Part shown: piece by piece, positions 1 to 64,000 of the stretch
Layout: every line of letters begins with the position of its first letter
Position numbering within the stretch: the first letter of the stretch is position 1
Assembly (NCBI RefSeq): GCF_000447295.1
Contig: NZ_KE650771.1
Location: 5,663,559-5,727,558 of the forward strand
Reading direction: 5' to 3'
Length of the DNA: 64,000 bases
Origin: Fischerella sp. PCC 9431
Lineage (GTDB): Bacteria; Cyanobacteriota; Cyanobacteriia; Cyanobacteriales; Nostocaceae
Position numbers and translations under genes: made by a program
The notes under the pieces: model-generated
Database searches by the model: none
What the model was told of the DNA's origin: nothing
The model's input: only the letters and a program-made list of their open reading frames with translations

Positions 1-840
1 GCTTTTGGCTATGGAAACGAGGCGATCGCGATCAAATGCGTGTAGTGGCTGTCCCCATTCTAACAATACATAGTTAGTGATATCCACTACATTATTAATT
101 GGTCTGACTCCCGCAGCCCGTAAACGCTGTTGTAACCAATCAGGGGAGGCAGCAATTTTTACTTGTGCAATTACTGTACCAATATAAGCAGGGCAAGCTT
201 GCGTATCAGCTACTTTAATAGCTAAATTTCCTGCACCTTGGGAAACTGAAACTTCACCAGGTTCAGGAATAGTTATTTTTGCACCCGTCAGAGCTGCAAC
301 TTCCCGCGCTATACCCACCATACTTAAGGCATCAGCACGGTTAGCAGTAGCAGTCACATCAAGAATAACATCATCTAAACCCAACAAAGGACGCACATCA
401 CTACCCAATTGCAGATTCTCTTGGGTAAAAATATGAATTCCGTCTACATCACTTGGCAAACCTAGCTCCTTTAAAGAACAAATCATGCCATTGGATGGGA
501 CACCACGCAGTTTTGCAGGTTTAATTTTTAAATCGATATTTGGTAGATAAGTACCTACTGTTGCAATTGGTACATAAATATCTGCCCGGACATTAGGCGC
601 ACCGCAGACAATATTGAGAGTTTCTCCTGTACCGATATCAACTTGACAAACGCTTAATTTATCAGCATTGGGATGGGGTTGGCGCTCAAGCACTCTCCCA
701 ATCACAACACCATTTGCCCAAGTGTGGCGATCTTCTATATCTTCTACCTCAAATCCTGCCATTGTCAGAGTTTGAGCTAATTCTTCCGGGTTAAGTTTTA
801 CCTCGACTAGTTCCCGCAGCCATTTAAGAGAAATACGCAT
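1..840 (-). CDS. pheT: Phenylalanyl-tRNA synthetase beta subunit, 5' part (runs off window)
   Basis: The beta chain of PheRS works with PheS to charge tRNA-Phe. I translated the minus strand from the ATG at 838-840. It begins [20 protein letters not shown], the usual PheT start, and stays open for 280 codons to the window edge, so the C-terminal two thirds or so lie outside. Residues of about 40-150 form the tRNA-binding (EMAP/OB-like) domain, with [13 protein letters not shown] and IVCGAPNVR visible. The start of the B3/B4 editing region follows ([20 protein letters not shown], then [22 protein letters not shown]). No frame disruption is seen. The upstream spacer is about 185 bp and the next gene (CHAD) lies on the same strand, so pheT may be transcribed alone or by read-through. 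The identification is near certain; only completeness is unknown. Confidence 0.95.
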
Positions 841-1025
841 GGAATGTGTGCTTGTGCGAAATCAGATCTGAAATTCAGAATGCAAAGACTATTTTAGAAT
901 TAATCGCCCAACTTCCTCATCTATTAGATTAATCAATTTCGTTTGATGAGGTTGGTTTTGCTTCTGAAATAGCCCCAGCCCTGACCACTATACAACTATA
1001 AAATCATCTTCTACAATAAATTAGC

Positions 1026-1994
1026 CTAAGCAGGATAAAGCACTGTTAAATGTAAATCCTGTCTAGTTTTTGATTGTAAATACCGTTCTTGTAATGGTTG
1101 CCATTGCTGCCACATTTGGTAACGATTTTCTGCTAACTTGTTAGCAACTGTGGGAATTTGAGTATTAATTTCTGATTTGAAGATATTCTCTAGCCACTCA
1201 GCCATGACTATGCTATCCTGCATAGAACCCAAGATATCTTGGATACTTTTGAGTTCGGCAACATAAGCTGTGTAATTTTCGCCGTATAAGTCGGTAAATA
1301 ACTCCATTTGGTAACGTATACGTTTGGCTTGTTTTCTTAGACTGTGAAGAGTCTTACCGTTGGTTGCTAATTCTTTTTCTATTTTTTCGGTTTCCCAGTT
1401 GTTTAATACCACTAGTTGAGAACCTTCAATTTGAGTTCCGACTAACCAACCTGAATGTAAGAAGAAATTACTTACCTCTGGTAAAAGTAAGTCTGGTAAA
1501 ACTTCCTGCATAGGTAAACAAGCTAGTGGTAGATAATTCGGTTCTTCTAGCCAGTTTTTTAACGCTTGTTTGATTGATTTATAACGTTCATCTTTCAACA
1601 TTGTTTGCACATCATCAAGTGCATTTTTCCGTTGTTTCTCTAAAGCATTCAAAGCTGTTTGTAGAGATTGCCGTTCTTTTTTAGGTAATTGTAGTTGAGA
1701 AAAATTTTCCAGAGTTTCTTTTAATACATCTAAGTCTCGAAGATTACCAAGACGACGTGCTATCTTACCAACATTTTTATCACTTAGAACCTTTGGGAGA
1801 TTGATGGCGATCGCAAACCTATTTATAACTGTACGTAAGCGACGCATTCCGACTCGCATTTGATGTAATGCTTCTGGATCTTTATCTTTTTTAACTTCAG
1901 TTTCCCATTTTAAGGTTTTTTTAAAGTGTTTTTTGATTGCGGAGTAAGCATAGTGTCCAAGATTTTCAACTGTCTGTTTCGCCGCCAAGGTCAT
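1026..1994 (-). CDS. CHAD domain-containing protein
   Basis: 322 aa from an ATG with a GAAGGTG-like Shine-Dalgarno about 12 nt upstream. It is a CHAD domain protein: an all-helical fold with conserved histidines and many basic residues that binds polyphosphate. The hallmark segments are HQMRVGMRRLRTVINRF near residue 45 and LHSLRKQAKRIRYQMELF near residue 215. Most of the protein is this single duplicated four-helix domain. No CYTH triphosphatase domain is fused to it and none is encoded next door. Known family members associate with polyphosphate granules, so a polyphosphate-linked role is likely by family; nothing local supports more. It may be relevant that a polyphosphate glucokinase lies 19 kb away, but no link is shown. 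Confidence 0.85.
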   Translation of the reverse strand: MTLAAKQTVENLGHYAYSAIKKHFKKTLKWETEVKKDKDPEALHQMRVGMRRLRTVINRFAIAINLPKVLSDKNVGKIARRLGNLRDLDVLKETLENFSQLQLPKKERQSLQTALNALEKQRKNALDDVQTMLKDERYKSIKQALKNWLEEPNYLPLACLPMQEVLPDLLLPEVSNFFLHSGWLVGTQIEGSQLVVLNNWETEKIEKELATNGKTLHSLRKQAKRIRYQMELFTDLYGENYTAYVAELKSIQDILGSMQDSIVMAEWLENIFKSEINTQIPTVANKLAENRYQMWQQWQPLQERYLQSKTRQDLHLTVLYPA

Positions 1995-2575
1995 AGTTAT
2001 TTATACACCTTCTCTAGCTATTTTGCTTGCAGTCCTATTTTGTTGGTGAAAATTATTTAGGGAACCTAAGCACTATTAGGCAAAATATACCGGATCTAAA
2101 GAAATATCAGATATTTTCACAACTTATTTAGGATTGCTATATTACTACATATACTTGTTAAATCATAGCATTATGTAAAAACTCATTGATGTTACTTGTA
2201 ATCAAATATCATATTGCTATAACAAAATATAATGATTTTTCAAAAAATCTAGTTATGTGAAAAGGTGAGCTTTCCAAATCTTCGATAGTTCATTTTGCTT
2301 ATCGTTTTTACCGCATTTTCTATAAGCAACTAATGAATATTTGAGTGGTTATATAAAAGAAAAATGTATATGGGACTCCTGTTTGATTGTTGTTGGCGTA
2401 GCCTGCGAGCTGGGCTTACAAAACTCATTACACTTTCTGTCAAGAGTTCCTCGTTAATAGTTCCCTACCTTCACGAATAAGTTCACCAAATCAAACCGCA
2501 TTGCCATATCAAATAATACTTAAGGTATATAATGATAAAATAGATAACATTTAAAAAATCATCGGAAAAGTTATT
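1995..2575. other. AT-rich divergent intergenic region
   Basis: About 580 bp between the divergent CHAD and DUF3616 genes. It must hold both promoters. I found no convincing ORF, RNA gene or strong hairpin in it, only AT-rich sequence. Confidence 0.5.
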
Positions 2576-3628
2576 TTGTTAAACAAGGTTTTACTCACAT
2601 TTACCGATAGCTTTAAAAAAGACCGAGAAGACCTATCGGCAGTAATGCTAACACCTGAAAAGCATTTATGGTTTGGTTCAGATGAGACTTCAACTATTGA
2701 ACGTCTGTCTTATATTGATGCTAATAATTTTGGTGATCATAAACAATTTCGTGTAGCAGAGTTTATTGATTTACCTGCACCCGAAGACGAAGAAATTGAT
2801 ATCGAGGGTATTGAGTATAGTGACAATTATCTGTGGATTATTGGTTCCCATAGCTGGAAACGTAAAAAACCCAAACCAGATAAATCAGATATTGAAAATA
2901 TTCAGAGACTAGCTAAAATCAAATCGGAAGCAAATCGGTATATATTGGCACGCATTCCTTTAGTTAACGGAGAATTACAAAAATCTTGCGCTCATCCAGA
3001 AGATGCAAGTGTAAAGCTAACTGCTGCTAAGTTGCAATTAACTGAGTCTGAAAATGTCTTGATGGAAGTTTTGAAAGATGATCCTCATCTAGGTTTTTTT
3101 GTCACTGCTAAAATTCCTGGTAAAGATAATGGCTTTGATATAGAAGGTATTGCAGTTTATCAAAATCGAATTTTTCTGGGTTTGCGCGGCCCGGTGTTAC
3201 GGGGTTGGGCTGTCATCTTGGAAATAGAGGTAGAACTTTCTCAAGCTGGGGAATTAAGTCTCAAACCAATTGCAGAAAAAGATCAATGCTACAAAAAGTA
3301 TTTTGTATTTTTAAACGGTTTGGGAATTAGAGATCTACATTTAGCTGACCAAGATTTATTAATTCTAGCAGGGCCGACGATGGATTTAGATGGTCCGGTG
3401 CAAGTTTATCGTTTGCAAATTAATACTAACTTGCAAGATGATATCCTACACTATCCTAAATATGTACAAGATATTCCCTTCGGTAAGCAAAATGATCATG
3501 CAGAAGGAATAACTTTGTTTGAAGATATAACCGGAACACCTTCGCTACTGGTAGTTTACGATTCTCCAGCCAAAACAAGACTGGTGGGTGATGGTGGTGT
3601 AATCGCAGATGTGTTTAGGTTCGGGTAG
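2576..3628 (+). CDS. DUF3616 domain-containing protein
   Basis: 350 aa starting at a TTG (2576). The next in-frame ATG at 2645 would remove the conserved N-terminal strand (LTFTDSFKKDREDLSAVML), so TTG is preferred; GGAAAAG sits 5-12 nt upstream. It looks like the DUF3616 family, a beta-propeller-like fold of unknown function, with repeated EGIEYSDNYLWIIGS, DIEGIAVYQNRIFLGLRGPV and HAEGITLFEDI segments (the DxEGI pattern three times). No signal peptide or membrane segment is seen, so it is probably cytoplasmic. It converges on the ferredoxin gene, with a repeat-rich spacer between them. The family is recognised with good confidence; the function is not known. Confidence 0.75.
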   Translation: MLNKVLLTFTDSFKKDREDLSAVMLTPEKHLWFGSDETSTIERLSYIDANNFGDHKQFRVAEFIDLPAPEDEEIDIEGIEYSDNYLWIIGSHSWKRKKPKPDKSDIENIQRLAKIKSEANRYILARIPLVNGELQKSCAHPEDASVKLTAAKLQLTESENVLMEVLKDDPHLGFFVTAKIPGKDNGFDIEGIAVYQNRIFLGLRGPVLRGWAVILEIEVELSQAGELSLKPIAEKDQCYKKYFVFLNGLGIRDLHLADQDLLILAGPTMDLDGPVQVYRLQINTNLQDDILHYPKYVQDIPFGKQNDHAEGITLFEDITGTPSLLVVYDSPAKTRLVGDGGVIADVFRFG

Positions 3629-3639
3629 TTGAGGAAAAG

Positions 3640-3774
3640 ATAAGGGAAGGGATCGGGGATCGGGGATTGGGGATTGGGGATCGGGGACAAGGGGGACAAG
3701 GGAGAATAATCAATCCCTAATTCCTGTTCCCCAATCCCCAATCCCTAATCCCTGTTCCCTGTTCCCTATCCACT
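3640..3774. repeat. GGGGATC/GGGGATT short tandem repeats, inverted arrangement
   Basis: Heptamer runs of GGGGATC and GGGGATT on the left are followed by GGGACAAG units, then by the complementary CCCCAATCCC and CCTAATCCC units on the right. The two halves can pair as a long imperfect hairpin lying exactly between two convergent genes. This is the classic short tandem repeat class of heterocystous cyanobacteria. Similar units recur at about 12.42-12.66 kb, 37.39-37.42 kb and inside recJ. Confidence 0.85.
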
Positions 3775-3777
3775 GAA

Positions 3778-4182
3778 TTAAATATTTGTGGAAATTGCTT
3801 GTACTGGACAGGTAGGTATGCACTGTTCACAAACTATGCAGCGCGATTGCGTAAATGTGAGTTTACTGGTTTGCGGGTTCAGCGTTAAGGCTTCAGTAGG
3901 ACAAACTCCTGTACATAACCCACAGTGGACACATACCTCTTCATCTATGACTATTTCTCCTAATGTGTGAGAGACACTAATATTTTGCGATCGCATCCAC
4001 TCGATAGCAGCATCTAATTGATCTATGTCCCCAGAAAGTTCTACTACCAATTTGCCAATTTGATTCGGGGCGACTTGAGCGCGGATAATATTGGCAGCCA
4101 CATTAAATTCTTTTGCTAGTCGGTAGGTAACTGGCATTTGAATGGCACGTTTAGGAAAAGTGAGGGTAACTCGTTTTTTCAC
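3778..4182 (-). CDS. NIL domain-containing 4Fe-4S ferredoxin
   Basis: 134 aa with a GTG start (complement of 4180-4182). Residues 3-78 match the NIL domain, best known as a substrate or effector-binding module at the C-terminus of methionine ABC ATPases. Residues 80-130 carry two 4Fe-4S motifs: C84-C87-C90-C94 (CVHCGLCTGVCP) and C115-C118-C121-C125 (CIVCEQCIPTCP). The NIL-ferredoxin fusion is common in cyanobacteria and sulfur-metabolising bacteria. It is thought to act as an electron carrier in sulfur amino-acid or nitrogen-linked redox, but the partner is unknown. It is cytoplasmic, with no signal peptide. It is convergent with DUF3616 and divergent from the thioredoxin gene. Confidence 0.88.
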   Translation of the reverse strand: MKKRVTLTFPKRAIQMPVTYRLAKEFNVAANIIRAQVAPNQIGKLVVELSGDIDQLDAAIEWMRSQNISVSHTLGEIVIDEEVCVHCGLCTGVCPTEALTLNPQTSKLTFTQSRCIVCEQCIPTCPVQAISTNI

Positions 4183-4302
4183 GGTTATGAAAATAAAGAT
4201 TGAAGAACTGGGAATAATTTTGAATTCTGAATAGGACTTTGCCTTTTAAAATAAAACGGTAAACTGAAAATAACACTACTTAATAAGTTTTAATATTCTG
4301 TT

Positions 4303-4893
4303 ATGAGTATAAATACTTCTGAAAATTCTCCAGCAAAGTCAGAATTAAATACTGGAACGCGGATCAGAAACTTTTTAGTTGCAATAGTGGCGATCGCTCT
4401 TAGTGTTACTCTAGTTTTGGGTTTGAAATCCCAAACTAACACAGTTTCTTTGACCCAGTTGGGCGAAGAATCTACTCCTTTAGAAGTTGCTTTGACAAAT
4501 GGCAAGCCATCGCTAGTGGAATTTTATGCTAACTGGTGTACTGTCTGCCAGAAAATGGCCCCAACTATTGCCACATTGGAAAAGCAGTATACAGAAAAAG
4601 TTAATTTTGTGATGCTGAATGTGGATAATAACAAGTGGTTGCCAGAGATGTTAAAGTATCGCGTTGATGGTATTCCCCACTTTGTGTATTTAAGTGAAAA
4701 CGGAGAATCTGTTGCACAGGCGATTGGGGATCAACCCAGCAATATTATGGCAAGTAATTTAGAAGCCTTGGTAGTTGGTTCACCCCTGCCGTATGCTCAA
4801 GCTAATGGACAAGTTTCCAAAGTTGTTAAATCAGTACCAGCATCGGGTAGTCAAGATGACCCTCGTAGTCATGGTAGTCAAGTGGTGAATTAA
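4303..4893 (+). CDS. txlA: Membrane-anchored thioredoxin-like protein (TxlA/HCF164 type)
   Basis: 196 aa. One N-terminal membrane segment (about residues 21-41, FLVAIVAIALSVTLVLGL) is followed by a thioredoxin fold with the redox motif W78-C79-T-V-C82 (FYANWCTVCQKMAP) and the cis-Pro loop region GIPHFVYL. This is the architecture of cyanobacterial TxlA and plant HCF164, which pass reducing power across the thylakoid membrane for cytochrome b6f and other thiol proteins. The C-terminal 30 residues are low complexity (SQDDPRSHGSQVV). The start is an ATG with no strong Shine-Dalgarno. The ArsR-type regulator begins 100 bp downstream on the same strand, and that spacer holds its own operator-like palindrome. 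Confidence 0.88.
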   Translation: MSINTSENSPAKSELNTGTRIRNFLVAIVAIALSVTLVLGLKSQTNTVSLTQLGEESTPLEVALTNGKPSLVEFYANWCTVCQKMAPTIATLEKQYTEKVNFVMLNVDNNKWLPEMLKYRVDGIPHFVYLSENGESVAQAIGDQPSNIMASNLEALVVGSPLPYAQANGQVSKVVKSVPASGSQDDPRSHGSQVVN

Positions 4894-4966
4894 AAATTGG
4901 TCAATTGTCAAGAGTCCACGTGGTTTACCATTGCCCATTGAATCATAACTATCAAATAAAATTGAT

Positions 4967-4986
4967 ATATCGAAAAAAATCGATAT
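4967..4986. promoter_or_regulatory. ArsR-type operator candidate 1 (ATATCGA-N6-TCGATAT)
   Basis: A perfect 7-bp inverted repeat, ATATCGA (4967-4973) and TCGATAT (4980-4986), separated by six A residues. It ends 9 nt before the ATG of the ArsR-type gene. The position so close to the start suggests autorepression. The same half-sites with the same spacing recur at 5343-5362. Confidence 0.7.
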
Positions 4987-4995
4987 AATTGGAAT

Positions 4996-5301
4996 ATGGA
5001 TAGCAAAGATACTGATATTTTTAAGGTTTTGGCTAATGAGACTAGGTTACAGATTCTGCACTGGTTGAAGGAACCGGAGGTAAATTTTCCCTGTCAGGAT
5101 GTAGATCCTCGTACCGTTGGAGTTTGCGTCGGTAGTATTCAGAAGAAAACTGGTTTGGCTCAATCTACAATTTCTCATTACTTGTCCATGCTAGAAGATA
5201 CGGGATTAGTTGTCTCAACTAGGGTAGGACAGTGTACTTACTATCGTCGCAATGAAGAAGCTTTTTCTGTATTTGTGAGTCATGTTGCAACTGATATATA
5301 A
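4996..5301 (+). CDS. ArsR-family winged-helix transcriptional regulator
   Basis: 101 aa, ATG start. The fold is a single winged helix-turn-helix: FKVLANETRLQILHWL at the N-terminus, recognition helix region GLAQSTISHYLSMLEDTGLV (residues 53-72), and wing VSTRVGQCTYYRR. Three cysteines (C33, C44, C80) could form a thiol or metal sensor, but the classic CVC motif of ArsR/SmtB is absent. The PCQDVDPRTVGVCVGSIQ insert between helices is typical of a non-metal subclass. An operator-like palindrome lies immediately upstream and an identical one precedes the next gene, so it probably represses itself and the small membrane protein. The inducer is unknown. Confidence 0.85.
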   Translation: MDSKDTDIFKVLANETRLQILHWLKEPEVNFPCQDVDPRTVGVCVGSIQKKTGLAQSTISHYLSMLEDTGLVVSTRVGQCTYYRRNEEAFSVFVSHVATDI

Positions 5302-5342
5302 ATAAAAGACTATAATTTATCAAAGGTTGTTTTTATTTGCTT

Positions 5343-5362
5343 ATATCGAGATTGTTCGATAT
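5343..5362. promoter_or_regulatory. ArsR-type operator candidate 2 (ATATCGA-N6-TCGATAT)
   Basis: ATATCGA at 5343-5349 and TCGATAT at 5356-5362 with a 6-nt spacer (GATTGT). The half-sites and spacing are identical to the site before the regulator, while the spacer sequence differs, as expected for two binding sites of one dimeric repressor. It lies about 70 bp upstream of the small membrane protein start. Confidence 0.7.
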
Positions 5363-5432
5363 TTCTAAGATTCAAAATACTGCTATTGTGTAAGTGCGAT
5401 GGATCGCCAACGCTCTATTAAAGGAGATGAAT

Positions 5433-5648
5433 ATGCTGGCAAGCTATGTGTTCTTATTAATGATTGGTTTAATTGCTATTGTTCTGGGAGTAAGAATACG
5501 TGAGGAAGTCTATCGCATTGCTATTGTGTTTAGTGGAGGAATGCTTTTCACGATGGGGTTAATATTGGCTCCTTCACTAGTACAAATTGGCTTTGTATTG
5601 CTGTTGCTGGGACTGATGCAATTATATATTCCTCAACCCAAATTTTAG
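5433..5648 (+). CDS. Small two- or three-segment membrane protein
   Basis: 71 aa from the ATG at 5433, chosen because AAGGAG (5421-5426) lies 6 nt upstream; a longer reading from a GTG at 5394 adds 13 residues without a ribosome site. The protein is almost entirely hydrophobic: YVFLLMIGLIAIVLGV, then IAIVFSGGMLFTMGLILAP, then VQIGFVLLLLGLMQLYI. It therefore probably spans the membrane two or three times. No family is recognised. Its context is informative: it follows the ArsR-type regulator and has the same palindromic operator upstream, so it is the likely regulated target. It could be a stress-induced membrane protein or a small transporter accessory; this is inference only. Confidence 0.7.
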   Translation: MLASYVFLLMIGLIAIVLGVRIREEVYRIAIVFSGGMLFTMGLILAPSLVQIGFVLLLLGLMQLYIPQPKF

Positions 5649-5699
5649 ATAGACATGTAAATTGATGTGAACAAATATAATCTTGGTTTAAGTTGTGAG

Positions 5700-5725
5700 T
5701 ACGGGCGCAAGAACTTGCGCCCGTA
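5700..5725. terminator. Strong hairpin between convergent genes
   Basis: TACGGGCGCAAG (5700-5711) pairs perfectly with CTTGCGCCCGTA (5714-5725) across a 2-nt centre. It is GC-rich against an AT-rich background and sits between the convergent small membrane protein and Nudix genes. It has no clear T-run, so it is either a bidirectional terminator or a dispersed hairpin repeat. Confidence 0.55.
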
Positions 5726-5800
5726 TCATTAGTTAATAATCAGTTTACAGTTAGTAATATAATTTGATAACTGATAACTGATTTTTGCGATCGCGATTCT

Positions 5801-6349
5801 CTATCTACTCAAATTTAACCCTAAAAACAGAGCCGCAACAGTACCTGCTACACAAATTTCTCCTTGAATAATTTTTTCTAAAACTGATTCAACAGGAATT
5901 AAGATAACTTCTATTTCTTCTGTGATATCCAATTTTTGTTCATTGGTTTTAGTGGCATCTTCTGCTAAAAATAAATGTAATTGATTAGTATCTTTACTAG
6001 GTCGATCATATAAAGTGGCTATTTTTTTTATTTCTGTTGCTGTATAGCCAGTTTCTTCCTGTAATTCTCGTTTCGCTGCTACTTCAGCACTTTCTTGATG
6101 CGGATCAAAACTACCAGCAGGTAGTTCTATAAAAAAATCTTCTACTGCGTGTCTATATTGGCGAACAAAGACAATTTCTTTGTTGCTAGTAATAGCTAAA
6201 ATTATCGCTACTTCTGGTTTGATATGGACAAAATAATCATCTATAATTTTGCCAGTTGGTAGGAGAATTTCATCTTGTCTAACTTGACACCAAGGATGGT
6301 TTAATACCAATTTGGATTGTAATATTTTCCATTTTTTTAATTCTTGCAT
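5801..6349 (-). CDS. Nudix hydrolase (ADP-ribose pyrophosphatase-like)
   Basis: 182 aa from an ATG. The Nudix box is clear (about residues 78-102): AGSFDPHQESAEVAAKRELQ followed by EETGY. It contains the REL-x-EE-x-G core that binds Mg2+, with a loop one residue longer than the standard G-x5-E. Before it stands VFVRQYRHAVEDFFIELPAG, the signature of ADP-ribose pyrophosphatases (NudF type), so hydrolysis of ADP-ribose or a related nucleoside diphosphate sugar is most likely. It is cytoplasmic. It converges with the small membrane protein gene. Substrate specificity cannot be settled from sequence alone. Confidence 0.88.
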   Translation of the reverse strand: MQELKKWKILQSKLVLNHPWCQVRQDEILLPTGKIIDDYFVHIKPEVAIILAITSNKEIVFVRQYRHAVEDFFIELPAGSFDPHQESAEVAAKRELQEETGYTATEIKKIATLYDRPSKDTNQLHLFLAEDATKTNEQKLDITEEIEVILIPVESVLEKIIQGEICVAGTVAALFLGLNLSR

Positions 6350-6387
6350 AGATTGTATTTATCTGATTTGTGAAAATTGCAGAGCTT

Positions 6388-6421
6388 AGATACTCGACTT
6401 CCTTAGAGAAGTCGAGTATCT
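6388..6421. terminator. 14-bp perfect hairpin, GACTTC/GAAGTC repeat family copy 1
   Basis: AGATACTCGACTTC (6388-6401) pairs perfectly with GAAGTCGAGTATCT (6408-6421), loop CTTAGA, followed by TATTTTTTA on the plus strand. It can terminate plus-strand transcription. The same core (GACTTC, A-rich loop, GAAGTC, then ATCTTATT) recurs at 60866-60898 and 61086-61116 with compensatory changes in the stem. Confidence 0.65.
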
Positions 6422-6623
6422 TATTTTTTACAAAGAATTTTAGAAAAATTCATTTATATTCATACAGAAATATGTTACATAAATTTAAGATTAAATTCAA
6501 ATTAAAATAAGCTGAGAAAATTATTATAAATATTTTTTAATAAACTCTCAGCTTAAATTAATTTTTTCCGTAATGTCAGATATTAGATTGGAATTATTAA
6601 TAAATTTAGAGGGTAATATAATA

Positions 6624-7073
6624 ATGAAAGTCAAAATCTTAGCAATTCTAAGTATTTTTACTTTTTTGACTGTTGGTTGTACAAAGGATGTAGACTCCAA
6701 GCAACCAGTGAATGAAACCCAGCCTGTAGCTAGCGCTGAGGTATCCCAACCAGGAACTTTTGTTGCAGGTGAACATCCTACTCAAGGAAACGTTAAAGTT
6801 GTCACAGAGAATGGTAAACGTTATCTAGAATTAAATGAAAGTTTTAAAACCAGTAAAGGGCCTGACTTATTTGTAATTTTGTACCGAAACGCAACAGTAC
6901 CGATATCTGGAATTCAAGAAAAAGATTATCTAAAAATTGCTGCTTTACAAAAAACAAGCGGAAATCAACGCTATATCCTTCCTGATAATGTAAAGTTAGG
7001 AGATTATAAATCTATAGCAATTTGGTGTCGTCAGTTTAATGCAACTTTTGGCTATGCGCCTTTAAGTAGTTGA
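6624..7073 (+). CDS. DM13 domain lipoprotein
   Basis: 149 aa. The ATG at 6624 is chosen over an upstream start at 6573 because it gives a clean lipoprotein signal, MKVKILAILSIFTFLTVGC, with lipobox LTVGC and AGAGGG 10 nt upstream. After a linker (KQPVNETQPVASAEVSQPG) the body from GTFVAGEHPTQGNVKVV to the end matches the DM13 domain, including DLFVILYRNA, AALQKTSGNQRYILPDNV and SIAIWCRQFNATFGYAPL. DM13 is proposed to be a redox-related extracellular domain built around one conserved cysteine, here in IWCRQF. It probably sits on the outer face of the cytoplasmic membrane or in the periplasm. The histidine kinase begins 100 bp downstream on the same strand. Confidence 0.85.
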   Translation: MKVKILAILSIFTFLTVGCTKDVDSKQPVNETQPVASAEVSQPGTFVAGEHPTQGNVKVVTENGKRYLELNESFKTSKGPDLFVILYRNATVPISGIQEKDYLKIAALQKTSGNQRYILPDNVKLGDYKSIAIWCRQFNATFGYAPLSS

Positions 7074-7173
7074 ATTGAGTAAAATTAATCGGGAAATAGG
7101 AAAGGGCGAAAGAAATGCAATTTTCTTTTTCCCCTTACCCTTTAAGTTTTCCAGAAAATAATCTTAGATCATA

Positions 7174-8595
7174 GTGAATATAATCAATGCAATTGGCAGA
7201 AAAATTGATACTTTTTCCTTAAGGTTACGCCTCACAATTGGTATTGCTGTACTTTCTGCTTTGGGTAATGGTGGTATTGCTATCTGGACAACGTGGAAAA
7301 TGCAGCAACTTTTAATTAATAGTCATAAGCAAAATATAGAAAATCTGGCTGCACGTTTTTCACATGATGTGGAATTGTACAGTGAAATGATGCCAGTAGA
7401 AGTAGGTTTACGAAAGACTATTAATAATTTGACAACTAAAAATATCTTGCTATGGGTGAAAAGTCCTGAAGAAAAAGTTTTAGCACAATCTAAAACTTCA
7501 GATAACTTATCTAGTGCAAGATTATCTGAGTTGATGTCTATAGCTGAAATGCCAATTAGACCACAAGTTTATCAAATTAATCAACGTTACTTTGTGCTAT
7601 GTAGTGAAGCTTTACGTGTACGCGGAAAATTACTGGGAAAGTTATTTGTAGTACAAGATATTACTCGCGATCAAACAATGTTTTTGGCAATAGTACATAG
7701 TTTGGCGATCGCCAGTTTTTTGATCGTTGTAGTGATATCTGTAATCATCGCATTTTATGTGCGCCGTTCTTTACAACCCTTGTGCGATTTGAGCCAAATG
7801 ACGTCAGTGATTTCTGTTGTAGATTTATCAAAAGCACAACTATCTGTAGAACATGCACCAAGTGAAGTCAGAGAACTAGCTCAAACATTCAACATGATGT
7901 TATCACGTCTTTCTCAATCTTGGGAACAAGAGCGAGAATTTGTGAGTAATGTTTCTCATGAGTTACGTACACCTTTAACAATAGTATATGGTTACTTGCA
8001 AAGTGTTTTACGACGACAAAATAATTTAACAGAAATTCAACAAGAAGCATTAAAAACTGCTGCTTCCGAAGCAGAACGTACTATTCATTTATTAGAAGAT
8101 TTACTAGATTTAGCACGAGCAGATAGTGGTCATTTACATTTTTATGTTGAGTCTTTTTTATTAAATGACTTGCTCATTGAACTAGTAGAAATGTCAGAAA
8201 ATTACAGTGGTAGAGAAATTAAATATTTAGTCAAACCTAAAGCATTGGCAGTGAAAGCAGATTATAATCGTCTTAAACAAGTCCTGCTCAGTTTAATTGA
8301 TAATGCTGTTAAGTATTCTGAGCCAAATACACCCATATCCTTGAATGCAAGCCAGCAAGAACAAGAGGTAATGATCCAAGTTTGTGATCAAGGTTTTGGA
8401 ATACCTTTGCAACACCAATCTCGAATTTTTGAGAGATTTTATCGCGTAGACGAATCTCGGAATCAAGCTACTGGTGGTACAGGTTTGGGATTATCAATCG
8501 TCAAGACACTGGTAGAAGGTATGGGTGGGAAAGTATCAGTGCGATCGCGCTTAGGTGAAGGCAGTATATTTACTGTGATATTGCCCGTAAAATAA
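7174..8595 (+). CDS. Orphan two-component sensor histidine kinase
   Basis: 473 aa from a GTG. The order is: membrane segment about residues 20-40, periplasmic sensor of about 130 residues without a recognisable named fold, second membrane segment about 172-195, HAMP linker (RRSLQPLCDLSQMTSVI), HisKA with the phosphorylated H262 (SNVSHELRTPLTIV), and HATPase. The ATPase has the N box (LSLIDNAVKYSEP), G1 (VCDQGFGIP), F (IFERFYRVDESR) and G2 (GGTGLGLSIVKTLV). All catalytic motifs look intact. No response regulator gene is adjacent, so its partner is elsewhere; it may share a transcript with the DM13 lipoprotein before it, which could be part of its input. It contains a HIP1 site within the gene. 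Confidence 0.92.
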   Translation: MNIINAIGRKIDTFSLRLRLTIGIAVLSALGNGGIAIWTTWKMQQLLINSHKQNIENLAARFSHDVELYSEMMPVEVGLRKTINNLTTKNILLWVKSPEEKVLAQSKTSDNLSSARLSELMSIAEMPIRPQVYQINQRYFVLCSEALRVRGKLLGKLFVVQDITRDQTMFLAIVHSLAIASFLIVVVISVIIAFYVRRSLQPLCDLSQMTSVISVVDLSKAQLSVEHAPSEVRELAQTFNMMLSRLSQSWEQEREFVSNVSHELRTPLTIVYGYLQSVLRRQNNLTEIQQEALKTAASEAERTIHLLEDLLDLARADSGHLHFYVESFLLNDLLIELVEMSENYSGREIKYLVKPKALAVKADYNRLKQVLLSLIDNAVKYSEPNTPISLNASQQEQEVMIQVCDQGFGIPLQHQSRIFERFYRVDESRNQATGGTGLGLSIVKTLVEGMGGKVSVRSRLGEGSIFTVILPVK

Positions 8596-8751
8596 TCTTG
8601 GCTAAATTTTTTATACATTTTTTCTACAATTCATTATCCTTTTACCTCACCATTTGTGTAATCAACTAGAACTAAGAGAAATTATCGACCAAGTGGTGAT
8701 AGATGTTCCCTTATTTAATTAAATTCATTCTTGATGACACAAAGGGTGAGT

Positions 8752-9297
8752 TTAGTAATAACCATAAAACAAATTTCCAGTAGCTTCTGGGTTCTCCCCA
8801 CAGAATTCTTTTATAAGCTGTAAATACTCTTGTTTGGAAATATAACCGTCACCGTTGGTATCGAGTTGTTGAAAAATTTCTTCGTACCCACTCGCATTAA
8901 AACCAAACGCCGTGAGCAACTGCTTGTATTCTTCTAAACCAATTTTCTTGTCACCATTGATGTCTATTACGTCAAACAAAGTCGCCATTGGCTGTTCCCA
9001 AGCTGCTACTGAAGAGTCACTATCTATAGCGAATTGCTTGCTGTAACTTTCAACGAATTCATCTAAAGAAACTTTGTTGTCTTTATCAAGATCGGCGTCA
9101 ATCCAGTACTGTTCCCACATTAACAGCAGCTGATTATGCAGATTTTCATAATCGGGTGAACCGGGTTCCCAACCACGTATCCGCGCCAAATTACTAGTAA
9201 TTTGATCAAAGTCTTCTCGCTCTACAAATCCGTTTTTATCGACATCTAAGCCTTGGAAAAGAACTGCCAATTTTTTCTTTAGTAGTTCAGATATCAT
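8752..9297 (-). CDS. Four EF-hand calcium-binding protein
   Basis: 181 aa, ATG start, no signal peptide. Four EF-hand loops are visible: DVDKNGFVERED (about residue 18), DADLDKDNKVSLDEF (about 67), DINGDKKIGLEEY (about 112) and DTNGDGYISKQEY (about 146). Each has acidic ligands at positions 1, 3, 5 and 12, so all four could bind Ca2+. The size and layout resemble the sarcoplasmic-calcium-binding/calerythrin group found in actinobacteria and cyanobacteria, which act as cytosolic Ca2+ buffers or sensors. Calcium signalling matters in heterocyst formation, but no link of this gene to that is shown. It is transcribed alone. Confidence 0.9.
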   Translation of the reverse strand: MISELLKKKLAVLFQGLDVDKNGFVEREDFDQITSNLARIRGWEPGSPDYENLHNQLLLMWEQYWIDADLDKDNKVSLDEFVESYSKQFAIDSDSSVAAWEQPMATLFDVIDINGDKKIGLEEYKQLLTAFGFNASGYEEIFQQLDTNGDGYISKQEYLQLIKEFCGENPEATGNLFYGYY

Positions 9298-9527
9298 GAG
9301 TTAGACACTCTTACAAATATTAACTATCAAATACCATAAACTAGGTAAAATTTCAAACCTTGTGAGGAGCGCTGACATATCCTTTATTTCATCAAATTCA
9401 TTCTTGATTAAGAGAACAGTGAGTTTTACTCTCTATATTTCTTAGCAACTCTTAATTAACTTCTCATTCTGATGTAAAAATCGCGACGGATAATCAAAAT
9501 AGCGATTCCAAACAGGTATGCAGTGAT

Positions 9528-11513
9528 ATGTGCATTGATTTTGGCAGGGAAATATGCGGTACTCTCGATTTAGCAGAGTCACGAGAATGGCTAGTAACTA
9601 ATGGTATCGGTGGATACGCCTCTGGTACAGTAGCAGGTTTGCTCAGTCGTCGCTACCACGGGTTGCTAATAGCAGCCCTCAAGCCACCTTTGGCTCGTAC
9701 TCTCATGTTAGCCAAGCTGGATGAAACAGCTTTGTATGGCGATCGCATTTACCCTTTGCACACAAGTCGTTGGGCTGATGAAATTGTCAGTCCTCAAGGT
9801 TATCAACATATAGAGCGTTTTTCTTTGGAAGGAACTATTCCCGTATGGCAGTTTGCTTGTGCAGATGCGTTATTAGAAAAGCGAGTTTGGATGCAACAAG
9901 GCGCTAATACCACCTATATACGTTATGTATTACGTCGTGCTTCTATGCCATTACAGCTAACACTCAAAGCATTAGTCAACTACCGGGATTATCATGGCAG
10001 TACGCAAAGCAACAACTGGCAAATGAGTGTTGAACCTGTTTCCCAAGGAATTTGTGTCACAGCCTATCCAACTGCTGTACCGCTTTATTTGCTGTGTGAT
10101 CATGCGAGTGCTATTCCTGCACATAATTGGTATTACGGTTTTGAATTGGCAGCAGAACGCTATCGAGGATTGAGTGACAAAGAAGATCATTTACACGCCG
10201 CTACTTTCCAAATTACTCTCAATCCTGGTGAAGCTTTGACCTTTGTTGCTAGCACAGACAAGCAACCAGATTTACATGGTGAAACAACCCTCAGACTTCG
10301 CCATGCTCAAGAACAAAAGTTAATCAATCTTTGGAAAATTAATCGTCCTTCCCACACCAAAGAAACTCCTGCTTGGGTAAACCATTTAGTTTTAGCTGCT
10401 GATCAATTTATTGTAGATCGTTCCTTGCCCGATGAAATGCACGGCAAAACGATTATCGCAGGCTATCACTGGTTTAGTGATTGGGGACGAGATACAATGA
10501 TTAGCTTACCAGGGCTAACCATCTCTACAGGTCGCCCCGAAATTGCCCGATATATTCTTCGCACTTTTGCTAACTATGTCAACCAGGGAATGCTTCCCAA
10601 TCGCTTCCCAGATGCAGGTGAAATACCAGAATACAACACTGTTGATGCGACTCTCTGGTATTTTGAAGCTCTACGGGCTTACTACAACGCCACAGAAGAT
10701 GATGACTTTTTAGAAGAAATGTTTCCCATCCTGGCAGATATCATCGATTGGCATTGTCGCGGCACTCGCTACAATATCCATTTAGATGCAGCAGACGGGC
10801 TGCTTTACGCTGGGGAAGCGGGAGTGCAGCTGACTTGGATGGATGCCAAAATCGGCGACTGGGTTGTGACGCCCCGGATTGGCAAACCGATTGAAGTCAA
10901 CGCCCTATGGTATAATGCATTACGCACAATGGCTAACTTTGCTCGCCACATTCGTAAACCCCATCAAGAGTATGACGCGATCGCCGAACGAGCCTTGGTC
11001 AGATTCTCACGCTTTTGGAATCAAGAAACAGGTTACTGCTACGATGTTCTCGATGGGCCTGATGGTGATGATTCTTCTCTACGTCCCAACCAAATTTTTG
11101 CAGTTTCTTTACCTGAAAGCCCCCTGAATCCTACTCAACAAAAAGGTGTTGTTGACGCTTGTGCAAGAATGTTGCTGACTTCTCACGGATTGCGATCGCT
11201 TGCAAGTGAACATTCTCAATATCAAGGACATTATGGCGGCGATCAACTGCAACGAGATAGTGCTTATCATCAGGGAACAGTGTGGGGATGGTTAATTGGC
11301 CCCTTTGTACAAGCACATCTGCGAGTTTACAAAGATCCTACCCAAGCACGGCAATTTCTTGAGCCAATGGCGAATCACTTACACGCCCACGGACTTGGTA
11401 GTCTAAGCGAAATCTTTGATGGCGATCCTCCCATGACACCAAGGGGTTGCATTGCTCAAGCTTGGACTGTAGCGGAAGTACTACGGGCTTGGTTAGCAAC
11501 AGAAGTGTCATAA
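9528..11513 (+). CDS. Amylo-alpha-1,6-glucosidase (glycogen debranching enzyme)
   Basis: 661 aa from an ATG. The N-terminal part (residues 1-230) is the GDE_N-like beta-sandwich: REWLVTNGIGGYASGTVAG and SRRYHGLLIAALKPP. The C-terminal (alpha/alpha)6 barrel of GH133 type carries HWFSDWGRDTMISLPGLTIS, NRFPDAGEIPEYNTVDATLW and LTWMDAKIGDWVVTPRIGKP. The second aspartate in the WGRD element and the D in the TWMDA element are candidate catalytic acids by family. It removes alpha-1,6 branches during glycogen breakdown in the cytoplasm. It is not next to other glycogen genes. It is complete and shows no frame damage. Confidence 0.92.
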   Translation: MCIDFGREICGTLDLAESREWLVTNGIGGYASGTVAGLLSRRYHGLLIAALKPPLARTLMLAKLDETALYGDRIYPLHTSRWADEIVSPQGYQHIERFSLEGTIPVWQFACADALLEKRVWMQQGANTTYIRYVLRRASMPLQLTLKALVNYRDYHGSTQSNNWQMSVEPVSQGICVTAYPTAVPLYLLCDHASAIPAHNWYYGFELAAERYRGLSDKEDHLHAATFQITLNPGEALTFVASTDKQPDLHGETTLRLRHAQEQKLINLWKINRPSHTKETPAWVNHLVLAADQFIVDRSLPDEMHGKTIIAGYHWFSDWGRDTMISLPGLTISTGRPEIARYILRTFANYVNQGMLPNRFPDAGEIPEYNTVDATLWYFEALRAYYNATEDDDFLEEMFPILADIIDWHCRGTRYNIHLDAADGLLYAGEAGVQLTWMDAKIGDWVVTPRIGKPIEVNALWYNALRTMANFARHIRKPHQEYDAIAERALVRFSRFWNQETGYCYDVLDGPDGDDSSLRPNQIFAVSLPESPLNPTQQKGVVDACARMLLTSHGLRSLASEHSQYQGHYGGDQLQRDSAYHQGTVWGWLIGPFVQAHLRVYKDPTQARQFLEPMANHLHAHGLGSLSEIFDGDPPMTPRGCIAQAWTVAEVLRAWLATEVS

Positions 11514-11596
11514 AGTCTACGTTATAACACTGTTATTCAAAGATAGGCTTAATTCCTCCGCATCTAATTTTTTCAAGGTCTTTAGCTCAAAGAGTG

Positions 11597-11995
11597 TCAA
11601 TCCATTGCACCTTGATTCATGTGACATTGATTACACAAGCCAAAAAACTCTAAGGTATGGTAAAAAATTTTAAAATTATGGGTGACTTGCAATTGTGCTT
11701 CTAGTTCATGGGCTGGACACTGATTAATTGGAATTGAAGTACCACATTGCAAACAGGTGAGATGATGCTTATCTTGCTGCACTAAGCTATAAAGGGCTTC
11801 ACCATTAGCCAATGTCCGCACTTGCACCATACCTTCAAGTTTTAAAGCTTCTAAAGAGCGGTAAACTGTTGCCAGACCCATACTTTGATCGCGGTTACGC
11901 AATTCCACATAAATCTCTTGGGCGGAAATGCCTTGTTTGATGGTTTTGAGAAGATTTAGAATCCGCTCTTGGCTACGGGTGCGTACGGCTTTCAT
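11597..11995 (-). CDS. zur: Fur-family regulator, probably Zur (FurB)
   Basis: 132 aa if read from the ATG at 11995 (MKAVRTRSQERILNLLKTIK); a longer reading from a TTG at 12028 adds 11 unconserved residues. The order is winged helix-turn-helix (GISAQEIYVELRNRDQSMGL, ATVYRSLEALKLEGMV) and dimerisation/metal domain. The structural zinc site is two CxxC pairs, LTCLQCG and GLCNQCH, and the HHLTC element is present. From memory, the sequence resembles cyanobacterial FurB/Zur rather than the iron Fur FurA, which contains HHDH-type elements. Zur represses zinc uptake genes. It is divergent from purS, with no functional link. The Zur assignment is likely but not certain. Confidence 0.78.
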   Translation of the reverse strand: MKAVRTRSQERILNLLKTIKQGISAQEIYVELRNRDQSMGLATVYRSLEALKLEGMVQVRTLANGEALYSLVQQDKHHLTCLQCGTSIPINQCPAHELEAQLQVTHNFKIFYHTLEFFGLCNQCHMNQGAMD

Positions 11996-12138
11996 AGACA
12001 ATATCTTGAAAATAGGGGCAAGGGTCAAGCTATATATTGGCTGACTTATAGCTTAACGCCAATGATTTGTCATCTTCATTGTCGCTGAACTGCAACATAA
12101 AGATATAGTATGAGCGTAGCAGCATTCAGCAAAAGTCA

Positions 12139-12417
12139 GTGCAAAGGAAGTATCGAGCCAAAATTGTTGTCACACTCCGTCCTTCAGTTTTAGACCCTGC
12201 TGGCGTAGCAGTGCAATCTGGGCTGAAGCAAATGGGATACAATAACGTAGAACAAGTGCGGATAGGTAAGTATATAGAACTTACCTTGATCTCACCAGAC
12301 GAAAGTTCTGCACGTCAAAATCTGAATCAGATCTGTGATCAGATGTTAGCAAATCCAGTGATTGAAAATTATCGGTTTGATTTAATTGAAGTGGAATCAC
12401 AGACGGGAGTGATATAG
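12139..12417 (+). CDS. purS: Phosphoribosylformylglycinamidine synthase subunit PurS
   Basis: 92 aa from a GTG (12139); the first conserved residues (YRAKIVVTLRPSVLDPAGVA) follow directly. PurS is the small bridging subunit that joins the synthetase PurL and the glutaminase PurQ in the four-subunit-type FGAM synthase of de novo purine synthesis. The length and the whole-domain match (LKQMGYNNVEQVRIGKYIEL) are typical. purQ follows on the same strand, but a 265-bp repeat-rich spacer lies between them, which is unusual for a pair that is normally tightly spaced. Confidence 0.93.
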   Translation: MQRKYRAKIVVTLRPSVLDPAGVAVQSGLKQMGYNNVEQVRIGKYIELTLISPDESSARQNLNQICDQMLANPVIENYRFDLIEVESQTGVI

Positions 12418-12419
12418 GG

Positions 12420-12662
12420 AATAGGGGATTGGGGATTAGGGATCGGGGATCGGGGATCGGGGACAAGGAAGCAGGGTGCAGGAAGCAGGGAGCAGGGAGA
12501 ATACCCCCATACCCAATACCCAATACCCAATACCCAATACCCGATCCCCAATGCTCCATGCCCATGCCCAATGCCCCATGCCCCTGCCCCATGCCCCTGC
12601 CCGATCCCCGATCCCCGATCCCCAATCCCCAATCCCCGATCCCCGATCCCCGATCCCATTGA
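12420..12662. repeat. Large short-tandem-repeat block between purS and purQ
   Basis: The left arm (about 12424-12463) has GGGGATT and repeated GGGGATC units. A centre follows with four ACCCAAT-type heptamers (about 12515-12541) and CCATGCCC/CCCTGCCC units. The right arm (about 12600-12655) is CCCCGATC and CCCCAATC units, complementary to the left. The block can fold as a hairpin of about 230 nt. ORFs read through it in four frames are repeat translations, not genes. Confidence 0.88.
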
Positions 12663-12682
12663 CCAATGACAAATGACTAATT

Positions 12683-13363
12683 ATGAAATTTGGTGTTGTT
12701 GTTTTTCCAGGCTCTAATTGCGATCGCGATGTTGCTTACGTTACCAGGGACATCTTAGGACAACCAACTCGCATGGTTTGGCATCAAGATACGGATATCG
12801 CTGATTTAGACGTGATTATTATCCCTGGTGGATTTAGTTATGGTGATTATTTGCGTTGCGGTGCGATCGCTCGTTTCTCACCCGTAATGCAGCAAGTCAT
12901 CGAACACGCACAACAAGGTAAATTTGTCTTGGGTATTTGCAATGGTTTTCAGGTATTAACCGAATCAGGGCTATTACCAGGAGTACTAACGAGAAATCGG
13001 GATTTGCATTTTATTTGCGATCGCTTTCCCTTAAAAGTCGTACGCAATGATTTAGCTTGGACACAAGCTTATTCTAGTGGTGAAGTTATCACTTTACCCA
13101 TTGCCCACGGGGAAGGACGATTTTATGCAGATAAGAAGACCCTAGTAAAACTTGAAGATAACAATCAAATAGTCTTCCGCTACCAAGGTGATAATCCTAA
13201 CGGCTCGCTCAAAAATATTGCCGGTATTTGCAATACTACAGGTAATGTCTTAGGGATGATGCCACACCCAGAGAGAGCCGCAGATCCCGCCCTTGGTGGT
13301 ACAGATGGATTAAAGTTGTTTGCTGGTTTATTGGAGAAAGCAGTGGTGGCAGCAGGAGTTTAG
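12683..13363 (+). CDS. purQ: Phosphoribosylformylglycinamidine synthase subunit PurQ
   Basis: 226 aa from an ATG. It is a class I glutamine amidotransferase that supplies ammonia to PurL. The catalytic cysteine is C86 in [15 protein letters not shown], and the His/Glu pair is in [10 protein letters not shown] near the C-terminus. The N-terminus [15 protein letters not shown] is typical of the family. It forms the PurSQL complex with the upstream purS product. No purL is present in the window. Because the repeat block separates it from purS, it may need its own promoter or read-through past the hairpin. Confidence 0.95.
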
Positions 13364-13459
13364 TACATTAGTACGAATTTAAGTCTGTGGATAGGGTATT
13401 CCTCGTGTTTGCGAGTCTAAGCTGAGATGTATTCAGTGATGCAAACCGAGGAATTTATT

Positions 13460-13663
13460 ATGTCAGGTGGACACGCTAGCCATAAAGGCACTTCTGCTAA
13501 ACCCAACGTCAACGCCAATGGACTCACTAATGCTGCTGACGATGCTACGGAAAATCCGCAAGAAGTCGTAGGAAATCGTACTGACTCTTCGAGTAGAACG
13601 GATGAAGCAACGGTAAATCCTGCTGCTATTGAGCGTCCGCAAGCATCGGATGAGCAAGAGTAG
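13460..13663 (+). CDS. Small hydrophilic protein of unknown function
   Basis: 67 aa from the ATG at 13460, favoured over an upstream start at 13427 because CGAGGAA lies about 7 nt before it. The product is MSGGHASHKGTSAKPNVNAN and onward: rich in Ala, Asn, Ser, Thr, Glu and Asp, with no hydrophobic stretch, and so probably disordered. Two related segments stand out, DDATENPQEV and DEATVNPAAI. I do not recognise a family. A perfect hairpin terminator follows 25 bp downstream, which supports a real transcription unit. It could be a stress-related intrinsically disordered protein. Confidence 0.55.
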   Translation: MSGGHASHKGTSAKPNVNANGLTNAADDATENPQEVVGNRTDSSSRTDEATVNPAAIERPQASDEQE

Positions 13664-13688
13664 GGTTTGGCAAATTTTTTATGTAGGG

Positions 13689-13708
13689 GCGCACAGCTAG
13701 CTGTGCGC
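13689..13708 (+). terminator. Rho-independent terminator after the small hydrophilic gene
   Basis: GCGCACAGCT (13689-13698) followed directly by AGCTGTGCGC (13699-13708) is a perfect palindrome, then TTTT. It lies 25 nt past the stop of the small gene at 13460. Confidence 0.7.
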
Positions 13709-13749
13709 TTTTACACAACAGTTATTCTCAAAAAAATATTAAGATTCAA

Positions 13750-14145
13750 CTATTTTTTACAAATAGGTGCAGCCTTTCCCAAGTAAATTGTTTTGTCACC
13801 TGGACGAATAATAATCCAGTTTAGCTGTTTTAGACGAGTTGTAAGATTAGATATTGTTACACCTAAATCCTTTTGCATTGCATAAAGGTGAGACCATTTC
13901 GTCAAATCACGTTCTGCTACCATTTGTTCGAGAATATAACGAGGCATTAGCAAATAACTAGCAAAACTTTGAGCCTGTCGTTCCATCTTTTGTAGTTGAC
14001 CAGTAACAGCACGGCACAAAAAAGGCTGCATATCTATTTCATTACCCTGTTTTATCCTTTCTTCAAACTTGCCGGCAGTCTTCTGATCAATGTGTAGTTC
14101 CCAGCATCGGTGAGAGGTTAAGATATAGTACCTTTTGTCAATCAG
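13750..14145 (-). pseudogene. ImmA/IrrE-type metallopeptidase remnant
   Basis: The C-terminal part resembles ImmA/IrrE proteins: QPFLCRAVTGQLQKMERQAQ followed by SFASYLLMPRYILEQMV. The frame stays open upstream of the first ATG (14031) to 14145 and reads DKRYYILTSHRCWELHID. This lines up with the family's helix RYxLAHExGHWxLHID, but the zinc motif HExxH has become SHRC and is one residue short. A stop precedes it and there is no start codon, so the helix-turn-helix N-terminus is gone. I read it as a decayed anti-repressor-type gene beside an IS element. A shorter working protein from 14031 is possible but would lack catalysis. Confidence 0.6.
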
Positions 14146-14173
14146 TCAAAATACTCAAAATATTTCCAATAAT

Positions 14174-14247
14174 AATGATAATCGTGTTGAGGGTAGGGGG
14201 AGGAGGTGAGCGACGCTCACCTCCTCCCCCTATATTTGATTATCATT
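14174..14247. repeat. Nested hairpin: 19-bp perfect stem inside a 10-bp outer inverted repeat
   Basis: The inner stem 14194-14212 (TAGGGGGAGGAGGTGAGCG) pairs perfectly with 14214-14232 around a single A. The outer arms AATGATAATC (14174-14183) and GATTATCATT (14238-14247) are also perfect. It lies immediately left of the IS4-type element, between the peptidase remnant and the transposase. It could be a MITE-like insertion or a terminator. The outer arms also resemble half of a Zur-type box, which is speculative. Confidence 0.75.
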
Positions 14248-14250
14248 CTT

Positions 14251-15788
14251 TTTAAGATGTTTAACTGCTTTTATAGGAGATGAAAAAGTATTGTAACGAC
14301 GTAAAAAGTGGGCAGCATTGTTAGGTAAATTCAATTATCAAACGAGTTAATGAAAAGTTTGGTTTACCGCCATGCCCAAGCGACCAAAACAAAACTCTGA
14401 CCACGCACATAAACATAATACTCCTACTATAGATAATGAGGCGATTTCTCAGCAAAAAGACACGCTTTATTAACTCCAGCTATTTTTGCTCAACAAAAAT
14501 ATTATAAGCAATTAGGACTACGAGATAGAGTTCTCAATTTATCATTGATGGTGGCGGCAGTATTAACATTATTGTGGCGACAAGTACCTGGTGTTCAAGA
14601 GTTAAATCGTCTCTTAGCAAGAGAAGGTTTATTATGGTGTCATGCCACAAAAGTTGCTCAACAATCACTATCAGAAAGATTTTTAGTTTTTCCTGCTGAA
14701 TTATTTGAGCGTGTATTGAAAGATTTGTTGCCTCGATTACAACTTAATTGGCAACAACGGCTCAGGCGACCACTACCAGATAGTGTTAAGTTTGCACTCA
14801 ATAATTTTGAACGTATTTGGATTGCTGACGGGTCAACTCTAGAAGCCTTGTTTCGTAAGTTAAAAAGCCTGGAAGACCTCAAAGCAGGGCAACTAGCGGG
14901 GAAGATTTGTACAGTTATTGATTTGGTTAATCGTTTGCCTATTGAAGTTTGGTTTCACACCAACCCCGCCGCATCAGAGACAAATTTTGAAGCTCCATTA
15001 CTAAATTTACTGCCTGCTAAAACTCTGATTTTACTTGATAGAGGTTTTTATCATTTCCAATTTTTGCAACAACTCATTAACCAAGAAGCCCATTTTATTA
15101 CACGTTTAAAAGCCAAAGCATCTATTAAATACTTAAAAATTTTCAGCTATGATCATTCCATTAAAGACCGATTAATTCAACTAGGTACTGTTCGTCGCGG
15201 TGCACCAGTTCTAACTTTACGTTTGATTGAAATCAAGGTTGGTAAAACTAGTTATTCTTACATTACTTCTGTTCTCGACCCTGTGATATTACCTCCCTAT
15301 GTCGTGGCAGATTTATATCGAAGAAGATGGAGAATTGAAGAGGCTTTTTACACGGTTAAACGTTTATTAGGTTTATCTTATTTGTGGACTGGTTCTATTA
15401 ATGGTGTCAAGTTACAGGTATGGGCTACTTGGTTATTTTATGCTGTTTTAATTGACTTAGCAGACGCTGTTGCTGATGAATTGTCTCTACCATTTGACCG
15501 CATTTATGCGCGAGATGATCTTTCGTGGTTTGTTAAAGTTCCTGATAAAGTTGGTTTGGCTCGTCCTATACGTTTGACTGTTCATGAGAAAGGGCATCAA
15601 GTATCAATTGAAAGTGTTCTAGACACAACTCTCAAACTGACGCTTTTGCATCATGGAGCTTTGAAAGAACCCCGTTTACCTATGCCACTCTATGGATCTG
15701 ACCGCATGGCTTATTTGCGGTTACAAGGTATTCGTCCTAGTGCGCTTGATGGCGATCGCCAGTTTTGGTTATAGTTAAATATCTTTAA
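14251..15788 (+). mobile_element. IS4-family insertion sequence (about 1.54 kb)
   Basis: A transposase gene is flanked by candidate terminal inverted repeats. The left end, 14251-14266, is TTTAAGATGTTTAACT. The reverse complement of the right end, 15773-15788, is TTAAAGATATTTAACT. They match at 14 of 16 positions. I found no convincing target-site duplication. The right end stops 2 bp before the stop codon of the Uma2 gene. The boundaries are therefore tentative, while the transposase family is clear. Confidence 0.55.
14372..15774 (+). pseudogene. IS4-family transposase with N-terminal frameshift
   Basis: An ATG at 14372 opens MPKRPKQNSDHAHKHNTPTI and onward but meets TAA at 14471-14473. In the -1 frame the sequence continues ALLTPAIFAQQKYYKQLGLR and runs without a stop to 15774; its first in-frame ATG is at 14545. 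The main part has the DDE catalytic residues, with D in WIADGSTL and LLDRGFYH, and E within the YREK signature (YRRRWRIEEAFYTVKRLLG). The frame change falls at or after the A5 run at 14454-14458. The zero-frame codons there are CAA AAA GAC, not the canonical A-AAA-AAG register, so a mutation is more likely than programmed frameshifting. A product from 14545 would lack about 55 residues. Confidence 0.7.
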
Positions 15789-15790
15789 CG

Positions 15791-16492
15791 CTAAATTGTA
15801 TCTGGATCGATATTTAACTCTCGCAATTTAGCAGCTAATCTTTCTGCTCTACTTAGGGCTAATTCTTTCTGTTGACGTTCCGACTCAGCTTCTTCTTCAG
15901 GTGTTGGAATTAACTGTCCTTCAGGGGTAAAAAAACGTAATAAACCTTGATAAATACCTAAATATAAACCTAGCTGCTGACTCCATAAATGCCCTTGATT
16001 ATTTGCTTCTAAGGGTTGATAACTGCCGTCTACTAAATGAAAACCAGCGAATTCTAATGTGTATGGATCGAACCAAAAATAATCGGGTGTGCGGAAGGTA
16101 TTTTGGTAAAGTTTTTTCTTGAATTCTTTATCAATATTAGCTGTGGATTCAGAGAGAATTTCCAGAATTACATTTGGATATTTGCCATCCTCTTCCCAAA
16201 CTACCCAACTTTTACGAGGTTTGCGTTCCGTGTCTAGCACAACAAAAAAATCTGGTCCCCGGAAGTCTTCTGATTTACTTTTATTAAAGCTGTAGTAAAT
16301 AGTCAGATTGCCAGCAGCATAAAAATCTGTTCTGTCTCGCCACAACCATTCCAGGCATTTGAAAAGTAGGATTATTTGCCGCAGATGCAGTTCAGTTTCC
16401 AAAGGAGGCTCATCGCTGTATAAATCACTTGGGGGAAGGATAACATCTTCTGGGATGCCTTGGGGAGAGTCTAATTCTTTGGCGAGGGACAT
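15791..16492 (-). CDS. Uma2-family (DUF820) putative endonuclease
   Basis: 233 aa from an ATG. It is a Uma2/DUF820 protein, a PD-(D/E)XK-like fold hugely expanded in cyanobacteria. The core reads GPDFFVVLD (the D), VWEEDGKYPNVILEILSEST (the E) and KLYQNTFRTPDYFWFDP. The C-terminal 40 residues form a charged helix (EEEAESERQQKELALSRAER) ending LRELNIDPDTI, the usual family tail, so the gene is complete despite the IS element directly next to its stop. Nuclease activity is predicted for the family; the biological role is unknown, and many members spread with mobile elements. Confidence 0.88.
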   Translation of the reverse strand: MSLAKELDSPQGIPEDVILPPSDLYSDEPPLETELHLRQIILLFKCLEWLWRDRTDFYAAGNLTIYYSFNKSKSEDFRGPDFFVVLDTERKPRKSWVVWEEDGKYPNVILEILSESTANIDKEFKKKLYQNTFRTPDYFWFDPYTLEFAGFHLVDGSYQPLEANNQGHLWSQQLGLYLGIYQGLLRFFTPEGQLIPTPEEEAESERQQKELALSRAERLAAKLRELNIDPDTI

Positions 16493-16806
16493 GGCTTGGA
16501 CATCAGGTATTTATGGGTTTATTTTAACGTTGTCAGTGGAACGATCGCATTTGCTGCTCTGTTAGGTTGGAAAACCGCATTCCGCATCCGGTAACATCAC
16601 AATCGGTAAGAGTTTTGACATAAAAACAGTATTGTAAAATAGGAAAAGTAGGATTCGGAGGACCAGTTCACTGGTCAAATACGCTTATCGAGACTATTTT
16701 CGGTAATCTTCAAGGTTTAAAATCCAGCCAGCTAAAGCAACTACAGCGGCTGTATCACCAACGCATTCCGGGCGATCGCATCACTACGCCGGAGTTTGCC
16801 CAGCGT

Positions 16807-18429
16807 TTGGCTGCTATTAGTACAGAAATCAATCAACCTGTATGTACCTATCTCAATCGTCGTGGACAAGTGATCCGCGTTGGAGTTGGTACTCCGCGTC
16901 AAACGCAAATTCCTCCGTTAGAATTGCCTCGTTACGGTGCGGAACGACTTAGCGGTATCCGTTGTATCGCCACACACCTGAAGTCAGAACCTCCTAACGA
17001 AGCGGCACTAACTTCTATGGCATTACAACGCCTGGATGCCTTAGCTGTAATAAATATTACAGGAGCGGGATTTCAAAAACGGGGTGGTGGAGCTACAGGC
17101 TACGTTAAAGAAGCATATTTAGCGCACCTGACATCACAAGATTCCCGCACCCTAATTACCAGTCCCTCTTTCAAGCCAGAAAATGGTAATGTTCTATCCC
17201 CAAGTTGGAACGTGTCACCACCAATGAGCCTGGATGCTCTGACTAAGCAGGACTTGCTTGATTTAGTTGAAGAACTAGAAGAGGGTTTCCGGCGGGAATT
17301 TGTCGCCCAAGAGGTAGACACTGATCATGATCGCGTGGTGATAGTTGGAGTGATGACCGATGATCTGTCATCTCAACAATTCCAAGACATTGTGGCAGAA
17401 TTGGGGCGATTGGTAGATACTGCTGGTGGAGAGGTATTACAGACTTTATGGCAGAAGCGATCGCGTATTCATCCCCAAACTGTAGTGGGTGAAGGTAAGG
17501 TACAAGAAATAGCCCTAACAGCGCAAACTTTGGGAGCTAATCTTGTAGTTTTTGATCGCGATCTTTCACCTTCCCAAGTTCGCAACCTAGAGACTCAAAT
17601 TGGTTTGCGAGTCGTTGACCGTACGGAAGTAATTTTGGATATTTTTGCCCAACGCGCTCAATCTCGTGCTGGTAAATTACAAGTAGAGCTGGCGCAGTTA
17701 GAATATATGCTGCCACGACTCACTGGGAAAGGACAAGCCATGTCTCGACTCGGTGGTGGTATCGGTACTCGTGGACCTGGGGAGACTAAATTGGAAACCG
17801 AACGCCGTGCGATCGGTCGGCGGATTTCTCGTCTACAACAAGAAGTTAACCAGCTACAGGCCCATCGAGAACGGTTACGACAACGGCGACAAAACCGAGA
17901 AATTCCTTCCGTAGCTTTGGTTGGTTATACCAATGCAGGTAAATCCACCTTATTGAATGCTTTAACAAATGCCGAAGTTTACACCGCCGACCAGCTATTT
18001 GCTACCCTTGACCCTACTACACGCCGCTTAGTTGTTCCCCACGCAGCAACTAGTGAACCCCAAGAAATTCTGATTACAGACACGGTAGGTTTTATCCACG
18101 AATTACCAGCATCGTTGATGGATGCCTTCCGCGCTACCTTGGAAGAAGTCACAGAAGCTGATGCTTTGCTACATTTAGTAGATTTGTCTCATCCTGCTTG
18201 GTTAAGTCACATTCGTTCAGTCAGAGAAATTTTGGCTCAAATGCCAGTTACACCCGGTCCAGCACTGGTTGTTTTTAACAAAATTGACCAAGTTAGTAGT
18301 GAAATCTTAGCTCAAGCACGAGAAGAATTTCCCCTAGCAGTGTTTATTTCTGCAAGCAATCGCTTGGGATTAGAAACTCTACGTCAGCGTCTCGGTCAGC
18401 TGGTGCAATACGCCACTTCCTCTCGGTAA
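16807..18429 (+). CDS. hflX: GTPase HflX (5' end uncertain)
   Basis: HflX is a ribosome-associated GTPase that splits stalled or stress-inactivated 70S ribosomes. The first usual start codon is the TTG at 16807, giving 540 aa. A cyanobacterial N-terminal extension comes first (about residues 1-170). The HflX core follows: HDRVVIVGVM, the glycine-rich loop GGGIGTRGPGETKLE, then the G domain with G1 VALVGYTNAGKSTLLN, G3 ITDTVGFIHELP and G4 VVFNKIDQ. The same frame is open back to 16624 and encodes protein-like sequence (IETIFGNLQGLKSSQLKQLQ, then RIPGDRITTPEFAQRL) that belongs to the extension. No ATG, GTG or TTG lies in that stretch, so the true start is not identifiable. Confidence 0.9.
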   Translation: MAAISTEINQPVCTYLNRRGQVIRVGVGTPRQTQIPPLELPRYGAERLSGIRCIATHLKSEPPNEAALTSMALQRLDALAVINITGAGFQKRGGGATGYVKEAYLAHLTSQDSRTLITSPSFKPENGNVLSPSWNVSPPMSLDALTKQDLLDLVEELEEGFRREFVAQEVDTDHDRVVIVGVMTDDLSSQQFQDIVAELGRLVDTAGGEVLQTLWQKRSRIHPQTVVGEGKVQEIALTAQTLGANLVVFDRDLSPSQVRNLETQIGLRVVDRTEVILDIFAQRAQSRAGKLQVELAQLEYMLPRLTGKGQAMSRLGGGIGTRGPGETKLETERRAIGRRISRLQQEVNQLQAHRERLRQRRQNREIPSVALVGYTNAGKSTLLNALTNAEVYTADQLFATLDPTTRRLVVPHAATSEPQEILITDTVGFIHELPASLMDAFRATLEEVTEADALLHLVDLSHPAWLSHIRSVREILAQMPVTPGPALVVFNKIDQVSSEILAQAREEFPLAVFISASNRLGLETLRQRLGQLVQYATSSR

Positions 18430-18469
18430 ATACTTAAAAATAATTAATTAAGTGATAAAAATCTTATAT

Positions 18470-18493
18470 AGGGGTGGACAGCAGTTCACCCCT
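18470..18493 (+). terminator. Hairpin downstream of hflX
   Basis: AGGGGTG (18470-18476) pairs with CACCCCT (18487-18493), followed by CATTTATTAAAC. It lies 40 bp after the hflX stop. The stem is short, but the position is right for a terminator. Confidence 0.5.
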
Positions 18494-18624
18494 CATTTAT
18501 TAAACAAAATCCGAAAACCAGTGTTTGTGCGGTAGATAAGAATTATTTTTAAGTTTAGATTTGATATAAGTATTTCAAAACAATTGTTAAAAATATTTCG
18601 CATCATTATAACTAGGCAATATTT

Positions 18625-19515
18625 ATGCAATTAGCTTTAGAGCAGCTTGAGTCGAAAGACGTCAAAGTAAATCTTCTTCTCACTGGAGGACATGAGTACA
18701 CCGTTTATTTGAGATCAGATGCGCCTACATTACATAATCTTTTAAAAGCTGTTGCGGCTCGTGCATATAAACAAGAATCTGCTTGTCAGAGTTTATTTCA
18801 AATTCCTATAGATGAAGGGCGTTCTGTTTTATGTTTTCCTAGTGAACATCTCACTGGGCTTGTGATAGAACCACCAATATTTTTACAGCAAATAGAAAAT
18901 CATCAACATCAATCAACAGATATACTAACTTCTGAGTATGTACAAATAGATAACTTTCTGAGTACAGAAGAATATAAAAAATTAATTAAATATGTTCTCA
19001 AAAAAGAATTAGAATTTGTACCTACAAGTACTTCTACAAATGATGTAAATTATCGTCGCTCAATGGTTCTTTATTCATTTCTTGAGTTCTCAGATCTGAT
19101 TGTCAAACGTGTGAGAGCGATGATTCCAGATATAATTAGCGAGTTAAGCATACCATCATTTGCCATATCTCAAATAGAAGCTCAACTGACAGCACATAAT
19201 GATGGTAATTATTACAAACTTCATAATGATAATGGTAGCCCTGATACTGCTAACAGAGAATTGACTTTTGTTTATTACTTTTATCGAGAACCAAAAGAAT
19301 TTTCAGGTGGCGAATTGCTTTTATATGACAGCAAAATAAAAAATAATTTATATGTAAATGCAGAGTCATTTACAAAAATAGAACCACGTAACAACAGTAT
19401 TGTTTTCTTTCTTAGCCGTTGTATGCATGAAGTTCTCCCTGTAAATTGTGACTCCAGAGCCTTTGCTGATAGTCGTTTTACTATTAATGGCTGGGTACGT
19501 AAGGCAACAAATTAA
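18625..19515 (+). CDS. 2-oxoglutarate/Fe(II)-dependent oxygenase
   Basis: 296 aa from an ATG. Residues of about 105-296 are a prolyl-4-hydroxylase-type double-stranded beta-helix. The Fe(II) ligands are H and D of LTAHNDGNYYKLHNDNGSPD and the distal H of SRCMHEVLPV; the 2OG-binding R lies shortly after, in RFTINGWVRK. Between them is ELTFVYYFYREPKEFSGGEL, typical of the family. The first 100 residues (LLTGGHEYTVYLRSDAPTLH and onward) form a separate N-terminal domain that I do not recognise. The substrate is unknown; protein-residue hydroxylation is a guess by family. It is a single-gene unit with a hairpin terminator after it. Confidence 0.85.
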   Translation: MQLALEQLESKDVKVNLLLTGGHEYTVYLRSDAPTLHNLLKAVAARAYKQESACQSLFQIPIDEGRSVLCFPSEHLTGLVIEPPIFLQQIENHQHQSTDILTSEYVQIDNFLSTEEYKKLIKYVLKKELEFVPTSTSTNDVNYRRSMVLYSFLEFSDLIVKRVRAMIPDIISELSIPSFAISQIEAQLTAHNDGNYYKLHNDNGSPDTANRELTFVYYFYREPKEFSGGELLLYDSKIKNNLYVNAESFTKIEPRNNSIVFFLSRCMHEVLPVNCDSRAFADSRFTINGWVRKATN

Positions 19516-19554
19516 GTTAAGTTTAAATAACTATGATATTCTCTTTGTATTTCA

Positions 19555-19590
19555 GGGAAGGTGATTGCCTTCCCTTATTTGTTTTTTAGT
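19555..19590 (+). terminator. Rho-independent terminator after the 2OG oxygenase
   Basis: GGGAAGG (19555-19561) pairs with CCTTCCC (19568-19574) across a 6-nt loop, followed by TTATTTGTTTTTT. It begins 40 bp after the stop. Confidence 0.75.
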
Positions 19591-19598
19591 TACTACAA

Positions 19599-19747
19599 TA
19601 GACCTCTTGCACGAATCGGAAAATCAGGTTTGTCATTCTGTAGGTGGAAGCCTTCGGTGCAAGGTATGTAACGTAGTAGAATGAAGAATTTCACAGATGT
19701 TTCGCTTCGCTCAACATGAGGTTTTAAATATTTATGCAAGAGGTCTA
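19599..19747. mobile_element. MITE-like element, 149 bp
   Basis: It is bounded by perfect 13-bp terminal inverted repeats: TAGACCTCTTGCA (19599-19611) and TGCAAGAGGTCTA (19735-19747). The inside includes ATGTTTCGCTTCGCTCAACA-type sequence common in dispersed cyanobacterial repeats. It has no coding capacity of its own: the 68-codon minus-strand ORF across it is incidental. No clear target duplication was seen. Confidence 0.7.
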
Positions 19748-19950
19748 ATATTTGTTTACTTATAGATATATCAGTAAAAACCCTGAATGTAATTAACAAA
19801 AAATGAAATGAATCTTCATTTTTTTTAGATTTATTTTTAGATAAAAAATATAGACGAGCAAGATGAATTTGAGAAAATTGATACAGCTATAAAGAACGAG
19901 TTACAGAAGAGCAACTGACATACTTTTGTAAAAGCAAATAAAGAGGAATA

Positions 19951-21066
19951 ATGTCAAAATATTCAAAGTCAACCTTTACACATTTAGTCGTAGGTTTAGT
20001 GACATTCAGCGTAATTGGCACTGGTTTGGTCAGTACTGCTTATGCTGGTAACGGTAATGGTAAGGGTAATGGTAATAGTAATGGCAACAGTCAAAACCAA
20101 GCTACACCAACACCCGCACCCGTGCCTACTCCAGCACCAACACCCGCACCAGCACCAGCACCAGTTAGCAAGGGTACAATTAGTTTTTCAGCAACAGGAA
20201 CGAATACTTACGATCAATCTAATGATCCTTTAGCAGCATCAGTCGTCTTTGATTTTTTAGAAAATGGTATATTGTCACTAACTCTGTCTAATACATCTTC
20301 TATGGGTATATCAAATCCTTCTGATGTCTTGACAGCAGTCTTTTGGGACTATGATAGCTCTCCTCTAAACTTATCGTTATTGTCAGCTACAGCCTCAACT
20401 GTAGTTAGTGGCTCTTCCACTGTTGGAAATAATGTTGATCTTCTTGGCTCTCTCAATGAATGGAAGTTGCCAAATACTAGTAGTACTAGCGGGCTACCTG
20501 GTATCACTCAACATTATGGTGTCGGTACTGCTGGCTTGGGTATTTTCCAAGGTGGTGGTGGACAGCAATTCAATTACGGTATTGTCAGTGGTTACTCTGA
20601 TGATGCAAACAAAGCTGTCAAAGATGGAACTTTTGTGAAAGGTTCCGCCACCTTCCTTTTATCAGGGCTAACCTCTAACTTTGATATAAACAAGATTGGT
20701 AATATCCGCTTTCAGTACGGTACATCGTTAAGCGAAGCTAGTTTAACGCCAACACCAGCACCAGCACCAACACCAGCACCAGCACCCGCACCCGCACCAG
20801 CACCAACACCAGCACCAGCACCAACACCAGCACCAGCACCAACACCCGCACCCGCACCAGCACCCGCACCCGCACCAGCGCCCGCACCAGCGCCTGCGCC
20901 CGCGCCTAGTCCGACATCTTATTACACACCAATACCAACTCCACCTGCGCCTGCACCTAAGAAAGTACCTGAACCAGGGTTAGCTACAGCACTGGGACTG
21001 TTTGCTTTAGGTGCTTTGAAAAAAGGACAAAAGGAGAAAAACAAAAACAACTTTTCTCAAAGTTAA
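19951..21066 (+). CDS. PEP-CTERM exosortase-sorted surface protein with Pro-Ala repeats
   Basis: 371 aa. A signal peptide (MSKYSKSTFTHLVVGLVTFS ... VSTAYA) is followed by an Asn/Gly-rich linker (GNGNGKGNGNSNGNS). Next come a short Pro/Thr/Ala run, a beta-rich domain of about 190 residues (FSATGTNTYDQSNDPLAASV and onward), and a long Pro-Ala-Thr repeat encoded at about 20748-20908. The C-terminus is a PEP-CTERM sorting signal: KKVPEPGLATALGLFALGAL followed by KKGQKEKNK. Exosortase/EpsH systems recognise such tails and deliver the protein to the envelope or exopolysaccharide. The proline-rich segment is likely a stiff spacer of variable length. The ribosome site AAGAGG lies 7 nt before the ATG. 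A strong terminator follows. Confidence 0.85.
   Translation: MSKYSKSTFTHLVVGLVTFSVIGTGLVSTAYAGNGNGKGNGNSNGNSQNQATPTPAPVPTPAPTPAPAPAPVSKGTISFSATGTNTYDQSNDPLAASVVFDFLENGILSLTLSNTSSMGISNPSDVLTAVFWDYDSSPLNLSLLSATASTVVSGSSTVGNNVDLLGSLNEWKLPNTSSTSGLPGITQHYGVGTAGLGIFQGGGGQQFNYGIVSGYSDDANKAVKDGTFVKGSATFLLSGLTSNFDINKIGNIRFQYGTSLSEASLTPTPAPAPTPAPAPAPAPAPTPAPAPTPAPAPTPAPAPAPAPAPAPAPAPAPAPSPTSYYTPIPTPPAPAPKKVPEPGLATALGLFALGALKKGQKEKNKNNFSQS
20748..20908 (+). repeat. In-frame Pro-Ala/Pro-Thr minisatellite
   Basis: Imperfect 6- to 12-nt units (CCAGCA, CCAACA, CCCGCA) are tandemly repeated and encode PAPAPTPA blocks within the PEP-CTERM protein. A shorter related run is at about 20105-20163. Such tracts change length readily by slippage while staying in frame. 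Confidence 0.85.
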
Positions 21067-21100
21067 ACAAAGCTGTTAAATTTTTATCACATTAAACTAA

Positions 21101-21143
21101 GGCTTAGAAGTACAGCTAGCTATCCTTCTAAGCCAGTTTTTTT
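21101..21143 (+). terminator. Rho-independent terminator after the PEP-CTERM gene
   Basis: GGCTTAGAAG (21101-21110) pairs with CTTCTAAGCC (21125-21134), then AGTTTTTTT. The loop contains a small AGCTAGCT palindrome. Confidence 0.85.
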
Positions 21144-21321
21144 CACAAAATATAATTGAAGCTTTGGTAGGAGGCGATCGCTTATATCCAAACTGAAAAT
21201 GACTAATTTTGTTCTGGACTAAAATTTAAGTAATATTCAACACTCATAAACAACTGTCTTAACAAAAATTTTACCTCTATTAGTGACAATGATCACTAAA
21301 TGAACATGGAAATAAAACATC

Positions 21322-22026
21322 ATGGAAAACGGTCAACACACCCGCACTCTCTCGGTTGATATAGGTGGTAGTGGGGTGAAAGTACTTGTTTTAGATATTA
21401 CAGGCAATCCTCTAACTAAAAGGTCACGTTTAGAAACACCCCAACCTGCGAAACCACCATCTGTAATTCATGCGATCGCAACTTTAGCTTCTACTCAAGG
21501 TGAATTTGATCGGGTTTCAGTCGGTTTTCCCGGTGTGGTACGTCATGGTGTAACGCAAACAGCTGTTAATTTAGACCCAGATTGGGTTGGATTTGATTTA
21601 GCAGGTGCGTTATCAGAACGCTTGAGTAAACCTGTACGAGTGATTAACGACGCTGATATGCAAGGATTGGGAACAATCCAAGGTCAGGGTGTAGAGATGG
21701 TGATTACTCTGGGTACTGGATTTGGTTCGGCTTTATTTGTCGATGGGAAATTAGTGCCAAATTTAGAAATGGGACATCATCCTTTTAGAAAAGGTGAAAC
21801 CTACGAACAACAGCTAGGAAGAGCAGCATTAGAAAAAGTTGGGGATGACAAATGGAACAGGCGTTTACTTAAAGCGATCGCATCTTTACAACATTTGTTT
21901 AATTACGATTCTCTTTATATCGGTGGTGGTGAAGCGACGAGGATCAAACTTCAGTTGCCAACAAATGTAAAAATTATTCCCAATATTACTGGTTTATTAG
22001 GTGGAATTGCTTTGTGGTGTGATTAA
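21322..22026 (+). CDS. ppgK: Polyphosphate glucokinase (ROK family)
   Basis: 234 aa from an ATG. It is a ROK-family kinase: the phosphate-binding loop TLSVDIGGSGVKVLVLDITG is at the N-terminus, the sugar site is in RVINDADMQGLGTIQGQG, and EMVITLGTGFGSALFVDG follows. The helix containing GHHPFRKGETYEQQLG and the shape and length match polyphosphate-dependent glucokinases, which phosphorylate glucose with inorganic polyphosphate (often also ATP). The usual ROK zinc cysteines are not present, as in that subgroup. It acts in the cytoplasm. It is monocistronic, with about 140 bp before the next gene. Confidence 0.85.
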   Translation: MENGQHTRTLSVDIGGSGVKVLVLDITGNPLTKRSRLETPQPAKPPSVIHAIATLASTQGEFDRVSVGFPGVVRHGVTQTAVNLDPDWVGFDLAGALSERLSKPVRVINDADMQGLGTIQGQGVEMVITLGTGFGSALFVDGKLVPNLEMGHHPFRKGETYEQQLGRAALEKVGDDKWNRRLLKAIASLQHLFNYDSLYIGGGEATRIKLQLPTNVKIIPNITGLLGGIALWCD

Positions 22027-22168
22027 TTTATGATGAGTGTGGTGTTGGTATGTTGTCAACCAACACAGTGATTCGGTCAAAATGCAGAAAGTAAATCTTT
22101 AATTTAAGAAAAGGTTAACTTTAGGTTATTATTAACTTCGGATTTTACTTATATAACTAACACAGCTA

Positions 22169-22366
22169 TTGCATAACTCAGAGAATGTTCAAGTAGGAGC
22201 CAAAGTATTAATTCTAGAACCGGCTTATGTTGCTGGCAAAACTGGAGTTGTTCGTTGTCCGGAACAACTGGCTGATGGTAGACTAAGCGATCGCTGGCTG
22301 ATCGAAGTCGATGCTGAAAATATTGTGGTGTCGTTGGCTCGCAATGAGTTTCAGGTAATTAACTAA
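22169..22366 (+). CDS. Small conserved-type protein, KOW-like
   Basis: 65 aa from a TTG (22169). It reads VQVGAKVLILEPAYVAGKTG and then VVRCPEQLADGRLSDRWLIE, a short beta-barrel-like segment reminiscent of a KOW/SH3 module. No membrane segment is present. Its stop TAA (22364-22366) overlaps the minus-strand stop TAG of the ATPase-GGDEF gene (22363-22365), so the two genes meet tail to tail on the tetranucleotide CTAA. The function is unknown. The amino-acid pattern and the HIP1-like site inside support a real gene; the start codon is less certain. Confidence 0.6.
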   Translation: MHNSENVQVGAKVLILEPAYVAGKTGVVRCPEQLADGRLSDRWLIEVDAENIVVSLARNEFQVIN

Positions 22367-24348
22367 CCTAAAACTACGCGATCGCGTCCTTTTCTTTTAG
22401 CTTGGTAAAGAGCTTTTTCTGCTGTGTTGACTAAAAATTCAGGTTCGCTTTCCTCTTCAGGAGTCATGCTAGCAACACCTACACTCACAGTTAAAACATT
22501 AGCAGGTAAACCCCCAATCCCAGGATATTCACAGGTAATTGCTAAAGCTTTGACTTGTTCGCGAATTTTTTCAGCAATGTATACAGCATTAACTGCGTCT
22601 ACATCGACCAAAATAGCAAATTCTTCTCCTCCATAACGAGCCAGCAATGATGAATGGTCTTCGTGTTCAATATTCGGATTGCGAGAATTTTCTGTACCTA
22701 AAGCTGTGCTGACATAGGAGAGATGATTATTTAACAACAAATTTTTCAGACTCTCACGGATCGTATGAGCAATTTGTTGTAAACAGATATCTCCGGTGCT
22801 ATTTCCATAGGTTTTATTATAAATTTTGAAATAATCAATATCAAATAAAATCATTGATAAGGGAGTACATTCGCGTATTGAACGTTGCCATTCAAGTTGC
22901 AAATAAGTATGAAAATAACGGCGGTTAGCTAACTGAGTTAATTCATCTAAACTTGAGAGAATACGTAATTGTTGGTTTTCTTTTTCTAATTCTGCCACAC
23001 GCCCACGGCTAGCACTATTAGCAATATTCAGTTTTTCTCGAAAATACATACGAAATAATTCACATGCTACACTAACGCGATCGCCTTCCAATTTCACAAG
23101 CCCAGTACTATATAATCTATATGCCAGCATTGGTTCTATTTGTAGAGGCTCCGTAGCTGTAACCACTTCACGAAATGCGTCTGCTAATTGTGTTTCCTGT
23201 TGCAAGATGAGCATGTACTGACTCAAATAGTCTCTATAAATTCCTGTATCTGTTGGTGCTTGTTGTAAGATCTGTTCTAAATTGTTTTCTAAGCCACCCT
23301 TACCGATAAGATGATATAATGCCAACCTGACTAAGTAAGGATGTCCCCCTACCATCGCCATTAATAGGTCAGTATTAGAGTTATCTGTCCACTCTAATCC
23401 ATGACACTGAGCTAAATTCTGCACTTGCTCTTTTGTAAATGGTGGTAGTCGCAGTGGTAAACCAATATTAAATGGAGATTGATTTACCTTCAAAGAGAGA
23501 AATATTTCCGTGGAATAAGCCATGACTATGCGAAGTTTTTGCAAAACACTCACTCGTTTTGCTTGTTCATACCACGAACGTAATAATGGCAAAAATTCTG
23601 AAGCAATTTCTGGATAGTCAAATACCCAATCCACCTCATCTAATACTAGGACAAGAGGAGTTTTTATTGACTGTAGCAAGTATGTCTGGACATACAGAGA
23701 ACAGCTGATTTTACTACCCATATCCTCATCCCAAAACTCATTGAGTCTTGGTTCTAGCTGTAACTCTCTACTAAGATTGGCGCAAAACCAGCGTAAAAAT
23801 TTATTAATATTGACAAATACTGCTTTATCTGCTTGTTGAAAGTCCAAGCTCACTGTTTTATAGCCTAGATTGGTTGCATGAGCTAAAATTCTTAAAATTA
23901 GGGAACTTTTACCCATTTTTTTTGGGGCTTTGATGCAGATAACACTTCCTGGTTCAGTAATTTCTGTATAAGCTAATTCCTCAATTGGTGGACGAGGAAT
24001 GTAAAATCTAGAATTGAGGGATACTGGTCCTGCGGGAAATTCTAAGGATACTGCTGTAGCAGCACGATGATATTCCCTGATTAACTGGTGCTGTGTTCTA
24101 CTGAGTTGGCGAGGTTCGAGAATCTGACGAAAGTTAGATTTGTTTATTGATTCTTTCCAAAAATCACTCATCAATTGCCATAAATTAGAAGCAACTTTCC
24201 TAACTCGCTCTTCTCCGTAGTGCGCCTCTAGTGCTATGTTATTGTACGTTTTTCCTTCCCAAGAAGAACGCAATATTAATTCTTGCAGCGATGTCAGTGC
24301 ATTAGGTAAGCTTGCTTTTAGTAGAAGTATTACTTCATCTATAGTCAT
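22363..24348 (-). CDS. AAA-like ATPase fused to GGDEF diguanylate cyclase
   Basis: 661 aa from an ATG. Residues 1-95 resemble the helix-turn-helix domain found at the N-terminus of cyanobacterial vWA/MoxR-associated and AAA-like proteins (ILRSSWEGKTYNNIALEAHY). Residues of about 110-440 are a STAND/AAA-type ATPase: Walker A APKKMGKSSL (K147), Walker B LVLVLDEVDWVF and a GHPYLVRLAL sensor region. A coiled coil (RVAELEKENQQLRIL) leads to a GGDEF domain with DELTQLANRRYFHTYL and an intact GGEEF active site (RYGGEEFAILVDVD), so c-di-GMP synthesis is plausible. ATP-gated assembly could control cyclase output; this is inference from the architecture. Confidence 0.88.
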   Translation of the reverse strand: MTIDEVILLLKASLPNALTSLQELILRSSWEGKTYNNIALEAHYGEERVRKVASNLWQLMSDFWKESINKSNFRQILEPRQLSRTQHQLIREYHRAATAVSLEFPAGPVSLNSRFYIPRPPIEELAYTEITEPGSVICIKAPKKMGKSSLILRILAHATNLGYKTVSLDFQQADKAVFVNINKFLRWFCANLSRELQLEPRLNEFWDEDMGSKISCSLYVQTYLLQSIKTPLVLVLDEVDWVFDYPEIASEFLPLLRSWYEQAKRVSVLQKLRIVMAYSTEIFLSLKVNQSPFNIGLPLRLPPFTKEQVQNLAQCHGLEWTDNSNTDLLMAMVGGHPYLVRLALYHLIGKGGLENNLEQILQQAPTDTGIYRDYLSQYMLILQQETQLADAFREVVTATEPLQIEPMLAYRLYSTGLVKLEGDRVSVACELFRMYFREKLNIANSASRGRVAELEKENQQLRILSSLDELTQLANRRYFHTYLQLEWQRSIRECTPLSMILFDIDYFKIYNKTYGNSTGDICLQQIAHTIRESLKNLLLNNHLSYVSTALGTENSRNPNIEHEDHSSLLARYGGEEFAILVDVDAVNAVYIAEKIREQVKALAITCEYPGIGGLPANVLTVSVGVASMTPEEESEPEFLVNTAEKALYQAKRKGRDRVVLG

Positions 24349-24780
24349 CAGTTATCGGCTCTTACTGTATCTGATATTGCCTCAAATTATTTTTCTATAA
24401 TTATCAGGGTTAGAAAATATTTTACAATTTCATAGGAGCAATAGGATATTTTTATTATCGTACCAGTAGCCAAACAAATTGAAAAATCGGCTACCACGAA
24501 AAACCTTAGTCAAGGTAAATAATATTTTTCAAAAAATGATGAAAATAAGATTTGGAAGTCGAACCAGAAAAATTTTATACTTCTACTTTATAATCTCTGT
24601 TTTTGTCGAGTAAGCTTGTTATAAGTAGAACGGCGCAAAAAAGAAGTATGTAACGGAAAGTAAATTTGCCCAAAAAGCTTTTCCCTTCTGATATTTGCAA
24701 TTGTTAAGTAATTATCCCAAGTCCCAATTACCAATTATTACTTTATTATTTTTTCCTTGTTGAATATTGAGTGAATATTT
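24349..24780. other. AT-rich divergent intergenic region
   Basis: 432 bp between the divergent ATPase-GGDEF and cytochrome b genes. It must hold both promoters. I see no ORF of note, no RNA gene and no strong hairpin, only AT-rich sequence. Confidence 0.5.
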
Positions 24781-25380
24781 ATGAGCATAAGTGTTACTTC
24801 TAAGCATCAAAAATTACCAATCCAAGCAAGGGGAGCAAAAATATTTCACTGGATTAATATTATTAGCCTGTTTATTATGCTGACTAGTGGACTGCAAATT
24901 TATAATGCTAACCCTGTTTTCGGTGGAAGATCTGGTTTGCATATTCCACCGATATTTACCTTGGGTGGTTGGCTAGCAGGAGGAAGACATTGGCATTTTG
25001 CTGCGATGTGGCTATTTTCACTTAACCTTTTGTGGTATGGATTTTACATTTTAATTACCCGTCGCTGGCGACACCGATTTGTAGGTGTGAATGATATCAA
25101 AGCATTACAAAAAACTCAAAATCCCAAACGCCTGATTTATGCTTGGCATCGTATAGTTTACACAAGTATTATTCCCATACTCCTTTTAGCTTTATTTACA
25201 GGTATAGGCATGTATAAACCTGCTCAGTTTCCGTGGATTGTTGATATATTTGGGAACTGGCAAGGATTGAGGATTGTTCACTTTGCTTCAGTACCACTCG
25301 TAATTATTTTTTCTCTTGTTCATTGGTGGTTGGGAAAAAAAGCGGGTGGTTCGCAATTGACAGATTCAATGTTTTGGTGA
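24781..25380 (+). CDS. Cytochrome b561-type membrane subunit
   Basis: 199 aa from an ATG. It has four or five membrane spans with candidate heme histidines H23 (IFHWINIISLFIML), H70/H72 (GGRHWHFAAMWLFSLN), H123 (YAWHRIVYTSIIP), H167 (LRIVHFASVPL) and H181 (FSLVHWWLG). This is the di-heme cytochrome b561/thiosulfate-reductase-type fold. The molybdopterin oxidoreductase gene follows 118 bp downstream on the same strand, so it is probably the quinone-linked electron partner of that enzyme. The spacer between them contains AT-rich tandem repeats (AATTAAAA units) and ATTACCA units. Confidence 0.85.
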   Translation: MSISVTSKHQKLPIQARGAKIFHWINIISLFIMLTSGLQIYNANPVFGGRSGLHIPPIFTLGGWLAGGRHWHFAAMWLFSLNLLWYGFYILITRRWRHRFVGVNDIKALQKTQNPKRLIYAWHRIVYTSIIPILLLALFTGIGMYKPAQFPWIVDIFGNWQGLRIVHFASVPLVIIFSLVHWWLGKKAGGSQLTDSMFW

Positions 25381-25498
25381 AGGAGAGTGAGGAGGAAATA
25401 ATTAAAAATTAAAAATTAAAAATTAAGAATTGGGAAGACAGATAAAGAGAACGAAAACCACCAATCACCAATTACCAATTACCAATTACCAATAAATT
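25381..25498. repeat. AT-rich tandem repeats between the two oxidoreductase genes
   Basis: About three and a half copies of an AATTAAAA unit (about 25400-25427) and several copies of ACCAATT (about 25465-25492). They occupy most of the spacer of an otherwise operon-like pair. Confidence 0.75.
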
Positions 25499-26209
25499 AT
25501 GTCTTTAATTCATAAATTATCACGACGTCAGTTTTTAACAATATCTGGACTATCTGGTATGAGTTTTCTTCTTGGTGGCTGTGGTATACCAATATTAGAA
25601 GATGTTGTGGGTGAAGTTTCTGAACCGCTAAATCAGAAAGTTGAAGCTTTATTGTTCAAATCACAACATCCTGTACCTGAATTTTCTCAGAGTGAAATTC
25701 AACCAGCAGCTTTGATTATCAATAGCTTTAGAGGTACTCCGGTTATTGATCCAACTAAGTATCGTTTGGTGGTTGACGGTGAGGTGAATAATCCCTTGAG
25801 TCTCAGCATAAGCGATATTCAAGCTTTACCTATGACTACGATGATTATTCGCCATGTATGTGTAGAAGGTTGGGCAGCGATTGTGCAATGGGGCGGTATA
25901 CGTCTGCGAGAAATTGTAGCACTTGCCCAGCCTCAAAAGAATGTCAAATATGTCTATTTTCAATCAGCAGATGGCTATTATTCTAGCTGGGATATTGCCT
26001 CTACATTACATCCTCAAACATTGTTAGCTTATCAAAAGAATGGTGAGCCTCTACCAAGAGATAATGGTGGGCCTTTGCGTTTGGCTTCACCGATTAAACT
26101 TGGTTACAAGCAAAGCAAATGGATAACCAAAATTACTGTAGTTAGTAGTTTATTTCCATTAAAAGGTTATTGGGAAGACCAAGGTTATGAATGGTTTGCT
26201 GGACTTTAA
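25499..26209 (+). CDS. Molybdopterin-dependent oxidoreductase (YedY/SoxC-like)
   Basis: 236 aa from an ATG. A twin-arginine signal is present (SRRQFLTISGLSGMSFLLGG, R9-R10), followed by C28, which may make it a Tat-exported lipoprotein. The body is the oxidoreductase molybdopterin-binding domain of the sulfite-oxidase superfamily: YRLVVDGEVNNPLSLSISDI, then RHVCVEGWAAIVQWGGIRLR with the Mo-ligand candidate C121, and RLASPIKLGYKQSKWITKI. It lacks the dimerisation domain of true sulfite oxidases, as do YedY/MsrP. The cytochrome b561 gene directly upstream supports a two-subunit membrane-linked reductase working in the periplasm. The substrate (protein methionine sulfoxide, sulfite or other) cannot be decided. 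Confidence 0.85.
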   Translation: MSLIHKLSRRQFLTISGLSGMSFLLGGCGIPILEDVVGEVSEPLNQKVEALLFKSQHPVPEFSQSEIQPAALIINSFRGTPVIDPTKYRLVVDGEVNNPLSLSISDIQALPMTTMIIRHVCVEGWAAIVQWGGIRLREIVALAQPQKNVKYVYFQSADGYYSSWDIASTLHPQTLLAYQKNGEPLPRDNGGPLRLASPIKLGYKQSKWITKITVVSSLFPLKGYWEDQGYEWFAGL

Positions 26210-26584
26210 AGTTTTCCCCCTCTACCTAGTAACTCCCAAAGTCCTTCTAAAACAAATTTTTACCACCTATGTCAAACTTAATAATTCTATCTAATACAAT
26301 CCATAATATTTTATCTATGATTAATAGTAATTTTGGTGCGATTTATTTTCCAGAGATATTGGATTTTACAATACCTAAATAACATCATGATGATTTAGGT
26401 TGTGCGATCGCTCAAACTAATCTACACTCACCAAACCAAAAAAGCTACAACGTAGATCACTGGTTACTAATTGAGCGTAACATACATTCTTAATGAAATT
26501 TTACTTCTTCCAAGGGCTTGACCCTGGAATCATAACCAAGTTATGTAATTGCTATCACCGATTATCTACCAGAAGGTGTGGCAG
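26210..26584. other. Intergenic region without recognised feature
   Basis: About 375 bp after the molybdopterin gene. It is AT-rich, contains one HIP1-like site (about 26404-26411), and shows no ORF or hairpin that I can support. Confidence 0.45.
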
Positions 26585-27037
26585 ATGAGAAAGTTATTTA
26601 AGCGAATTCGGGAAACAGGAAAAGATGAAGGCTTTATGCACCTAGTTGAAAATATAGAGGTGCTTGTATCAAAAATTCTCTCTGTTTTAATGGTGGTAGT
26701 AATTTTTGTAGCTGTGTTTGATTTAGGTATTTTTCTATTGAAAGAATTATTTGACACACCATATGCTAAATTTAATACAACTTTATTTAAAATTTTTGGC
26801 TTATTTTTAAATATTTTGATAGCTTTAGAAATTCTTGAAAACATCACAGGATATCTCAAAAAACATGTTTTACAAGTAGAATTAGTAATTGTAACTTCTT
26901 TGATTGCTGTAGCACGTAAAATTATTATTTTGGATTTAGAAAAAATTACTGGTATTGATATCATCGGTTTAGGAATAGCATTACTTTCTCTTTCAATTAG
27001 TTATTGGATTATTCGTCGAACTAATACAAAAACTTAG
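26585..27037 (+). CDS. PsiE-like phosphate-starvation-inducible membrane protein
   Basis: 150 aa from the ATG at 26585, with AGAAGG about 10 nt upstream; a TTG at 26549 would add 12 unlikely residues. After a charged N-terminus (RKLFKRIRETGKDEGFMHLV) come four membrane segments: ILSVLMVVVIFVAVFDLGIF, TTLFKIFGLFLNILIALEIL, LVIVTSLIAVARKIIIL and IIGLGIALLSLSISYWII. This matches the PsiE/DUF2304-like group of cyanobacterial membrane proteins (phosphate-starvation-inducible PsiE family). The role is not established. It could share a transcript with the narM-like gene 98 bp downstream. Confidence 0.7.
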   Translation: MRKLFKRIRETGKDEGFMHLVENIEVLVSKILSVLMVVVIFVAVFDLGIFLLKELFDTPYAKFNTTLFKIFGLFLNILIALEILENITGYLKKHVLQVELVIVTSLIAVARKIIILDLEKITGIDIIGLGIALLSLSISYWIIRRTNTKT

Positions 27038-27134
27038 GTAAAATTGGTGCTTTATTGTAGAGACTGATCGTGGTAATTCTCTATAATTGATTAGGAAAAT
27101 ATCAGTAGTTAGTGGGTATTTTTTGTTTAAGTTT

Positions 27135-27590
27135 ATGGCAGCAGATTTTTTTCAATTTGAGGCGGATTTTGTTGATTCTCTACGTTGCATACCTATGCAG
27201 GTGCGTTATAAGCTCGACACTAGTGGGATCAAACTAAAATTATCAGATTGGAATCACATGACTCAATTAGAGCGTCAACATCTTGTTGAACTCCCTTGCA
27301 CCACAGAGTCAGAGATTAGAGTTTATCGCAGTTATATCCAAGAATTAATTTTAAAACGTAATGGTACGCCTGTAGCTGAATTACCGATTGAATCTCATCC
27401 AGCATGGATGGATGCTAATACTGTGCCAACAAGTGTAAGTGAAAAAGCTCAAGAAATAGGCGTCAATATCACTGTTACAGACTGGTCAAATCTCAACCAT
27501 TTACAGCGTTTTGCTCTCATTAAGCTGAGTCGTTCTGGTCATGAAAATCAAAATTTTTTACCAGCTTTGAGGGAATTTAGGTTGTTATAA
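27135..27590 (+). CDS. narM: Nitrate reductase-associated protein (NarM-like)
   Basis: 151 aa from the ATG at 27135; a TTG at 27087 would add a hydrophobic leader not seen in the family as I know it. It reads FFQFEADFVDSLRCIPMQVR, then LKLSDWNHMTQLERQHLVEL and WSNLNHLQRFALIKLSRSGH, a pattern I associate with the cyanobacterial nitrate reductase-associated protein. That protein is required for activity of the ferredoxin-dependent nitrate reductase NarB. Two similar halves (LSDWNHMTQLERQHLVELP and VTDWSNLNHLQRFALIKLS) suggest an internal duplication. No nitrate assimilation genes or clear NtcA site (GTA-N8-TAC) are next to it. Confidence 0.75.
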   Translation: MAADFFQFEADFVDSLRCIPMQVRYKLDTSGIKLKLSDWNHMTQLERQHLVELPCTTESEIRVYRSYIQELILKRNGTPVAELPIESHPAWMDANTVPTSVSEKAQEIGVNITVTDWSNLNHLQRFALIKLSRSGHENQNFLPALREFRLL

Positions 27591-27732
27591 AGTTTTTAGA
27601 ATTGCGAGCATACTAAGTCGGCAAGTTAAGTTAGTATTACTGAAGTTCAGCTTTTCATCAAAAGTGTTTAATAATACCAAGTGTCCAAAACATAAAGATA
27701 GTTTTTTATCATGCTAGCGAGGATATAAAAAT

Positions 27733-28335
27733 ATGCCTGCCAAGAAAATTTTAATGATTGTTGGAGACTATGTCGAAGACTATGAAGTTATGGTTCCCTT
27801 CCAAGCACTACAAATGGTTGGACATACTGTTCATGCAGTCTGTCCTGATAAAAAAGCGGGTGAAAAGGTACGAACTGCCGTTCACGACTTTGAGGGAGAC
27901 CAAACTTATAGTGAAAAACCAGGTCACAATTTTACTTTAAATGCCACTTTTGATGAAGTAAAAGCTGATACTTATGATGCTCTATTGATCCCTGGAGGAC
28001 GCGCACCTGAATATATTCGTTTGAACCAGAAAGTATTAGAAATTACTCGGCATTTTGCTCAAAAAAACAAACCCATTGCTGCTATTTGTCACGGTTTGCA
28101 ACTACTAGCAGCAGCAGATGTATTAGAAGGAAAGAGTTGTACTGCCTATCCTGCTTGTAAACCGGATGTAATTCGTGCAGGTGGAATTTATGTCGATCTT
28201 CCAGTGGATGAGGCAATAGTTGATGGTTATTTAGTAACTGCACCTGCTTGGCCCGCTCATCCTCGTTGGCTAGCGGAATTTCTGAAGGTACTTGGCACAA
28301 AGATTGAACATGCTGAGATTGCTAAAGTTGGTTAA
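27733..28335 (+). CDS. DJ-1/PfpI-family protein
   Basis: 200 aa from an ATG; GAGG lies about 11 nt upstream. The fold is class I glutamine amidotransferase-like: [20 protein letters not shown] at the N-terminus, [17 protein letters not shown], and the nucleophile elbow [16 protein letters not shown] with C119-H120. The acid residue is likely E15. Family members include the protease PfpI, the glyoxalase/deglycase YhbO and stress proteins; protein or small-molecule deglycation is the common claim but is debated. It is cytoplasmic and monocistronic. Confidence 0.88.
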
Positions 28336-28624
28336 ATTCCAGTCAACAGTTATCAGTGAACAGTAAAAACTCCTGAAAGACTATGACTCAAGGAAGTTAT
28401 CCAACTGACTAAAACTGATAACTGGTAACTGATAACTGATAAAGCTGATATTATATTTTTGAATATCAGCACCAGAAAATATCATTATATTTTGATTTTT
28501 AGAATTTCTAATTCGTAAGGAAAGAGTAAAGCTATAGTGGATTTAGCAATTCTGTTAATTGGTATAGTTAGGATTAAGTCCTAGTGCCAGTTATTTTGTG
28601 AAATAGTTTATACCCTGCAACTCA
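28336..28624. other. Intergenic region with short ACTGATAACT repeats
   Basis: Contains several copies of ACTGATAACT/ACTGGTAACT (about 28410-28440), similar to units near 5770-5780. No gene is seen. Confidence 0.5.
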
Positions 28625-30001
28625 ATGACAGGCAAAAACGCAAGACGAAATGCATTTCTGCGGCTAGTGTCTGGTAATGGGGCAGCCTATGGGTCTGATT
28701 TTCGCTATTCGCTGTTTCCCACAAAAGAATTAGTCATTGGACGCGACCCTAGCTGTCAAGTTGTCTTAGATGCCATGATGTACCGGATGGTATCTCGTCG
28801 TCATGCGGTGGTTCGTCCTCTTCCTCCCTCCCCAGATAACGAATTAAGTTGGGTAATTTGTGATTTAAACAGTGCTAATGGTACTTATCTCAATGGACAA
28901 CGCTTGCAGGGTTGTCAGCAATTGATGAGTGGCGATCGCATTACTCTTGGCTATGATGGGCCGGAATTGTTGTTTGAGTACGAATTTAACCACCAATCTA
29001 CTGTAATATCTTCTGTGGCCGAAGCCACATCGCTGCCCCCAGCTGGCTACCAAACACAAAACATACCAGATTCTTCGGTTAGCTTTACACAACTGTTTCC
29101 TATTATTTCTACTGGCAAAGATTTAACTCGTAAAGCTTACCTCATACCTGGTGTTCTCACGGTCGTTTTTGTAGTGTTGATGTTTGCTACGGTTGGTGAT
29201 CCCCAAGCAAATCAAGTAGTGGTCGGTACTTATATCGCTTTTGCTGCTTATTACTTTATTTACCAGTTGTGTGGCAAACGTAAGCCTTGGTGGGTGTTGA
29301 TGGCTTCAGGATTAACAACAATGTTAATCTTGCTGAGTCCTCTGACAGATTTTTTGATCTTCTTCTTCCGCGAAGTTCTCCCTGGTAGTCTGCCTACAAA
29401 TCCCCAGGAATCCGTTACTTTTACAGAATTACTGATCCGATACTTTTTTGGTGCTGGCTTGATGGAGGAATTACTCAAAGCTCTACCAGTACTAGGAGTT
29501 TATGCGATCGCCAGAGGTTTATCATCACCTTGGCGCGAACGTGTCGGTGTCTGGGAACCTCTTGATGGTATTCTTCTGGGAACTGCTTCTGCTGTAGGCT
29601 TTACTTTGTTAGAGACACTCGGTCAGTATGTACCACAAATCATTCAAAGCGTAACTTTCCAGTCAGGGGATGGTGCTGGTCAACTCGCTGGATTACAGTT
29701 GCTGATTCCCCGAATTTTGGGTTCTGTAGCCGGACATATGGCTTATAGTGGCTATCTGGGCTACTTTATCGGTTTAGCTGTTCTCAAACCTAGAAAAAGT
29801 TGGCAGATTTTGCTAGTCGGCTATTTAACTGCCGCAGGACTTCATGCTTTATGGAATGCTACAGGAACTATCAACGGTTTATTGTTAGTGGTTGTTGGTG
29901 TATTATCCTACGCTTTTTTGATGGCTGCTATTCTCAAAGCAAGGGCGCTATCACCAAATAGAGAGCAAAATTTCGCTACCCGCTTTCTTGGACCTAAGTA
30001 A
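28625..30001 (+). CDS. FHA domain fused to PrsW-type intramembrane protease
   Basis: 458 aa from an ATG. Residues of about 20-118 are an FHA phosphothreonine-binding domain with the key residues GR (39-40), SRRH (57-60) and NGTYLNGQRL. A linker leads to about eight membrane segments (from residue 172). The membrane part has the PrsW/CPBP-like signature: EELLK at 281-285 (LMEELLKALPV), FTLLET with E330, GHMAYSGYLGYFIG with H369, and LHALWNATG near the end. PrsW proteases cleave anti-sigma factors within the membrane. The fusion implies that binding a phosphorylated partner directs the protease. It converges on the 30.3-35.4 kb genes, which encode another FHA protein and a PP2C phosphatase. Confidence 0.85.
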   Translation: MTGKNARRNAFLRLVSGNGAAYGSDFRYSLFPTKELVIGRDPSCQVVLDAMMYRMVSRRHAVVRPLPPSPDNELSWVICDLNSANGTYLNGQRLQGCQQLMSGDRITLGYDGPELLFEYEFNHQSTVISSVAEATSLPPAGYQTQNIPDSSVSFTQLFPIISTGKDLTRKAYLIPGVLTVVFVVLMFATVGDPQANQVVVGTYIAFAAYYFIYQLCGKRKPWWVLMASGLTTMLILLSPLTDFLIFFFREVLPGSLPTNPQESVTFTELLIRYFFGAGLMEELLKALPVLGVYAIARGLSSPWRERVGVWEPLDGILLGTASAVGFTLLETLGQYVPQIIQSVTFQSGDGAGQLAGLQLLIPRILGSVAGHMAYSGYLGYFIGLAVLKPRKSWQILLVGYLTAAGLHALWNATGTINGLLLVVVGVLSYAFLMAAILKARALSPNREQNFATRFLGPK

Positions 30002-30318
30002 TGACTATTCTTCATCTCAATTGAATAATCCTTACAGTCCTACTTGGGGAGTTAGATATTTTCATTAAATAATTGTTAATTTATCTTGACACTTACCCTT
30101 GCTTTCTTCCAGAGGATTAAAAACAACGATAATTTTTTATTTCTTTAGGTAGATGACGCTTGTCTTGCAATTTGATATTGTCTGGATACAGTGGAAAGCC
30201 TAGATTTTGAGAAAAGGAAATAGAGCATTCCACGACCTTTGCAAGACGAGCGCCATTTAAATACAAAGCTACTTGCAAGCAAAATAATTGCAGTTGACTA
30301 TAAAAAGTTGGGTTTTTT
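30002..30318. other. Intergenic region between convergent genes
   Basis: 317 bp. A minus-strand ORF that partly overlaps the next gene in another frame has no protein-like pattern and is rejected. No hairpin terminator is obvious. Confidence 0.45.
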
Positions 30319-30963
30319 TTAGGCTTCACCCTGAAAGCTGTTGAGTTGTTGTAAAGCATAGTAAGCGATCGCCAAACTAACTCTTGCTTGTTCAATTTCC
30401 GACAGATTCGTCCATTCGTGTTCACTAACTTGATTTAAAACAGTTTCTGCGGTTTTTTGCGATTCGTTACTCCGCATGGCGTAAGCATAAGGACGAGCCA
30501 AAACCAATAAATCGTCAGATCCCCAACCGGGTAATACAGCCTGAACGCATTCTACCAGTTGATTTGCCATTGACTGTTGGGTAGTAAAAATATCAGCTGC
30601 TTTTTGAGCGATCGCTTTTAACCATTGTTTTGGTACATCTGTAGACAGACAACTTTGTAAACTTTCTTGAAGTTGAGCTATCATAATACTATCTGTATTA
30701 TGATTGTATGATGGCTCATAAGAAGTCCATAGCACTTCTAGTTGATTGTAAAAATCTTCAGAGCGTGTTGTGAGTTCTTCTTCCAATACATCTTGCAACA
30801 CAAAATGCTCTTCCAAGTGGTGAAAATATTCTTCTGATTGCTCATCACTCGGATTCCAAGGATAAGTACCATCTTCTGGTTGCAGTAGTGCTTGTAAAAA
30901 TTCCAGTTCTATTTGAGAAGGGATGGTTTGAAGATTTTCTAAACGGTTGATTTGCTTGTTCAT
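30319..30963 (-). CDS. Uncharacterised helical protein
   Basis: 214 aa from an ATG with a clean start. It is acidic and helix-rich in its first half (EYFHHLEEHFVLQDVLEEEL). A second half of about 100 residues includes LPGWGSDDLLVLARPYAYAM and ISEIEQAR-like helices ending AYYALQQLNSFQGEA. No membrane segment or signal peptide is present. I do not recognise the family. It lies downstream of the CHAT-FHA gene on the same strand, 335 bp away, so it may or may not be co-transcribed. It could be a partner or adaptor of the FHA/CHAT group. Confidence 0.65.
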   Translation of the reverse strand: MNKQINRLENLQTIPSQIELEFLQALLQPEDGTYPWNPSDEQSEEYFHHLEEHFVLQDVLEEELTTRSEDFYNQLEVLWTSYEPSYNHNTDSIMIAQLQESLQSCLSTDVPKQWLKAIAQKAADIFTTQQSMANQLVECVQAVLPGWGSDDLLVLARPYAYAMRSNESQKTAETVLNQVSEHEWTNLSEIEQARVSLAIAYYALQQLNSFQGEA

Positions 30964-31298
30964 TTTTCTATCGTCTCCCGATTATTTATTTTATGGTATT
31001 TACAGCTACACCTGCTTGGAACTAATTTCCGCACATCAAGTCTAATTATCCTGAGTTTTTCTCTAAGCTTTTTGCTGAACTTGGAAATAGAAAGCGAGGA
31101 CTGGAGTCCAGGTGCTAGCAGCAAAACAAGAATAATGAAGATTTAGGGATTTTACTCACTGATTTGTGAGTAATTACTCACAAAATTTCATTCACAAAAA
31201 ATGGTAAACTACATAACAAATAAACTGACTAGAAGAGTAAGATAAAACTCATCAAATCAGCTTTGTTAGCTTTAGTTTTTTCCAGTTGTACTTTTAAC
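30964..31298. other. Intergenic region, nothing recognised
   Basis: 335 bp between two minus-strand genes. A short plus-strand ORF in it (64 codons) is hydrophobic only by chance and has no start site. No strong hairpin is visible. Confidence 0.4.
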
Positions 31299-32885
31299 CT
31301 AAGAGTTTTCAATCGTAAACTCCCAAGGATGACTATTTCTACTACCGAACTTTAACAGCATTCCTGGTTCAAGCAAAACTTCCTGGTGGTGGATTTGTTG
31401 CCAGTCATTTTTAGTAGGTTTAGAAATCCAGGTTGTACCGTAGGTAGAGTTTTCTCTGAGGTAATAGGTTCGTACTGGATTAGCACCTGTGAAAGTATTT
31501 CGACACAAGATTTCTGCTTGACTCCTGGAAACAGATGGTTGTGGAATCACAATGTCATTATCTGTAGTACGACCGATGCGGGTAACTCCGGTTTTCAGTT
31601 TGTAAGTTATCCCAGCCGATCTCAAGGAAGCCATAGGTAGCAGTGAAGCCATACCAGGTATGGAAGTTTCTGGTAGTTCTGTATTACCCTCTTCGTAACT
31701 CCTAATTAGTTCGCCATCAAATTGTGGGTGTAAATAGAGAACAGGTAAAGTCCATGCTAGTTGATTAAATCTATAAACAGCCAATAAGTGTTGTCTAGCC
31801 TCTGCTACAGCATAATCGATTGGTTGTCGCTTTCGCAAAGCTTGGACAAAAGTATGAATAAAAGTCAGACTTTCTTCGTCAGCTATTTGGTCGCGCATTC
31901 CTAAAACCGCAGGTACGCCATTGCGAATCAGTACCTCTGCTAAACTGCTACAAGGTATTGCCTGACCTTTGACAGCAGCAGGTTGCGCTCCCCAGCAAGC
32001 ATTTAAAACTGCTAATTTCACTCCTGTATGGCTGAGTACTTGTGCCAATTCCATGCCATTGAGACGCATATCAGGACGCAAATGTAAATACCCCCCATCA
32101 GGACCTCGCGAACCATGACCTGCATAAAAAAAGATATTGTAATTTCTGGTTTCTAGTTCTTGAATCAACTGCTGTGGGGTTGGTTGCAGTAGTCTCTTCA
32201 CAATGCAGGGAGCATATCCCTGGGAATGACTTCCTACTACGGAGCCGTTAGAAAGGGTTTGCTCTAAAATATCAGCTTCTCTATCTAACTGGAGATGATT
32301 TTCATCTTCTCCCAGAACTAGCAGGATATTTAATGTTTGATCAGTTCGCAACCGCAGTAGTAGGGGTTCAACTTCATTAGTAGTACGACTAAATAAAATG
32401 TTTGGAGACAGTGACATTGCCGACTGACCAACTTCACGCTGCATAATTTCCCAAGGCAAAGCAGTTAAATTTGGGTCACGAATCTCTAGTCGAAAGCGCA
32501 AACGTGTATTCTGACCAGTAGCGATACCGCTACTGTATTCCAGACTGCCCAAGATTGGTCCATCGAATAACCAACGCCACAAGCTAATTCCCAAATATTG
32601 CATCAGACGACTAGTGTAACTTGTGATTTTACCAGAAGTTGGTGAAAGCAACTCATTAGGAAGTGGGTTTGATGCTGGGGGTATGGCTGTGGGGGAAATA
32701 TCTATACAACTGTCCGGAGCAAACATCTCTTGCCACTTTCGCCAAGCTTGAGTTAACTCTGCTGACCAGACACAATCGTGGATGTCACGGGCGCCAGGGT
32801 AGGGAGCTTCAAACACACAAATAGCAAAGTGATCGGGGCCAGCATTGACCAGACGCTTAACCGCCAAGTTCAGGGATGGATTCAT
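31299..32885 (-). CDS. CHAT (caspase-like) protease with C-terminal FHA domain
   Basis: 528 aa from the ATG at 32885 (MNPSLNLAVKRLVNAGPDHF); a TTG 9 nt earlier is less likely. Residues of about 120-390 are a CHAT domain, a caspase/separase-type cysteine protease. The catalytic dyad candidates are H257 (IFFYAGHGSRGPDGG) and C297 (LAVLNACWGAQPAAV). Residues of about 428-525 are an FHA domain (GVTRIGRTTDNDIVIPQPSV, then SRSQAEILCR) with the GR, SRS and N elements that contact phosphothreonine. It is cytoplasmic, with no membrane segment. It follows the PP2C gene by 165 bp on the same strand. The FHA domain probably docks the protease to phosphorylated targets that the phosphatase can reset. Confidence 0.88.
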   Translation of the reverse strand: MNPSLNLAVKRLVNAGPDHFAICVFEAPYPGARDIHDCVWSAELTQAWRKWQEMFAPDSCIDISPTAIPPASNPLPNELLSPTSGKITSYTSRLMQYLGISLWRWLFDGPILGSLEYSSGIATGQNTRLRFRLEIRDPNLTALPWEIMQREVGQSAMSLSPNILFSRTTNEVEPLLLRLRTDQTLNILLVLGEDENHLQLDREADILEQTLSNGSVVGSHSQGYAPCIVKRLLQPTPQQLIQELETRNYNIFFYAGHGSRGPDGGYLHLRPDMRLNGMELAQVLSHTGVKLAVLNACWGAQPAAVKGQAIPCSSLAEVLIRNGVPAVLGMRDQIADEESLTFIHTFVQALRKRQPIDYAVAEARQHLLAVYRFNQLAWTLPVLYLHPQFDGELIRSYEEGNTELPETSIPGMASLLPMASLRSAGITYKLKTGVTRIGRTTDNDIVIPQPSVSRSQAEILCRNTFTGANPVRTYYLRENSTYGTTWISKPTKNDWQQIHHQEVLLEPGMLLKFGSRNSHPWEFTIENS

Positions 32886-33050
32886 TACATACAAACATCA
32901 AAATCAAAAATTTTTAATCATACAACAACAAAAGACAAAAACAATTAACTTCTGTTGATTTTTCCTTTTAGCTTTTACCTGTATTATTTCAGGTTGATAC
33001 TAGTTTATCGAGTTTTTGACTCTTGAGTGTTAGCGATACAGATTAGCCTG

Positions 33051-35378
33051 TTATGGAGTTGAGCCTCCTTGATTTAAAGATGCAGGTGTGCGCTGAGGCT
33101 CTTGCTGACATTCGGCAATAACTTCTGGTGAGGATGTAGAGCTATCGTTCAATAATTTTTGATATTCGGATAATTTAATAGTATAGACTTTACCCTCTTT
33201 CACTACAGGTTTTGGTTTTCTGGTTATAGGAGTTAAGGGATCGGGTGGGTTTGTGGGTGGAGTGATATCCTCTCCAACAGAGCATATCCGCAACAAGATT
33301 GACTCATCTGGATTTTGCTCTTGTGTTGTGGTTACTTTACTCTTAATTATTTTCAAGACAGTACCAGCAGGTGCGATCGCTTGCTGTCGAGATGATGTAT
33401 TTGTGAATAACTCTAGATCAGTTGTGGTCTGAATAACATCAGGGCGATCGCTTGGCTGAGATGGTCCAACAGACGGCTTTAATGTCACAGAGGGAGTATT
33501 ATTATTAATTGTAGGAATTCGAGGCTCATTTTCTTCCTTACCAAAAATCCCTCCATTGAGCATCCATAAAGTCCCAAATAGACCAGCGCCTAGAACTAAT
33601 CCTATAATAATGACAAACTGTAGTGGGACAGAACTCGTTCGCTTACTGGGCTGTGTATCTGGAATGACTTGAGTTTTTCGAGAATAACCACCTTCTGTTC
33701 TCGATTGTAGGGTTTGAGGTAGTTGAGTATTACTGCTAAGAGAAATATCGGATATGTCGGGCAAAACTAATTGTGGTTTTGTCTGTGGTTCCGAGTACTT
33801 AAATTGATAGTGTACAAGGGCAATAGTGACATTATCATGTCCATTTTGAGTGTTAGCAATTTCTAGCAATCTTTCAACCACGTTTGCAATATCAGTTTTA
33901 CCCTGAATTAACGGTAAAATTTCTGTATCCCAATACTGTTCCACACGATCAAAATCACTCAGTCCATCGGAACACAGTAGAAAAATACAATCTTCGTCGA
34001 GAATAAAGCGTTCAGCAGAGGGATGCAAAGAAGTGCTAGGACTCATTCCTAAAGCTTGTACCAATGAACCAGAAGCACCTTGTTGTATTGCATCTCGGTA
34101 AATGGCATAACCGAGGCGTACCTCACGCGAAGCCACATCATCATCCAGGGTCACTTGATAACAACCATGACGTGTAATCCAGTAAGCACGACTATCACCA
34201 ACATGGGCAATATACATTTCATGAGCAACAGGTAAAGCCATTACCAAGGTTGTTCCCATGCGCTGACGTCCTTGGCGACTCTCGCTGTCGTTACGCTGGC
34301 TGATTTTGTCGTTAGCTGTTGCTGCTGCTTGCTGTAAATCTTCTAATAGCGCATTTGGATCAAGGTGATCGTAAGGAACTTTAGTGAGTTCCTCTACCTG
34401 CTGTTGAATAGTTTCAATTGCCAAATTTGAGGCAACATTACCACCCTCATGTCCACCGATTCCGTCGCAAACAATTGCCAAAGTGCTAGAGTTGGGCGGT
34501 TTACTGACTATACTACCACTGGGTGGATAACAGGCATCTTCGTTGCGTTGACGGCTTGGACCAGTGTCGCTGACTGTCGCAATTGTAATGGTGGGAGATT
34601 GAGAACTTCCTAATGTTGAGAGTCCTTTATCTAAAACTTTTACTAGTTGTTCAGCAGCATAAATTTTTTCTGTGAGCAGCGAGTGACAAATCTCTTTGAG
34701 GAATTCTGCGATCGCTGGTTTTGCTGTACTGATCAACTGCTGCCAAAATTCCCCTAACTGTGACAAACTCGGTACATAATCCTCTTCATAACGCAATTCC
34801 AACAGGCGTACTAACGAGCCTTCCACTCTTAATAATTGCGGACTGAGTAAGCTAGAGGCAACACCTTCACTTGCCAGAGGTTGCCACAACTGTCCTATCT
34901 GCCACAACCAATTCAGTTGGCGCATTGATGTAGCATCACGCCAGGCAGTGGTTAACTCACTACATAGTTTTACATCCAGCGAATTTGTACTATCTATAAT
35001 CTTGAGTGGGGGTTTTTCTAAAAGTAATATGTCTTGCCCTTGACTATCATCAGATGAAGAAATTACACCGTATACCTGTGGCACATGTAGGCGGTAAGGA
35101 ATTAATCTTAAATAAGGTCTAATCGATTGTAATTTTTCTGGATCTGGCGTTTGGGGTAAATAACCAGGTTTCGTATCTAAAAGAATATATTTATCTATAA
35201 CTAGATAGCGAGTCGCCAATATCTCTCCAGAATTACCCAAATTCATACCATCTGCCACAGCCCAGAGGAAGCGTTTGGGTAAAGGTGTAGAGCATCGCTG
35301 GCAGAAGTTGTGGGTTAGGGGGTTGGGAGATTGACAAAGTTCATTCGGGCAATACAGGTTAGCCGCATCATTTTCCAT
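33051..35378 (-). CDS. PP2C-type protein phosphatase with zinc ribbon and membrane anchor
   Basis: 775 aa from an ATG. A zinc ribbon comes first (C10, C15, C26, C29: YCPNELCQSPNP and NFCQRCSTPLP). A region of about 200 residues follows (RLIPYRLHVPQVYGV, WRDATSMRQLNWLWQIGQLW) that looks like a degenerate protein-kinase-like fold, with low confidence. The PP2C domain spans about residues 265-530 with metal-binding motifs: VSDTGPSRQRNEDA, IVCDGIGGHEGGNVAS, AHVGDSRAYW, LLCSDGLSDF and GHDNVTIAL. One membrane segment (about 590-612, PLQFVIIIGLVLGAGLFGTL) separates it from a proline/threonine-rich C-terminus. It removes phosphate from Ser/Thr. It is upstream of and likely co-transcribed with the CHAT-FHA gene. 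Confidence 0.88.
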   Translation of the reverse strand: MENDAANLYCPNELCQSPNPLTHNFCQRCSTPLPKRFLWAVADGMNLGNSGEILATRYLVIDKYILLDTKPGYLPQTPDPEKLQSIRPYLRLIPYRLHVPQVYGVISSSDDSQGQDILLLEKPPLKIIDSTNSLDVKLCSELTTAWRDATSMRQLNWLWQIGQLWQPLASEGVASSLLSPQLLRVEGSLVRLLELRYEEDYVPSLSQLGEFWQQLISTAKPAIAEFLKEICHSLLTEKIYAAEQLVKVLDKGLSTLGSSQSPTITIATVSDTGPSRQRNEDACYPPSGSIVSKPPNSSTLAIVCDGIGGHEGGNVASNLAIETIQQQVEELTKVPYDHLDPNALLEDLQQAAATANDKISQRNDSESRQGRQRMGTTLVMALPVAHEMYIAHVGDSRAYWITRHGCYQVTLDDDVASREVRLGYAIYRDAIQQGASGSLVQALGMSPSTSLHPSAERFILDEDCIFLLCSDGLSDFDRVEQYWDTEILPLIQGKTDIANVVERLLEIANTQNGHDNVTIALVHYQFKYSEPQTKPQLVLPDISDISLSSNTQLPQTLQSRTEGGYSRKTQVIPDTQPSKRTSSVPLQFVIIIGLVLGAGLFGTLWMLNGGIFGKEENEPRIPTINNNTPSVTLKPSVGPSQPSDRPDVIQTTTDLELFTNTSSRQQAIAPAGTVLKIIKSKVTTTQEQNPDESILLRICSVGEDITPPTNPPDPLTPITRKPKPVVKEGKVYTIKLSEYQKLLNDSSTSSPEVIAECQQEPQRTPASLNQGGSTP

Positions 35379-36292
35379 AGTTTTCCCACCGGTCAGCGAT
35401 TGGCAATTTCTTTATTAGTATTGGCGACGATATCTAGACCGCTCATATTTTTTATTTGAGATATCCAAAGTTTGGAACAATCATAAAATCTCGTGGTATC
35501 TGTGGAAACCCATCCCACCAACGATGATGGATCAATTAATAAGGACAAGTGCGAAGGTGCGCCCAAACAACAATGTTATAACTCTACACCACGCTTATTG
35601 TGTTGTAGGCTGCTCTGTCACCAGAGCTTCATAGAATTTACAACTTGTCATCTAACTGTAACGCCTTCACGACTACAACTACATTGTTTAGATTTATTAC
35701 CCCATAATGTAAAGAGAAAATCAGACTAGTCTTTACTTTTACTTTATAGGTAGAGAGGCATTCATAAACAAACTTAAAGAAGACAGCTACTAGCTAGTCT
35801 TCACTCGCTATTAGCAATTTGCTATAGCCAAGATGATATTAAGTTTATTACTTCGCCTACGACGTTAACTGCAAATTTAACATATTTACTCAGTTAAAGT
35901 GTAATTAAAGAGCATAATGAAAAAAAAATTCATCGCGCTGCTAATCCTGGTGAGCTAATTTCTGAAGAATCACAAAGCATGAAGGGGAAATCCAAACAAC
36001 TTGAGATGCTTATGACATTACAAAGGCTAGCCTCCAAGTGGCGATAGACTTTGTCATAGGTCAGTCCAAAGGTCAAAAAGCTTTACACCATATTAAAGGT
36101 GCCCAGGAAATTTCAGGACAATTGCAATTTTTCCAAGGAAGGAATCTGGTCTGGTGTTAGTCACGGGTTATTAATCAATAATTATTTATTCTTTATTTTC
36201 TGGTGAGAAGAATTTATCAATTAAGCAATATAAATGAGATTATACCTCTTCTAAAGAATCTTGATTTGAATTTGTAAATTAATAGTTAATAG
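35379..36292. other. Gene-poor decay region
   Basis: About 900 bp. A 78-codon plus-strand ORF at 35493-35729 has a Cys/His-rich composition typical of a chance frame. From about 36010 to 36161 a plus-strand frame reads AYDITKASLQVAIDFVIGQS and onward to LVWC-stop. It looks protein-like but has a stop just before it and no start codon, so it may be the tail of a lost gene. The remainder is AT-rich with no feature that I can support. Confidence 0.4.
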
Positions 36293-36616
36293 CTAATGAA
36301 GATTGAATAAATTTAAAGTTTTTTTTAAGCGACGGAGAATAAATTCGGTGTTGTCAGCTTGTCTGGGAATACGACCAGAACTATCGGCATAGTTATTATC
36401 ATTGACTACAAGCAGAGTTCTGCTATCTACAGGTAATACGCTCTCTATAGTCACAAAAGGGATAGTAAAGATACCTGCCTTGGTGATATTTCCTCCAATC
36501 TTCTTAGGGTCAGATATATTTAGCAAATCTACTAATAATTGTTTATCAACGAACCCTTGAGCATTGAAACTCTTTACTATTTTGGAGTTATATTTGACCC
36601 TCCCCTGGCTAAAGCC
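36293..36616 (-). pseudogene. C-terminal remnant of an esterase-like phytase-domain protein
   Basis: The frame is open from 36616 down to the stop at 36293 and reads SFNAQGFVDKQLLVDLLNIS, then IFTIPFVTIESVLPVDSRTL and LVVNDNNYADSSGRIPRQAD. This is the conserved end of the esterase-like-activity-of-phytase family (exported, beta-propeller-like). The first ATG (36526) is internal and the N-terminal several hundred residues are missing. The break falls near 36600, where a short inverted repeat begins (TCCCCTG at 36601 and CAGGGGA about 36644). I read it as a truncated pseudogene. Confidence 0.65.
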
Positions 36617-36692
36617 TTATGTGTACACCGTAGGGCTAAAGCACAGGGGATTCTAAGAGGATGTTCCGCAATGGGTTAAAACCACGTTGGCT

Positions 36693-37052
36693 CTATTGGT
36701 TGTCAGGAGCTACTTGGGGAAGTCCCATGCTGTAGTTAGTGACACGAGCGGAGAGATTGTAACTGATTTCGCCCTTTTGGAGAAGCGATCGCAGAAAATG
36801 CTCTAAGACAGACCCAATACGACGCAAGTTATAATCTGTTAGATCTGCGCCACTATATGCTTCTACTTGTTCATCAAACTTGTGATAAACCTTTCGCAGA
36901 GCATCTTCATTCCAATTAAATTCGTTGTCTGGGTCAACATCCAACGTCAAGACCTGATTGCTGGGAACTAGTTCGCCATCCCGGTCAATTTCTGCCGCAA
37001 AAATACGGATATGCCGGGTTGTGGACTTAAGCAGCATTGGGTTGTCGTCCAT
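36693..37052 (-). CDS. ndhM: NAD(P)H-quinone oxidoreductase subunit M
   Basis: 119 aa from an ATG. NdhM is a cyanobacteria/chloroplast-specific subunit of the NDH-1 complex, which receives electrons from ferredoxin for respiration and cyclic electron flow at the thylakoid membrane. The whole length matches: STTRHIRIFAAEIDRDGELV, LTLDVDPDNEFNWNEDAL, SGADLTDYNLRRIGSVLEHF and EISYNLSARVTNYSMGLPQV. It is soluble and lies in the hydrophilic arm. It is intact even though pseudogenes flank it on both sides. No other ndh genes are in the window. Confidence 0.95.
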   Translation of the reverse strand: MDDNPMLLKSTTRHIRIFAAEIDRDGELVPSNQVLTLDVDPDNEFNWNEDALRKVYHKFDEQVEAYSGADLTDYNLRRIGSVLEHFLRSLLQKGEISYNLSARVTNYSMGLPQVAPDNQ

Positions 37053-37437
37053 AACGTTTTAGTGATTCAGGTTAAGTGCAGTTGTCGTTTGACTAGAATA
37101 CAAGCAATCTATAGAATATGCCACGATTAGCGTAATATCTATCAGGCTCTTAATTTTTTGGGATAGGCATAGTTTTATCTTAATCTGGATCTGGGAGTGA
37201 AATAAACTAGAGACTAGAACATTGGAGAGATACAACAAGGACAGGGAACAAGGAGGACGTATCAATTCAAAATACCCTACGGGAAGGCTTGCGCCTACAA
37301 AATTAAGAACTTGTGGCCCAATGCCCGATTCCCGTACTCTATGAGAAGAGAAGCCGCTTGCGTGTCTACGCGAAGCGTCTCCTCTGGAGAATCCCTAATC
37401 CCCAATCCCTTATCCCTAGTTGAATCCTCATGAATCT
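37053..37437. other. Intergenic region with degenerate dispersed repeats
   Basis: About 385 bp containing CCCTACGGGAAGGCTTGCGC-type and GTCTACGCGAAGCGTCTCC-type sequences common in cyanobacterial spacers. A short AATCCCTAATCCCCAATCCC tandem tract follows at about 37390-37415. No gene is seen. Confidence 0.55.
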
Positions 37438-37944
37438 TTAGCTAAGATGGCCGCCACAACCCTTTAATAGAAAAAATCTATGGCTGTCATAGGTAAAAAG
37501 TTCATCTGCTTGGAGAAGATAACGGGAGGTGTCATAAGATTGATACCCAAGTTTATGAATGAGGACAGCTAAAGTCCTTCCTGATTCTATTGATTTGGAG
37601 ATATTGCTTTGATTTTTGCGCGGACGAATAAAAATTTTCGTTGATGAGGAACCCCTTTGGATGCACAAGTGTCAAGTTTTTCGTACATGTCCAGCCAAAG
37701 AAATTTTAAAGCGCTATACTCGGCTGGAATAATTGCAACTAAGTTATATTTTCTTCTTAAATAAAAATTGTTACTGATGATCAGTTTCCCTATTAATAAC
37801 TTGTACGTCTTTATCAACAATAAAAATCGTGTGTCCAACGATTTTACGTAAATTTTCCCATGACAATGACAGGCTTTCATTATGTGAAAGAAAATCCGGG
37901 TTTATACTTACGTATAAGCACGAATTTATAAGTAAAATCCCAAA
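37438..37944 (-). pseudogene. Multiply frameshifted gene of unknown function
   Basis: Three adjoining minus-strand pieces read like one protein in alternating frames. N-terminal piece (from 37944): SINPDFLSHNESLSLSWENL followed by RKIVGHTIFIVDKDVQVINR. Middle piece in a second frame (up to about 37610): NLVAIIPAEYSALKFLWLDM, then PHQRKFLFVRAK. C-terminal piece, back in the first frame: SIESGRTLAVLIHKLGYQSY, then DELFTYDSHRFFLLKGCGGH and a stop at 37438. The first and last pieces share a reading frame, so two compensating indels would restore one ORF of about 165 residues. No start codon is visible. I do not recognise the family. Confidence 0.6.
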
Positions 37945-38269
37945 CTATTATTGACGTCAAGATAAAGTTGATGTAAAAACCTTTAAAAAGACAGAACAAG
38001 TTCTTACAAAAACTTTATTGTATACAATCTCAAAAACTGAATAATAGTTATGGCTGTTCAACCACAGCATTTGCAGCAAAATCTGAGTCTTGACATTAAG
38101 AGACTAGATAGAAACAATAGCAGGAGAAGCAAAATGAAGTGCAAATTTCGTTCAAGGAAGGAAAAAATTTGATTCAAACAGTTTGGATTTCAAAAAAATA
38201 TAAAGAAATTTTGCTCTTAGATATAGCCCCTCACCCCTATCACCAAAAAGTAAAGGAATCCTAAAAACT
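37945..38269. other. Intergenic region, nothing recognised
   Basis: About 325 bp upstream of the small gene at 38270. It presumably holds its promoter. No hairpin or ORF that I can support. Confidence 0.4.
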
Positions 38270-38551
38270 ATGAACTCCAAAGTATTACCACGCCAAATAA
38301 ATAATACTGAAGTAAGCGTTTATGAATGTGAAATACATCTCAAATTTCGGTTGATTGAGGAAAAAAGCTTATTAGGCGATCGCGACCAACTTTTGCAGGT
38401 GTTGCTAGATGCTTTGTTAACCGAAGGATCTGACGAATTTTTAGAGACTCTGCAAGCTTCTGTAAAAGCGCAGGAAATTTCAGAACTGAAAGCATCACCG
38501 CAAATGCGACGCCAGCTAATGCGTTTACGTAACTCTACTGAAAACACGTAA
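38270..38551 (+). CDS. Small uncharacterised protein
   Basis: 93 aa from an ATG with AAAGGA about 12 nt upstream. It is soluble and mostly helical: VYECEIHLKFRLIEEKSLLG, then DRDQLLQVLLDALLTEGSDE and EISELKASPQMRRQLMRLRN. The even distribution of charged and leucine residues and a HIP1 site within the gene support a real cyanobacterial gene. I do not recognise a named family. It is transcribed alone, between two gene-poor regions. Confidence 0.65.
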   Translation: MNSKVLPRQINNTEVSVYECEIHLKFRLIEEKSLLGDRDQLLQVLLDALLTEGSDEFLETLQASVKAQEISELKASPQMRRQLMRLRNSTENT

Positions 38552-39026
38552 TCTTGAGGTCTATTTGAAAGCTGTAAATTACCAGTAATTGTATGTATTG
38601 GGGCAGGGAATGGTGAACTTGTTTAAGTTTATCTGTTAGATAATTTACTCTTTCCATGATCCGCTTGTGTAACCAAATTCTGTAGTTATCAAGTTAATTC
38701 TAACCCTACTCTACGATAAGCTTTATTCTGGGCGTCTAGGGAGAAACACTATTACTTTTTTACAGTAGCCTTCATCCTTTGCACTACAGATACTGAGTGG
38801 GTGCCTACTAAGTGGATTTTTTACCCTGCTTTTTGACAAATTTTAAGTTTTGCAATTATTTTCTAGGGTGTTCCTAGAAAGCATTTGCTCTTGCTCAATA
38901 TCTGGAGGGATAGAATTTGTTAGAAAATGCAAAATTCAGAACTCAGGGTTCAAGATTCTGAATTCTGCTTCTGGATTATTGATTCAAGGGACTTCCAGTT
39001 TCCTGTTTTTTATTATGTTTTTATCT
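38552..39026. other. Intergenic region between convergent genes
   Basis: 475 bp. A 71-codon plus-strand ORF at 38850 has no ribosome site and is translated from repetitive AATTCAGAACTCAGGGTTC-like sequence; I do not accept it. Nothing else is recognised. Confidence 0.45.
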
Positions 39027-39722
39027 TTATTTTGCCAAACCATGTTCAAGAGCAAAACGAACTAACTCGGTTCGGCTATTGGTACCAGTTTTACTAAATA
39101 GACGACTGACATATTTTTCAACATTGCGGACGCTGGTTTCTAGACGACGAGCAATTTCTTTGTTCATCAAACCTTCAGCTACCAAATTTAAAACACTCTG
39201 TTCTCGCGGAGTTAAATCGATTGTAAATGGTGGTGGAGACTGAGCGATCGCATTCCTTTGGGTCAATAAGGCTTTGATTTGGGCGATTTGATTAGCCAGA
39301 TCCGCAATATCAGGTGTTTCGCCTTCTTCACTTGTAGTTGGAATTTTGCTAGCACGACGCTTCAGCAGGTTTTCGACTATTGCCACTAACTCATCAGGAT
39401 CGAAGGGCTTTGGCAGATAAGCATCAACACCAGCTTGATAACCTTGGATGCGATCAGTTGTCATACCTTTTGCGGTTAAAAATATTACTGGTAATGCTTG
39501 AAAACGGGGGTCTTCACGTAGTTGTTTAAGGAATTGATAGCCATCTACCTGGGGCATCATAATATCAGAGATTACCATGTCAGGTGTATTTTGTTGCATT
39601 AATTCCCAGCCCTCACGGGCGTTACTGGCAACCTGAACACTGAAACCGCTTTCCTGTAAATAGTCTTTTACTGCTTCGCGCAGTCCCGGTTCATCATCTA
39701 CCAGTAACAATTGTGCAGACAT
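39027..39722 (-). CDS. NarL/FixJ-type response regulator
   Basis: 231 aa from an ATG. The receiver domain (residues 1-120) has the acidic pocket D9-D10, phospho-acceptor D53 (MVISDIMMPQVDGYQFL), the conserved T in LTAKG and the K in LPKPFDPDEL. After a linker with a helical segment, residues of about 165-228 form a LuxR-type helix-turn-helix: LTPREQSVLNLVAEGLMNKE, then IARRLETSVRNVEKYVSRLF. It therefore binds DNA when phosphorylated. The arrangement resembles the chloroplast/cyanobacterial Ycf29-like regulators, though I would not assign that name firmly. No kinase gene is adjacent; the GAF protein 200 bp upstream might feed the same pathway. Confidence 0.88.
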   Translation of the reverse strand: MSAQLLLVDDEPGLREAVKDYLQESGFSVQVASNAREGWELMQQNTPDMVISDIMMPQVDGYQFLKQLREDPRFQALPVIFLTAKGMTTDRIQGYQAGVDAYLPKPFDPDELVAIVENLLKRRASKIPTTSEEGETPDIADLANQIAQIKALLTQRNAIAQSPPPFTIDLTPREQSVLNLVAEGLMNKEIARRLETSVRNVEKYVSRLFSKTGTNSRTELVRFALEHGLAK

Positions 39723-39921
39723 TTACAGTTTCCTTTGCTCGACTTTATCTCCAATTTAGCAGGCTGTTGGTCAAACTATTTTAGATTTTAGATTTTGGAC
39801 TTCGTCGTGACACTTCGGCAAGCTCAGTGCGGAGACCTCAACCGAACGATTGCGGATTGAGTTCCAGGATTTATTCACTTTCTTGTACCCTGGTCAGAAT
39901 TATCGGTAGAGCGGGCAGATG

Positions 39922-40644
39922 TTAACCTATTTGAAATATAGGAAAATTGTGCTTGTCGTCTTTCTGTCTAGCTGAACTTATGCAGGCTAATACAGCACTT
40001 GCTAATTTCAATACTCGCTCTTTTAAAGTAGAAGTACTCAATGTTAATACTTGAAACACACTAGGAAAGCGGGGATTTAAGAAGGAGTTGTGTAAATCAA
40101 GTTTCTGATTGCACTCACTCTGCTCGAAATTTAAAACCTCTGCATGAATCATTGTACTGATGCGATGTGCAGCTAGTTGTAGTTGTTCCACATCACGTTC
40201 GGTAAAATGATGAGACTTGACAGTGCCAACATGTAATACTCCTACTAGACCTTGTTTGAGTAATACTGGTATACCGACAAGTGATTTCAGATCTTTTTGG
40301 CGTAGGATTGGACTAAATATATCTACCTCAGACACATTATCCAATATTATTGGCTTCATACTTGCGGCAATGCGACCAGCTATACCACACCCAAGGGGAA
40401 TACGGATATTTTGTGCGATCTCTTCTTCAAGTCCAATACTGGCATATACATCGAGATTCTGCTGATCTTTAACAGGTAATAAGATAGTGACAGTATCTAC
40501 AGCCATGTATTCTTTCAACCACTCAAGCACTTTTTGGATGGATGTATCAAACTTAGTAGCTGTATTGTTCTGCTCTTCACCTATAAAGACATTCCAACCT
40601 TTATAGAAATTTGGTAAACCAGATTGATTTTCCCAATATAACAT
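39922..40644 (-). CDS. GAF domain-containing protein
   Basis: 240 aa from an ATG. A GAF domain of about 140 residues fills the centre: IQKVLEWLKEYMAVDTVTIL, GLEEEIAQNIRIPLGCGIAG and LVGIPVLLKQGLVGVLHVGT. GAF domains bind small ligands or, with a suitable cysteine, bilins; no chromophore cysteine is evident in the expected position. There is no output domain, as the last 80 residues are unremarkable. It may act as a stand-alone sensor that pairs with another protein. It is on the same strand as, and upstream of, the response regulator. Confidence 0.8.
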   Translation of the reverse strand: MLYWENQSGLPNFYKGWNVFIGEEQNNTATKFDTSIQKVLEWLKEYMAVDTVTILLPVKDQQNLDVYASIGLEEEIAQNIRIPLGCGIAGRIAASMKPIILDNVSEVDIFSPILRQKDLKSLVGIPVLLKQGLVGVLHVGTVKSHHFTERDVEQLQLAAHRISTMIHAEVLNFEQSECNQKLDLHNSFLNPRFPSVFQVLTLSTSTLKERVLKLASAVLACISSARQKDDKHNFPIFQIG

Positions 40645-41110
40645 TATAAAACTCCAGTAAGTACAAAACTCAGAAATTACAGTAATATTGCTACAAATTA
40701 TAACGTTTTTATAAAATTTAGGTATAGCGATTGAATTGTTTTAAATGTAAAGTTTCAATGAAATTACAAATATATAAACAATTATTTATCATTGAATTTA
40801 GTCTCTATTTAATCATAAATAATACTTTTTTGTTTTCATCAGGCTAAAGATAGAGATAAAACGGCTATCTGGCTTTATGAAATATTCATGTTTAATGGAA
40901 TTTCTAGGTTGTTGTCATTTCAAATTTGCAATATATTACTTAGCTTTGATAGTAAAATTATTTATTAGGAATATGAGTATAGATTTAAATATTGCAGTTA
41001 TTTTAGTTAGTAGTGATGGCTGATTACAAGAGCTAATCAAAATCTAACAATTAGCAATTAACTATTAACTATTCACAATTTTAAATCCCAAATCTCAAAT
41101 TTCAAATTTT
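40645..41110. other. AT-rich intergenic region
   Basis: 466 bp, strongly AT-rich, upstream of the GAF gene and downstream of the glycosyltransferase. It contains short repeated AACTATTAACTATT-like words. No gene or strong hairpin is seen. Confidence 0.45.
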
Positions 41111-42079
41111 TTAGAGTGTCTCAATTATTTTGGCTTGTTGCGGTAGTTTAGCTTCTCTTTGACCTACAGTACGCGCTCTAGCTGTCAATATACCAATGGG
41201 AGTTTTGAATAAATCTATAAGGTGAGTTTTACCAGCTAAAGACTTGATACTTTCCTTTGGTAGTTCCTTGAATAACCAACGTGCTAGTCGGTAGCTACAT
41301 TCTTTTAGTGTTATGTCTCGCATTAACTCCACACCATACAATTCGTGTAAATAACGATTTGAATGTCCATAACGCCGCCATTGACTTTGTAATTCTTTCA
41401 GTGTGGTGCGGTGACGGTGTTTGACGATCGCTTCAGTTGCAAATTCTAAATGTCCAATATTTTCTTGTTGAATCCGCCAACAAATATCAGCATCACCACC
41501 AGTAGTCAGATACGGACGAAACAAACCTACTTTCTCTAATGCTTGTCGTCGAATCGCCAAATTTGCAGTTTGACCATAGGGACAAAACTTATGATTGAGA
41601 GTATGCTTTTGCGATAAAGTCTGTTGATTTTCGGCAAATTTTTCTAGTAAGCTATTACCAGGTAATGCAGTTATTTCACCAGCGACAATTACCACATCAT
41701 TGTTAACAAAAGGTGCAACTAATAACTTTAGCCACTCTGGTTGAGGACGACAATCAGCATCAGTAAAGGCAATGATTTGACTATTAGCAGCGCGAATTCC
41801 TGTGTTACGGGCTGCGTAGGAACTTTGAATTTTATTTTCGCTGAAAACACGAATCAATATAGGAGAAATGTCGGCTGCTTGTTGTAATAATTCAAAAGTG
41901 CGATCACTACTATTATTATCTACTAGCAAATATTCTACTAATTCTTTTGGGTAAGTTTGAGCAAATAGACAATTAACTAACTCTGGTAAATCAGTTTCAC
42001 AGTTATAAATAGGAATAACCACCGATACATTGGGTAAGAAAGTATCAGTGGTTATTGTGTTGATTGATTGGTAACTCAT
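41111..42079 (-). CDS. Family 2 glycosyltransferase
   Basis: 322 aa from an ATG. The GT-A fold shows VSVVIPIYNCETDLPELVNC, the first acid motif LLVDNNSSDRT, a DxD-type element in IIAFTDADCRPQPEW and the later GGDADICWRIQQENIGHLEF. It transfers a sugar from a nucleotide sugar to an unknown acceptor, probably in exopolysaccharide or lipid glycan synthesis. It is cytoplasmic, with no membrane segment. No other polysaccharide genes are adjacent except the YdcF-type gene 1.8 kb away. The product is unknown. Confidence 0.88.
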   Translation of the reverse strand: MSYQSINTITTDTFLPNVSVVIPIYNCETDLPELVNCLFAQTYPKELVEYLLVDNNSSDRTFELLQQAADISPILIRVFSENKIQSSYAARNTGIRAANSQIIAFTDADCRPQPEWLKLLVAPFVNNDVVIVAGEITALPGNSLLEKFAENQQTLSQKHTLNHKFCPYGQTANLAIRRQALEKVGLFRPYLTTGGDADICWRIQQENIGHLEFATEAIVKHRHRTTLKELQSQWRRYGHSNRYLHELYGVELMRDITLKECSYRLARWLFKELPKESIKSLAGKTHLIDLFKTPIGILTARARTVGQREAKLPQQAKIIETL

Positions 42080-42220
42080 ATATTTGATTTCAGATTTGGG
42101 ATTAAAAATTTCTGGTAGTTATTTGTTGATGGTTACTTGTTGATATTTTTTGCAAGCAACAAACAACAAACAACAACCAACTACCTAATTTTTAGTATTC
42201 CCAAATCCCAAACCTGAGTA

Positions 42221-43561
42221 CTAAAGTCGTAAATTCTTAGCACCAAAGCTGCTTGGCTTTTGAGATGTTTGATTTGGCAAAGGTTGGGCAAACTGATTGT
42301 TAGAAAGAATTGACAAAGCACGGTTATACTGAGGATCTTTGTTAGTTCCCAACAAATCAGGGTTAGATGCGAGCTGACGCTGTTGTTGCTCTGTCAATTC
42401 CAGTTTAATATCTGGTGCTATTCCCTTATGGTTAATATCTGTGCCTTTGGGAGTGTAGTAATGGGCAATGGTAATTGCTACACCAGAACCATCTGCAAGT
42501 TCATGTACTGACTGGACTAAGGCTTTACCAAAGGTTTGACTACCAATGACTGTTGCTCGTTTATTATCCTTAAGTGCGCCTGTAAGAATTTCACTCGCGC
42601 TGGCTGAGTTATTATCAACGAGTACTACTAAAGGACGATTTGTGAGGGCTGTGTGATTGGCTTTGCTTTCTTCACTACCACCTTTACGATCTACAGTGCG
42701 GACAATTGCACCATCATCCATCCACATCCGGGCAATTTCAATACTCGCTTGCAACAAACCACCAGGATTACCCCGTAAATCGAGTACAAAGCCATCTACT
42801 TGTTTAGCGTTCAAATCACGGATAGCCCGTTGCATCTGATCTGCGGCGTGGGCGCTGAATTCCCGTAAACGAATATAGCCAACTCGGCGACGACCTTCTT
42901 GTTTGAGAGCATAACGTACTGTTGGAACTTCAATCGTAGCTCGTGTCAATTTGAGATCAAAAGCACTACGACCATCTCTTTCTAATCGCAGAGTAACCAT
43001 AGTACCTGCTCTACCACGAATCAGTTTGGAGGCATCTTCGATTTTCATCTGGCTGGTGAGTTTACCATCAATTGCCACAATCTGATCCCCAGCTTTGATT
43101 CCGGCTTTGAGTGCTGGTGAATTTTCTAAGGCTTCTATAACAACTAACCGCTTGCTGTTTTCGTTCACCTCCATCCGAATACCAATCCCGGAGACTTCTC
43201 CTGATGTTTGATTGGTCAGGGATTCAAATTGTTTAGGGTCCATAAAGCGCGTATATGGATCTCCCAGCTTTTGCAGCGCTTCGCGGATTGCAGTGTAAGC
43301 TTCTTCGCGAGAAGAATAATTTCTGCTCAATAGGCTTTGTCTGATTGTTTGCCAGTTTTGGCGATTAAAAGAACCATCCACATATTCGCGGTTTACCAGT
43401 TGCCACACTTGGTCAACTACCTGTTTAGGGCTATCTTGTAGTGCTGCACGAACAGAACGACTCCAACCTGGCCCGAATGCAGATACTGTAGCTGTGGTGG
43501 CGATCGCTCCTCCAATTAAAGCTACTTGCAGTGGCGAGTAACGTTTTGCAGATTGTTTCAT
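42221..43561 (-). CDS. Carboxyl-terminal processing protease (S41)
   Basis: 446 aa from the ATG at 43561 (MKQSAKRYSPLQVALIGGAI); a TTG further out at 43603 is not favoured. A signal/anchor segment comes first, followed by the tail-specific protease fold with a PDZ domain (residues of about 110-200: SGIGIRMEVNENSKRLVVIE, then GIKAGDQIVAIDG). The S41 catalytic pair is Ser in VDNNSASASEILTGALKDNK and Lys in GSQTFGKALVQSV. Cyanobacteria have CtpA (D1 precursor processing), CtpB and CtpC; this is most like the CtpB/CtpC group, but I do not fix which. It acts in the periplasm or thylakoid lumen. Confidence 0.9.
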   Translation of the reverse strand: MKQSAKRYSPLQVALIGGAIATTATVSAFGPGWSRSVRAALQDSPKQVVDQVWQLVNREYVDGSFNRQNWQTIRQSLLSRNYSSREEAYTAIREALQKLGDPYTRFMDPKQFESLTNQTSGEVSGIGIRMEVNENSKRLVVIEALENSPALKAGIKAGDQIVAIDGKLTSQMKIEDASKLIRGRAGTMVTLRLERDGRSAFDLKLTRATIEVPTVRYALKQEGRRRVGYIRLREFSAHAADQMQRAIRDLNAKQVDGFVLDLRGNPGGLLQASIEIARMWMDDGAIVRTVDRKGGSEESKANHTALTNRPLVVLVDNNSASASEILTGALKDNKRATVIGSQTFGKALVQSVHELADGSGVAITIAHYYTPKGTDINHKGIAPDIKLELTEQQQRQLASNPDLLGTNKDPQYNRALSILSNNQFAQPLPNQTSQKPSSFGAKNLRL

Positions 43562-43874
43562 GTATATAAAGCTGGAATAATTGTGTGGTTGACAGTTTAG
43601 CAATCAGAAGCTCTGTAGAAAGTAATAAATTGTTCTGTCCGGCTATACTCCCTTCATTGTTGTTTTCCTTTAATATTGTCTTGAAAAAAATCGTAATAAT
43701 TATCAAGAAATTTTTCTCGCACTAGTCAACTTGCTCAGTCAGCTTACTGCATTCATATGACGCTTTCATCAGTGTCATAATTGCACTCATTATTACCTAA
43801 AATCTGTTATTGCTGGATGCATTAATTTTAATGATTAAAAAATAGAGGTAATTTAAATTTTATATAAAGTTCCT

Positions 43875-44567
43875 ATGAAACGTAAAGTTACAAAGCTTAA
43901 TAAAATTAACCGTAGAAATACTTTACTAAAAATGTGGGAAGTTTTACAAAAAATTAAAATTGTTTTGGGTGTTTTCCTTAGCATTTGGCTGGTGTTTACT
44001 ACTATAACTTTAGTCTCTGCATCCTCCAAGCCAGTAGACGCTTTTTTTGTACTTGGCGGTAGTATCCGTCGAGAAATTTTTGTTGCCCAGTTGATTAAAC
44101 AACATCCGCAAATCAAGACTTTAATTTCTCGTGGTTCCCCTGATCCCTGTATTTGGCTAATTTTTCAAAGGGAAGTTGCTCCACTGGCTAATGTTTGGTT
44201 GGAAAAGTGCGCTGATTCGACTTTCAGTAATTTCTACTATGGTATTCCGATTCTACGCCGTTGGCATGTGCATAAAGTCATGTTGATTACCTCTGGTACA
44301 CACTTAACACGGGCTAAGTGGCTGGCACAGATCATGTTAGGGGCGCATGGAATTTGGGTAGAGACAGAAACTGTACAAGAACAAGGTATTCCTGGTAATC
44401 GTGAATCTTGGGCAAAAACCGCGCTAGATGTTATCCGTAGCTTATTTTGGGCAGGATTAAGCCAAATTATTCAGCCAAAATGTGATCCATTGACAAAATT
44501 GACAGATGTAGACATGAAATTTTGGCAGCATCACAGTTTTAAATGTGAACACCAGGGGAATTTATAG
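43875..44567 (+). CDS. YdcF/SanA-family (DUF218) protein
   Basis: 230 aa from an ATG. One N-terminal membrane segment (about residues 32-52, LGVFLSIWLVFTTITLVSAS) is followed by the DUF218 fold: VDAFFVLGGSIRREIFVAQL, ISRGSPDPCIWLIF and VMLITSGTHLTRAKWLAQIM. Family members have been linked to envelope integrity and undecaprenyl-linked glycan pathways. It is probably anchored in the cytoplasmic membrane with its domain outside. It is convergent with recJ across a repeat block. Confidence 0.82.
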   Translation: MKRKVTKLNKINRRNTLLKMWEVLQKIKIVLGVFLSIWLVFTTITLVSASSKPVDAFFVLGGSIRREIFVAQLIKQHPQIKTLISRGSPDPCIWLIFQREVAPLANVWLEKCADSTFSNFYYGIPILRRWHVHKVMLITSGTHLTRAKWLAQIMLGAHGIWVETETVQEQGIPGNRESWAKTALDVIRSLFWAGLSQIIQPKCDPLTKLTDVDMKFWQHHSFKCEHQGNL

Positions 44568-44571
44568 TGGG

Positions 44572-44715
44572 AAAGAGGGAAGACGGACACGGAGACACGG
44601 GGACGCGGGGACACGGAGACGCGGGGACACGGAGACGCGGAGACACGGAGACACGGGGGACAAGGAAGACATGGGGGACAAGGGAGACAAGGGAGACAAG
44701 GGAGATGAGAAGAAT
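44572..44715. repeat. GACACGGRGAC-type short tandem repeats
   Basis: Variants of GACACGGGGACGCGG and GACACGGAGAC are repeated, then about four GACAAGGGA units. They fill the spacer between the convergent YdcF and recJ genes. Complementary TCCTTGTCC units occur inside recJ (about 45890-45916). Confidence 0.85.
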
Positions 44716-44735
44716 AACTAATGACAATTGACTAA

Positions 44736-47135
44736 CTAAATTGTTTGAATTGCGATCGCTTGAATAGTTGAGATGGGAACTTCGGTGAAATATTGGCGCT
44801 GAAATTGTTCTTCGCGAACAGCATCTAAAAATTTGACGATTGCGGTTTCTGCGAGTGTTGATTTCGTACTTGAATTTTGGCTGATTTGCAAATAACGATT
44901 CTGTGTTTGGATGGTAAAACCTAAGTGTCTTAATGCCCTAAAACCCATGTGTAAACTTTGATCACCAATGCTGAGTTTTTGCAAAAGTTGAACACGGGTG
45001 ACTAGTTGATTGGTGCGACTAAGATATTTGGCAATTCCTACCAAGGTCAGCCAAATTTGTTCTGGAGGTTGAGATTCTGCTTTAGACCATGCGATCGCCA
45101 ATGGTTGGTGATTGTGAAGCGATCGCCTCAACCATGCTCGTAAATCATCCCAGCTAGTAGGACATTCTTTCATCAAGAGTGGAGAAGTGCTTGATGTACT
45201 CGGTGTGCTTGGTGTGGTGATATGACGCCAGTCTAAAATTTGTATGGTATGCGGAGTTACTCTTGCAGATTGTTCACTAGAACGCACGGCAATTAAACGA
45301 ATTTCGTAACGTTTTTTGAAAGTATTGTAATCTAGTTCTGCGATGCAATCACAGCGTCCTGGTGGCAATTCATCTTTATAGTGTCCCCACCACACACCAG
45401 GGAACGGATTTTTGGTAGACTCATCCTGAATATCAAACTCGGTTTTAATATACTGGATCTTTTTACCCTGGGAATCTTGCTGATTGCGATGCCAAGCATT
45501 TTCAAACCAACAATTTTGAATCAGCAACTTCGGCACAGGATTACCCATTCCACAGGGTTCCAAAAGTTTTAATTCTAAAAATAATTCTTTCCCCAAATCT
45601 CCTACTGTCACCACTAAATCCACCTGTAATGTGGGTGTCAAAGTTGTACCACCCAAACTCTGTCGTAATTGTTGGTTAATTGCTTGTGTAAACAAAGGAA
45701 TATTTTCCACTGGTAAACTCAACCCCGCCGCATAAGGATGTCCACCAAAACGATGTAACAGATGGGCTTGGTTTTTAACCAGTTGGTATAAATCAACAGA
45801 ATTAACTGAACGCGCAGAACCACGAGCGAGGGATTGGGGAGCAGGGATTGGGGATTGGGAATTGGGAGAAAACCCAATTAAATTTCTTTCTTGTCCTCCT
45901 TGTCCTCCTTGTCCCTCCTCTCCTCCAACTCCTTCCGTACTTAACAAAATAGTCGGTCGTCCTGTCTCCTGTGCTACTTGCCCTGCGACTAATCCCAAGA
46001 CACCAACGGCCCATTGAGGATCGTCTAAAACAATGACGCTGGTGGTAGACAAGTCTATTTGGCTGATCTTTTGGTTGACTTGTTGAGCAACCTCTTTTTG
46101 TAGAGACTTACGACGGGAGTTGGCTAATTCTGTGGCTTCTGCTAGTTGATGAACTCGCGCTTGGTCACGACTTGTCAGTAATTCTACGCAGAAACTAGCA
46201 TCACCTTGAATCCGACTCACAGCATTGATCCGGGGACCAAGTCCGAAAGAAATATCTGTGGGGCGATCGCCACTTTTTTGACACAATTCCAACAATCGCC
46301 CTACCCCTGGACGTCGCCGTTGTGCAGGCGGTAGTTTAAAATCTGCTTGCAGTCGCCCAATTCCCAACTGTGCTAAATAGCGACAATCTCCACTCAACTG
46401 CACTAAGTCCGCAATTAATCCTACTGCGACTAAATCCAATAAATCTTCTAGCGCTTGTTGTGGAATAGTTGGCAACTTTTGATACAATGCTTCTATTAAC
46501 TTGTAAGCAACTGCCACTCCTGAAAGATGAAATAATTGATGGTCACTAGGCAAATACCGAGGGTTAATAATGGCTGTAACTGGTGGACGTTCTGCTGGTA
46601 AAGTATGATGATCTGTAACAATCACATCAATACCTAGCTGTTTTGCATAAATAATTTCATCAATATTTGTACTACCAGTATCACAAGTTACGATTAATTT
46701 ACATCCCTCATTTGCTAACTTATCTATGCCCTGATAGTTGAGTCCGTGGGATTCTATTAATCGATTTGGAATATAGTAAACTAACTGCAAATTCTGAATC
46801 AAAAACTGCCCCAGACCATCCCATAACACTGCTGTGGAGGTAATTCCATCAGCATCAAAGTCTCCCCAAATGGCTACTTTCTCACTAGTTTCCCATGCCT
46901 GTTGTAAGCGCTCCACTGCTAGATGCATTTCTTGCCCAAACTCAAATGGACTTGCAGATAAGTAATTTTTGGAATTAACAAAAGTGCCTATTTGTGGTAT
47001 CCCTCTTATACCGCGTTGCCATAATAACTGTGCTGCAAACTGTCCGCTAGATGCGGGTGTATACTGCTTGACAGCTTGTAGAAACCATTCTGGTAATTGT
47101 TCAGTTGATGTTAAAATCCACTGTTGTTCGGGCAT
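44736..47135 (-). CDS. recJ: Single-stranded-DNA-specific exonuclease RecJ
   Basis: 799 aa from an ATG. It degrades single-stranded DNA 5'-3' in recombination and mismatch repair. The DHH phosphoesterase motifs are visible: VAIWGDFDADGITSTAVLWD, VTCDTGSTN, VIVTDHHTLP, then the DHHA1 region HRFGGHPYAAGLSLPVENIP. An OB-fold follows (LLEPCGMGNPVPKLLIQNCW) and a cyanobacterial C-terminal extension of about 200 residues. Between the DHH and DHHA1 parts an extra stretch of about 36 residues (VGGEEGQGGQGGQERNLIGF, then SPNSQSPIPAPQS) is low complexity and encoded by short tandem repeats (about 45829-45936). The frame is kept, so the enzyme is probably active. Confidence 0.92.
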   Translation of the reverse strand: MPEQQWILTSTEQLPEWFLQAVKQYTPASSGQFAAQLLWQRGIRGIPQIGTFVNSKNYLSASPFEFGQEMHLAVERLQQAWETSEKVAIWGDFDADGITSTAVLWDGLGQFLIQNLQLVYYIPNRLIESHGLNYQGIDKLANEGCKLIVTCDTGSTNIDEIIYAKQLGIDVIVTDHHTLPAERPPVTAIINPRYLPSDHQLFHLSGVAVAYKLIEALYQKLPTIPQQALEDLLDLVAVGLIADLVQLSGDCRYLAQLGIGRLQADFKLPPAQRRRPGVGRLLELCQKSGDRPTDISFGLGPRINAVSRIQGDASFCVELLTSRDQARVHQLAEATELANSRRKSLQKEVAQQVNQKISQIDLSTTSVIVLDDPQWAVGVLGLVAGQVAQETGRPTILLSTEGVGGEEGQGGQGGQERNLIGFSPNSQSPIPAPQSLARGSARSVNSVDLYQLVKNQAHLLHRFGGHPYAAGLSLPVENIPLFTQAINQQLRQSLGGTTLTPTLQVDLVVTVGDLGKELFLELKLLEPCGMGNPVPKLLIQNCWFENAWHRNQQDSQGKKIQYIKTEFDIQDESTKNPFPGVWWGHYKDELPPGRCDCIAELDYNTFKKRYEIRLIAVRSSEQSARVTPHTIQILDWRHITTPSTPSTSSTSPLLMKECPTSWDDLRAWLRRSLHNHQPLAIAWSKAESQPPEQIWLTLVGIAKYLSRTNQLVTRVQLLQKLSIGDQSLHMGFRALRHLGFTIQTQNRYLQISQNSSTKSTLAETAIVKFLDAVREEQFQRQYFTEVPISTIQAIAIQTI
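45829..45936. repeat. Short tandem repeats inserted in frame within recJ
   Basis: On the plus strand: GGGATTGGGGAGCAGGGATT and GGGGATTGGGAATTGGG, then TCCTTGTCCTCCTTGTCCC. These are the same unit types that fill intergenic spacers at 3.6, 12.4 and 44.6 kb. They encode a Gly/Gln/Pro/Ser-rich linker in RecJ. Confidence 0.85.
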
Positions 47136-47235
47136 ACATATAAAAATTTTTTGTGGTATTACTTGGTGTCTTGGTGTCTTTGTGGTGATTAAAAAAAGTA
47201 TTTAAACCATATAGATACGAAGACACAAAGAACAT

Positions 47236-47868
47236 TTAAGTTACAGAATCTTCTTGCTGTTGAGATTCACTGATCAGGCCATTCAAGACAACTTCATTAG
47301 TAATACCTTCAGTTTTACGAGTGCGGATAGGACGCGATCGCTTGTAACCTGCTCTTTCTGCTTTTTGTCGTTCATAATCAATCAGCCTGCCATAATGTTC
47401 GTGCTTGCTTAAATTCATCGACAAGAAAACATGCTGACGGATATTACCAAAACCTTTACGGCTGAAAAATTTTATTGCTGGTACATTCTCTGGATCTGTG
47501 TCTACCAACATAAATCGCGCCCCATCTTCAATCATACGGGCAATGACGCTATCAACTAGTTTGTCACCTACACTGCGTCGCTGAAATTTCGGGCTGACTC
47601 CTAACCAAAGAATATATCCGTAAGTCCAGGATGCTTTGGTGATGATGGTTCCTAAAACAAATCCTGCGATTTGGTCATCAATTTCTGCAACTAAGCAGTA
47701 TTCTGGATCGGTGTTATAAAGTCCTATCACCTCCCATTCATCCCAACATCGATATAAATAGGGATACAAATCACTGGTAAATAGTTCTTCTCCTAAATGA
47801 TAAACAGGGGCTATATCATCTATTTCTAATTCGCGGACGTAAACCGTATCAAATTCTGCTGGATGCAT
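47236..47868 (-). CDS. GNAT-family N-acetyltransferase
   Basis: 210 aa from an ATG. The GNAT fold is clear: VYVRELEIDDIAPVYHLGEE, CLVAEIDDQIAGFVLGTII and the acetyl-CoA loop LGVSPKFQRRSVGDKLVDSV (near the R/Q-x-x-G-x-G/A pattern). It continues to FMLVDTDPENVPAIKFFSRK and GFGNIRQHVFLSMNLS. The closest pattern is RimI-like protein acetyltransferases. A basic C-terminal tail of about 50 residues (YERQKAERAGYKRSRPIRTR) is not part of the core and may bind nucleic acid or ribosomes. The acceptor is unknown. Confidence 0.88.
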   Translation of the reverse strand: MHPAEFDTVYVRELEIDDIAPVYHLGEELFTSDLYPYLYRCWDEWEVIGLYNTDPEYCLVAEIDDQIAGFVLGTIITKASWTYGYILWLGVSPKFQRRSVGDKLVDSVIARMIEDGARFMLVDTDPENVPAIKFFSRKGFGNIRQHVFLSMNLSKHEHYGRLIDYERQKAERAGYKRSRPIRTRKTEGITNEVVLNGLISESQQQEDSVT

Positions 47869-47998
47869 AAAATCATATTGTTAATTGTTGGTCAATACTC
47901 ATTAGTCATTCTCCTCATCTTCTCATCTCTCTTATTTTTTGTTATGCTTCAGTTTTCTCCTTTTTTAATAACTATTAAAATCTTTATTTATACATCTG

Positions 47999-48829
47999 TT
48001 ATAAAGATACTTCTTGAATATTAGCAATATTCATAAGGTTAGTATCCAAATCTTGGTTCGGAGAGTTTTCCTCTGATATTTGTGATCCCTGAGCATAAGT
48101 GCGATCGCATCTTTTGGCGAATTGACAATATTCACAGGTTTTACTACCTTCTGAAACTTGCGGAAAATCTTTTTTTTGCTGATAATCTTCTAGCCAATGG
48201 GTTAACTTAGTTAATAGTTGTTTTAGTTTCTTGGCAGTTTTTTTGTGTTGGATATCATTGTAGCTAAATTTAATACTTTGTGGTTTACCTTCAGATTGAA
48301 CAAACCAGTAGGTCATTGAAATATTTTCTGTTAAATAATCACTAGTTTCAGCTAATACGTACAAATAAAGGCGTGTCTGCCAATTTTGTTCAAGTTTGCG
48401 TTTATTAGGAAGTTTGGGATAAGTTTTCCAGTCGAAAATTTGTGCTTGCTGATTATCTGCAATCAGTAAATCGTAGACAACGGTCAGTAAATAATTTTGA
48501 ACTTGTAAGGTGCGGTAATGTTCGCTTTCGCGAAAAGTTTGACTATTACTAATAGGTGTTAGAATTTCTGGTGCTACATTTGCAAAACCTGTCATCCAAT
48601 TTTGCAATTGCGTATCTGTCTGCAAAAAACCATCAATAGGTAATCCGATCTCTCGCTGTTGCATCAACAGGTGAAAACGACTCCCTAAAGTCTGGTGTTC
48701 TTCTCGTTCTGGATCAGTAGGAGAATAGAGTTGTTCTAAGTAGGTGTGTTGAAACTGACGTGGACAACGTTCTAGCAGGTTAAGTTGTCCTTGGGAAAGT
48801 CGCAGAAGTTGAGTATGAGTAGATAGCAT
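47999..48829 (-). CDS. PD-(D/E)XK nuclease, Cas4/RecB-like with Fe-S cysteines
   Basis: 276 aa from an ATG. The N-terminus LSQGQLNLLERCPRQFQHTY carries the first cluster cysteine. Then come the nuclease motifs: GSRFHLLMQQRE (the H), QAQIFDWKTYPKLPNKR (the D-WKT, motif of PD-(D/E)XK) and WQTRLYLYVLAE (motif IV Q-x-x-x-Y). The end has CEYCQFAKRCDRTYAQG, with three more cysteines of a 4Fe-4S cluster. This is the RecB/Cas4/AddB nuclease layout. No cas genes or CRISPR repeats are near, so it is likely a DNA repair nuclease rather than a CRISPR adaptation protein. Confidence 0.85.
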   Translation of the reverse strand: MLSTHTQLLRLSQGQLNLLERCPRQFQHTYLEQLYSPTDPEREEHQTLGSRFHLLMQQREIGLPIDGFLQTDTQLQNWMTGFANVAPEILTPISNSQTFRESEHYRTLQVQNYLLTVVYDLLIADNQQAQIFDWKTYPKLPNKRKLEQNWQTRLYLYVLAETSDYLTENISMTYWFVQSEGKPQSIKFSYNDIQHKKTAKKLKQLLTKLTHWLEDYQQKKDFPQVSEGSKTCEYCQFAKRCDRTYAQGSQISEENSPNQDLDTNLMNIANIQEVSL

Positions 48830-49046
48830 TCTTTTAGATTAGCCTGAGAACTCTTGCAAGAGATGCAACGCGTGCATAGCGACTCCAAAAGAGTATCGCC
48901 TCTGGTGATGCGCTTCACGCAATCGCTTCATCTCAATTCATACAAACTTTACTTTAGATTAACATTAAGTCAAATATGATACCTTTTTGCTATAGTGCTT
49001 GTTGAGTAAAAAATACTGAGATAAGCAAAAGGCTGGGAAGTTAAAA

Positions 49047-49814
49047 ATGAAATTTGGGATTGACATGGGACATAACTGTCCTCCAGATACGGGTGCAGTC
49101 GGAATTGAAAAAGAAGATAAGTTAACCAAAGCGGTTGGTACGTTTTTGGTGCAAAAATTAGCAGCCGCAGGCCATAGTGTAATTAATTGTACTCCTACGA
49201 CAGCCACAACTGTGGGAGAATCACTGAGAAAACGAGTCGATAAAGCTAATAGCAATAATGTAGACGTCTTTGTGTCAATACATTTTAATGCTTTTAATGG
49301 GCAAGCTAACGGTACAGAAGTTTTTGCTATTAGTAACATATCTAAAGCGATCGCTCAGTCTGTTCTGAACCAAATTGTCAAACTCGGATTTAAAAATAAA
49401 GGAGTCAAAAGCACCCCATTTTTTGTCATTAAAAACACTTCCATGCCAGCTATTTTAGTGGAGTGTTGTTTTTGTGATTCCAAAGTAGATATGGATCGCT
49501 TCAATGCTGAAAAAATGGCTGAAGCTATCAAAGATGGATTAATTGGAGAATCAGACGCAGATGAACCAAAACCTGCTGAGGGGAAAAAATATTTCCTGAA
49601 AGTCACTCAAAAAACAGTCTTAAAACCTTCTACAGAACAATCATCTGAAATACCAAAAGAAGCTCTAGTGGATATTGAGCCTGGAGAATATCCTATTTTA
49701 GATTTCAGATATGAAGAAAGACACTATTGGGTAAAGTGGGTTGATAAAAGTAAAGCAAATCGAGATGAGCATTTTATTTTCGATGCATATGCAAAGGTTA
49801 TAGAAAAAGACTAG
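49047..49814 (+). CDS. N-acetylmuramoyl-L-alanine amidase (amidase_3)
   Basis: 255 aa from an ATG. Residues 1-170 are an amidase_3 domain: zinc ligand H9 (GIDMGHNCPPDTGAVGIEKE), a Glu in that same stretch, H79 (VFVSIHFNAFNGQANGTEVF) and catalytic E139 (PAILVECCFCDS). It cuts the amide between MurNAc and the peptide in peptidoglycan. The C-terminal 70 residues (YFLKVTQKTVLKPSTEQSSE) look like an SH3-type wall-binding domain. No signal peptide is present, so it is either released by another route or is of phage/lysis origin. The peptidoglycan-binding gene follows 208 bp downstream. Confidence 0.88.
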   Translation: MKFGIDMGHNCPPDTGAVGIEKEDKLTKAVGTFLVQKLAAAGHSVINCTPTTATTVGESLRKRVDKANSNNVDVFVSIHFNAFNGQANGTEVFAISNISKAIAQSVLNQIVKLGFKNKGVKSTPFFVIKNTSMPAILVECCFCDSKVDMDRFNAEKMAEAIKDGLIGESDADEPKPAEGKKYFLKVTQKTVLKPSTEQSSEIPKEALVDIEPGEYPILDFRYEERHYWVKWVDKSKANRDEHFIFDAYAKVIEKD

Positions 49815-50022
49815 TATTATTTGTTTTGCTAATTAATATGTATAAATTTTAGGTTGTTTCATAACTTAGCCAAGCTGTTCAGGATAAGTTTTTTGTTGAC
49901 TGAACTGCTAATTTGTGCTGCAAGCAATTTAAATTTATGCAAATGCGTAATTCTGAAAATGAGCGTTGTTTTACTAAGTAAAGAGAACTTAATTTTAGTT
50001 TTTGACCAGGGGATGAAATATT

Positions 50023-51003
50023 ATGCGTTTAGAAAACTTCTATCAAGCTAGTAAGCAAGCCAAAGATAATCAAGGTTCTTTGGATTATGGAATTGAAGCG
50101 ATCGCTGCTGATAAAGAATTAGCAACCCATATTCAACAGGTACTGGTTTGGTTGAATTTTCTTGATCCTCCTGCGGATGGACAATTTGGACGTATTTCTA
50201 GTGACGCACTTGTTGAATTTCAAGTAGCTATTTCTGCAATTCGTCCAGAAGTTGCTGACGAGAAAGGATTTTTAGGTTTAGCAACAGCCAAAGCTTTAAT
50301 AGAAAGCAAACCAAGTGATATTCCTGCACCTAAAATCGATTATTCTCTCAATAACCTAGCAGCTCGACTGATTAAATATATGGTAGAGATGAACTACCGC
50401 GTATCTGTAGGAGACAAGAAGTACAACATTATCTATGTTGAGGGAATGAATACAGATGGAACTCTCAATAGTGATACTCCCAACGAATTCAATGATCGCC
50501 GTATAGTCATTGAAATACCAAATGCGGATTCTAAACCAGTAATCAGAGGTAATTGGGAAGGAACAACAGAACCCGGTACTAGTTTCACCTACAATCCTAT
50601 GGGAGGTAGAGCAAAAGAATATGGAGCTGCCAGAATAGCTTTTGGACAGTATAAAGCTTGGGCAGTAGGCATTCATTACGGAGGTGGTTCAGATCCACAT
50701 GAAGCTTTAGTACAAAAGACACCGATTTCTGTATATCGCGACAAAAATAAAGACATGATGCGAACTGGCGATTTTCTCGATACAGGTGTCTTTGATATCA
50801 ACCAACACTGGGGATTTGATTATCCTCGTACTAATATTAAAGGTGCTAGTGCAGGGTGTTTGGTTGGACGTACCCGTGATGGCCATAGAGAATTTATGGC
50901 AATTATTAAACAAGATATACGTTATCAAAAAAACAAAGACTATTTATTTCATACCGCAGTGATTCCCGGTGATGAATTTCTAGCCAAATATCCTGCGAAA
51001 TAA
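50023..51003 (+). CDS. Peptidoglycan-binding protein with a putative L,D-transpeptidase-like domain
   Basis: 326 aa from an ATG preceded by AGGGGA. Residues of about 30-95 are a PG_binding_1 domain (HIQQVLVWLNFLDPPADGQF, then SSDALVEFQVA). A spacer follows and then a domain of about 200 residues that ends HWGFDYPRTNIKGASAGCLV with H262 and C279, followed by VGRTRDGHREF. The order H, then SxGC, then R resembles the YkuD L,D-transpeptidase signature, but the rest of that fold is not certain. No signal peptide is present. Together with the amidase upstream it may form a wall-cutting pair. Its exact reaction is not known. Confidence 0.65.
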   Translation: MRLENFYQASKQAKDNQGSLDYGIEAIAADKELATHIQQVLVWLNFLDPPADGQFGRISSDALVEFQVAISAIRPEVADEKGFLGLATAKALIESKPSDIPAPKIDYSLNNLAARLIKYMVEMNYRVSVGDKKYNIIYVEGMNTDGTLNSDTPNEFNDRRIVIEIPNADSKPVIRGNWEGTTEPGTSFTYNPMGGRAKEYGAARIAFGQYKAWAVGIHYGGGSDPHEALVQKTPISVYRDKNKDMMRTGDFLDTGVFDINQHWGFDYPRTNIKGASAGCLVGRTRDGHREFMAIIKQDIRYQKNKDYLFHTAVIPGDEFLAKYPAK

Positions 51004-51714
51004 TTAATAGACTAATATCTTGCACCAACCCCATATCCCGCCTCAGAATTAATTCTGAGGCTAATAGCTTAAGTCAGTTAAAACGGACTCAAACACTGTC
51101 CAGTCAGGCACATTTTTATCATCCTGAGACAGCAAAGGTTTTAGAATTTCCGAAAAATCTGCTTCTATCATATGTTGGTAGTGGCGAATGAAAAGATACT
51201 GCTAGGTATTCAGTAGTCGCAGTTTGCAATCTAGCTAGTAGTTAATCCATTAGATTTTATCAACTCCACAAGTTTTCCACTTTTTAGAGATATCTTTAAG
51301 CTAGAAGCAGTTCAAATACCGAATTCGCCTTCAATAAATTAACTTCAACATCTTTTTTACAAGGTGTTGCACATTGGAATGATTTGAAAAGAAGAATACT
51401 GTATTAAATCATTGAGTGATTGTGCAATACCTATTTTTTATTCTGAAGTGATTGTTATCAAAAAAGATGCTGTTTTCTAGAGCTTAGTATCAAGTCTGAA
51501 AAAATAGAAAGTATAAAATACCTTTATAGGTAGCAAAATATAACCAAAATAAAAAAATATATAAATATTCAATTACTGACCACAAAAACATTTATTGAAA
51601 CGAACTAAAAGACAAGAAATATAGTTTCTCTATTAAGTTTTTCAACACAACACTTTCACTTACTTAAGAGGGGTAATGCCTAAAATATAGCCCCATATTT
51701 GGAGGATATTTTCA
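51004..51714. other. Long intergenic region containing one composite hairpin repeat
   Basis: 711 bp. It contains a repeat (51038-51112) shared with 60.94-61.20 kb, then AT-rich sequence upstream of the SLH-fasciclin gene. The last 15 nt before that gene include a perfect Shine-Dalgarno, GGAGGA. No gene is seen. Confidence 0.6.
51038..51112. repeat. CCGCCTCAGAATTAATTCTG composite repeat, copy A
   Basis: A perfect palindrome of CCTCAGAATT and AATTCTGAGG, then GCTAATAGC, then AGTCAGTTAAAACGGACT, then CAAACACTGTCCAGTCAG. Copies B (60941-61014) and C (61152-61204) share the order and most of the sequence. Confidence 0.75.
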
Positions 51715-52992
51715 ATGTTTAGCTTTTTACGTTGGTCATCGGGTAGTGCTGCTTTATTATCTGTCACTATGGCAGTTAGTGCGATCGCTCCTGTAGGGAT
51801 TTCTGCTCCTGTTGTTGCTCAAACAACGTCCCCATCTCCAAGTGCAGGTACAGAGGCTAACTTTTCTGATGTTGCACCTGATTTTTGGGCAAAACCATTT
51901 ATTCAAGCTTTAGCTCAGAGAAACATAATTACAGGCTTTCCTAATGGAACCTTTAGACCACAACAGCCTGTGCAACGTGCAGAATTTGCTGCCATGATCG
52001 CTAAAGCTTTTGATCAAAATCAAGTTCGGCAATTAACAGAATCTGGATTTACAGATGTTCCTAATGACTACTGGGCGGCTAGTGAAATACAAGAAGCCTA
52101 TAAAACGGGATTTATGGTAGGTTATGGTAGTACATTGTTTTTCCCAGAGCAACCTATTTCAAGAGCGCAAGCGATAACAGCTTTAGCAAATGGTTTGCGT
52201 CTATCTCCTAATGGTACGCCAGCAAATATTCTGAGAAGTTACTACAAAGATGCTGGATGGATACCTGCTTATGCTATCAATCCTATAACGGCTGCCACAC
52301 AGGCAAATATCGTAGTCAACTACCCAAATCTACAAACTCTCAGTCCACTCCAAAATCTGACTCGTGCGGAAGCAGCAGCACTTTTGTATCAAGCTTTGGT
52401 CAAACAAGGAAAAATAGAACCACTTGCTAACAATGTTGCAGCCGCTAATTATATTGTGGGTCGTAATGATAACGTTAGCCAAAGTAGTTCCACGACTACT
52501 TCTACATCGAATAATGGTAGTTCCACTAGCACAACAACTTCCATGACTTCCACGACAGAGCCTGGTGATATTTATGCTCTGTCTACATTGAACTTTACAA
52601 CATTGAGTTCTGCATTGAAAACAGCAGGTTTAGCAGATACTCTCAAGGGTAAAGGCCCTTATACGGTTTTCGCTCCGACTGATGCAGCGTTTGCGGCTTT
52701 ACCTAAAGAAACTCTGAATAAATTGTTACAACCTCAAAATCGAGAAACGTTGACTAAGATTTTGAAATACCATGTGGTGTCTGGCGAACTCACTAGCAAT
52801 CAACTCAAGCGGGGAGAACTGGAAACACTTGAGCAAAGACCTGTTAATATCCAAATTAATCCTGGTAGTAATCAAATCGCGGTGAACGATGCGAGTGTTA
52901 CCCAGCCGAATATTCAGGCAACTAACGGTGTCATTCATGCGATTAATGAAGTTTTAATACCACCTGACATCAACCTGAATCAGTTACAGTGA
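51715..52992 (+). CDS. SLH-domain and fasciclin-domain surface protein
   Basis: 425 aa from an ATG with GGAGGA 10 nt upstream. A signal peptide (SVTMAVSAIAPVGISAPVVA) is followed by three SLH repeats (about residues 45-215), e.g. FSDVAPDFWAKPFIQALAQR, FTDVPNDYWAASEIQEAYKT and NYPNLQTLSPLQNLTRAEAA. SLH domains anchor proteins to the cell wall. A Ser/Thr-rich linker (SSSTTTSTSNNGSSTSTTTS) leads to a fasciclin/FAS1 domain (residues of about 280-420: DIYALSTLNFTTLSSALKTA, GPYTVFAPTDAAFAALPKET and TNGVIHAINEVLIPP), an adhesion module. It is likely at the cell surface or septa and involved in adhesion or stress. Confidence 0.92.
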   Translation: MFSFLRWSSGSAALLSVTMAVSAIAPVGISAPVVAQTTSPSPSAGTEANFSDVAPDFWAKPFIQALAQRNIITGFPNGTFRPQQPVQRAEFAAMIAKAFDQNQVRQLTESGFTDVPNDYWAASEIQEAYKTGFMVGYGSTLFFPEQPISRAQAITALANGLRLSPNGTPANILRSYYKDAGWIPAYAINPITAATQANIVVNYPNLQTLSPLQNLTRAEAAALLYQALVKQGKIEPLANNVAAANYIVGRNDNVSQSSSTTTSTSNNGSSTSTTTSMTSTTEPGDIYALSTLNFTTLSSALKTAGLADTLKGKGPYTVFAPTDAAFAALPKETLNKLLQPQNRETLTKILKYHVVSGELTSNQLKRGELETLEQRPVNIQINPGSNQIAVNDASVTQPNIQATNGVIHAINEVLIPPDINLNQLQ

Positions 52993-53414
52993 TTCAAAAA
53001 ACAATGATCTTAAGTTTGTAGTGAGTGCTTTAGCCCTGATGATCGAGGACTAAAGTCCTCACTACAAACAAAAAATGAGAATAGTACGTAAATTAAATAA
53101 GTTTAACTAATAACTAATTATTTAATTATATAGCCTGACAAATATATATATAAATCTCTGTCTCTGGAGAGAGTATTTTGTAAAATTTTATATTCAGATT
53201 TTCAGCCTACAGGTCGATTCGAGATCCCTTGATTCCCGACTATAAAGTTACTATGCACGCATTGAAAAACATCAATGCGAAATGCAATCAAGGAAAATTT
53301 ATTGAAGCAGACTCAATAAAAATGAATGCTAGCTATATCAGGGCATTCATTATTTATGCCTGCACAATATTCTCTTGATTTTATATTATTTTCTGAAGTC
53401 GTGGAGAAATTAAC
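52993..53414. other. Intergenic region with a cruciform repeat
   Basis: 422 bp. It contains one copy of the GTTTGTAGT cruciform repeat (53014-53069), about 20 bp after the stop of the SLH gene. The rest is AT-rich and should hold the promoter of the small secreted protein. Confidence 0.6.
53014..53069. repeat. GTTTGTAGT cruciform repeat, copy 1
   Basis: Outer arms GTTTGTAGT (53014-53022) and ACTACAAAC (53061-53069). Inside, GAGGACT-AA-AGTCCTC (53045-53060) is a perfect hairpin; a second inner hairpin is degenerate here. It is related to copies at 54604-54669 and 62956-63014. Confidence 0.75.
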
Positions 53415-53780
53415 ATGCAAACAACTATTTCTTTCTTAGGTTCTATTTTGCGTCCCGTACGCTTTCTAGTTGTAGCCTTTACATGTGCTTTGTTGCTATT
53501 CTCTAATGCTTTTCCTGCTGCTGCAATCGAAAGCTATCAAAGCAACCCTACAGAAGCTACCGATCAACTGCTTGATACTCAGAAGGAAACTGACAAAGTA
53601 GCTAAATCTGCTCCCCTGGGATTGAAAGAAACTCAAAAACGTACCAGTGGCGGAGGACTGAACGAAGTTCAAGGTACTGCTGATGCTGAGAACATGAACC
53701 GTCCTGAAAATTCTCAAGATGCAGTTTCAGTAGAAGAAGAAGTTAGCAACTTCCTGAAAAAAGTCACTGGTAATAACTAA
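53415..53780 (+). CDS. Small secreted protein, likely stress-related
   Basis: 121 aa from an ATG (GGAG 11 nt upstream). The signal peptide is VAFTCALLLFSNAFPAAA (cleavage after AAA). The mature part is short and hydrophilic: KETQKRTSGGGLNEVQGTAD and EEEVSNFLKKVTGNN. A similar short pattern occurs in cyanobacterial low-temperature-induced or general stress proteins, but I cannot confirm a family. The Dps gene follows 247 bp downstream on the same strand, consistent with a stress group. A strong terminator follows the gene. Confidence 0.65.
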   Translation: MQTTISFLGSILRPVRFLVVAFTCALLLFSNAFPAAAIESYQSNPTEATDQLLDTQKETDKVAKSAPLGLKETQKRTSGGGLNEVQGTADAENMNRPENSQDAVSVEEEVSNFLKKVTGNN

Positions 53781-53800
53781 TAGGCATCAAATTTCTTTCA

Positions 53801-53831
53801 CCCCAGTATCTTCCCACTGGGGATTTTATTT
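53801..53831 (+). terminator. Rho-independent terminator after the small secreted gene
   Basis: CCCCAGT (53801-53807) pairs with ACTGGGG (53816-53822), then ATTTTATTTTT. The distance from the stop is 20 bp. Confidence 0.85.
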
Positions 53832-54027
53832 TTAAATTCAGAAATAATCTTATAGTATGAAATGAAATCTATATATAGATATATATTTTAGATATTTGAT
53901 GATAAAAATATTTTTTGATTAAAAATGCTCTGCTTGCCAAATAAATCATAATCATTCTTTGGATTGATGTTGTAAAGTTAATCAATTGTTGAAGTTATAA
54001 GAGGAGTTTATTTAAGGATTAGACACA

Positions 54028-54564
54028 ATGCGCCGTTTAAATATTGGTTTGACAGATGAACAACGTCGAGGTGTGATTGAACTACTAAATCAAGATCTAT
54101 CAGATTCCTATCTACTAGTGGTAAAAACCAAAAAATTTCACTGGGATGTAGTTGGACCTCAGTTCCGCAGTCTGCATGAAATTTGGGAAGAGCAGTACGA
54201 ACAACTAACTGAAAATATTGACGCTATTGCTGAACGAGTTCGTGCTTTAGGTGGTTATCCCGTTGGCACAATGGCGGAATTTTTAAAGGTTGGTACGATC
54301 AAAGAGCAATCTGGTACTATCCCCACAGCAACCGAGATGGTAGCTGTGCTGGTAGATAATCACGAGCAAATTATTCGCAATCTTCGTGAACATATTGATC
54401 GTTGTGCTGATGAATTTCACGATCAAGGAACAGCCGATTTCTTGACAGGATTGATGGAAGGACATGAAGAAGCAGCTTGGATGCTGCGTTCCTTTATTGA
54501 AGGACAAGAATTGCAACCTGATGGTTCTCAACCAGAAACACGCAAAACACCCGTAGGTGTGTAA
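54028..54564 (+). CDS. dps: Dps-family ferroxidase/DNA-protection protein
   Basis: 178 aa from an ATG; AGGAG lies further upstream (about 54001) and AAGGA nearer the start. It is a Dps ferritin-like four-helix bundle: LSDSYLLVVKTKKFHWDVVG, LHEIWEEQYEQLTENIDAIA and ALGGYPVGTMAEFL, with the iron-site candidates H38 and the D/E of NIDAIAERV. Dps dodecamers store iron with hydrogen peroxide as oxidant and protect DNA. Cyanobacteria often have several Dps proteins. The position beside other stress genes and a cruciform repeat after its stop is notable. Confidence 0.92.
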   Translation: MRRLNIGLTDEQRRGVIELLNQDLSDSYLLVVKTKKFHWDVVGPQFRSLHEIWEEQYEQLTENIDAIAERVRALGGYPVGTMAEFLKVGTIKEQSGTIPTATEMVAVLVDNHEQIIRNLREHIDRCADEFHDQGTADFLTGLMEGHEEAAWMLRSFIEGQELQPDGSQPETRKTPVGV

Positions 54565-54603
54565 CTCAAGGTAGATAGAATTAACACCTCATGAATAATA
54601 AAG

Positions 54604-54669
54604 TTTGTAGTAAGGATTTTTAGTAATTAAATATTTAGATATTTAAGTGCTAAAGCACTTACTACGAAC
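54604..54669. repeat. GTTTGTAGT cruciform repeat, copy 2
   Basis: Outer arms GTTTGTAGTA (54604-54613) and TACTACGAAC (54660-54669) with one G-T pair. The inner hairpin is AAGTGCT-AA-AGCACTT (54646-54661). Against the GAGGACT-AA-AGTCCTC of the other copies, three base pairs have changed on both sides. Confidence 0.75.
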
Positions 54670-54697
54670 CGAAAAAATTATCTAAAAGGAGTGTTGA

Positions 54698-55465
54698 ATG
54701 GTGGCAGAATATAAAGCTGAACGGACAATTTCGGCTGTATATAAAGAACAAAATCAAGTTGATGATGTGATTCGGCGTTTGCTTGACCGGGGTGTACCTA
54801 GAGATCACATTTCGGTCATGGGTAGAAACTTTAAATCAGAAACTCGAATTGCTGGTTTTATTACTAAAAAAGATGTAATTCTTGGTGGTTTAAGAACAGG
54901 AGCAATTTTTGGTTCCTTTTTTGGTTCTTTGCTAGGTTTACTTACAGGTGTTGGTGTATTATTTATTCCTTTTGTTGGGCCAATTGTAGCAGCAGGCCCT
55001 ATCGGTGCATTATTACTTGGAGCTGCAAGTGGTGCGATCGCAGGTAGTGCAGGTGCTGGTTTAGTATCTGTATTAGCAACGTTGGGTATGCCAGAAGATA
55101 AAGCCGCAGTATACCAGACTCGTCTGCAAGCTGGAGAATTCTTAGTAATGGCAGAAGTTCCAGCTGACCGCAGTGGGGAATTTCAAATACTGATGGAAAG
55201 TGCTGGTGGTGAAGAAATTCACACAATGGAAACAGCATTACCCCGTCCTTGTGCTGGTCGTTGCAGTAGTCCAGAAGATTTATCCCCAGAGGTACGCTCC
55301 CATCTTTCCAGCGAAGCTCAAAATACATTTATTGAACGCTACAATGCTGTCTTAGATGAGACAAAGGATCAAACCAAAGCAGAACAAGCAGCTTGGGAAG
55401 CCATTCATCAGAATTTTGATGAAGATGAGAATGGTATTTGGTCAAAGAAAAAGGTAGCTGTTTAG
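54698..55465 (+). CDS. Glycine-zipper stress protein with C-terminal ChaB domain
   Basis: 255 aa from an ATG with AAAAGGAG about 7 nt upstream. The N-terminus resembles the DUF1269/general stress signature ([20 protein letters not shown], then [15 protein letters not shown]). A glycine-rich membrane-like stretch follows ([20 protein letters not shown], then [20 protein letters not shown]). The last 60 residues are a ChaB domain ([20 protein letters not shown], then [20 protein letters not shown]). ChaB was named as a cation transport regulator; its real function is uncertain. The whole looks like a membrane-associated stress protein. It follows dps on the same strand and converges with the TIGR02588 gene. 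Confidence 0.82.
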
Positions 55466-55476
55466 TTACTGAATAA

Positions 55477-55875
55477 TTACGGTGATTTATAACTACCAAC
55501 TCGAATAGTTAACTGACCTTTGCGGGGGTCTTGGGTAAATACAAATGCTCCCTCCTCCTTTTCACCACGAGATAAAAAATCTATTTGCTGTTCTCCAGTC
55601 TGGGTGACTTTCCCCTGGATTTCTAACTCAGCTATAAGTTGTACTGATTCGGCTGTCTCTCCCCCTTTATTGACAATTTCAAACGGAACATAAAACTGTC
55701 CATCAGCTTCCCAAATTTTCTGTTTGTTACTAACAGAAAGTAAGGGAGGTTGATTTTTTTCATTTATCCAAATGTAAGCGACTAAGCTGACAATCACAGC
55801 TAGGATTAATAAAGAAATACTTAAAGTCACCCATTCCGCAGCAGAACGCTTTGGTTGTTCTTGTTCTGTGTTCAT
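55477..55875 (-). CDS. TIGR02588-family protein
   Basis: 132 aa from an ATG. One N-terminal membrane segment (about residues 16-36, LSISLLILAVIVSLVAYIWI) is followed by a beta-rich outer domain (KIWEADGQFYVPFEIVNKGG, then FVFTQDPRKGQLTIRVGSY). It matches what I know of TIGR02588, which nearly always sits next to TIGR02587. Here their ends overlap by 4 bp (55872-55875), so they are translationally coupled. The function is unknown; a membrane complex is likely. Confidence 0.8.
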   Translation of the reverse strand: MNTEQEQPKRSAAEWVTLSISLLILAVIVSLVAYIWINEKNQPPLLSVSNKQKIWEADGQFYVPFEIVNKGGETAESVQLIAELEIQGKVTQTGEQQIDFLSRGEKEEGAFVFTQDPRKGQLTIRVGSYKSP

Positions 55876-56798
55876 ATTGCCAATCTACCAGCAGCGCCAC
55901 CAATTGTTCCAGGTAATCCTAATAATAATGTGTATTCCAACCACATAATCCACGGATCACTCAGAGTCAATTTTTGAAAAAACCACAGCATAAAAGCTGC
56001 TGCTATCAGTGATACTAAATAAGACATGATTGTTTCATTTATTGGTCTTTGGAAAAGACCTCGTTGCTGTCTGCGTTTTCGCTGATCCGAAAAGCCAGCT
56101 TCAAATACAATTGCATAGGAAATCAGCAAAGACACAGCAATAATTGCTATCAGTCGCAGTGGTGAAACCGCCGCCGCTAACATGGGAATTTCATCTGTAG
56201 GGGCGATATTAAATGCGATGACGATCGCACCAATTAAAGTAGCACCAATATCTGCAAAGGTGACATATAAATCATCAGATTTATGATTACCAGTTTGTTT
56301 GTTTTCCTGAGATTGTGGAGATTTATCCGAGTTAGTTTCGCCACGAGTGTCTCCTAATAATTGATTGGCTAGTGCTACACCCAAAGTAAATGGTACGCTT
56401 TCAAATACGATTTTTCCCAGAATTTCTCTAAGGGAAGTTTCTAATGTCAGTTCTTGTAATAACAGCAGTATTAATGCAGAACAGGCGAGTCCAATCGCCA
56501 TTGCTTCAATAGTATCTGTGAGTGCTTCGTAGGGTCGAGTACCATGTCTACGTTTGCGAAACCCTTCTGTGCGGTTGAGTAAGAAAACCACTATAAAAGT
56601 CAGTGCGATCGCTAACATTAGCATCGACGGTTTGGCAATAGATCCAATCCACCAAACTTCCATCGTATAAAGTAACGGAGTACCAAATAAAAAGCCACCA
56701 CACATTCCTCTAACAAGATCGTTGATCTCATGTGTCCATATATTTTTTCTCTGCTTATTTCTGACACCCATTATTTTTGATATATCAGGCTTGCTCAT
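55872..56798 (-). CDS. TIGR02587-family integral membrane protein
   Basis: 308 aa from an ATG. It has about eight membrane spans, beginning NDLVRGMCGGFLFGTPLLYT and VWWIGSIAKPSMLMLAIALT, with the mid-loop LTDTIEAMAIGLACSALIL. A hydrophilic loop (GDTRGETNSDKSPQSQENKQ) lies in the centre. It is the usual partner of TIGR02588, whose start overlaps its stop. The family is widespread in cyanobacteria and proteobacteria without a known role. Its neighbours are stress proteins, which hints at envelope stress or ion homeostasis, but that is inference. Confidence 0.82.
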   Translation of the reverse strand: MSKPDISKIMGVRNKQRKNIWTHEINDLVRGMCGGFLFGTPLLYTMEVWWIGSIAKPSMLMLAIALTFIVVFLLNRTEGFRKRRHGTRPYEALTDTIEAMAIGLACSALILLLLQELTLETSLREILGKIVFESVPFTLGVALANQLLGDTRGETNSDKSPQSQENKQTGNHKSDDLYVTFADIGATLIGAIVIAFNIAPTDEIPMLAAAVSPLRLIAIIAVSLLISYAIVFEAGFSDQRKRRQQRGLFQRPINETIMSYLVSLIAAAFMLWFFQKLTLSDPWIMWLEYTLLLGLPGTIGGAAGRLAI

Positions 56799-56981
56799 GT
56801 TGATAAATCAAACCGAATTTCTATATTAGCTCTCAGCTTTCTCATTTATTCTGAAGTTTACTATCAAAAATCTATCTTTTGGTTACTTATATATAAAAAT
56901 CTATATCTATAGCTCGATGTTTGCTAAAAAAATTAATAATACTATTTTTATGTAAATAAATCATCCATTCAAAATAAAATT

Positions 56982-57164
56982 ATGAGTATCGAAAATAGAG
57001 TAGAAGCAACCGCTAAAAACATTGAAGGAAAAGTTCAAGAATTTGTAGGCGAAGTAACTGGAAATCCCCAGGATAAAGCCGAAGGTCAAGCAAAACAAGC
57101 AGAAGCAAATCTGCGCCATACTGTAGAGAACATCAAAGATGATGTCAAAAAATCTTTGGATTAA
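56982..57164 (+). CDS. CsbD-family stress protein
   Basis: 60 aa from an ATG. CsbD-like small hydrophilic helix protein: VEATAKNIEGKVQEFVGEVT followed by GNPQDKAEGQAKQAEANLRH. Bacillus CsbD is sigma-B controlled; cyanobacterial relatives rise in osmotic and cold stress. It is presumably cytoplasmic and partly disordered. It is followed by a hairpin terminator. It stands divergent from the TIGR02587 gene and close to dps. Confidence 0.9.
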   Translation: MSIENRVEATAKNIEGKVQEFVGEVTGNPQDKAEGQAKQAEANLRHTVENIKDDVKKSLD

Positions 57165-57207
57165 GACATCAATTCTCTGAATATAAATAAGGTTACATTA
57201 ATAACTT

Positions 57208-57237
57208 TAGCCCTCATTTTTAACTATTTGAGGGCTA
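57208..57237 (+). terminator. Hairpin terminator after the CsbD gene
   Basis: TAGCCCTCA (57208-57216) pairs with TGAGGGCTA (57229-57237), 9 bp, loop of 12 T/A-rich bases. It lies about 45 bp after the stop. It lacks a long T-run. Confidence 0.6.
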
Positions 57238-57280
57238 TTGAATTAATGTGATATATTGCATACCCCAATATGGTTCAAGT

Positions 57281-57310
57281 TGTAGAGACGCGATATATCG
57301 CGTCTCTACA
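57281..57310. repeat. Perfect 30-bp palindrome
   Basis: TGTAGAGACGCGATA (57281-57295) is followed directly by its exact reverse complement (57296-57310). GTAGAGACGCGAT-type elements are dispersed in many Nostocales genomes. It lies in the spacer between csbD and glcF. Confidence 0.8.
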
Positions 57311-57451
57311 GAATTTAAATGTCAATGGATTTATCTTATCTGAGCAGTATTGGAGTCCAAAAAATTGATCTGTAGAGACTTCCAGCTTGGTGTCCTGGTG
57401 TCTTGGTGTTTCAATAATGATTTTTTCACCACAAAGTCACAAACAATAATT

Positions 57452-58807
57452 TTAAACTTCTAACTTCTCACCGCGAATCGAATAATCTAACAACTCCATC
57501 GGATGCATAATTGCAACATTTTTTCCTTGTAACTCCAAATGCTTCTGAATCTGCAAACTGCAACCCGGATTTGGTGAAGCAATCAAATCAGCACCAGTAT
57601 TTAACAAATTCCGCACTTTTTGTTTACCCAACTCCTCAGCCACATCGGGTTGCAACATATTGTAAACCCCCGCGCTACCGCAACAGATCGCTGCATCCAC
57701 AGGTTCTTTTAACTTCACCCCTGGAATTTGCTGCAATAACTGACGTGGTTGCAGACTAATCTTTTGTCCGTGTAACAAATGACAAGCATCTTGATAAACC
57801 AAACTCACTGGTTTACTAGCCAAGGGTGATAACTTTGTGGTTAACCCAACCGTTGCTAAAAACTCCTGTGCATCCCTTACCTTTGCTGCAAATTCTTGTG
57901 CTTTTTCCCGATACTGTGGATCATCCTGCAAAATATGCCCATATTCCTTCAAAGTATGACCACAGCCAGCAGCATTGATGATCACATAATCTACACCAGT
58001 ATTGGCAAAACTATCAATCATTTGCCTCGCCAAAGCCTTAGCTTGTTCAGTTTGTCCTTGGTGTTCGGGAAGCGCTGCACAACAACCTTGAGATTTAGGA
58101 ATTACCACCTCACAACCATTTGCTGTCAACACCCGCACCGTTGCTTCATTCACAGGCGAGAAAAATAAGCGTTGCACACATCCCAAAATTACCCCGACTC
58201 GATAGCGCTTTTCACCCCGCGCTGGAATTACATCTGGTAAATTATCCTGAAAAGATTTGAGCGTAATTTCGGGTAAAATCGACTCCATCGCCGCCAACCG
58301 AGGCGAGATATTCTTTAATAACTTAGTCGCCCGCAAAAACTTAGAAAAACCCAACCTCTGATAAACCAACAACGGTACTAATAAAATCCGTAAAACATCA
58401 GGATTAGGAAACAAAGAAAATATTAACTGCCTAACCAACCGATCCGCCAAACCACGGGAATAATTTCTCTCAACCTGATGACGAGTCGCCGAAATCAACT
58501 TGTCATACTGCACCCCCGAAGGACAAGTCGTTACACAAGCCAAACAACCCAAACAAGAATCAAAATGCTGAACACTCGCCGTATTCAAAGCAATCTCACC
58601 TTCATTAATCGCATCCATTAAATAGATGCGTCCCCTGGGAGAATCCATCTCCTTGCCAATCACCCGATAACTCGGACAAGTCGCAAGACAAAACCCACAA
58701 TGCACACAAGAATCAATCAACTTCGGATCAGGCGGATTCTTGGGATCAAACCCCTGTAAATTTTTCACACTCGCCGTCTTCTCAACAGAACCTTCCGAAA
58801 CCTGCAT
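57452..58807 (-). CDS. glcF: Glycolate dehydrogenase iron-sulfur subunit GlcF
   Basis: 451 aa from an ATG. It belongs to the 4Fe-4S/CCG family of GlcF/HdrB-type proteins. Two ferredoxin-type clusters are visible: C34-C37-C40-C44 (SCVHCGFCLATCPSY) and C85-C88-C91-C95 (CLGCLACVTTCPSG). Two CCG domains follow (SQGCCAALPEHQGQ and DAAICCGSAGVYNM). With GlcD and GlcE it oxidises glycolate to glyoxylate in photorespiration and passes electrons to quinone. It is the second gene after glcE on the minus strand, with a 51-bp spacer of CCTATTCCC-type repeats. glcD is not in the window. Confidence 0.9.
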   Translation of the reverse strand: MQVSEGSVEKTASVKNLQGFDPKNPPDPKLIDSCVHCGFCLATCPSYRVIGKEMDSPRGRIYLMDAINEGEIALNTASVQHFDSCLGCLACVTTCPSGVQYDKLISATRHQVERNYSRGLADRLVRQLIFSLFPNPDVLRILLVPLLVYQRLGFSKFLRATKLLKNISPRLAAMESILPEITLKSFQDNLPDVIPARGEKRYRVGVILGCVQRLFFSPVNEATVRVLTANGCEVVIPKSQGCCAALPEHQGQTEQAKALARQMIDSFANTGVDYVIINAAGCGHTLKEYGHILQDDPQYREKAQEFAAKVRDAQEFLATVGLTTKLSPLASKPVSLVYQDACHLLHGQKISLQPRQLLQQIPGVKLKEPVDAAICCGSAGVYNMLQPDVAEELGKQKVRNLLNTGADLIASPNPGCSLQIQKHLELQGKNVAIMHPMELLDYSIRGEKLEV

Positions 58808-58858
58808 ATTCCTCTCCCCTCTCTGTTCCCTATTTCCTATTCCCTGTTCCCTATACTG

Positions 58859-60160
58859 TTAAATCCCACCCACAAAACGACCACAACTTAAAATATTCTT
58901 CTGATCAAATTGCAACTTTATCCGTTGCATCATCTCCCCAGCATTGCCAGTGTAACCCCAGACGTCCAATTTTTGCTTCACTGCCACAGGTGCGGTCAAA
59001 ATTGTCAGAAACCCTCTATGATTTTCACAGAGCGATCGCATCTTTACCAATCCCTTCTCATCTTCAAACCGCAATACCCCCAAACCACTAGCAATGTGAA
59101 TCAAACCCTTTTGCGCCTGCTGTAAAATTTCAACTCCCGCAGTCGGTAACACTCCTATTTTGCAAGTAATTGCCGACTCACTGCTACCAGAATAGATAGA
59201 TTCTCGCAATCTTTCCCATAAATCAGCTTCATCAACTCCCACGTAAACCATTTCTTGCAAACCCAAATTTTGCCCAACTTCCCCTAACCGATTTGACTGT
59301 TCCTTCACACTTTCAGCAATACTTTGGAATCTTGCAATCAACCCCATCCCTGTACCCAAATGCAACTCAGATACCAATTGGGTTGAAAGTAAATCAGCTT
59401 GAGTCGGTGTTAACGCCGAACCACGCAGAATCGCCGCAGCTTGTGATACATTCTCCGGTGTACCCGTTAGTACAACTGTTGCAGAGATTTCTGGGATTGG
59501 GTATACACGAAACGTCACTTGACTAATCACGCCTAATGTGCCGTAGGAACCTGTAAACAACTTCATCAAGTCGTATCCAGCGACATTTTTCACCACTCGT
59601 CCCCCAGCTTTGGCAATTTCTCCATCAGCACGGACAAAAGTAATTCCCAATAGTTGATCACGCACACTTCCGTAACGTTGTCTGAGGGAACCTGTATCAG
59701 CAGTTGCAACGATTCCGCCCAAAGTCGCTGATGGTGTCGCTGGATCAAGGGCGAGAAATTGGTTAGCTTTAGCTAAAATTGCTTGCAGTTCACAAAACTT
59801 CATCCCTGCTTCTGCTGTCACCGTTAAATCACCAACAGCATGATCAATCAGTTTATGCAGGCGTTCTGTGCTAACTACAATATCAATCCCCTTCACTAAG
59901 CCACCCCAACTAAGTTTACTACCGCTACCACAAGGTAGGACACGCCATTTGTTGCGGTTAGCTTCCGTCATCACCTGTGCTAGCTGTTCGGTAGTTTCAG
60001 GATAAACAATACAACTAGGAGGAGTTGGAGAAGATATAGCCTGTAAGATAAATTGCTGCTGAGGTGGTGTTAAATTTTCCCAAGGATAAAAACCACTTTC
60101 ACCAACGATAGATGCAAGACTAGAAGTACGGTTACGCAAGGGGACTTGTTCGCTAGGCAT
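58859..60160 (-). CDS. glcE: Glycolate dehydrogenase FAD-binding subunit GlcE
   Basis: 433 aa from an ATG. It is an FAD-binding PCMH-type oxidoreductase: CIVYPETTEQLAQVMTEANR, PCGSGSKLSWGGL, TVTAEAGMKFCELQAILAKA and NVAGYDLMKLFTGSYGTLGV for the flavin-binding domain. FAD-linked oxidase C-terminal features run to KLQFDQKNILSCGRFVGGI. GlcE is the second flavin subunit of the glycolate dehydrogenase complex. It lies directly upstream of glcF and is probably co-transcribed. The start is near the divergent pentapeptide-repeat gene, so the two share an upstream region of about 130 bp. Confidence 0.9.
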   Translation of the reverse strand: MPSEQVPLRNRTSSLASIVGESGFYPWENLTPPQQQFILQAISSPTPPSCIVYPETTEQLAQVMTEANRNKWRVLPCGSGSKLSWGGLVKGIDIVVSTERLHKLIDHAVGDLTVTAEAGMKFCELQAILAKANQFLALDPATPSATLGGIVATADTGSLRQRYGSVRDQLLGITFVRADGEIAKAGGRVVKNVAGYDLMKLFTGSYGTLGVISQVTFRVYPIPEISATVVLTGTPENVSQAAAILRGSALTPTQADLLSTQLVSELHLGTGMGLIARFQSIAESVKEQSNRLGEVGQNLGLQEMVYVGVDEADLWERLRESIYSGSSESAITCKIGVLPTAGVEILQQAQKGLIHIASGLGVLRFEDEKGLVKMRSLCENHRGFLTILTAPVAVKQKLDVWGYTGNAGEMMQRIKLQFDQKNILSCGRFVGGI

Positions 60161-60291
60161 TAGCTTTGATCAATGTTTGTCTCCATGAAATACTGTACCT
60201 CAGACTCTTATGCACCGCTACTGAGCATTTGCACATTCTGCCTTCTTGTAATAATTATATTTGTGGTGCTATTGGATGCAGGGTCAAAGTC

Positions 60292-60825
60292 ATGAGAAGA
60301 ATCAACGTTGAACAACTACTGAAAATATATGCTACCGGGGAGAGAGATTTTACCGGAGTTGAAATTGTTGAATTTAGACTAAGACATCTGACTGAAATTA
60401 ACTTGAGTGGATGTGATTTTAGATATGCCAATTTGCAAAAATTAGTTCGCCATACCGAAGGGATAAAATTGGATTTTAGTGGCTCAAATTTACGCGGATT
60501 GAATTTGGAATATGCTCATTTTGAACATGCTAATTTCCAAAAAGCTGATTTAAGTTACACAGATATGTGGTGTGCGGCGTTGCATTCTGCTGATTTAAGT
60601 GAGGCTGATTTGAGTGGCGCAAAATTACATGAAGCGGTTTTTTATAAGGTGAATTTGAGTCGAGCAAATTTGAGTGGCGCTCATTTACTAGATACTCATT
60701 TTGATTATGCAAATCTAACTGAAGCTAATTTTAGTTATGCTCGCAAAGTGAATTTTGGTAATGCTTATTTGCAAGACACAATTATGCCTGATGGTAGTAT
60801 TGGGAATGTTGCCAGACAAGTTTGA
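60292..60825 (+). CDS. Pentapeptide-repeat protein
   Basis: 177 aa from the ATG at 60292; a longer reading from 60166 (TTG) adds Cys-rich residues that do not look conserved. After a short N-terminus (VEQLLKIYATGERDFTGVEI) there are about 20 A(D/N)LXX-type units: LSGCDFRYANLQKLVR, LDFSGSNLRGLNLEYAHF, KADLSYTDMWCAALHSADLS and EADLSGAKLHEAVFYKVNLS. These form a right-handed quadrilateral beta-helix. Function in cyanobacteria is mostly unknown. It is monocistronic. Confidence 0.88.
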   Translation: MRRINVEQLLKIYATGERDFTGVEIVEFRLRHLTEINLSGCDFRYANLQKLVRHTEGIKLDFSGSNLRGLNLEYAHFEHANFQKADLSYTDMWCAALHSADLSEADLSGAKLHEAVFYKVNLSRANLSGAHLLDTHFDYANLTEANFSYARKVNFGNAYLQDTIMPDGSIGNVARQV

Positions 60826-60865
60826 GTAAGTTGGATGATGTTGAGTTGTGAAAGTTAAGAAAGCC

Positions 60866-60898
60866 AGATCCCCGACTTCTAAAAGAATTCGGGGATCT
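60866..60898. repeat. GACTTC/GAAGTC hairpin family copy 2
   Basis: AGATCCCCGACTTC (60866-60879) pairs with GAATTCGGGGATCT (60885-60898) with one mismatch, followed by TATTGTCT. Compared with the copy at 6388-6421, the inner stem changes from ACTCG/CGAGT to CCCCG/CGGGG with pairing kept. Confidence 0.75.
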
Positions 60899-60940
60899 TA
60901 TTGTCTTGTGGTTTACTAGGTCTATTTTATTCTCTTTTAG

Positions 60941-61014
60941 CCCGCCTCAGAATTAATTGGTGAGGCTAATAGCAAAACTCGGTTAAAACCGACTCAAACA
61001 CTGTCCTAGTCAGA
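60941..61014. repeat. CCGCCTCAGAATTAATTCTG composite repeat, copy B
   Basis: CCCGCCTCAGAATTAATTGG, then TGAGGCTAATAGC, then ACTCGGTTAAAACCGACTC and CAAACACTGTCC. Nearly the same order as copy A (51038-51112); the CGGTTAAAACCG part is a perfect inverted repeat here. Confidence 0.8.
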
Positions 61015-61085
61015 TTTATCTGACTTTAGCTATTAGCCAATAAATTTATTTATTGGCGGGATGAAAAGCTGATGCAATATATGAT

Positions 61086-61116
61086 GATCTCCAACTTCTA
61101 AAAGAAGTCGGTGATC
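61086..61116. repeat. GACTTC/GAAGTC hairpin family copy 3
   Basis: GATCTCCAACTTC (61086-61098) pairs with GAAGTCGGTGATC (61104-61116) with two mismatches, followed by TTATTGTCT. It is the start of the second duplicated unit. Confidence 0.7.
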
Positions 61117-61151
61117 TTATTGTCTACCAGGTCTATTTCATTTTCTTCCAG

Positions 61152-61204
61152 CCCGTCTCAAAATTAATTTTGAGGCTAATAGCAAAACTCGGTTAAAACC
61201 GACT
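61152..61204. repeat. CCGCCTCAGAATTAATTCTG composite repeat, copy C (short)
   Basis: CCCGTCTCAAAATTAATTTT, then GAGGCTAATAGC and AACTCGGTTAAAACCGACT. It stops before the CAAACACTGTCC segment of copies A and B, so it is 3' truncated. Confidence 0.75.
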
Positions 61205-61237
61205 GTTAATTAATAATTGTTGACTACGCCTCTATAA

Positions 61238-62575
61238 TTACACGTTGACTATTTCTCTTGGTTTTTCTGTTGTGTAATTACTTGTTTGTTCTTTTCCTGT
61301 AATTAATCTGGCGCCACGATTACGAGTGAAGTAAGTCCATCCCCACTGAATCATGACTATTAGTTTGTTGTCAAATTCAATTAAGAAGTAAATATGCACT
61401 AATAACCAAAATAGCCAAGCGACAAAACCTGTAAATTTGATAAAACCTAAATCTACAACGGCTGAGTTTTGCCCAATAACTGCTAAACTACCTTTGTCAA
61501 TATAATAAAATCTTGGCAACGAGGTTTGACCCTGAAGTTTTTGTTTAATTAGGGAAGCAACATACTCTCCTGCTTGCATCGCTACGGGTGCGACACCAGG
61601 TAAGGGTTTACCGTTTTGATGAGCAAAATGAGCTAAGTCACCAATAACAAAAATATTTGGATAGTTGTTAATACTCAAATCTGGTTCAACTATAACTCGT
61701 CCGGCGCGATCGCATTCTACACCTGTTCTTTGCGCCAATACTTTTCCTAGTGGCGAAGCTTTCACACCTGCTGCCCATAATACTGTTTTGGCAGAAATCT
61801 GTGATACTTCTTCGCCTTGTTTGATGGTAACAAGATCATTGTCGATATTTGTCACTAAGGTTTTTGTCTGTACTGTCACACCCAAGCGTTCAAGAGATCT
61901 TTCTGCTTGTGCTGATAATTCTGGGGCAAATGGTGGCAAAATCCGATCTAAACCTTCAAGTAAAATAACTTGAGCTTCGGTGGTGTCGATGTTGCGAAAG
62001 TCTTCTTTCATTGTATGGTACGCTAATTCTGCGATCGCACCAGCTAATTCCACACCTGTAGGACCACCACCAACTATTACAAATGTTAACCAAGCACGGC
62101 GCAGTTGGGGATCGGTTTCTTTTTCCGCAGCTTCAAACGCCATAAAAATCCGATGACGCATTTCTATTGCATCTTCCACTGTTTTTAAACCAGGAGCAAA
62201 TGATTCCCATTCATCTTTGCCAAAATAGGAATGTTTAGCACCTGTAGCCACAATTAACGTATCGTAGGGTATGACTTCATTACCCATCACAACTTTTTGT
62301 GCTTCGGGGTCAATATCGTTCACTTCCCCTAATAGCACTTTTGTATTCTTACTTTTGCTGAGAACTGAACGCAGTGGCGAGGAAATATCAGCAGGTGATA
62401 TTGCACCTGTTGCAACTTGATACAAAAGCGGTTGAAAAAGGTGAAAATTGCGTCTGTCTATTAGAGTAACATCTACATTCGCACGATTCAGTGATTTTGC
62501 GGCATAAAGTCCGCCAAAACCACCACCAATAATCACTACCTGATGGGGTGGTTGAATCTCTGTTGTGTTCGTCAT
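61238..62575 (-). CDS. Type II NADH dehydrogenase (NDH-2)
   Basis: 445 aa from an ATG. Two Rossmann motifs are clear: HQVVIIGGGFGGLYAAKSLN (FAD) and FVIVGGGPTGVELAGAIAEL (NADH). Then TVLWAAGVKASPLGKVL and VIGDLAHFAHQNGKPLPGVA, as in NDH-2. The C-terminus has a hydrophobic helix pair (FVAWLFWLLVHIYFLIEFDN, then KLIVMIQWGWTYF) that would dock it to the membrane. It passes electrons from NADH to quinone without proton pumping. In cyanobacteria such enzymes act largely as redox sensors. It is monocistronic. Confidence 0.92.
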   Translation of the reverse strand: MTNTTEIQPPHQVVIIGGGFGGLYAAKSLNRANVDVTLIDRRNFHLFQPLLYQVATGAISPADISSPLRSVLSKSKNTKVLLGEVNDIDPEAQKVVMGNEVIPYDTLIVATGAKHSYFGKDEWESFAPGLKTVEDAIEMRHRIFMAFEAAEKETDPQLRRAWLTFVIVGGGPTGVELAGAIAELAYHTMKEDFRNIDTTEAQVILLEGLDRILPPFAPELSAQAERSLERLGVTVQTKTLVTNIDNDLVTIKQGEEVSQISAKTVLWAAGVKASPLGKVLAQRTGVECDRAGRVIVEPDLSINNYPNIFVIGDLAHFAHQNGKPLPGVAPVAMQAGEYVASLIKQKLQGQTSLPRFYYIDKGSLAVIGQNSAVVDLGFIKFTGFVAWLFWLLVHIYFLIEFDNKLIVMIQWGWTYFTRNRGARLITGKEQTSNYTTEKPREIVNV

Positions 62576-63057
62576 AAGCTCTGTTTCCTTTTGTTGATAT
62601 TCCTGCCACTATTCTTAACAAATTTTTACAAATTTGTTTACCTGATTCTGTTTATTTTTTACATTTTAATTTTTGTAAATGTAATTAATCATACAAACTA
62701 AAAGTAATTAAAACTACATTTTCACTGTATCTTGCGATTGAGATTAGTGCAAAATGAATCATAAAAAAAGACTTTAGTAATAACCAAACTTCATTTATCA
62801 AGTTGTTTCATAAAGTTATCTAACCTACGTAAAAACTCTGTTTATCAATCATTATTTATACGATTTTTATAAATTACATTTTCGTCATAAGTGCATAACT
62901 TAGTTTTGTATAACCTAAATAAACAAATAGAAGAGAAGCTAAGTTTTCAGGACTTAAGTTTGTAGTAAGGACTTGAGTCCTTATTTTGAGGACTAAAGTC
63001 CTCACTACAAACTTGAGCTAATGCGTAATTCCAAATCATAGAGATATATCATTTACC
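62576..63057. other. AT-rich divergent intergenic region with a cruciform repeat
   Basis: 482 bp upstream of both NDH-2 and the next gene. It contains the best-preserved GTTTGTAGT cruciform repeat (62956-63014). No gene is seen. Confidence 0.6.
62956..63014. repeat. GTTTGTAGT cruciform repeat, copy 3 (best preserved)
   Basis: Outer arms AAGTTTGTAGT (62956-62966) and ACTACAAACTT (63004-63014). Inside are two perfect hairpins: AAGGACT-TG-AGTCCTT (62967-62982) and GAGGACT-AA-AGTCCTC (62988-63003). The whole would fold as a three-way junction. Confidence 0.85.
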
Positions 63058-63069
63058 ATGAGGTTTTTT

Positions 63070-63681
63070 ATGCAGATTCATCGTGATAAATTTCCAGGAT
63101 TTTCTCAGAGTCCAGATTGTCAACTTTATGGAAGAAAAATTGATACAATTAATGGCAACCAAGAATATTTATTGATTGCTCCTCTTGAGCTTGTGAAGGT
63201 ACAAAATACATTCCTGAAGGATTCCCAAATTCCTAAAAACGAAGTTCCTGTTCTAACGACTGGTGGTGGGAATGTTGGTGTTATTCATAAATTTGACTGG
63301 TCATTTATCAATTTTAATGGCAAACCAGTTGTATATATTCAACCCGATAAGGATTTTCCTCTTCATAAAATCTCTGATGTTACCCAAGATAAAGATTCTC
63401 AGCCAAATGTGAGTGTAGGCGAATCTGTCATTTTAGAATTTGATGATTCACAGATTCATGGAACTGTAACAAAAGCCAAACCAGAAAAACAAGCTTTTGA
63501 TGATTTCTCTTCTAACGTTGAAGTTTTTATAGTAAGCTTTGGGCAGAATTTATATCCTTCTCATCATGGTTTACGAGTAATTATTAGTAGTAGTAATAAA
63601 TCTCTGGGAATGCTGATTGCTACCCAAAATCAAGGTGATGGAACATCCCTAGCTTATGTGTTTCCTGCTCATCTGATTTAA
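63070..63681 (+). CDS. Uncharacterised protein
   Basis: 203 aa from the ATG at 63070; GAGG at 63059-63062 is well placed for it, so the upstream ATG at 63058 is unlikely. It reads MQIHRDKFPGFSQSPDCQLY, then QEYLLIAPLELVKVQNTFLK, then VTKAKPEKQAFDDFSSNVEV. It is likely a beta-rich soluble protein with no signal peptide. I do not recognise the family. The next gene, for a Q/N-rich secreted protein, begins 36 bp downstream on the same strand, so they may be an operon. Confidence 0.65.
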   Translation: MQIHRDKFPGFSQSPDCQLYGRKIDTINGNQEYLLIAPLELVKVQNTFLKDSQIPKNEVPVLTTGGGNVGVIHKFDWSFINFNGKPVVYIQPDKDFPLHKISDVTQDKDSQPNVSVGESVILEFDDSQIHGTVTKAKPEKQAFDDFSSNVEVFIVSFGQNLYPSHHGLRVIISSSNKSLGMLIATQNQGDGTSLAYVFPAHLI

Positions 63682-63717
63682 AAATCCCAAAATATACAAG
63701 GTGTGAGTTGAGATTTT

Positions 63718-64000
63718 ATGTTACGTCGTATTGTATTTTTAATCATTTCATTGTCTCTAAATATCGTAGTAACTCAATTTGTACAAGCACAAGAACAAAA
63801 TTCACAAACTCAAATTAATCAACAAACTCAACAACAAAATTCCCAGACTCAAACTAACCAACAAAATCAACAGCAAAACTCGCAAACTCAAACTCAAACT
63901 AATAATCCAAATAATAACCAAAAACCTGGACTTGAAACTGAACCAGACTTACTTCCAAGAGCTATCAGATTATCAATTGTGAATGGCGTAATTGAGTATT
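63718..64000 (+). CDS. Q/N-rich secreted protein, 5' part (runs off window)
   Basis: The ATG at 63718 begins MLRRIVFLIISLSLNIVVTQ followed by FVQAQ, a signal peptide with likely cleavage after VQA. The frame is open to the window end (94 codons). The mature start is very rich in Gln and Asn: QTQINQQTQQQNSQTQTNQQ, then NQQQNSQTQTQTNNPNNNQK. It becomes normal at PGLETEPDLLPRAIRLSIVN. The low-complexity tract may be a flexible spacer or an aggregation-prone segment. It lies 36 bp after the previous gene. Confidence 0.7.
   Translation, partial: MLRRIVFLIISLSLNIVVTQFVQAQEQNSQTQINQQTQQQNSQTQTNQQNQQQNSQTQTQTNNPNNNQKPGLETEPDLLPRAIRLSIVNGVIEY

Follow-up and report, generated by a model that had tools for sequence, protein, structure and literature searches.

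HetF and PatU3 are a protease and its target that together control cell division and heterocyst formation, and SigW is the sigma part of the PrsW-RsiW-SigW anti-sigma proteolysis of Bacillus subtilis. Available excerpts report that HetF can cleave PatU3 (PMC12288457) and that its layout combines a CHAT domain, a transmembrane (TM) segment and TPRs (PMC8406250); an excerpt of a third source describes PrsW-RsiW anti-sigma proteolysis in B. subtilis and already lists FHA-PrsW fusions as a form of PrsW that is likely to act in signalling (PMC3482391).

The locus described here comprises four ORFs in the window (the whole 64-kb stretch of DNA that was analysed), and ORF coordinates and Pfam searches bear out the genes and domains of the original prediction. 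An FHA-PrsW membrane protease (28625..30001, forward strand; FHA 65.4 bits, PrsW 131.8 bits) faces, in convergent orientation, a PatU-like helical protein of 214 aa that we call X (30319..30963, reverse strand). On the strand of X lie CHAT-FHA (31299..32885; CHAT 78.2 bits, FHA 41.1 bits; an in-frame TTG stands at 32894) and a protein with a zinc ribbon, a degenerate N-terminal domain, a PP2C phosphatase domain and one TM segment (33051..35378; PP2C_2 50.3 bits), all of these Pfam scores exceeding the curated cut-offs. Upstream of the PP2C gene, ndhM (36693..37052, reverse strand; Pfam NdhM 175.5 bits) is its same-strand neighbour within 3 kb in 39/80 class-wide and 72/80 Nostocales loci, and is probably a genomic anchor that is functionally not part of the system. 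In many Nostocales loci the cluster is flanked by ndhM and narM. In agreement with the original prediction, which saw no kinase in the cluster, a profile built from 22 Ser/Thr kinases of the same genome detected none across the 64-kb window; in that genome Pkinase has 58 matches, 56 of them above the cut-off. Comparison with PADLOC gave no clear match to an anti-phage system; the matches of PP2C, CHAT-FHA and X (best E 0.0012, 0.0039 and 0.004) were all weak at 14-16 bits and FHA-PrsW had none, so a defence-system identity of the cluster was rejected.

CHAT-FHA and the PatU-like protein X

The CHAT domain of CHAT-FHA (about residues 90-400) is HetF-like and retains the catalytic His/Cys pair, H257 and C297, in 160/160 homologues. 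The closest paralogue in the same genome (36% identity, E 2e-42, 146 bits; next match 33 bits) is HetF itself, a full NCBIfam HetF at 1411 bits, and the best NCBIfam match of CHAT-FHA is likewise HetF, although a score of 163 bits, with the cut-off at 1200, shows that it is not a HetF equivalog. In a CHAT tree of 34 rows, for which a motif filter passed 9 of the 22 CHAT domains of this genome (among them those of the window and of HetF) and 8 of 16 fetched HetF stretches, the CHAT-FHA rows form one group (SH-aLRT 92, not starred); because long branches meet, the tree was used for grouping only and not for rooting. CHAT-FHA has no predicted TM segment and ends in an FHA domain (435-514), whose pocket Ser is present in 80/80 homologues across the class, its Arg in 58/80 and its Asn in 1/80; in Nostocales the Ser and Arg are both kept in 80/80 and the Asn in 0/80. 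Since the Arg is lost in 22/80 and the Asn is nearly always missing, it is uncertain whether this domain reads phosphothreonine and gates CHAT thereby.

X is small, is predicted to be helical and has no predicted TM segment. It had been described as unrecognised, which holds for curated families: X falls below every Pfam and NCBIfam cut-off, 30 of its homologues yielded 25 listed Pfam families, each of which matches one member at E 0.002 or worse, and a fold search with its model (pLDDT 71) was uninformative (best PDB E 0.56). The description does not hold for distant relatives, for alignment of profiles identifies X as a remote homologue of PatU and PatU3 (hhalign E 3.8e-5 and 8.5e-6; best of 60 column permutations 0.0038; probability 71-83% over about 98 columns of the helical region). 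A PatU profile run with default filters against 2,455 ORFs returned 21 matches, every one of them X (best E 7.6e-7), and with filters off it returned 238 rows, of which the first 25 were inspected and were all X; the reverse search from X to PatU was weak (best E 2.5e-4). The C-terminal part of PatU is absent from X. An Arg is conserved at an aligned position in both families, mostly with a small residue next to it; in X this is R164, kept in 67/68 class and 79/79 Nostocales homologues, mostly followed by Ser or Gly and placed where a predicted loop between helices begins. In this genome PatU directly follows HetZ (619 bits, cut-off 550) near C1:4.12 Mb, far from X at C1:5.69 Mb, and HetF lies elsewhere. 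DUF1822 was rejected as a relative of either protein, since an early PatU-DUF1822 score of E 0.011 with 12 sequences vanished when more were added (E 0.094 with 32 sequences, best of 40 nulls 0.053) and X gave E 0.062 against DUF1822, that is, no detectable homology.

A survey of 242 genomes of the cyanobacterial class, whose counts follow the species tree, found CHAT-FHA in 116: together with X in 114 and alone in 2, with X alone in 1 and neither in 125, so that the two co-occur in 114/117 genomes that have either. They are adjacent on the same strand in 93/114 genomes with both and apart in 21 (12 of 80 fetched loci and 9 of 35 others), 18 of which have them on separate contigs, so that breaks between contigs could account for some of the separations. 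HetF has nearly the same distribution (112 genomes with both HetF and CHAT-FHA, 4 with CHAT-FHA alone, 10 with HetF alone, 116 with neither). X can outlive the protease, because one genome (G037) keeps X with CHAT-FHA reduced to an FHA remnant.

Upstream of X lies a promoter-like bipartite element, RCGGAA-N16-TGTAG (31006..31032, reverse strand), which is conserved before X in 75/79 Nostocales and 48/68 class loci, with a spacer of 16 bases in 122/123 occurrences. It was found 0 times in the tested upstream stretches of CHAT-FHA, PP2C, FHA-PrsW and ndhM, and just two of its 166 occurrences in the 3.79 Mb searched were not tied to X; it could be of the ECF type. GTAN8TAC also occurs upstream of X, in 60/79 Nostocales (3.2 expected) and 6/68 class loci (2.1 expected). 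For the usual NtcA geometry this site seems too near the start, its copies in Nostocales do not count as independent, and the element of fixed spacing was preferred over NtcA control of X. At 31163-31184 lies a perfect 22-base palindrome that occurs nowhere else in the window; it is not conserved in relatives, and a scan for consensus promoters and terminators gave matches no commoner than in shuffled sequence.

The phosphatase, FHA-PrsW and their neighbourhood

The phosphatase domain is intact, with D281, D305, D471 and D515, which we take to be the metal-binding Asp residues, in 62/62 class homologues and in 77 Nostocales homologues except for one gapped row. The predicted membrane anchor is supported by one hydrophobic segment (residues 581-609). 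The predicted zinc ribbon scores below the Pfam cut-off, yet all four of its Cys are kept in 77/77 Nostocales homologues, and across 62 class homologues Cys 10 is kept in 59, Cys 15 in 59, Cys 26 in 60 and Cys 29 in 59. Residues 34-266 align with Ser/Thr kinases in the expected register (hhalign E 0.04, best of 40 permuted controls 0.12; 22 of the 58 kinases of this genome were used), a result that is only suggestive of a kinase-like origin, and a model of this domain (pLDDT 59) had no PDB match at E 0.001.

FHA-PrsW retains R40, S57 and N85, presumably the phosphothreonine-pocket Arg, Ser and Asn, in 42/42 class and 72/73 Nostocales homologues (one gap), and phosphothreonine reading by this pocket is plausible. 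Its E281, E282, K285, F326, E330, H371 and H407, which we take to be the EExxK, FxxxE and two His motifs of PrsW proteases, are all present in 42/42 class and 73/73 Nostocales homologues, so that here, as in CHAT, the predicted catalytic residues are in place; on the NCBIfam PrsW equivalog model the protein reaches only 20.8 bits (cut-off 225). A second FHA-PrsW gene is divergent from an adjoining Ser/Thr kinase gene.

The genes mostly stay together in relatives. Neither of the two findings that would have refuted the original prediction, scattered genes in related genomes or missing catalytic residues, was thus obtained. Among 80 fetched class-wide CHAT-FHA loci, X lies beside CHAT-FHA on the same strand in 68 and PP2C in 62, while FHA-PrsW is convergent with X in 42 (73/80 in Nostocales). 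In three loci FHA-PrsW adjoins X with no CHAT-FHA beside it. PP2C, CHAT-FHA and X are a more stable core of the neighbourhood than FHA-PrsW, which is a looser associate of the CHAT-FHA/X pair.

Proposed mechanism and alternatives

CHAT-FHA and X look like an unstudied second HetF-PatU3 switch because distant relatives of HetF and PatU3 adjoin in many cyanobacteria, and from this relationship we consider it somewhat probable that they are a second, FHA-bearing protease-partner pair of the HetF-PatU kind beside a membrane PP2C. The likeness of X to PatU points to a more specific mechanism, in which the protease, like HetF with PatU3, has a substrate or partner of its own, usually the product of an adjacent gene. 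We infer that X is most likely cut by CHAT-FHA, perhaps behind Arg164, the conserved residue just ahead of a short inter-helix loop, and that the protease would in this way set the level of intact X in the cell; X, like PatU3, would bind other proteins, such as division or regulatory proteins, and may thereby act in division or differentiation. As an FHA domain replaces the membrane segment and TPRs of HetF, the targeting or activity of CHAT-FHA is probably set by binding of a (phospho)protein, a phosphorylation that the adjoining membrane PP2C would undo, and FHA-PrsW, where present, would add another protease, one whose FHA domain reads phosphothreonine.

An alternative interpretation is that X binds CHAT-FHA and regulates it as an adaptor, chaperone or inhibitor, and stays uncut. 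Co-occurrence and PatU homology fit this equally, as do a small, helical protein without a membrane segment and the persistence of X in G037 after most of CHAT-FHA was lost, but we consider it unlikely because the nearest characterised pair, HetF-PatU3, is a protease and its substrate according to the excerpt cited (PMC12288457), and because the conserved Arg with Ser or Gly mostly next begins a predicted inter-helix loop.

The original prediction had instead proposed a phosphothreonine-gated module: a kinase encoded elsewhere would mark a target, both FHA domains would bring a soluble or a membrane protease to it and PP2C would reset the mark, X being an accessory. Its conserved neighbourhood, intact proteases and intact phosphatase stand, the FHA-PrsW pocket is canonical, and both the 58 genomic Pkinase matches and the second FHA-PrsW beside a kinase gene are in keeping with it. 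We nevertheless doubt it: phosphothreonine reading finds a complete pocket in FHA-PrsW but not in CHAT-FHA, which lacks the Asn and often the Arg; a single four-part system does not agree with the 63 of 242 genomes that have an FHA-PrsW match without CHAT-FHA or the 27 with CHAT-FHA and no FHA-PrsW match; and the near-perfect tracking of CHAT-FHA by X and the likeness of X to PatU are left unexplained. That the cluster merely reflects synteny around the flanking housekeeping genes ndhM and narM, with no functional link among its genes, is very improbable, for although PP2C (202/242, paralogues included) and FHA-PrsW (152) matches are more widespread than CHAT-FHA (116), CHAT-FHA and X co-occur in 114/117 genomes, including the 21 that have lost the adjacency, and each has a relative in one known pathway.

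A fuller version of the protease-partner reading is a tentative and, taken whole, rather unlikely one: a widespread second HetF-PatU circuit in which an alternative (ECF-like) sigma factor would drive X from a promoter of its own, and a CHAT protease steered by its FHA domain would cut X at the conserved Arg-Ser/Gly. Docking of that protease would be set by Ser/Thr phosphorylation and PP2C, and FHA-PrsW in the membrane would serve the same circuit as a further protease that reads phosphorylation. If true, division or cell fate would be under an irreversible control that phosphorylation governs. For the CHAT-FHA/X pair as such, a candidate substrate is at hand, which makes caspase-like signalling in bacteria directly testable by simple co-expression, and X, an orphan protein family, gains a first handle.

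Comparison with known systems

Three other CHAT genes of this genome are directly preceded by a neighbour, in each case a DUF1822 match (all three such matches), and these pairs resemble CHAT-FHA and X in that arrangement, although DUF1822 has no detectable homology to X or PatU. FHA-PrsW shares an identical domain fusion with those recorded in the available portion of PMC3482391, a portion that makes no mention of a CHAT-FHA, PP2C or PatU-like neighbourhood. Like the PrsW-RsiW-SigW system of B. subtilis, the locus has a PrsW-type intramembrane protease, and X has a promoter-like element of fixed spacing, but its neighbours include no identified ECF sigma or anti-sigma gene.

The closest likeness is to HetF-PatU3 of Anabaena, which acts with HetZ. 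Both have a CHAT cysteine protease of the HetF group and a small partner with a homologous helical region and an aligned conserved Arg, and both occur in nearly the same set of genomes (112 in common). CHAT-FHA differs from HetF in bearing an FHA domain in place of the TM segment and TPRs, and X differs from PatU in lacking the C-terminal part and in lying far from HetZ in this genome rather than following it. Unlike HetF and PatU, CHAT-FHA and X are usually adjacent to each other, with PP2C and often FHA-PrsW beside them. HetF and PatU3 link cell division with heterocyst fate; here a related pair carries phosphorylation-signalling domains, and it would be a second case of a CHAT protease and a partner kept together in evolution.

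Gene order and a putative promoter upstream of X

ORF and domain checks recovered the four open reading frames of the original prediction, and their domains, in a cyanobacterial genome of 7.17 Mb. The minus strand carries, in this order, ndhM, the zinc-ribbon membrane phosphatase PP2C (33051-35378), the CHAT protease with a C-terminal FHA domain, CHAT-FHA (31299-32885), and X, a helical protein of 214 residues (30319-30963); the membrane protease FHA-PrsW (28625-30001) lies on the plus strand, convergent with X. CHAT-FHA is 98% identical to a Fischerella muscicola protein and 97% identical to a Pelatocladus protein, which makes the host closely related to both. Neighbourhoods were compared in 80 loci fetched from the 116 CHAT-FHA genomes of a class-wide sample (242 genomes) and in a Nostocales set of 80 named loci (the best 80 of 452 relatives). 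X was a same-strand neighbour of CHAT-FHA (≤3.5 kb) in 68/80 class and 79/80 Nostocales loci, PP2C neighboured CHAT-FHA in 62/80 and 77/80, FHA-PrsW was convergent with X in 42/80 and 73/80, and ndhM stood beside PP2C in 39/80 and 72/80. Median gaps were 148 bases between CHAT-FHA and X and, between PP2C and CHAT-FHA, 116 or 166 bases; near-zero gaps in some lineages (starts placed at the first possible codon, overlaps approximate) suggest co-transcription there. The 1.3-kb PP2C-ndhM interval (35379-36692), highly variable in length among relatives, holds no ORF of at least 90 residues and no Rfam match. In many Nostocales loci narM and pfpI (27087-28335 in the window) precede FHA-PrsW, and at 22363-24348 an AAA_35 domain is fused to a GGDEF domain whose match falls into two separate parts.

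The element RCGGAA-N16-TGTAG lies upstream of X in 75/79 Nostocales and 48/68 class loci, with a spacer of 16 bases in 122 of 123. It was absent from the 200-base stretches upstream of CHAT-FHA (80 + 80 loci), PP2C (77 + 62), FHA-PrsW (73 + 42) and ndhM (72 + 39). Among its 166 occurrences in 3.79 Mb of redundant DNA, 132 are at the start of X, another 32 are, judged by position, X upstream stretches of additional or overlapping loci, among them that of the window, and the remaining two are in loci L106 and L050. The fixed spacer suggests a promoter, one that may resemble the ECF type (GGAAC, 15-17 base spacer); matches in a plain sigma-70 promoter scan did not exceed those in shuffles. With this fixed-spacer element upstream, X is probably under a regulated promoter of its own, even in loci where it sits close behind CHAT-FHA. 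A perfect 22-base palindrome, TTTGTGAGTAATTACTCACAAA (31163-31184), also lies between CHAT-FHA and X; it is single-copy in the window and was not conserved in the close relatives checked.

CHAT-FHA and X as relatives of HetF and PatU

The best match of CHAT-FHA in its own genome is HetF, at 146 bits, with the next at 33, and by sequence we class it as HetF-like. The three CHAT genes ranking after HetF are each preceded by a DUF1822 gene; every DUF1822 match in this genome, three in all, lies immediately 5' of a CHAT gene (loci L217, L218 and L219). Upstream of two of these pairs lies an ORF that matches sigma70-ECF weakly, at 29.7 and 16.4 bits and below the cut-off; the arrangement is reminiscent of HetZ-PatU.

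A profile of X (the window sequence plus 29 of the 68 class loci) found one other, weak match in the genome (E 0.11), a 330-aa ORF whose start falls inside the end of HetZ (NF037963, 619 bits against a cut-off of 550) and which is, by position, PatU. PMC12288457 describes a hetZ-patU5-patU3 cluster; in locus L244 the open frame starts at about residue 72 and comprises a PatU3-like part. An alignment of 30 PatU sequences matched that of X in hhalign with E 3.8e-5 and probability 71% (reverse direction, E 8.5e-6 and 83%; 97-98 columns aligned), against 0.0038 for the best of 60 column-permuted controls and 0.2 for a reversed profile. Among 2,455 six-frame ORFs from 80 neighbourhoods, every one of the 21 matches that a PatU HMM gave with default filters was X (best E 7.6e-7); the matches of the X HMM were weak (best E 2.5e-4), but its first 22 outside X were all PatU, as were 29 of the first 31. 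The helical region of PatU is present in X and its C-terminal part is absent, and these profiles argue that X is PatU-like.

CHAT-type enzymes tend to prefer Arg, and CHAT-FHA may cleave X after Arg164. This residue is present in 67/68 class and 79/79 Nostocales sequences and is followed by Ser or Gly in 54/67 and 79/79; hhalign aligns it with PatU Arg189 (30/30, then Ser in 27), and in the predicted model it is the last residue of a helix, with a three-residue loop behind it (local pLDDT about 69). Arg157, equally conserved, is an alternative candidate.

CHAT-FHA, counted after removing ten genomes with HetF-only matches, occurs in 116 of the 242 genomes, X in 115 and both in 114; CHAT-FHA stands without X in G081 and G182 only (in the latter at a contig end) and X without CHAT-FHA in G037 only. 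They lie next to each other on one strand in 93 of these 114 genomes: that of the window, 68 of the 80 fetched and 24 of 35 others. In 21 genomes they lie apart (12 of the 80 and 9 of the 35), and X is absent from two of the 35. This separation weakens the claim of an operon, while joint retention despite it favours a functional link, so that the 21 separated pairs leave the weight given to each reading as it was. Co-occurrence counts track the species tree, and the events are not independent. HetF was found in 122/242 genomes (NF045509, E 1e-100; the curated cut-off was passed by 12 only), together with CHAT-FHA in 112, and CHAT-FHA was present in 49/58 PatU genomes of a 116-genome sample assumed to be G000-G115. 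Since G143, a small genome of the window's family, keeps CHAT-FHA, X and FHA-PrsW with no HetF match, the pair does not need HetF.

Possible phosphothreonine reading and the setting of FHA-PrsW

The catalytic residues of both proteases are in place, with His257 and Cys297 in 160/160 CHAT-FHA homologues and the PrsW motifs in 115/115; PP2C metal residues are complete in 62/62 class rows, with one gapped row among 77 Nostocales. The FHA domain of FHA-PrsW carries Arg, Ser and Asn in 42/42 class and 72/73 Nostocales sequences (one gap). That of CHAT-FHA has Ser in 160/160, Arg in 58/80 class and 80/80 Nostocales, and Asn in 1/80 and 0/80. On such pocket counts, FHA-PrsW is expected to read phosphothreonine, while in CHAT-FHA this activity is uncertain and perhaps lineage-specific.

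PMC3482391 records FHA-PrsW fusions as likely signalling proteins. Matches at E 1e-15, some spanning the PrsW part only, occur in 152/242 genomes, 89 with CHAT-FHA and 63 without, and 27 CHAT-FHA genomes have none. FHA-PrsW adjoins X with no CHAT-FHA alongside in loci L361, L362 and L115 and, by coordinates, in G237. L115, from G037, retains X, PP2C and FHA-PrsW and has lost CHAT-FHA except for an FHA remnant of 51-56 residues (39-41% identity, E 0.001 and 2.3e-9); neither HetF nor PatU was detected in G037. As originally remarked of the cluster, no kinase lies within the 64-kb window, and kinases appear in 2/80 class and 1/80 named loci. In the window's own genome a second FHA-PrsW gene, 59% identical, is divergent from an adjoining Ser/Thr kinase gene (the pair at L347 4777-8795, G000:C1:1390000-1400000), with about 560 bases between them, and offers a possible kinase link for FHA-PrsW.

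A probable HetF-PatU-like pair in a phospho-signalling setting

The original observation is confirmed, and its interpretation becomes sharper: at the core, judged from sequence, stands a HetF-PatU-like pair of protease and partner within a phospho-signalling setting, with activity and phospho-control putative. No open-licence paper on an FHA-bearing pair of this kind was found by title, which is weak evidence of absence as most subscription papers fell outside that scope. CHAT-FHA and X appear to form a new version of the known HetF-PatU kind of pair.
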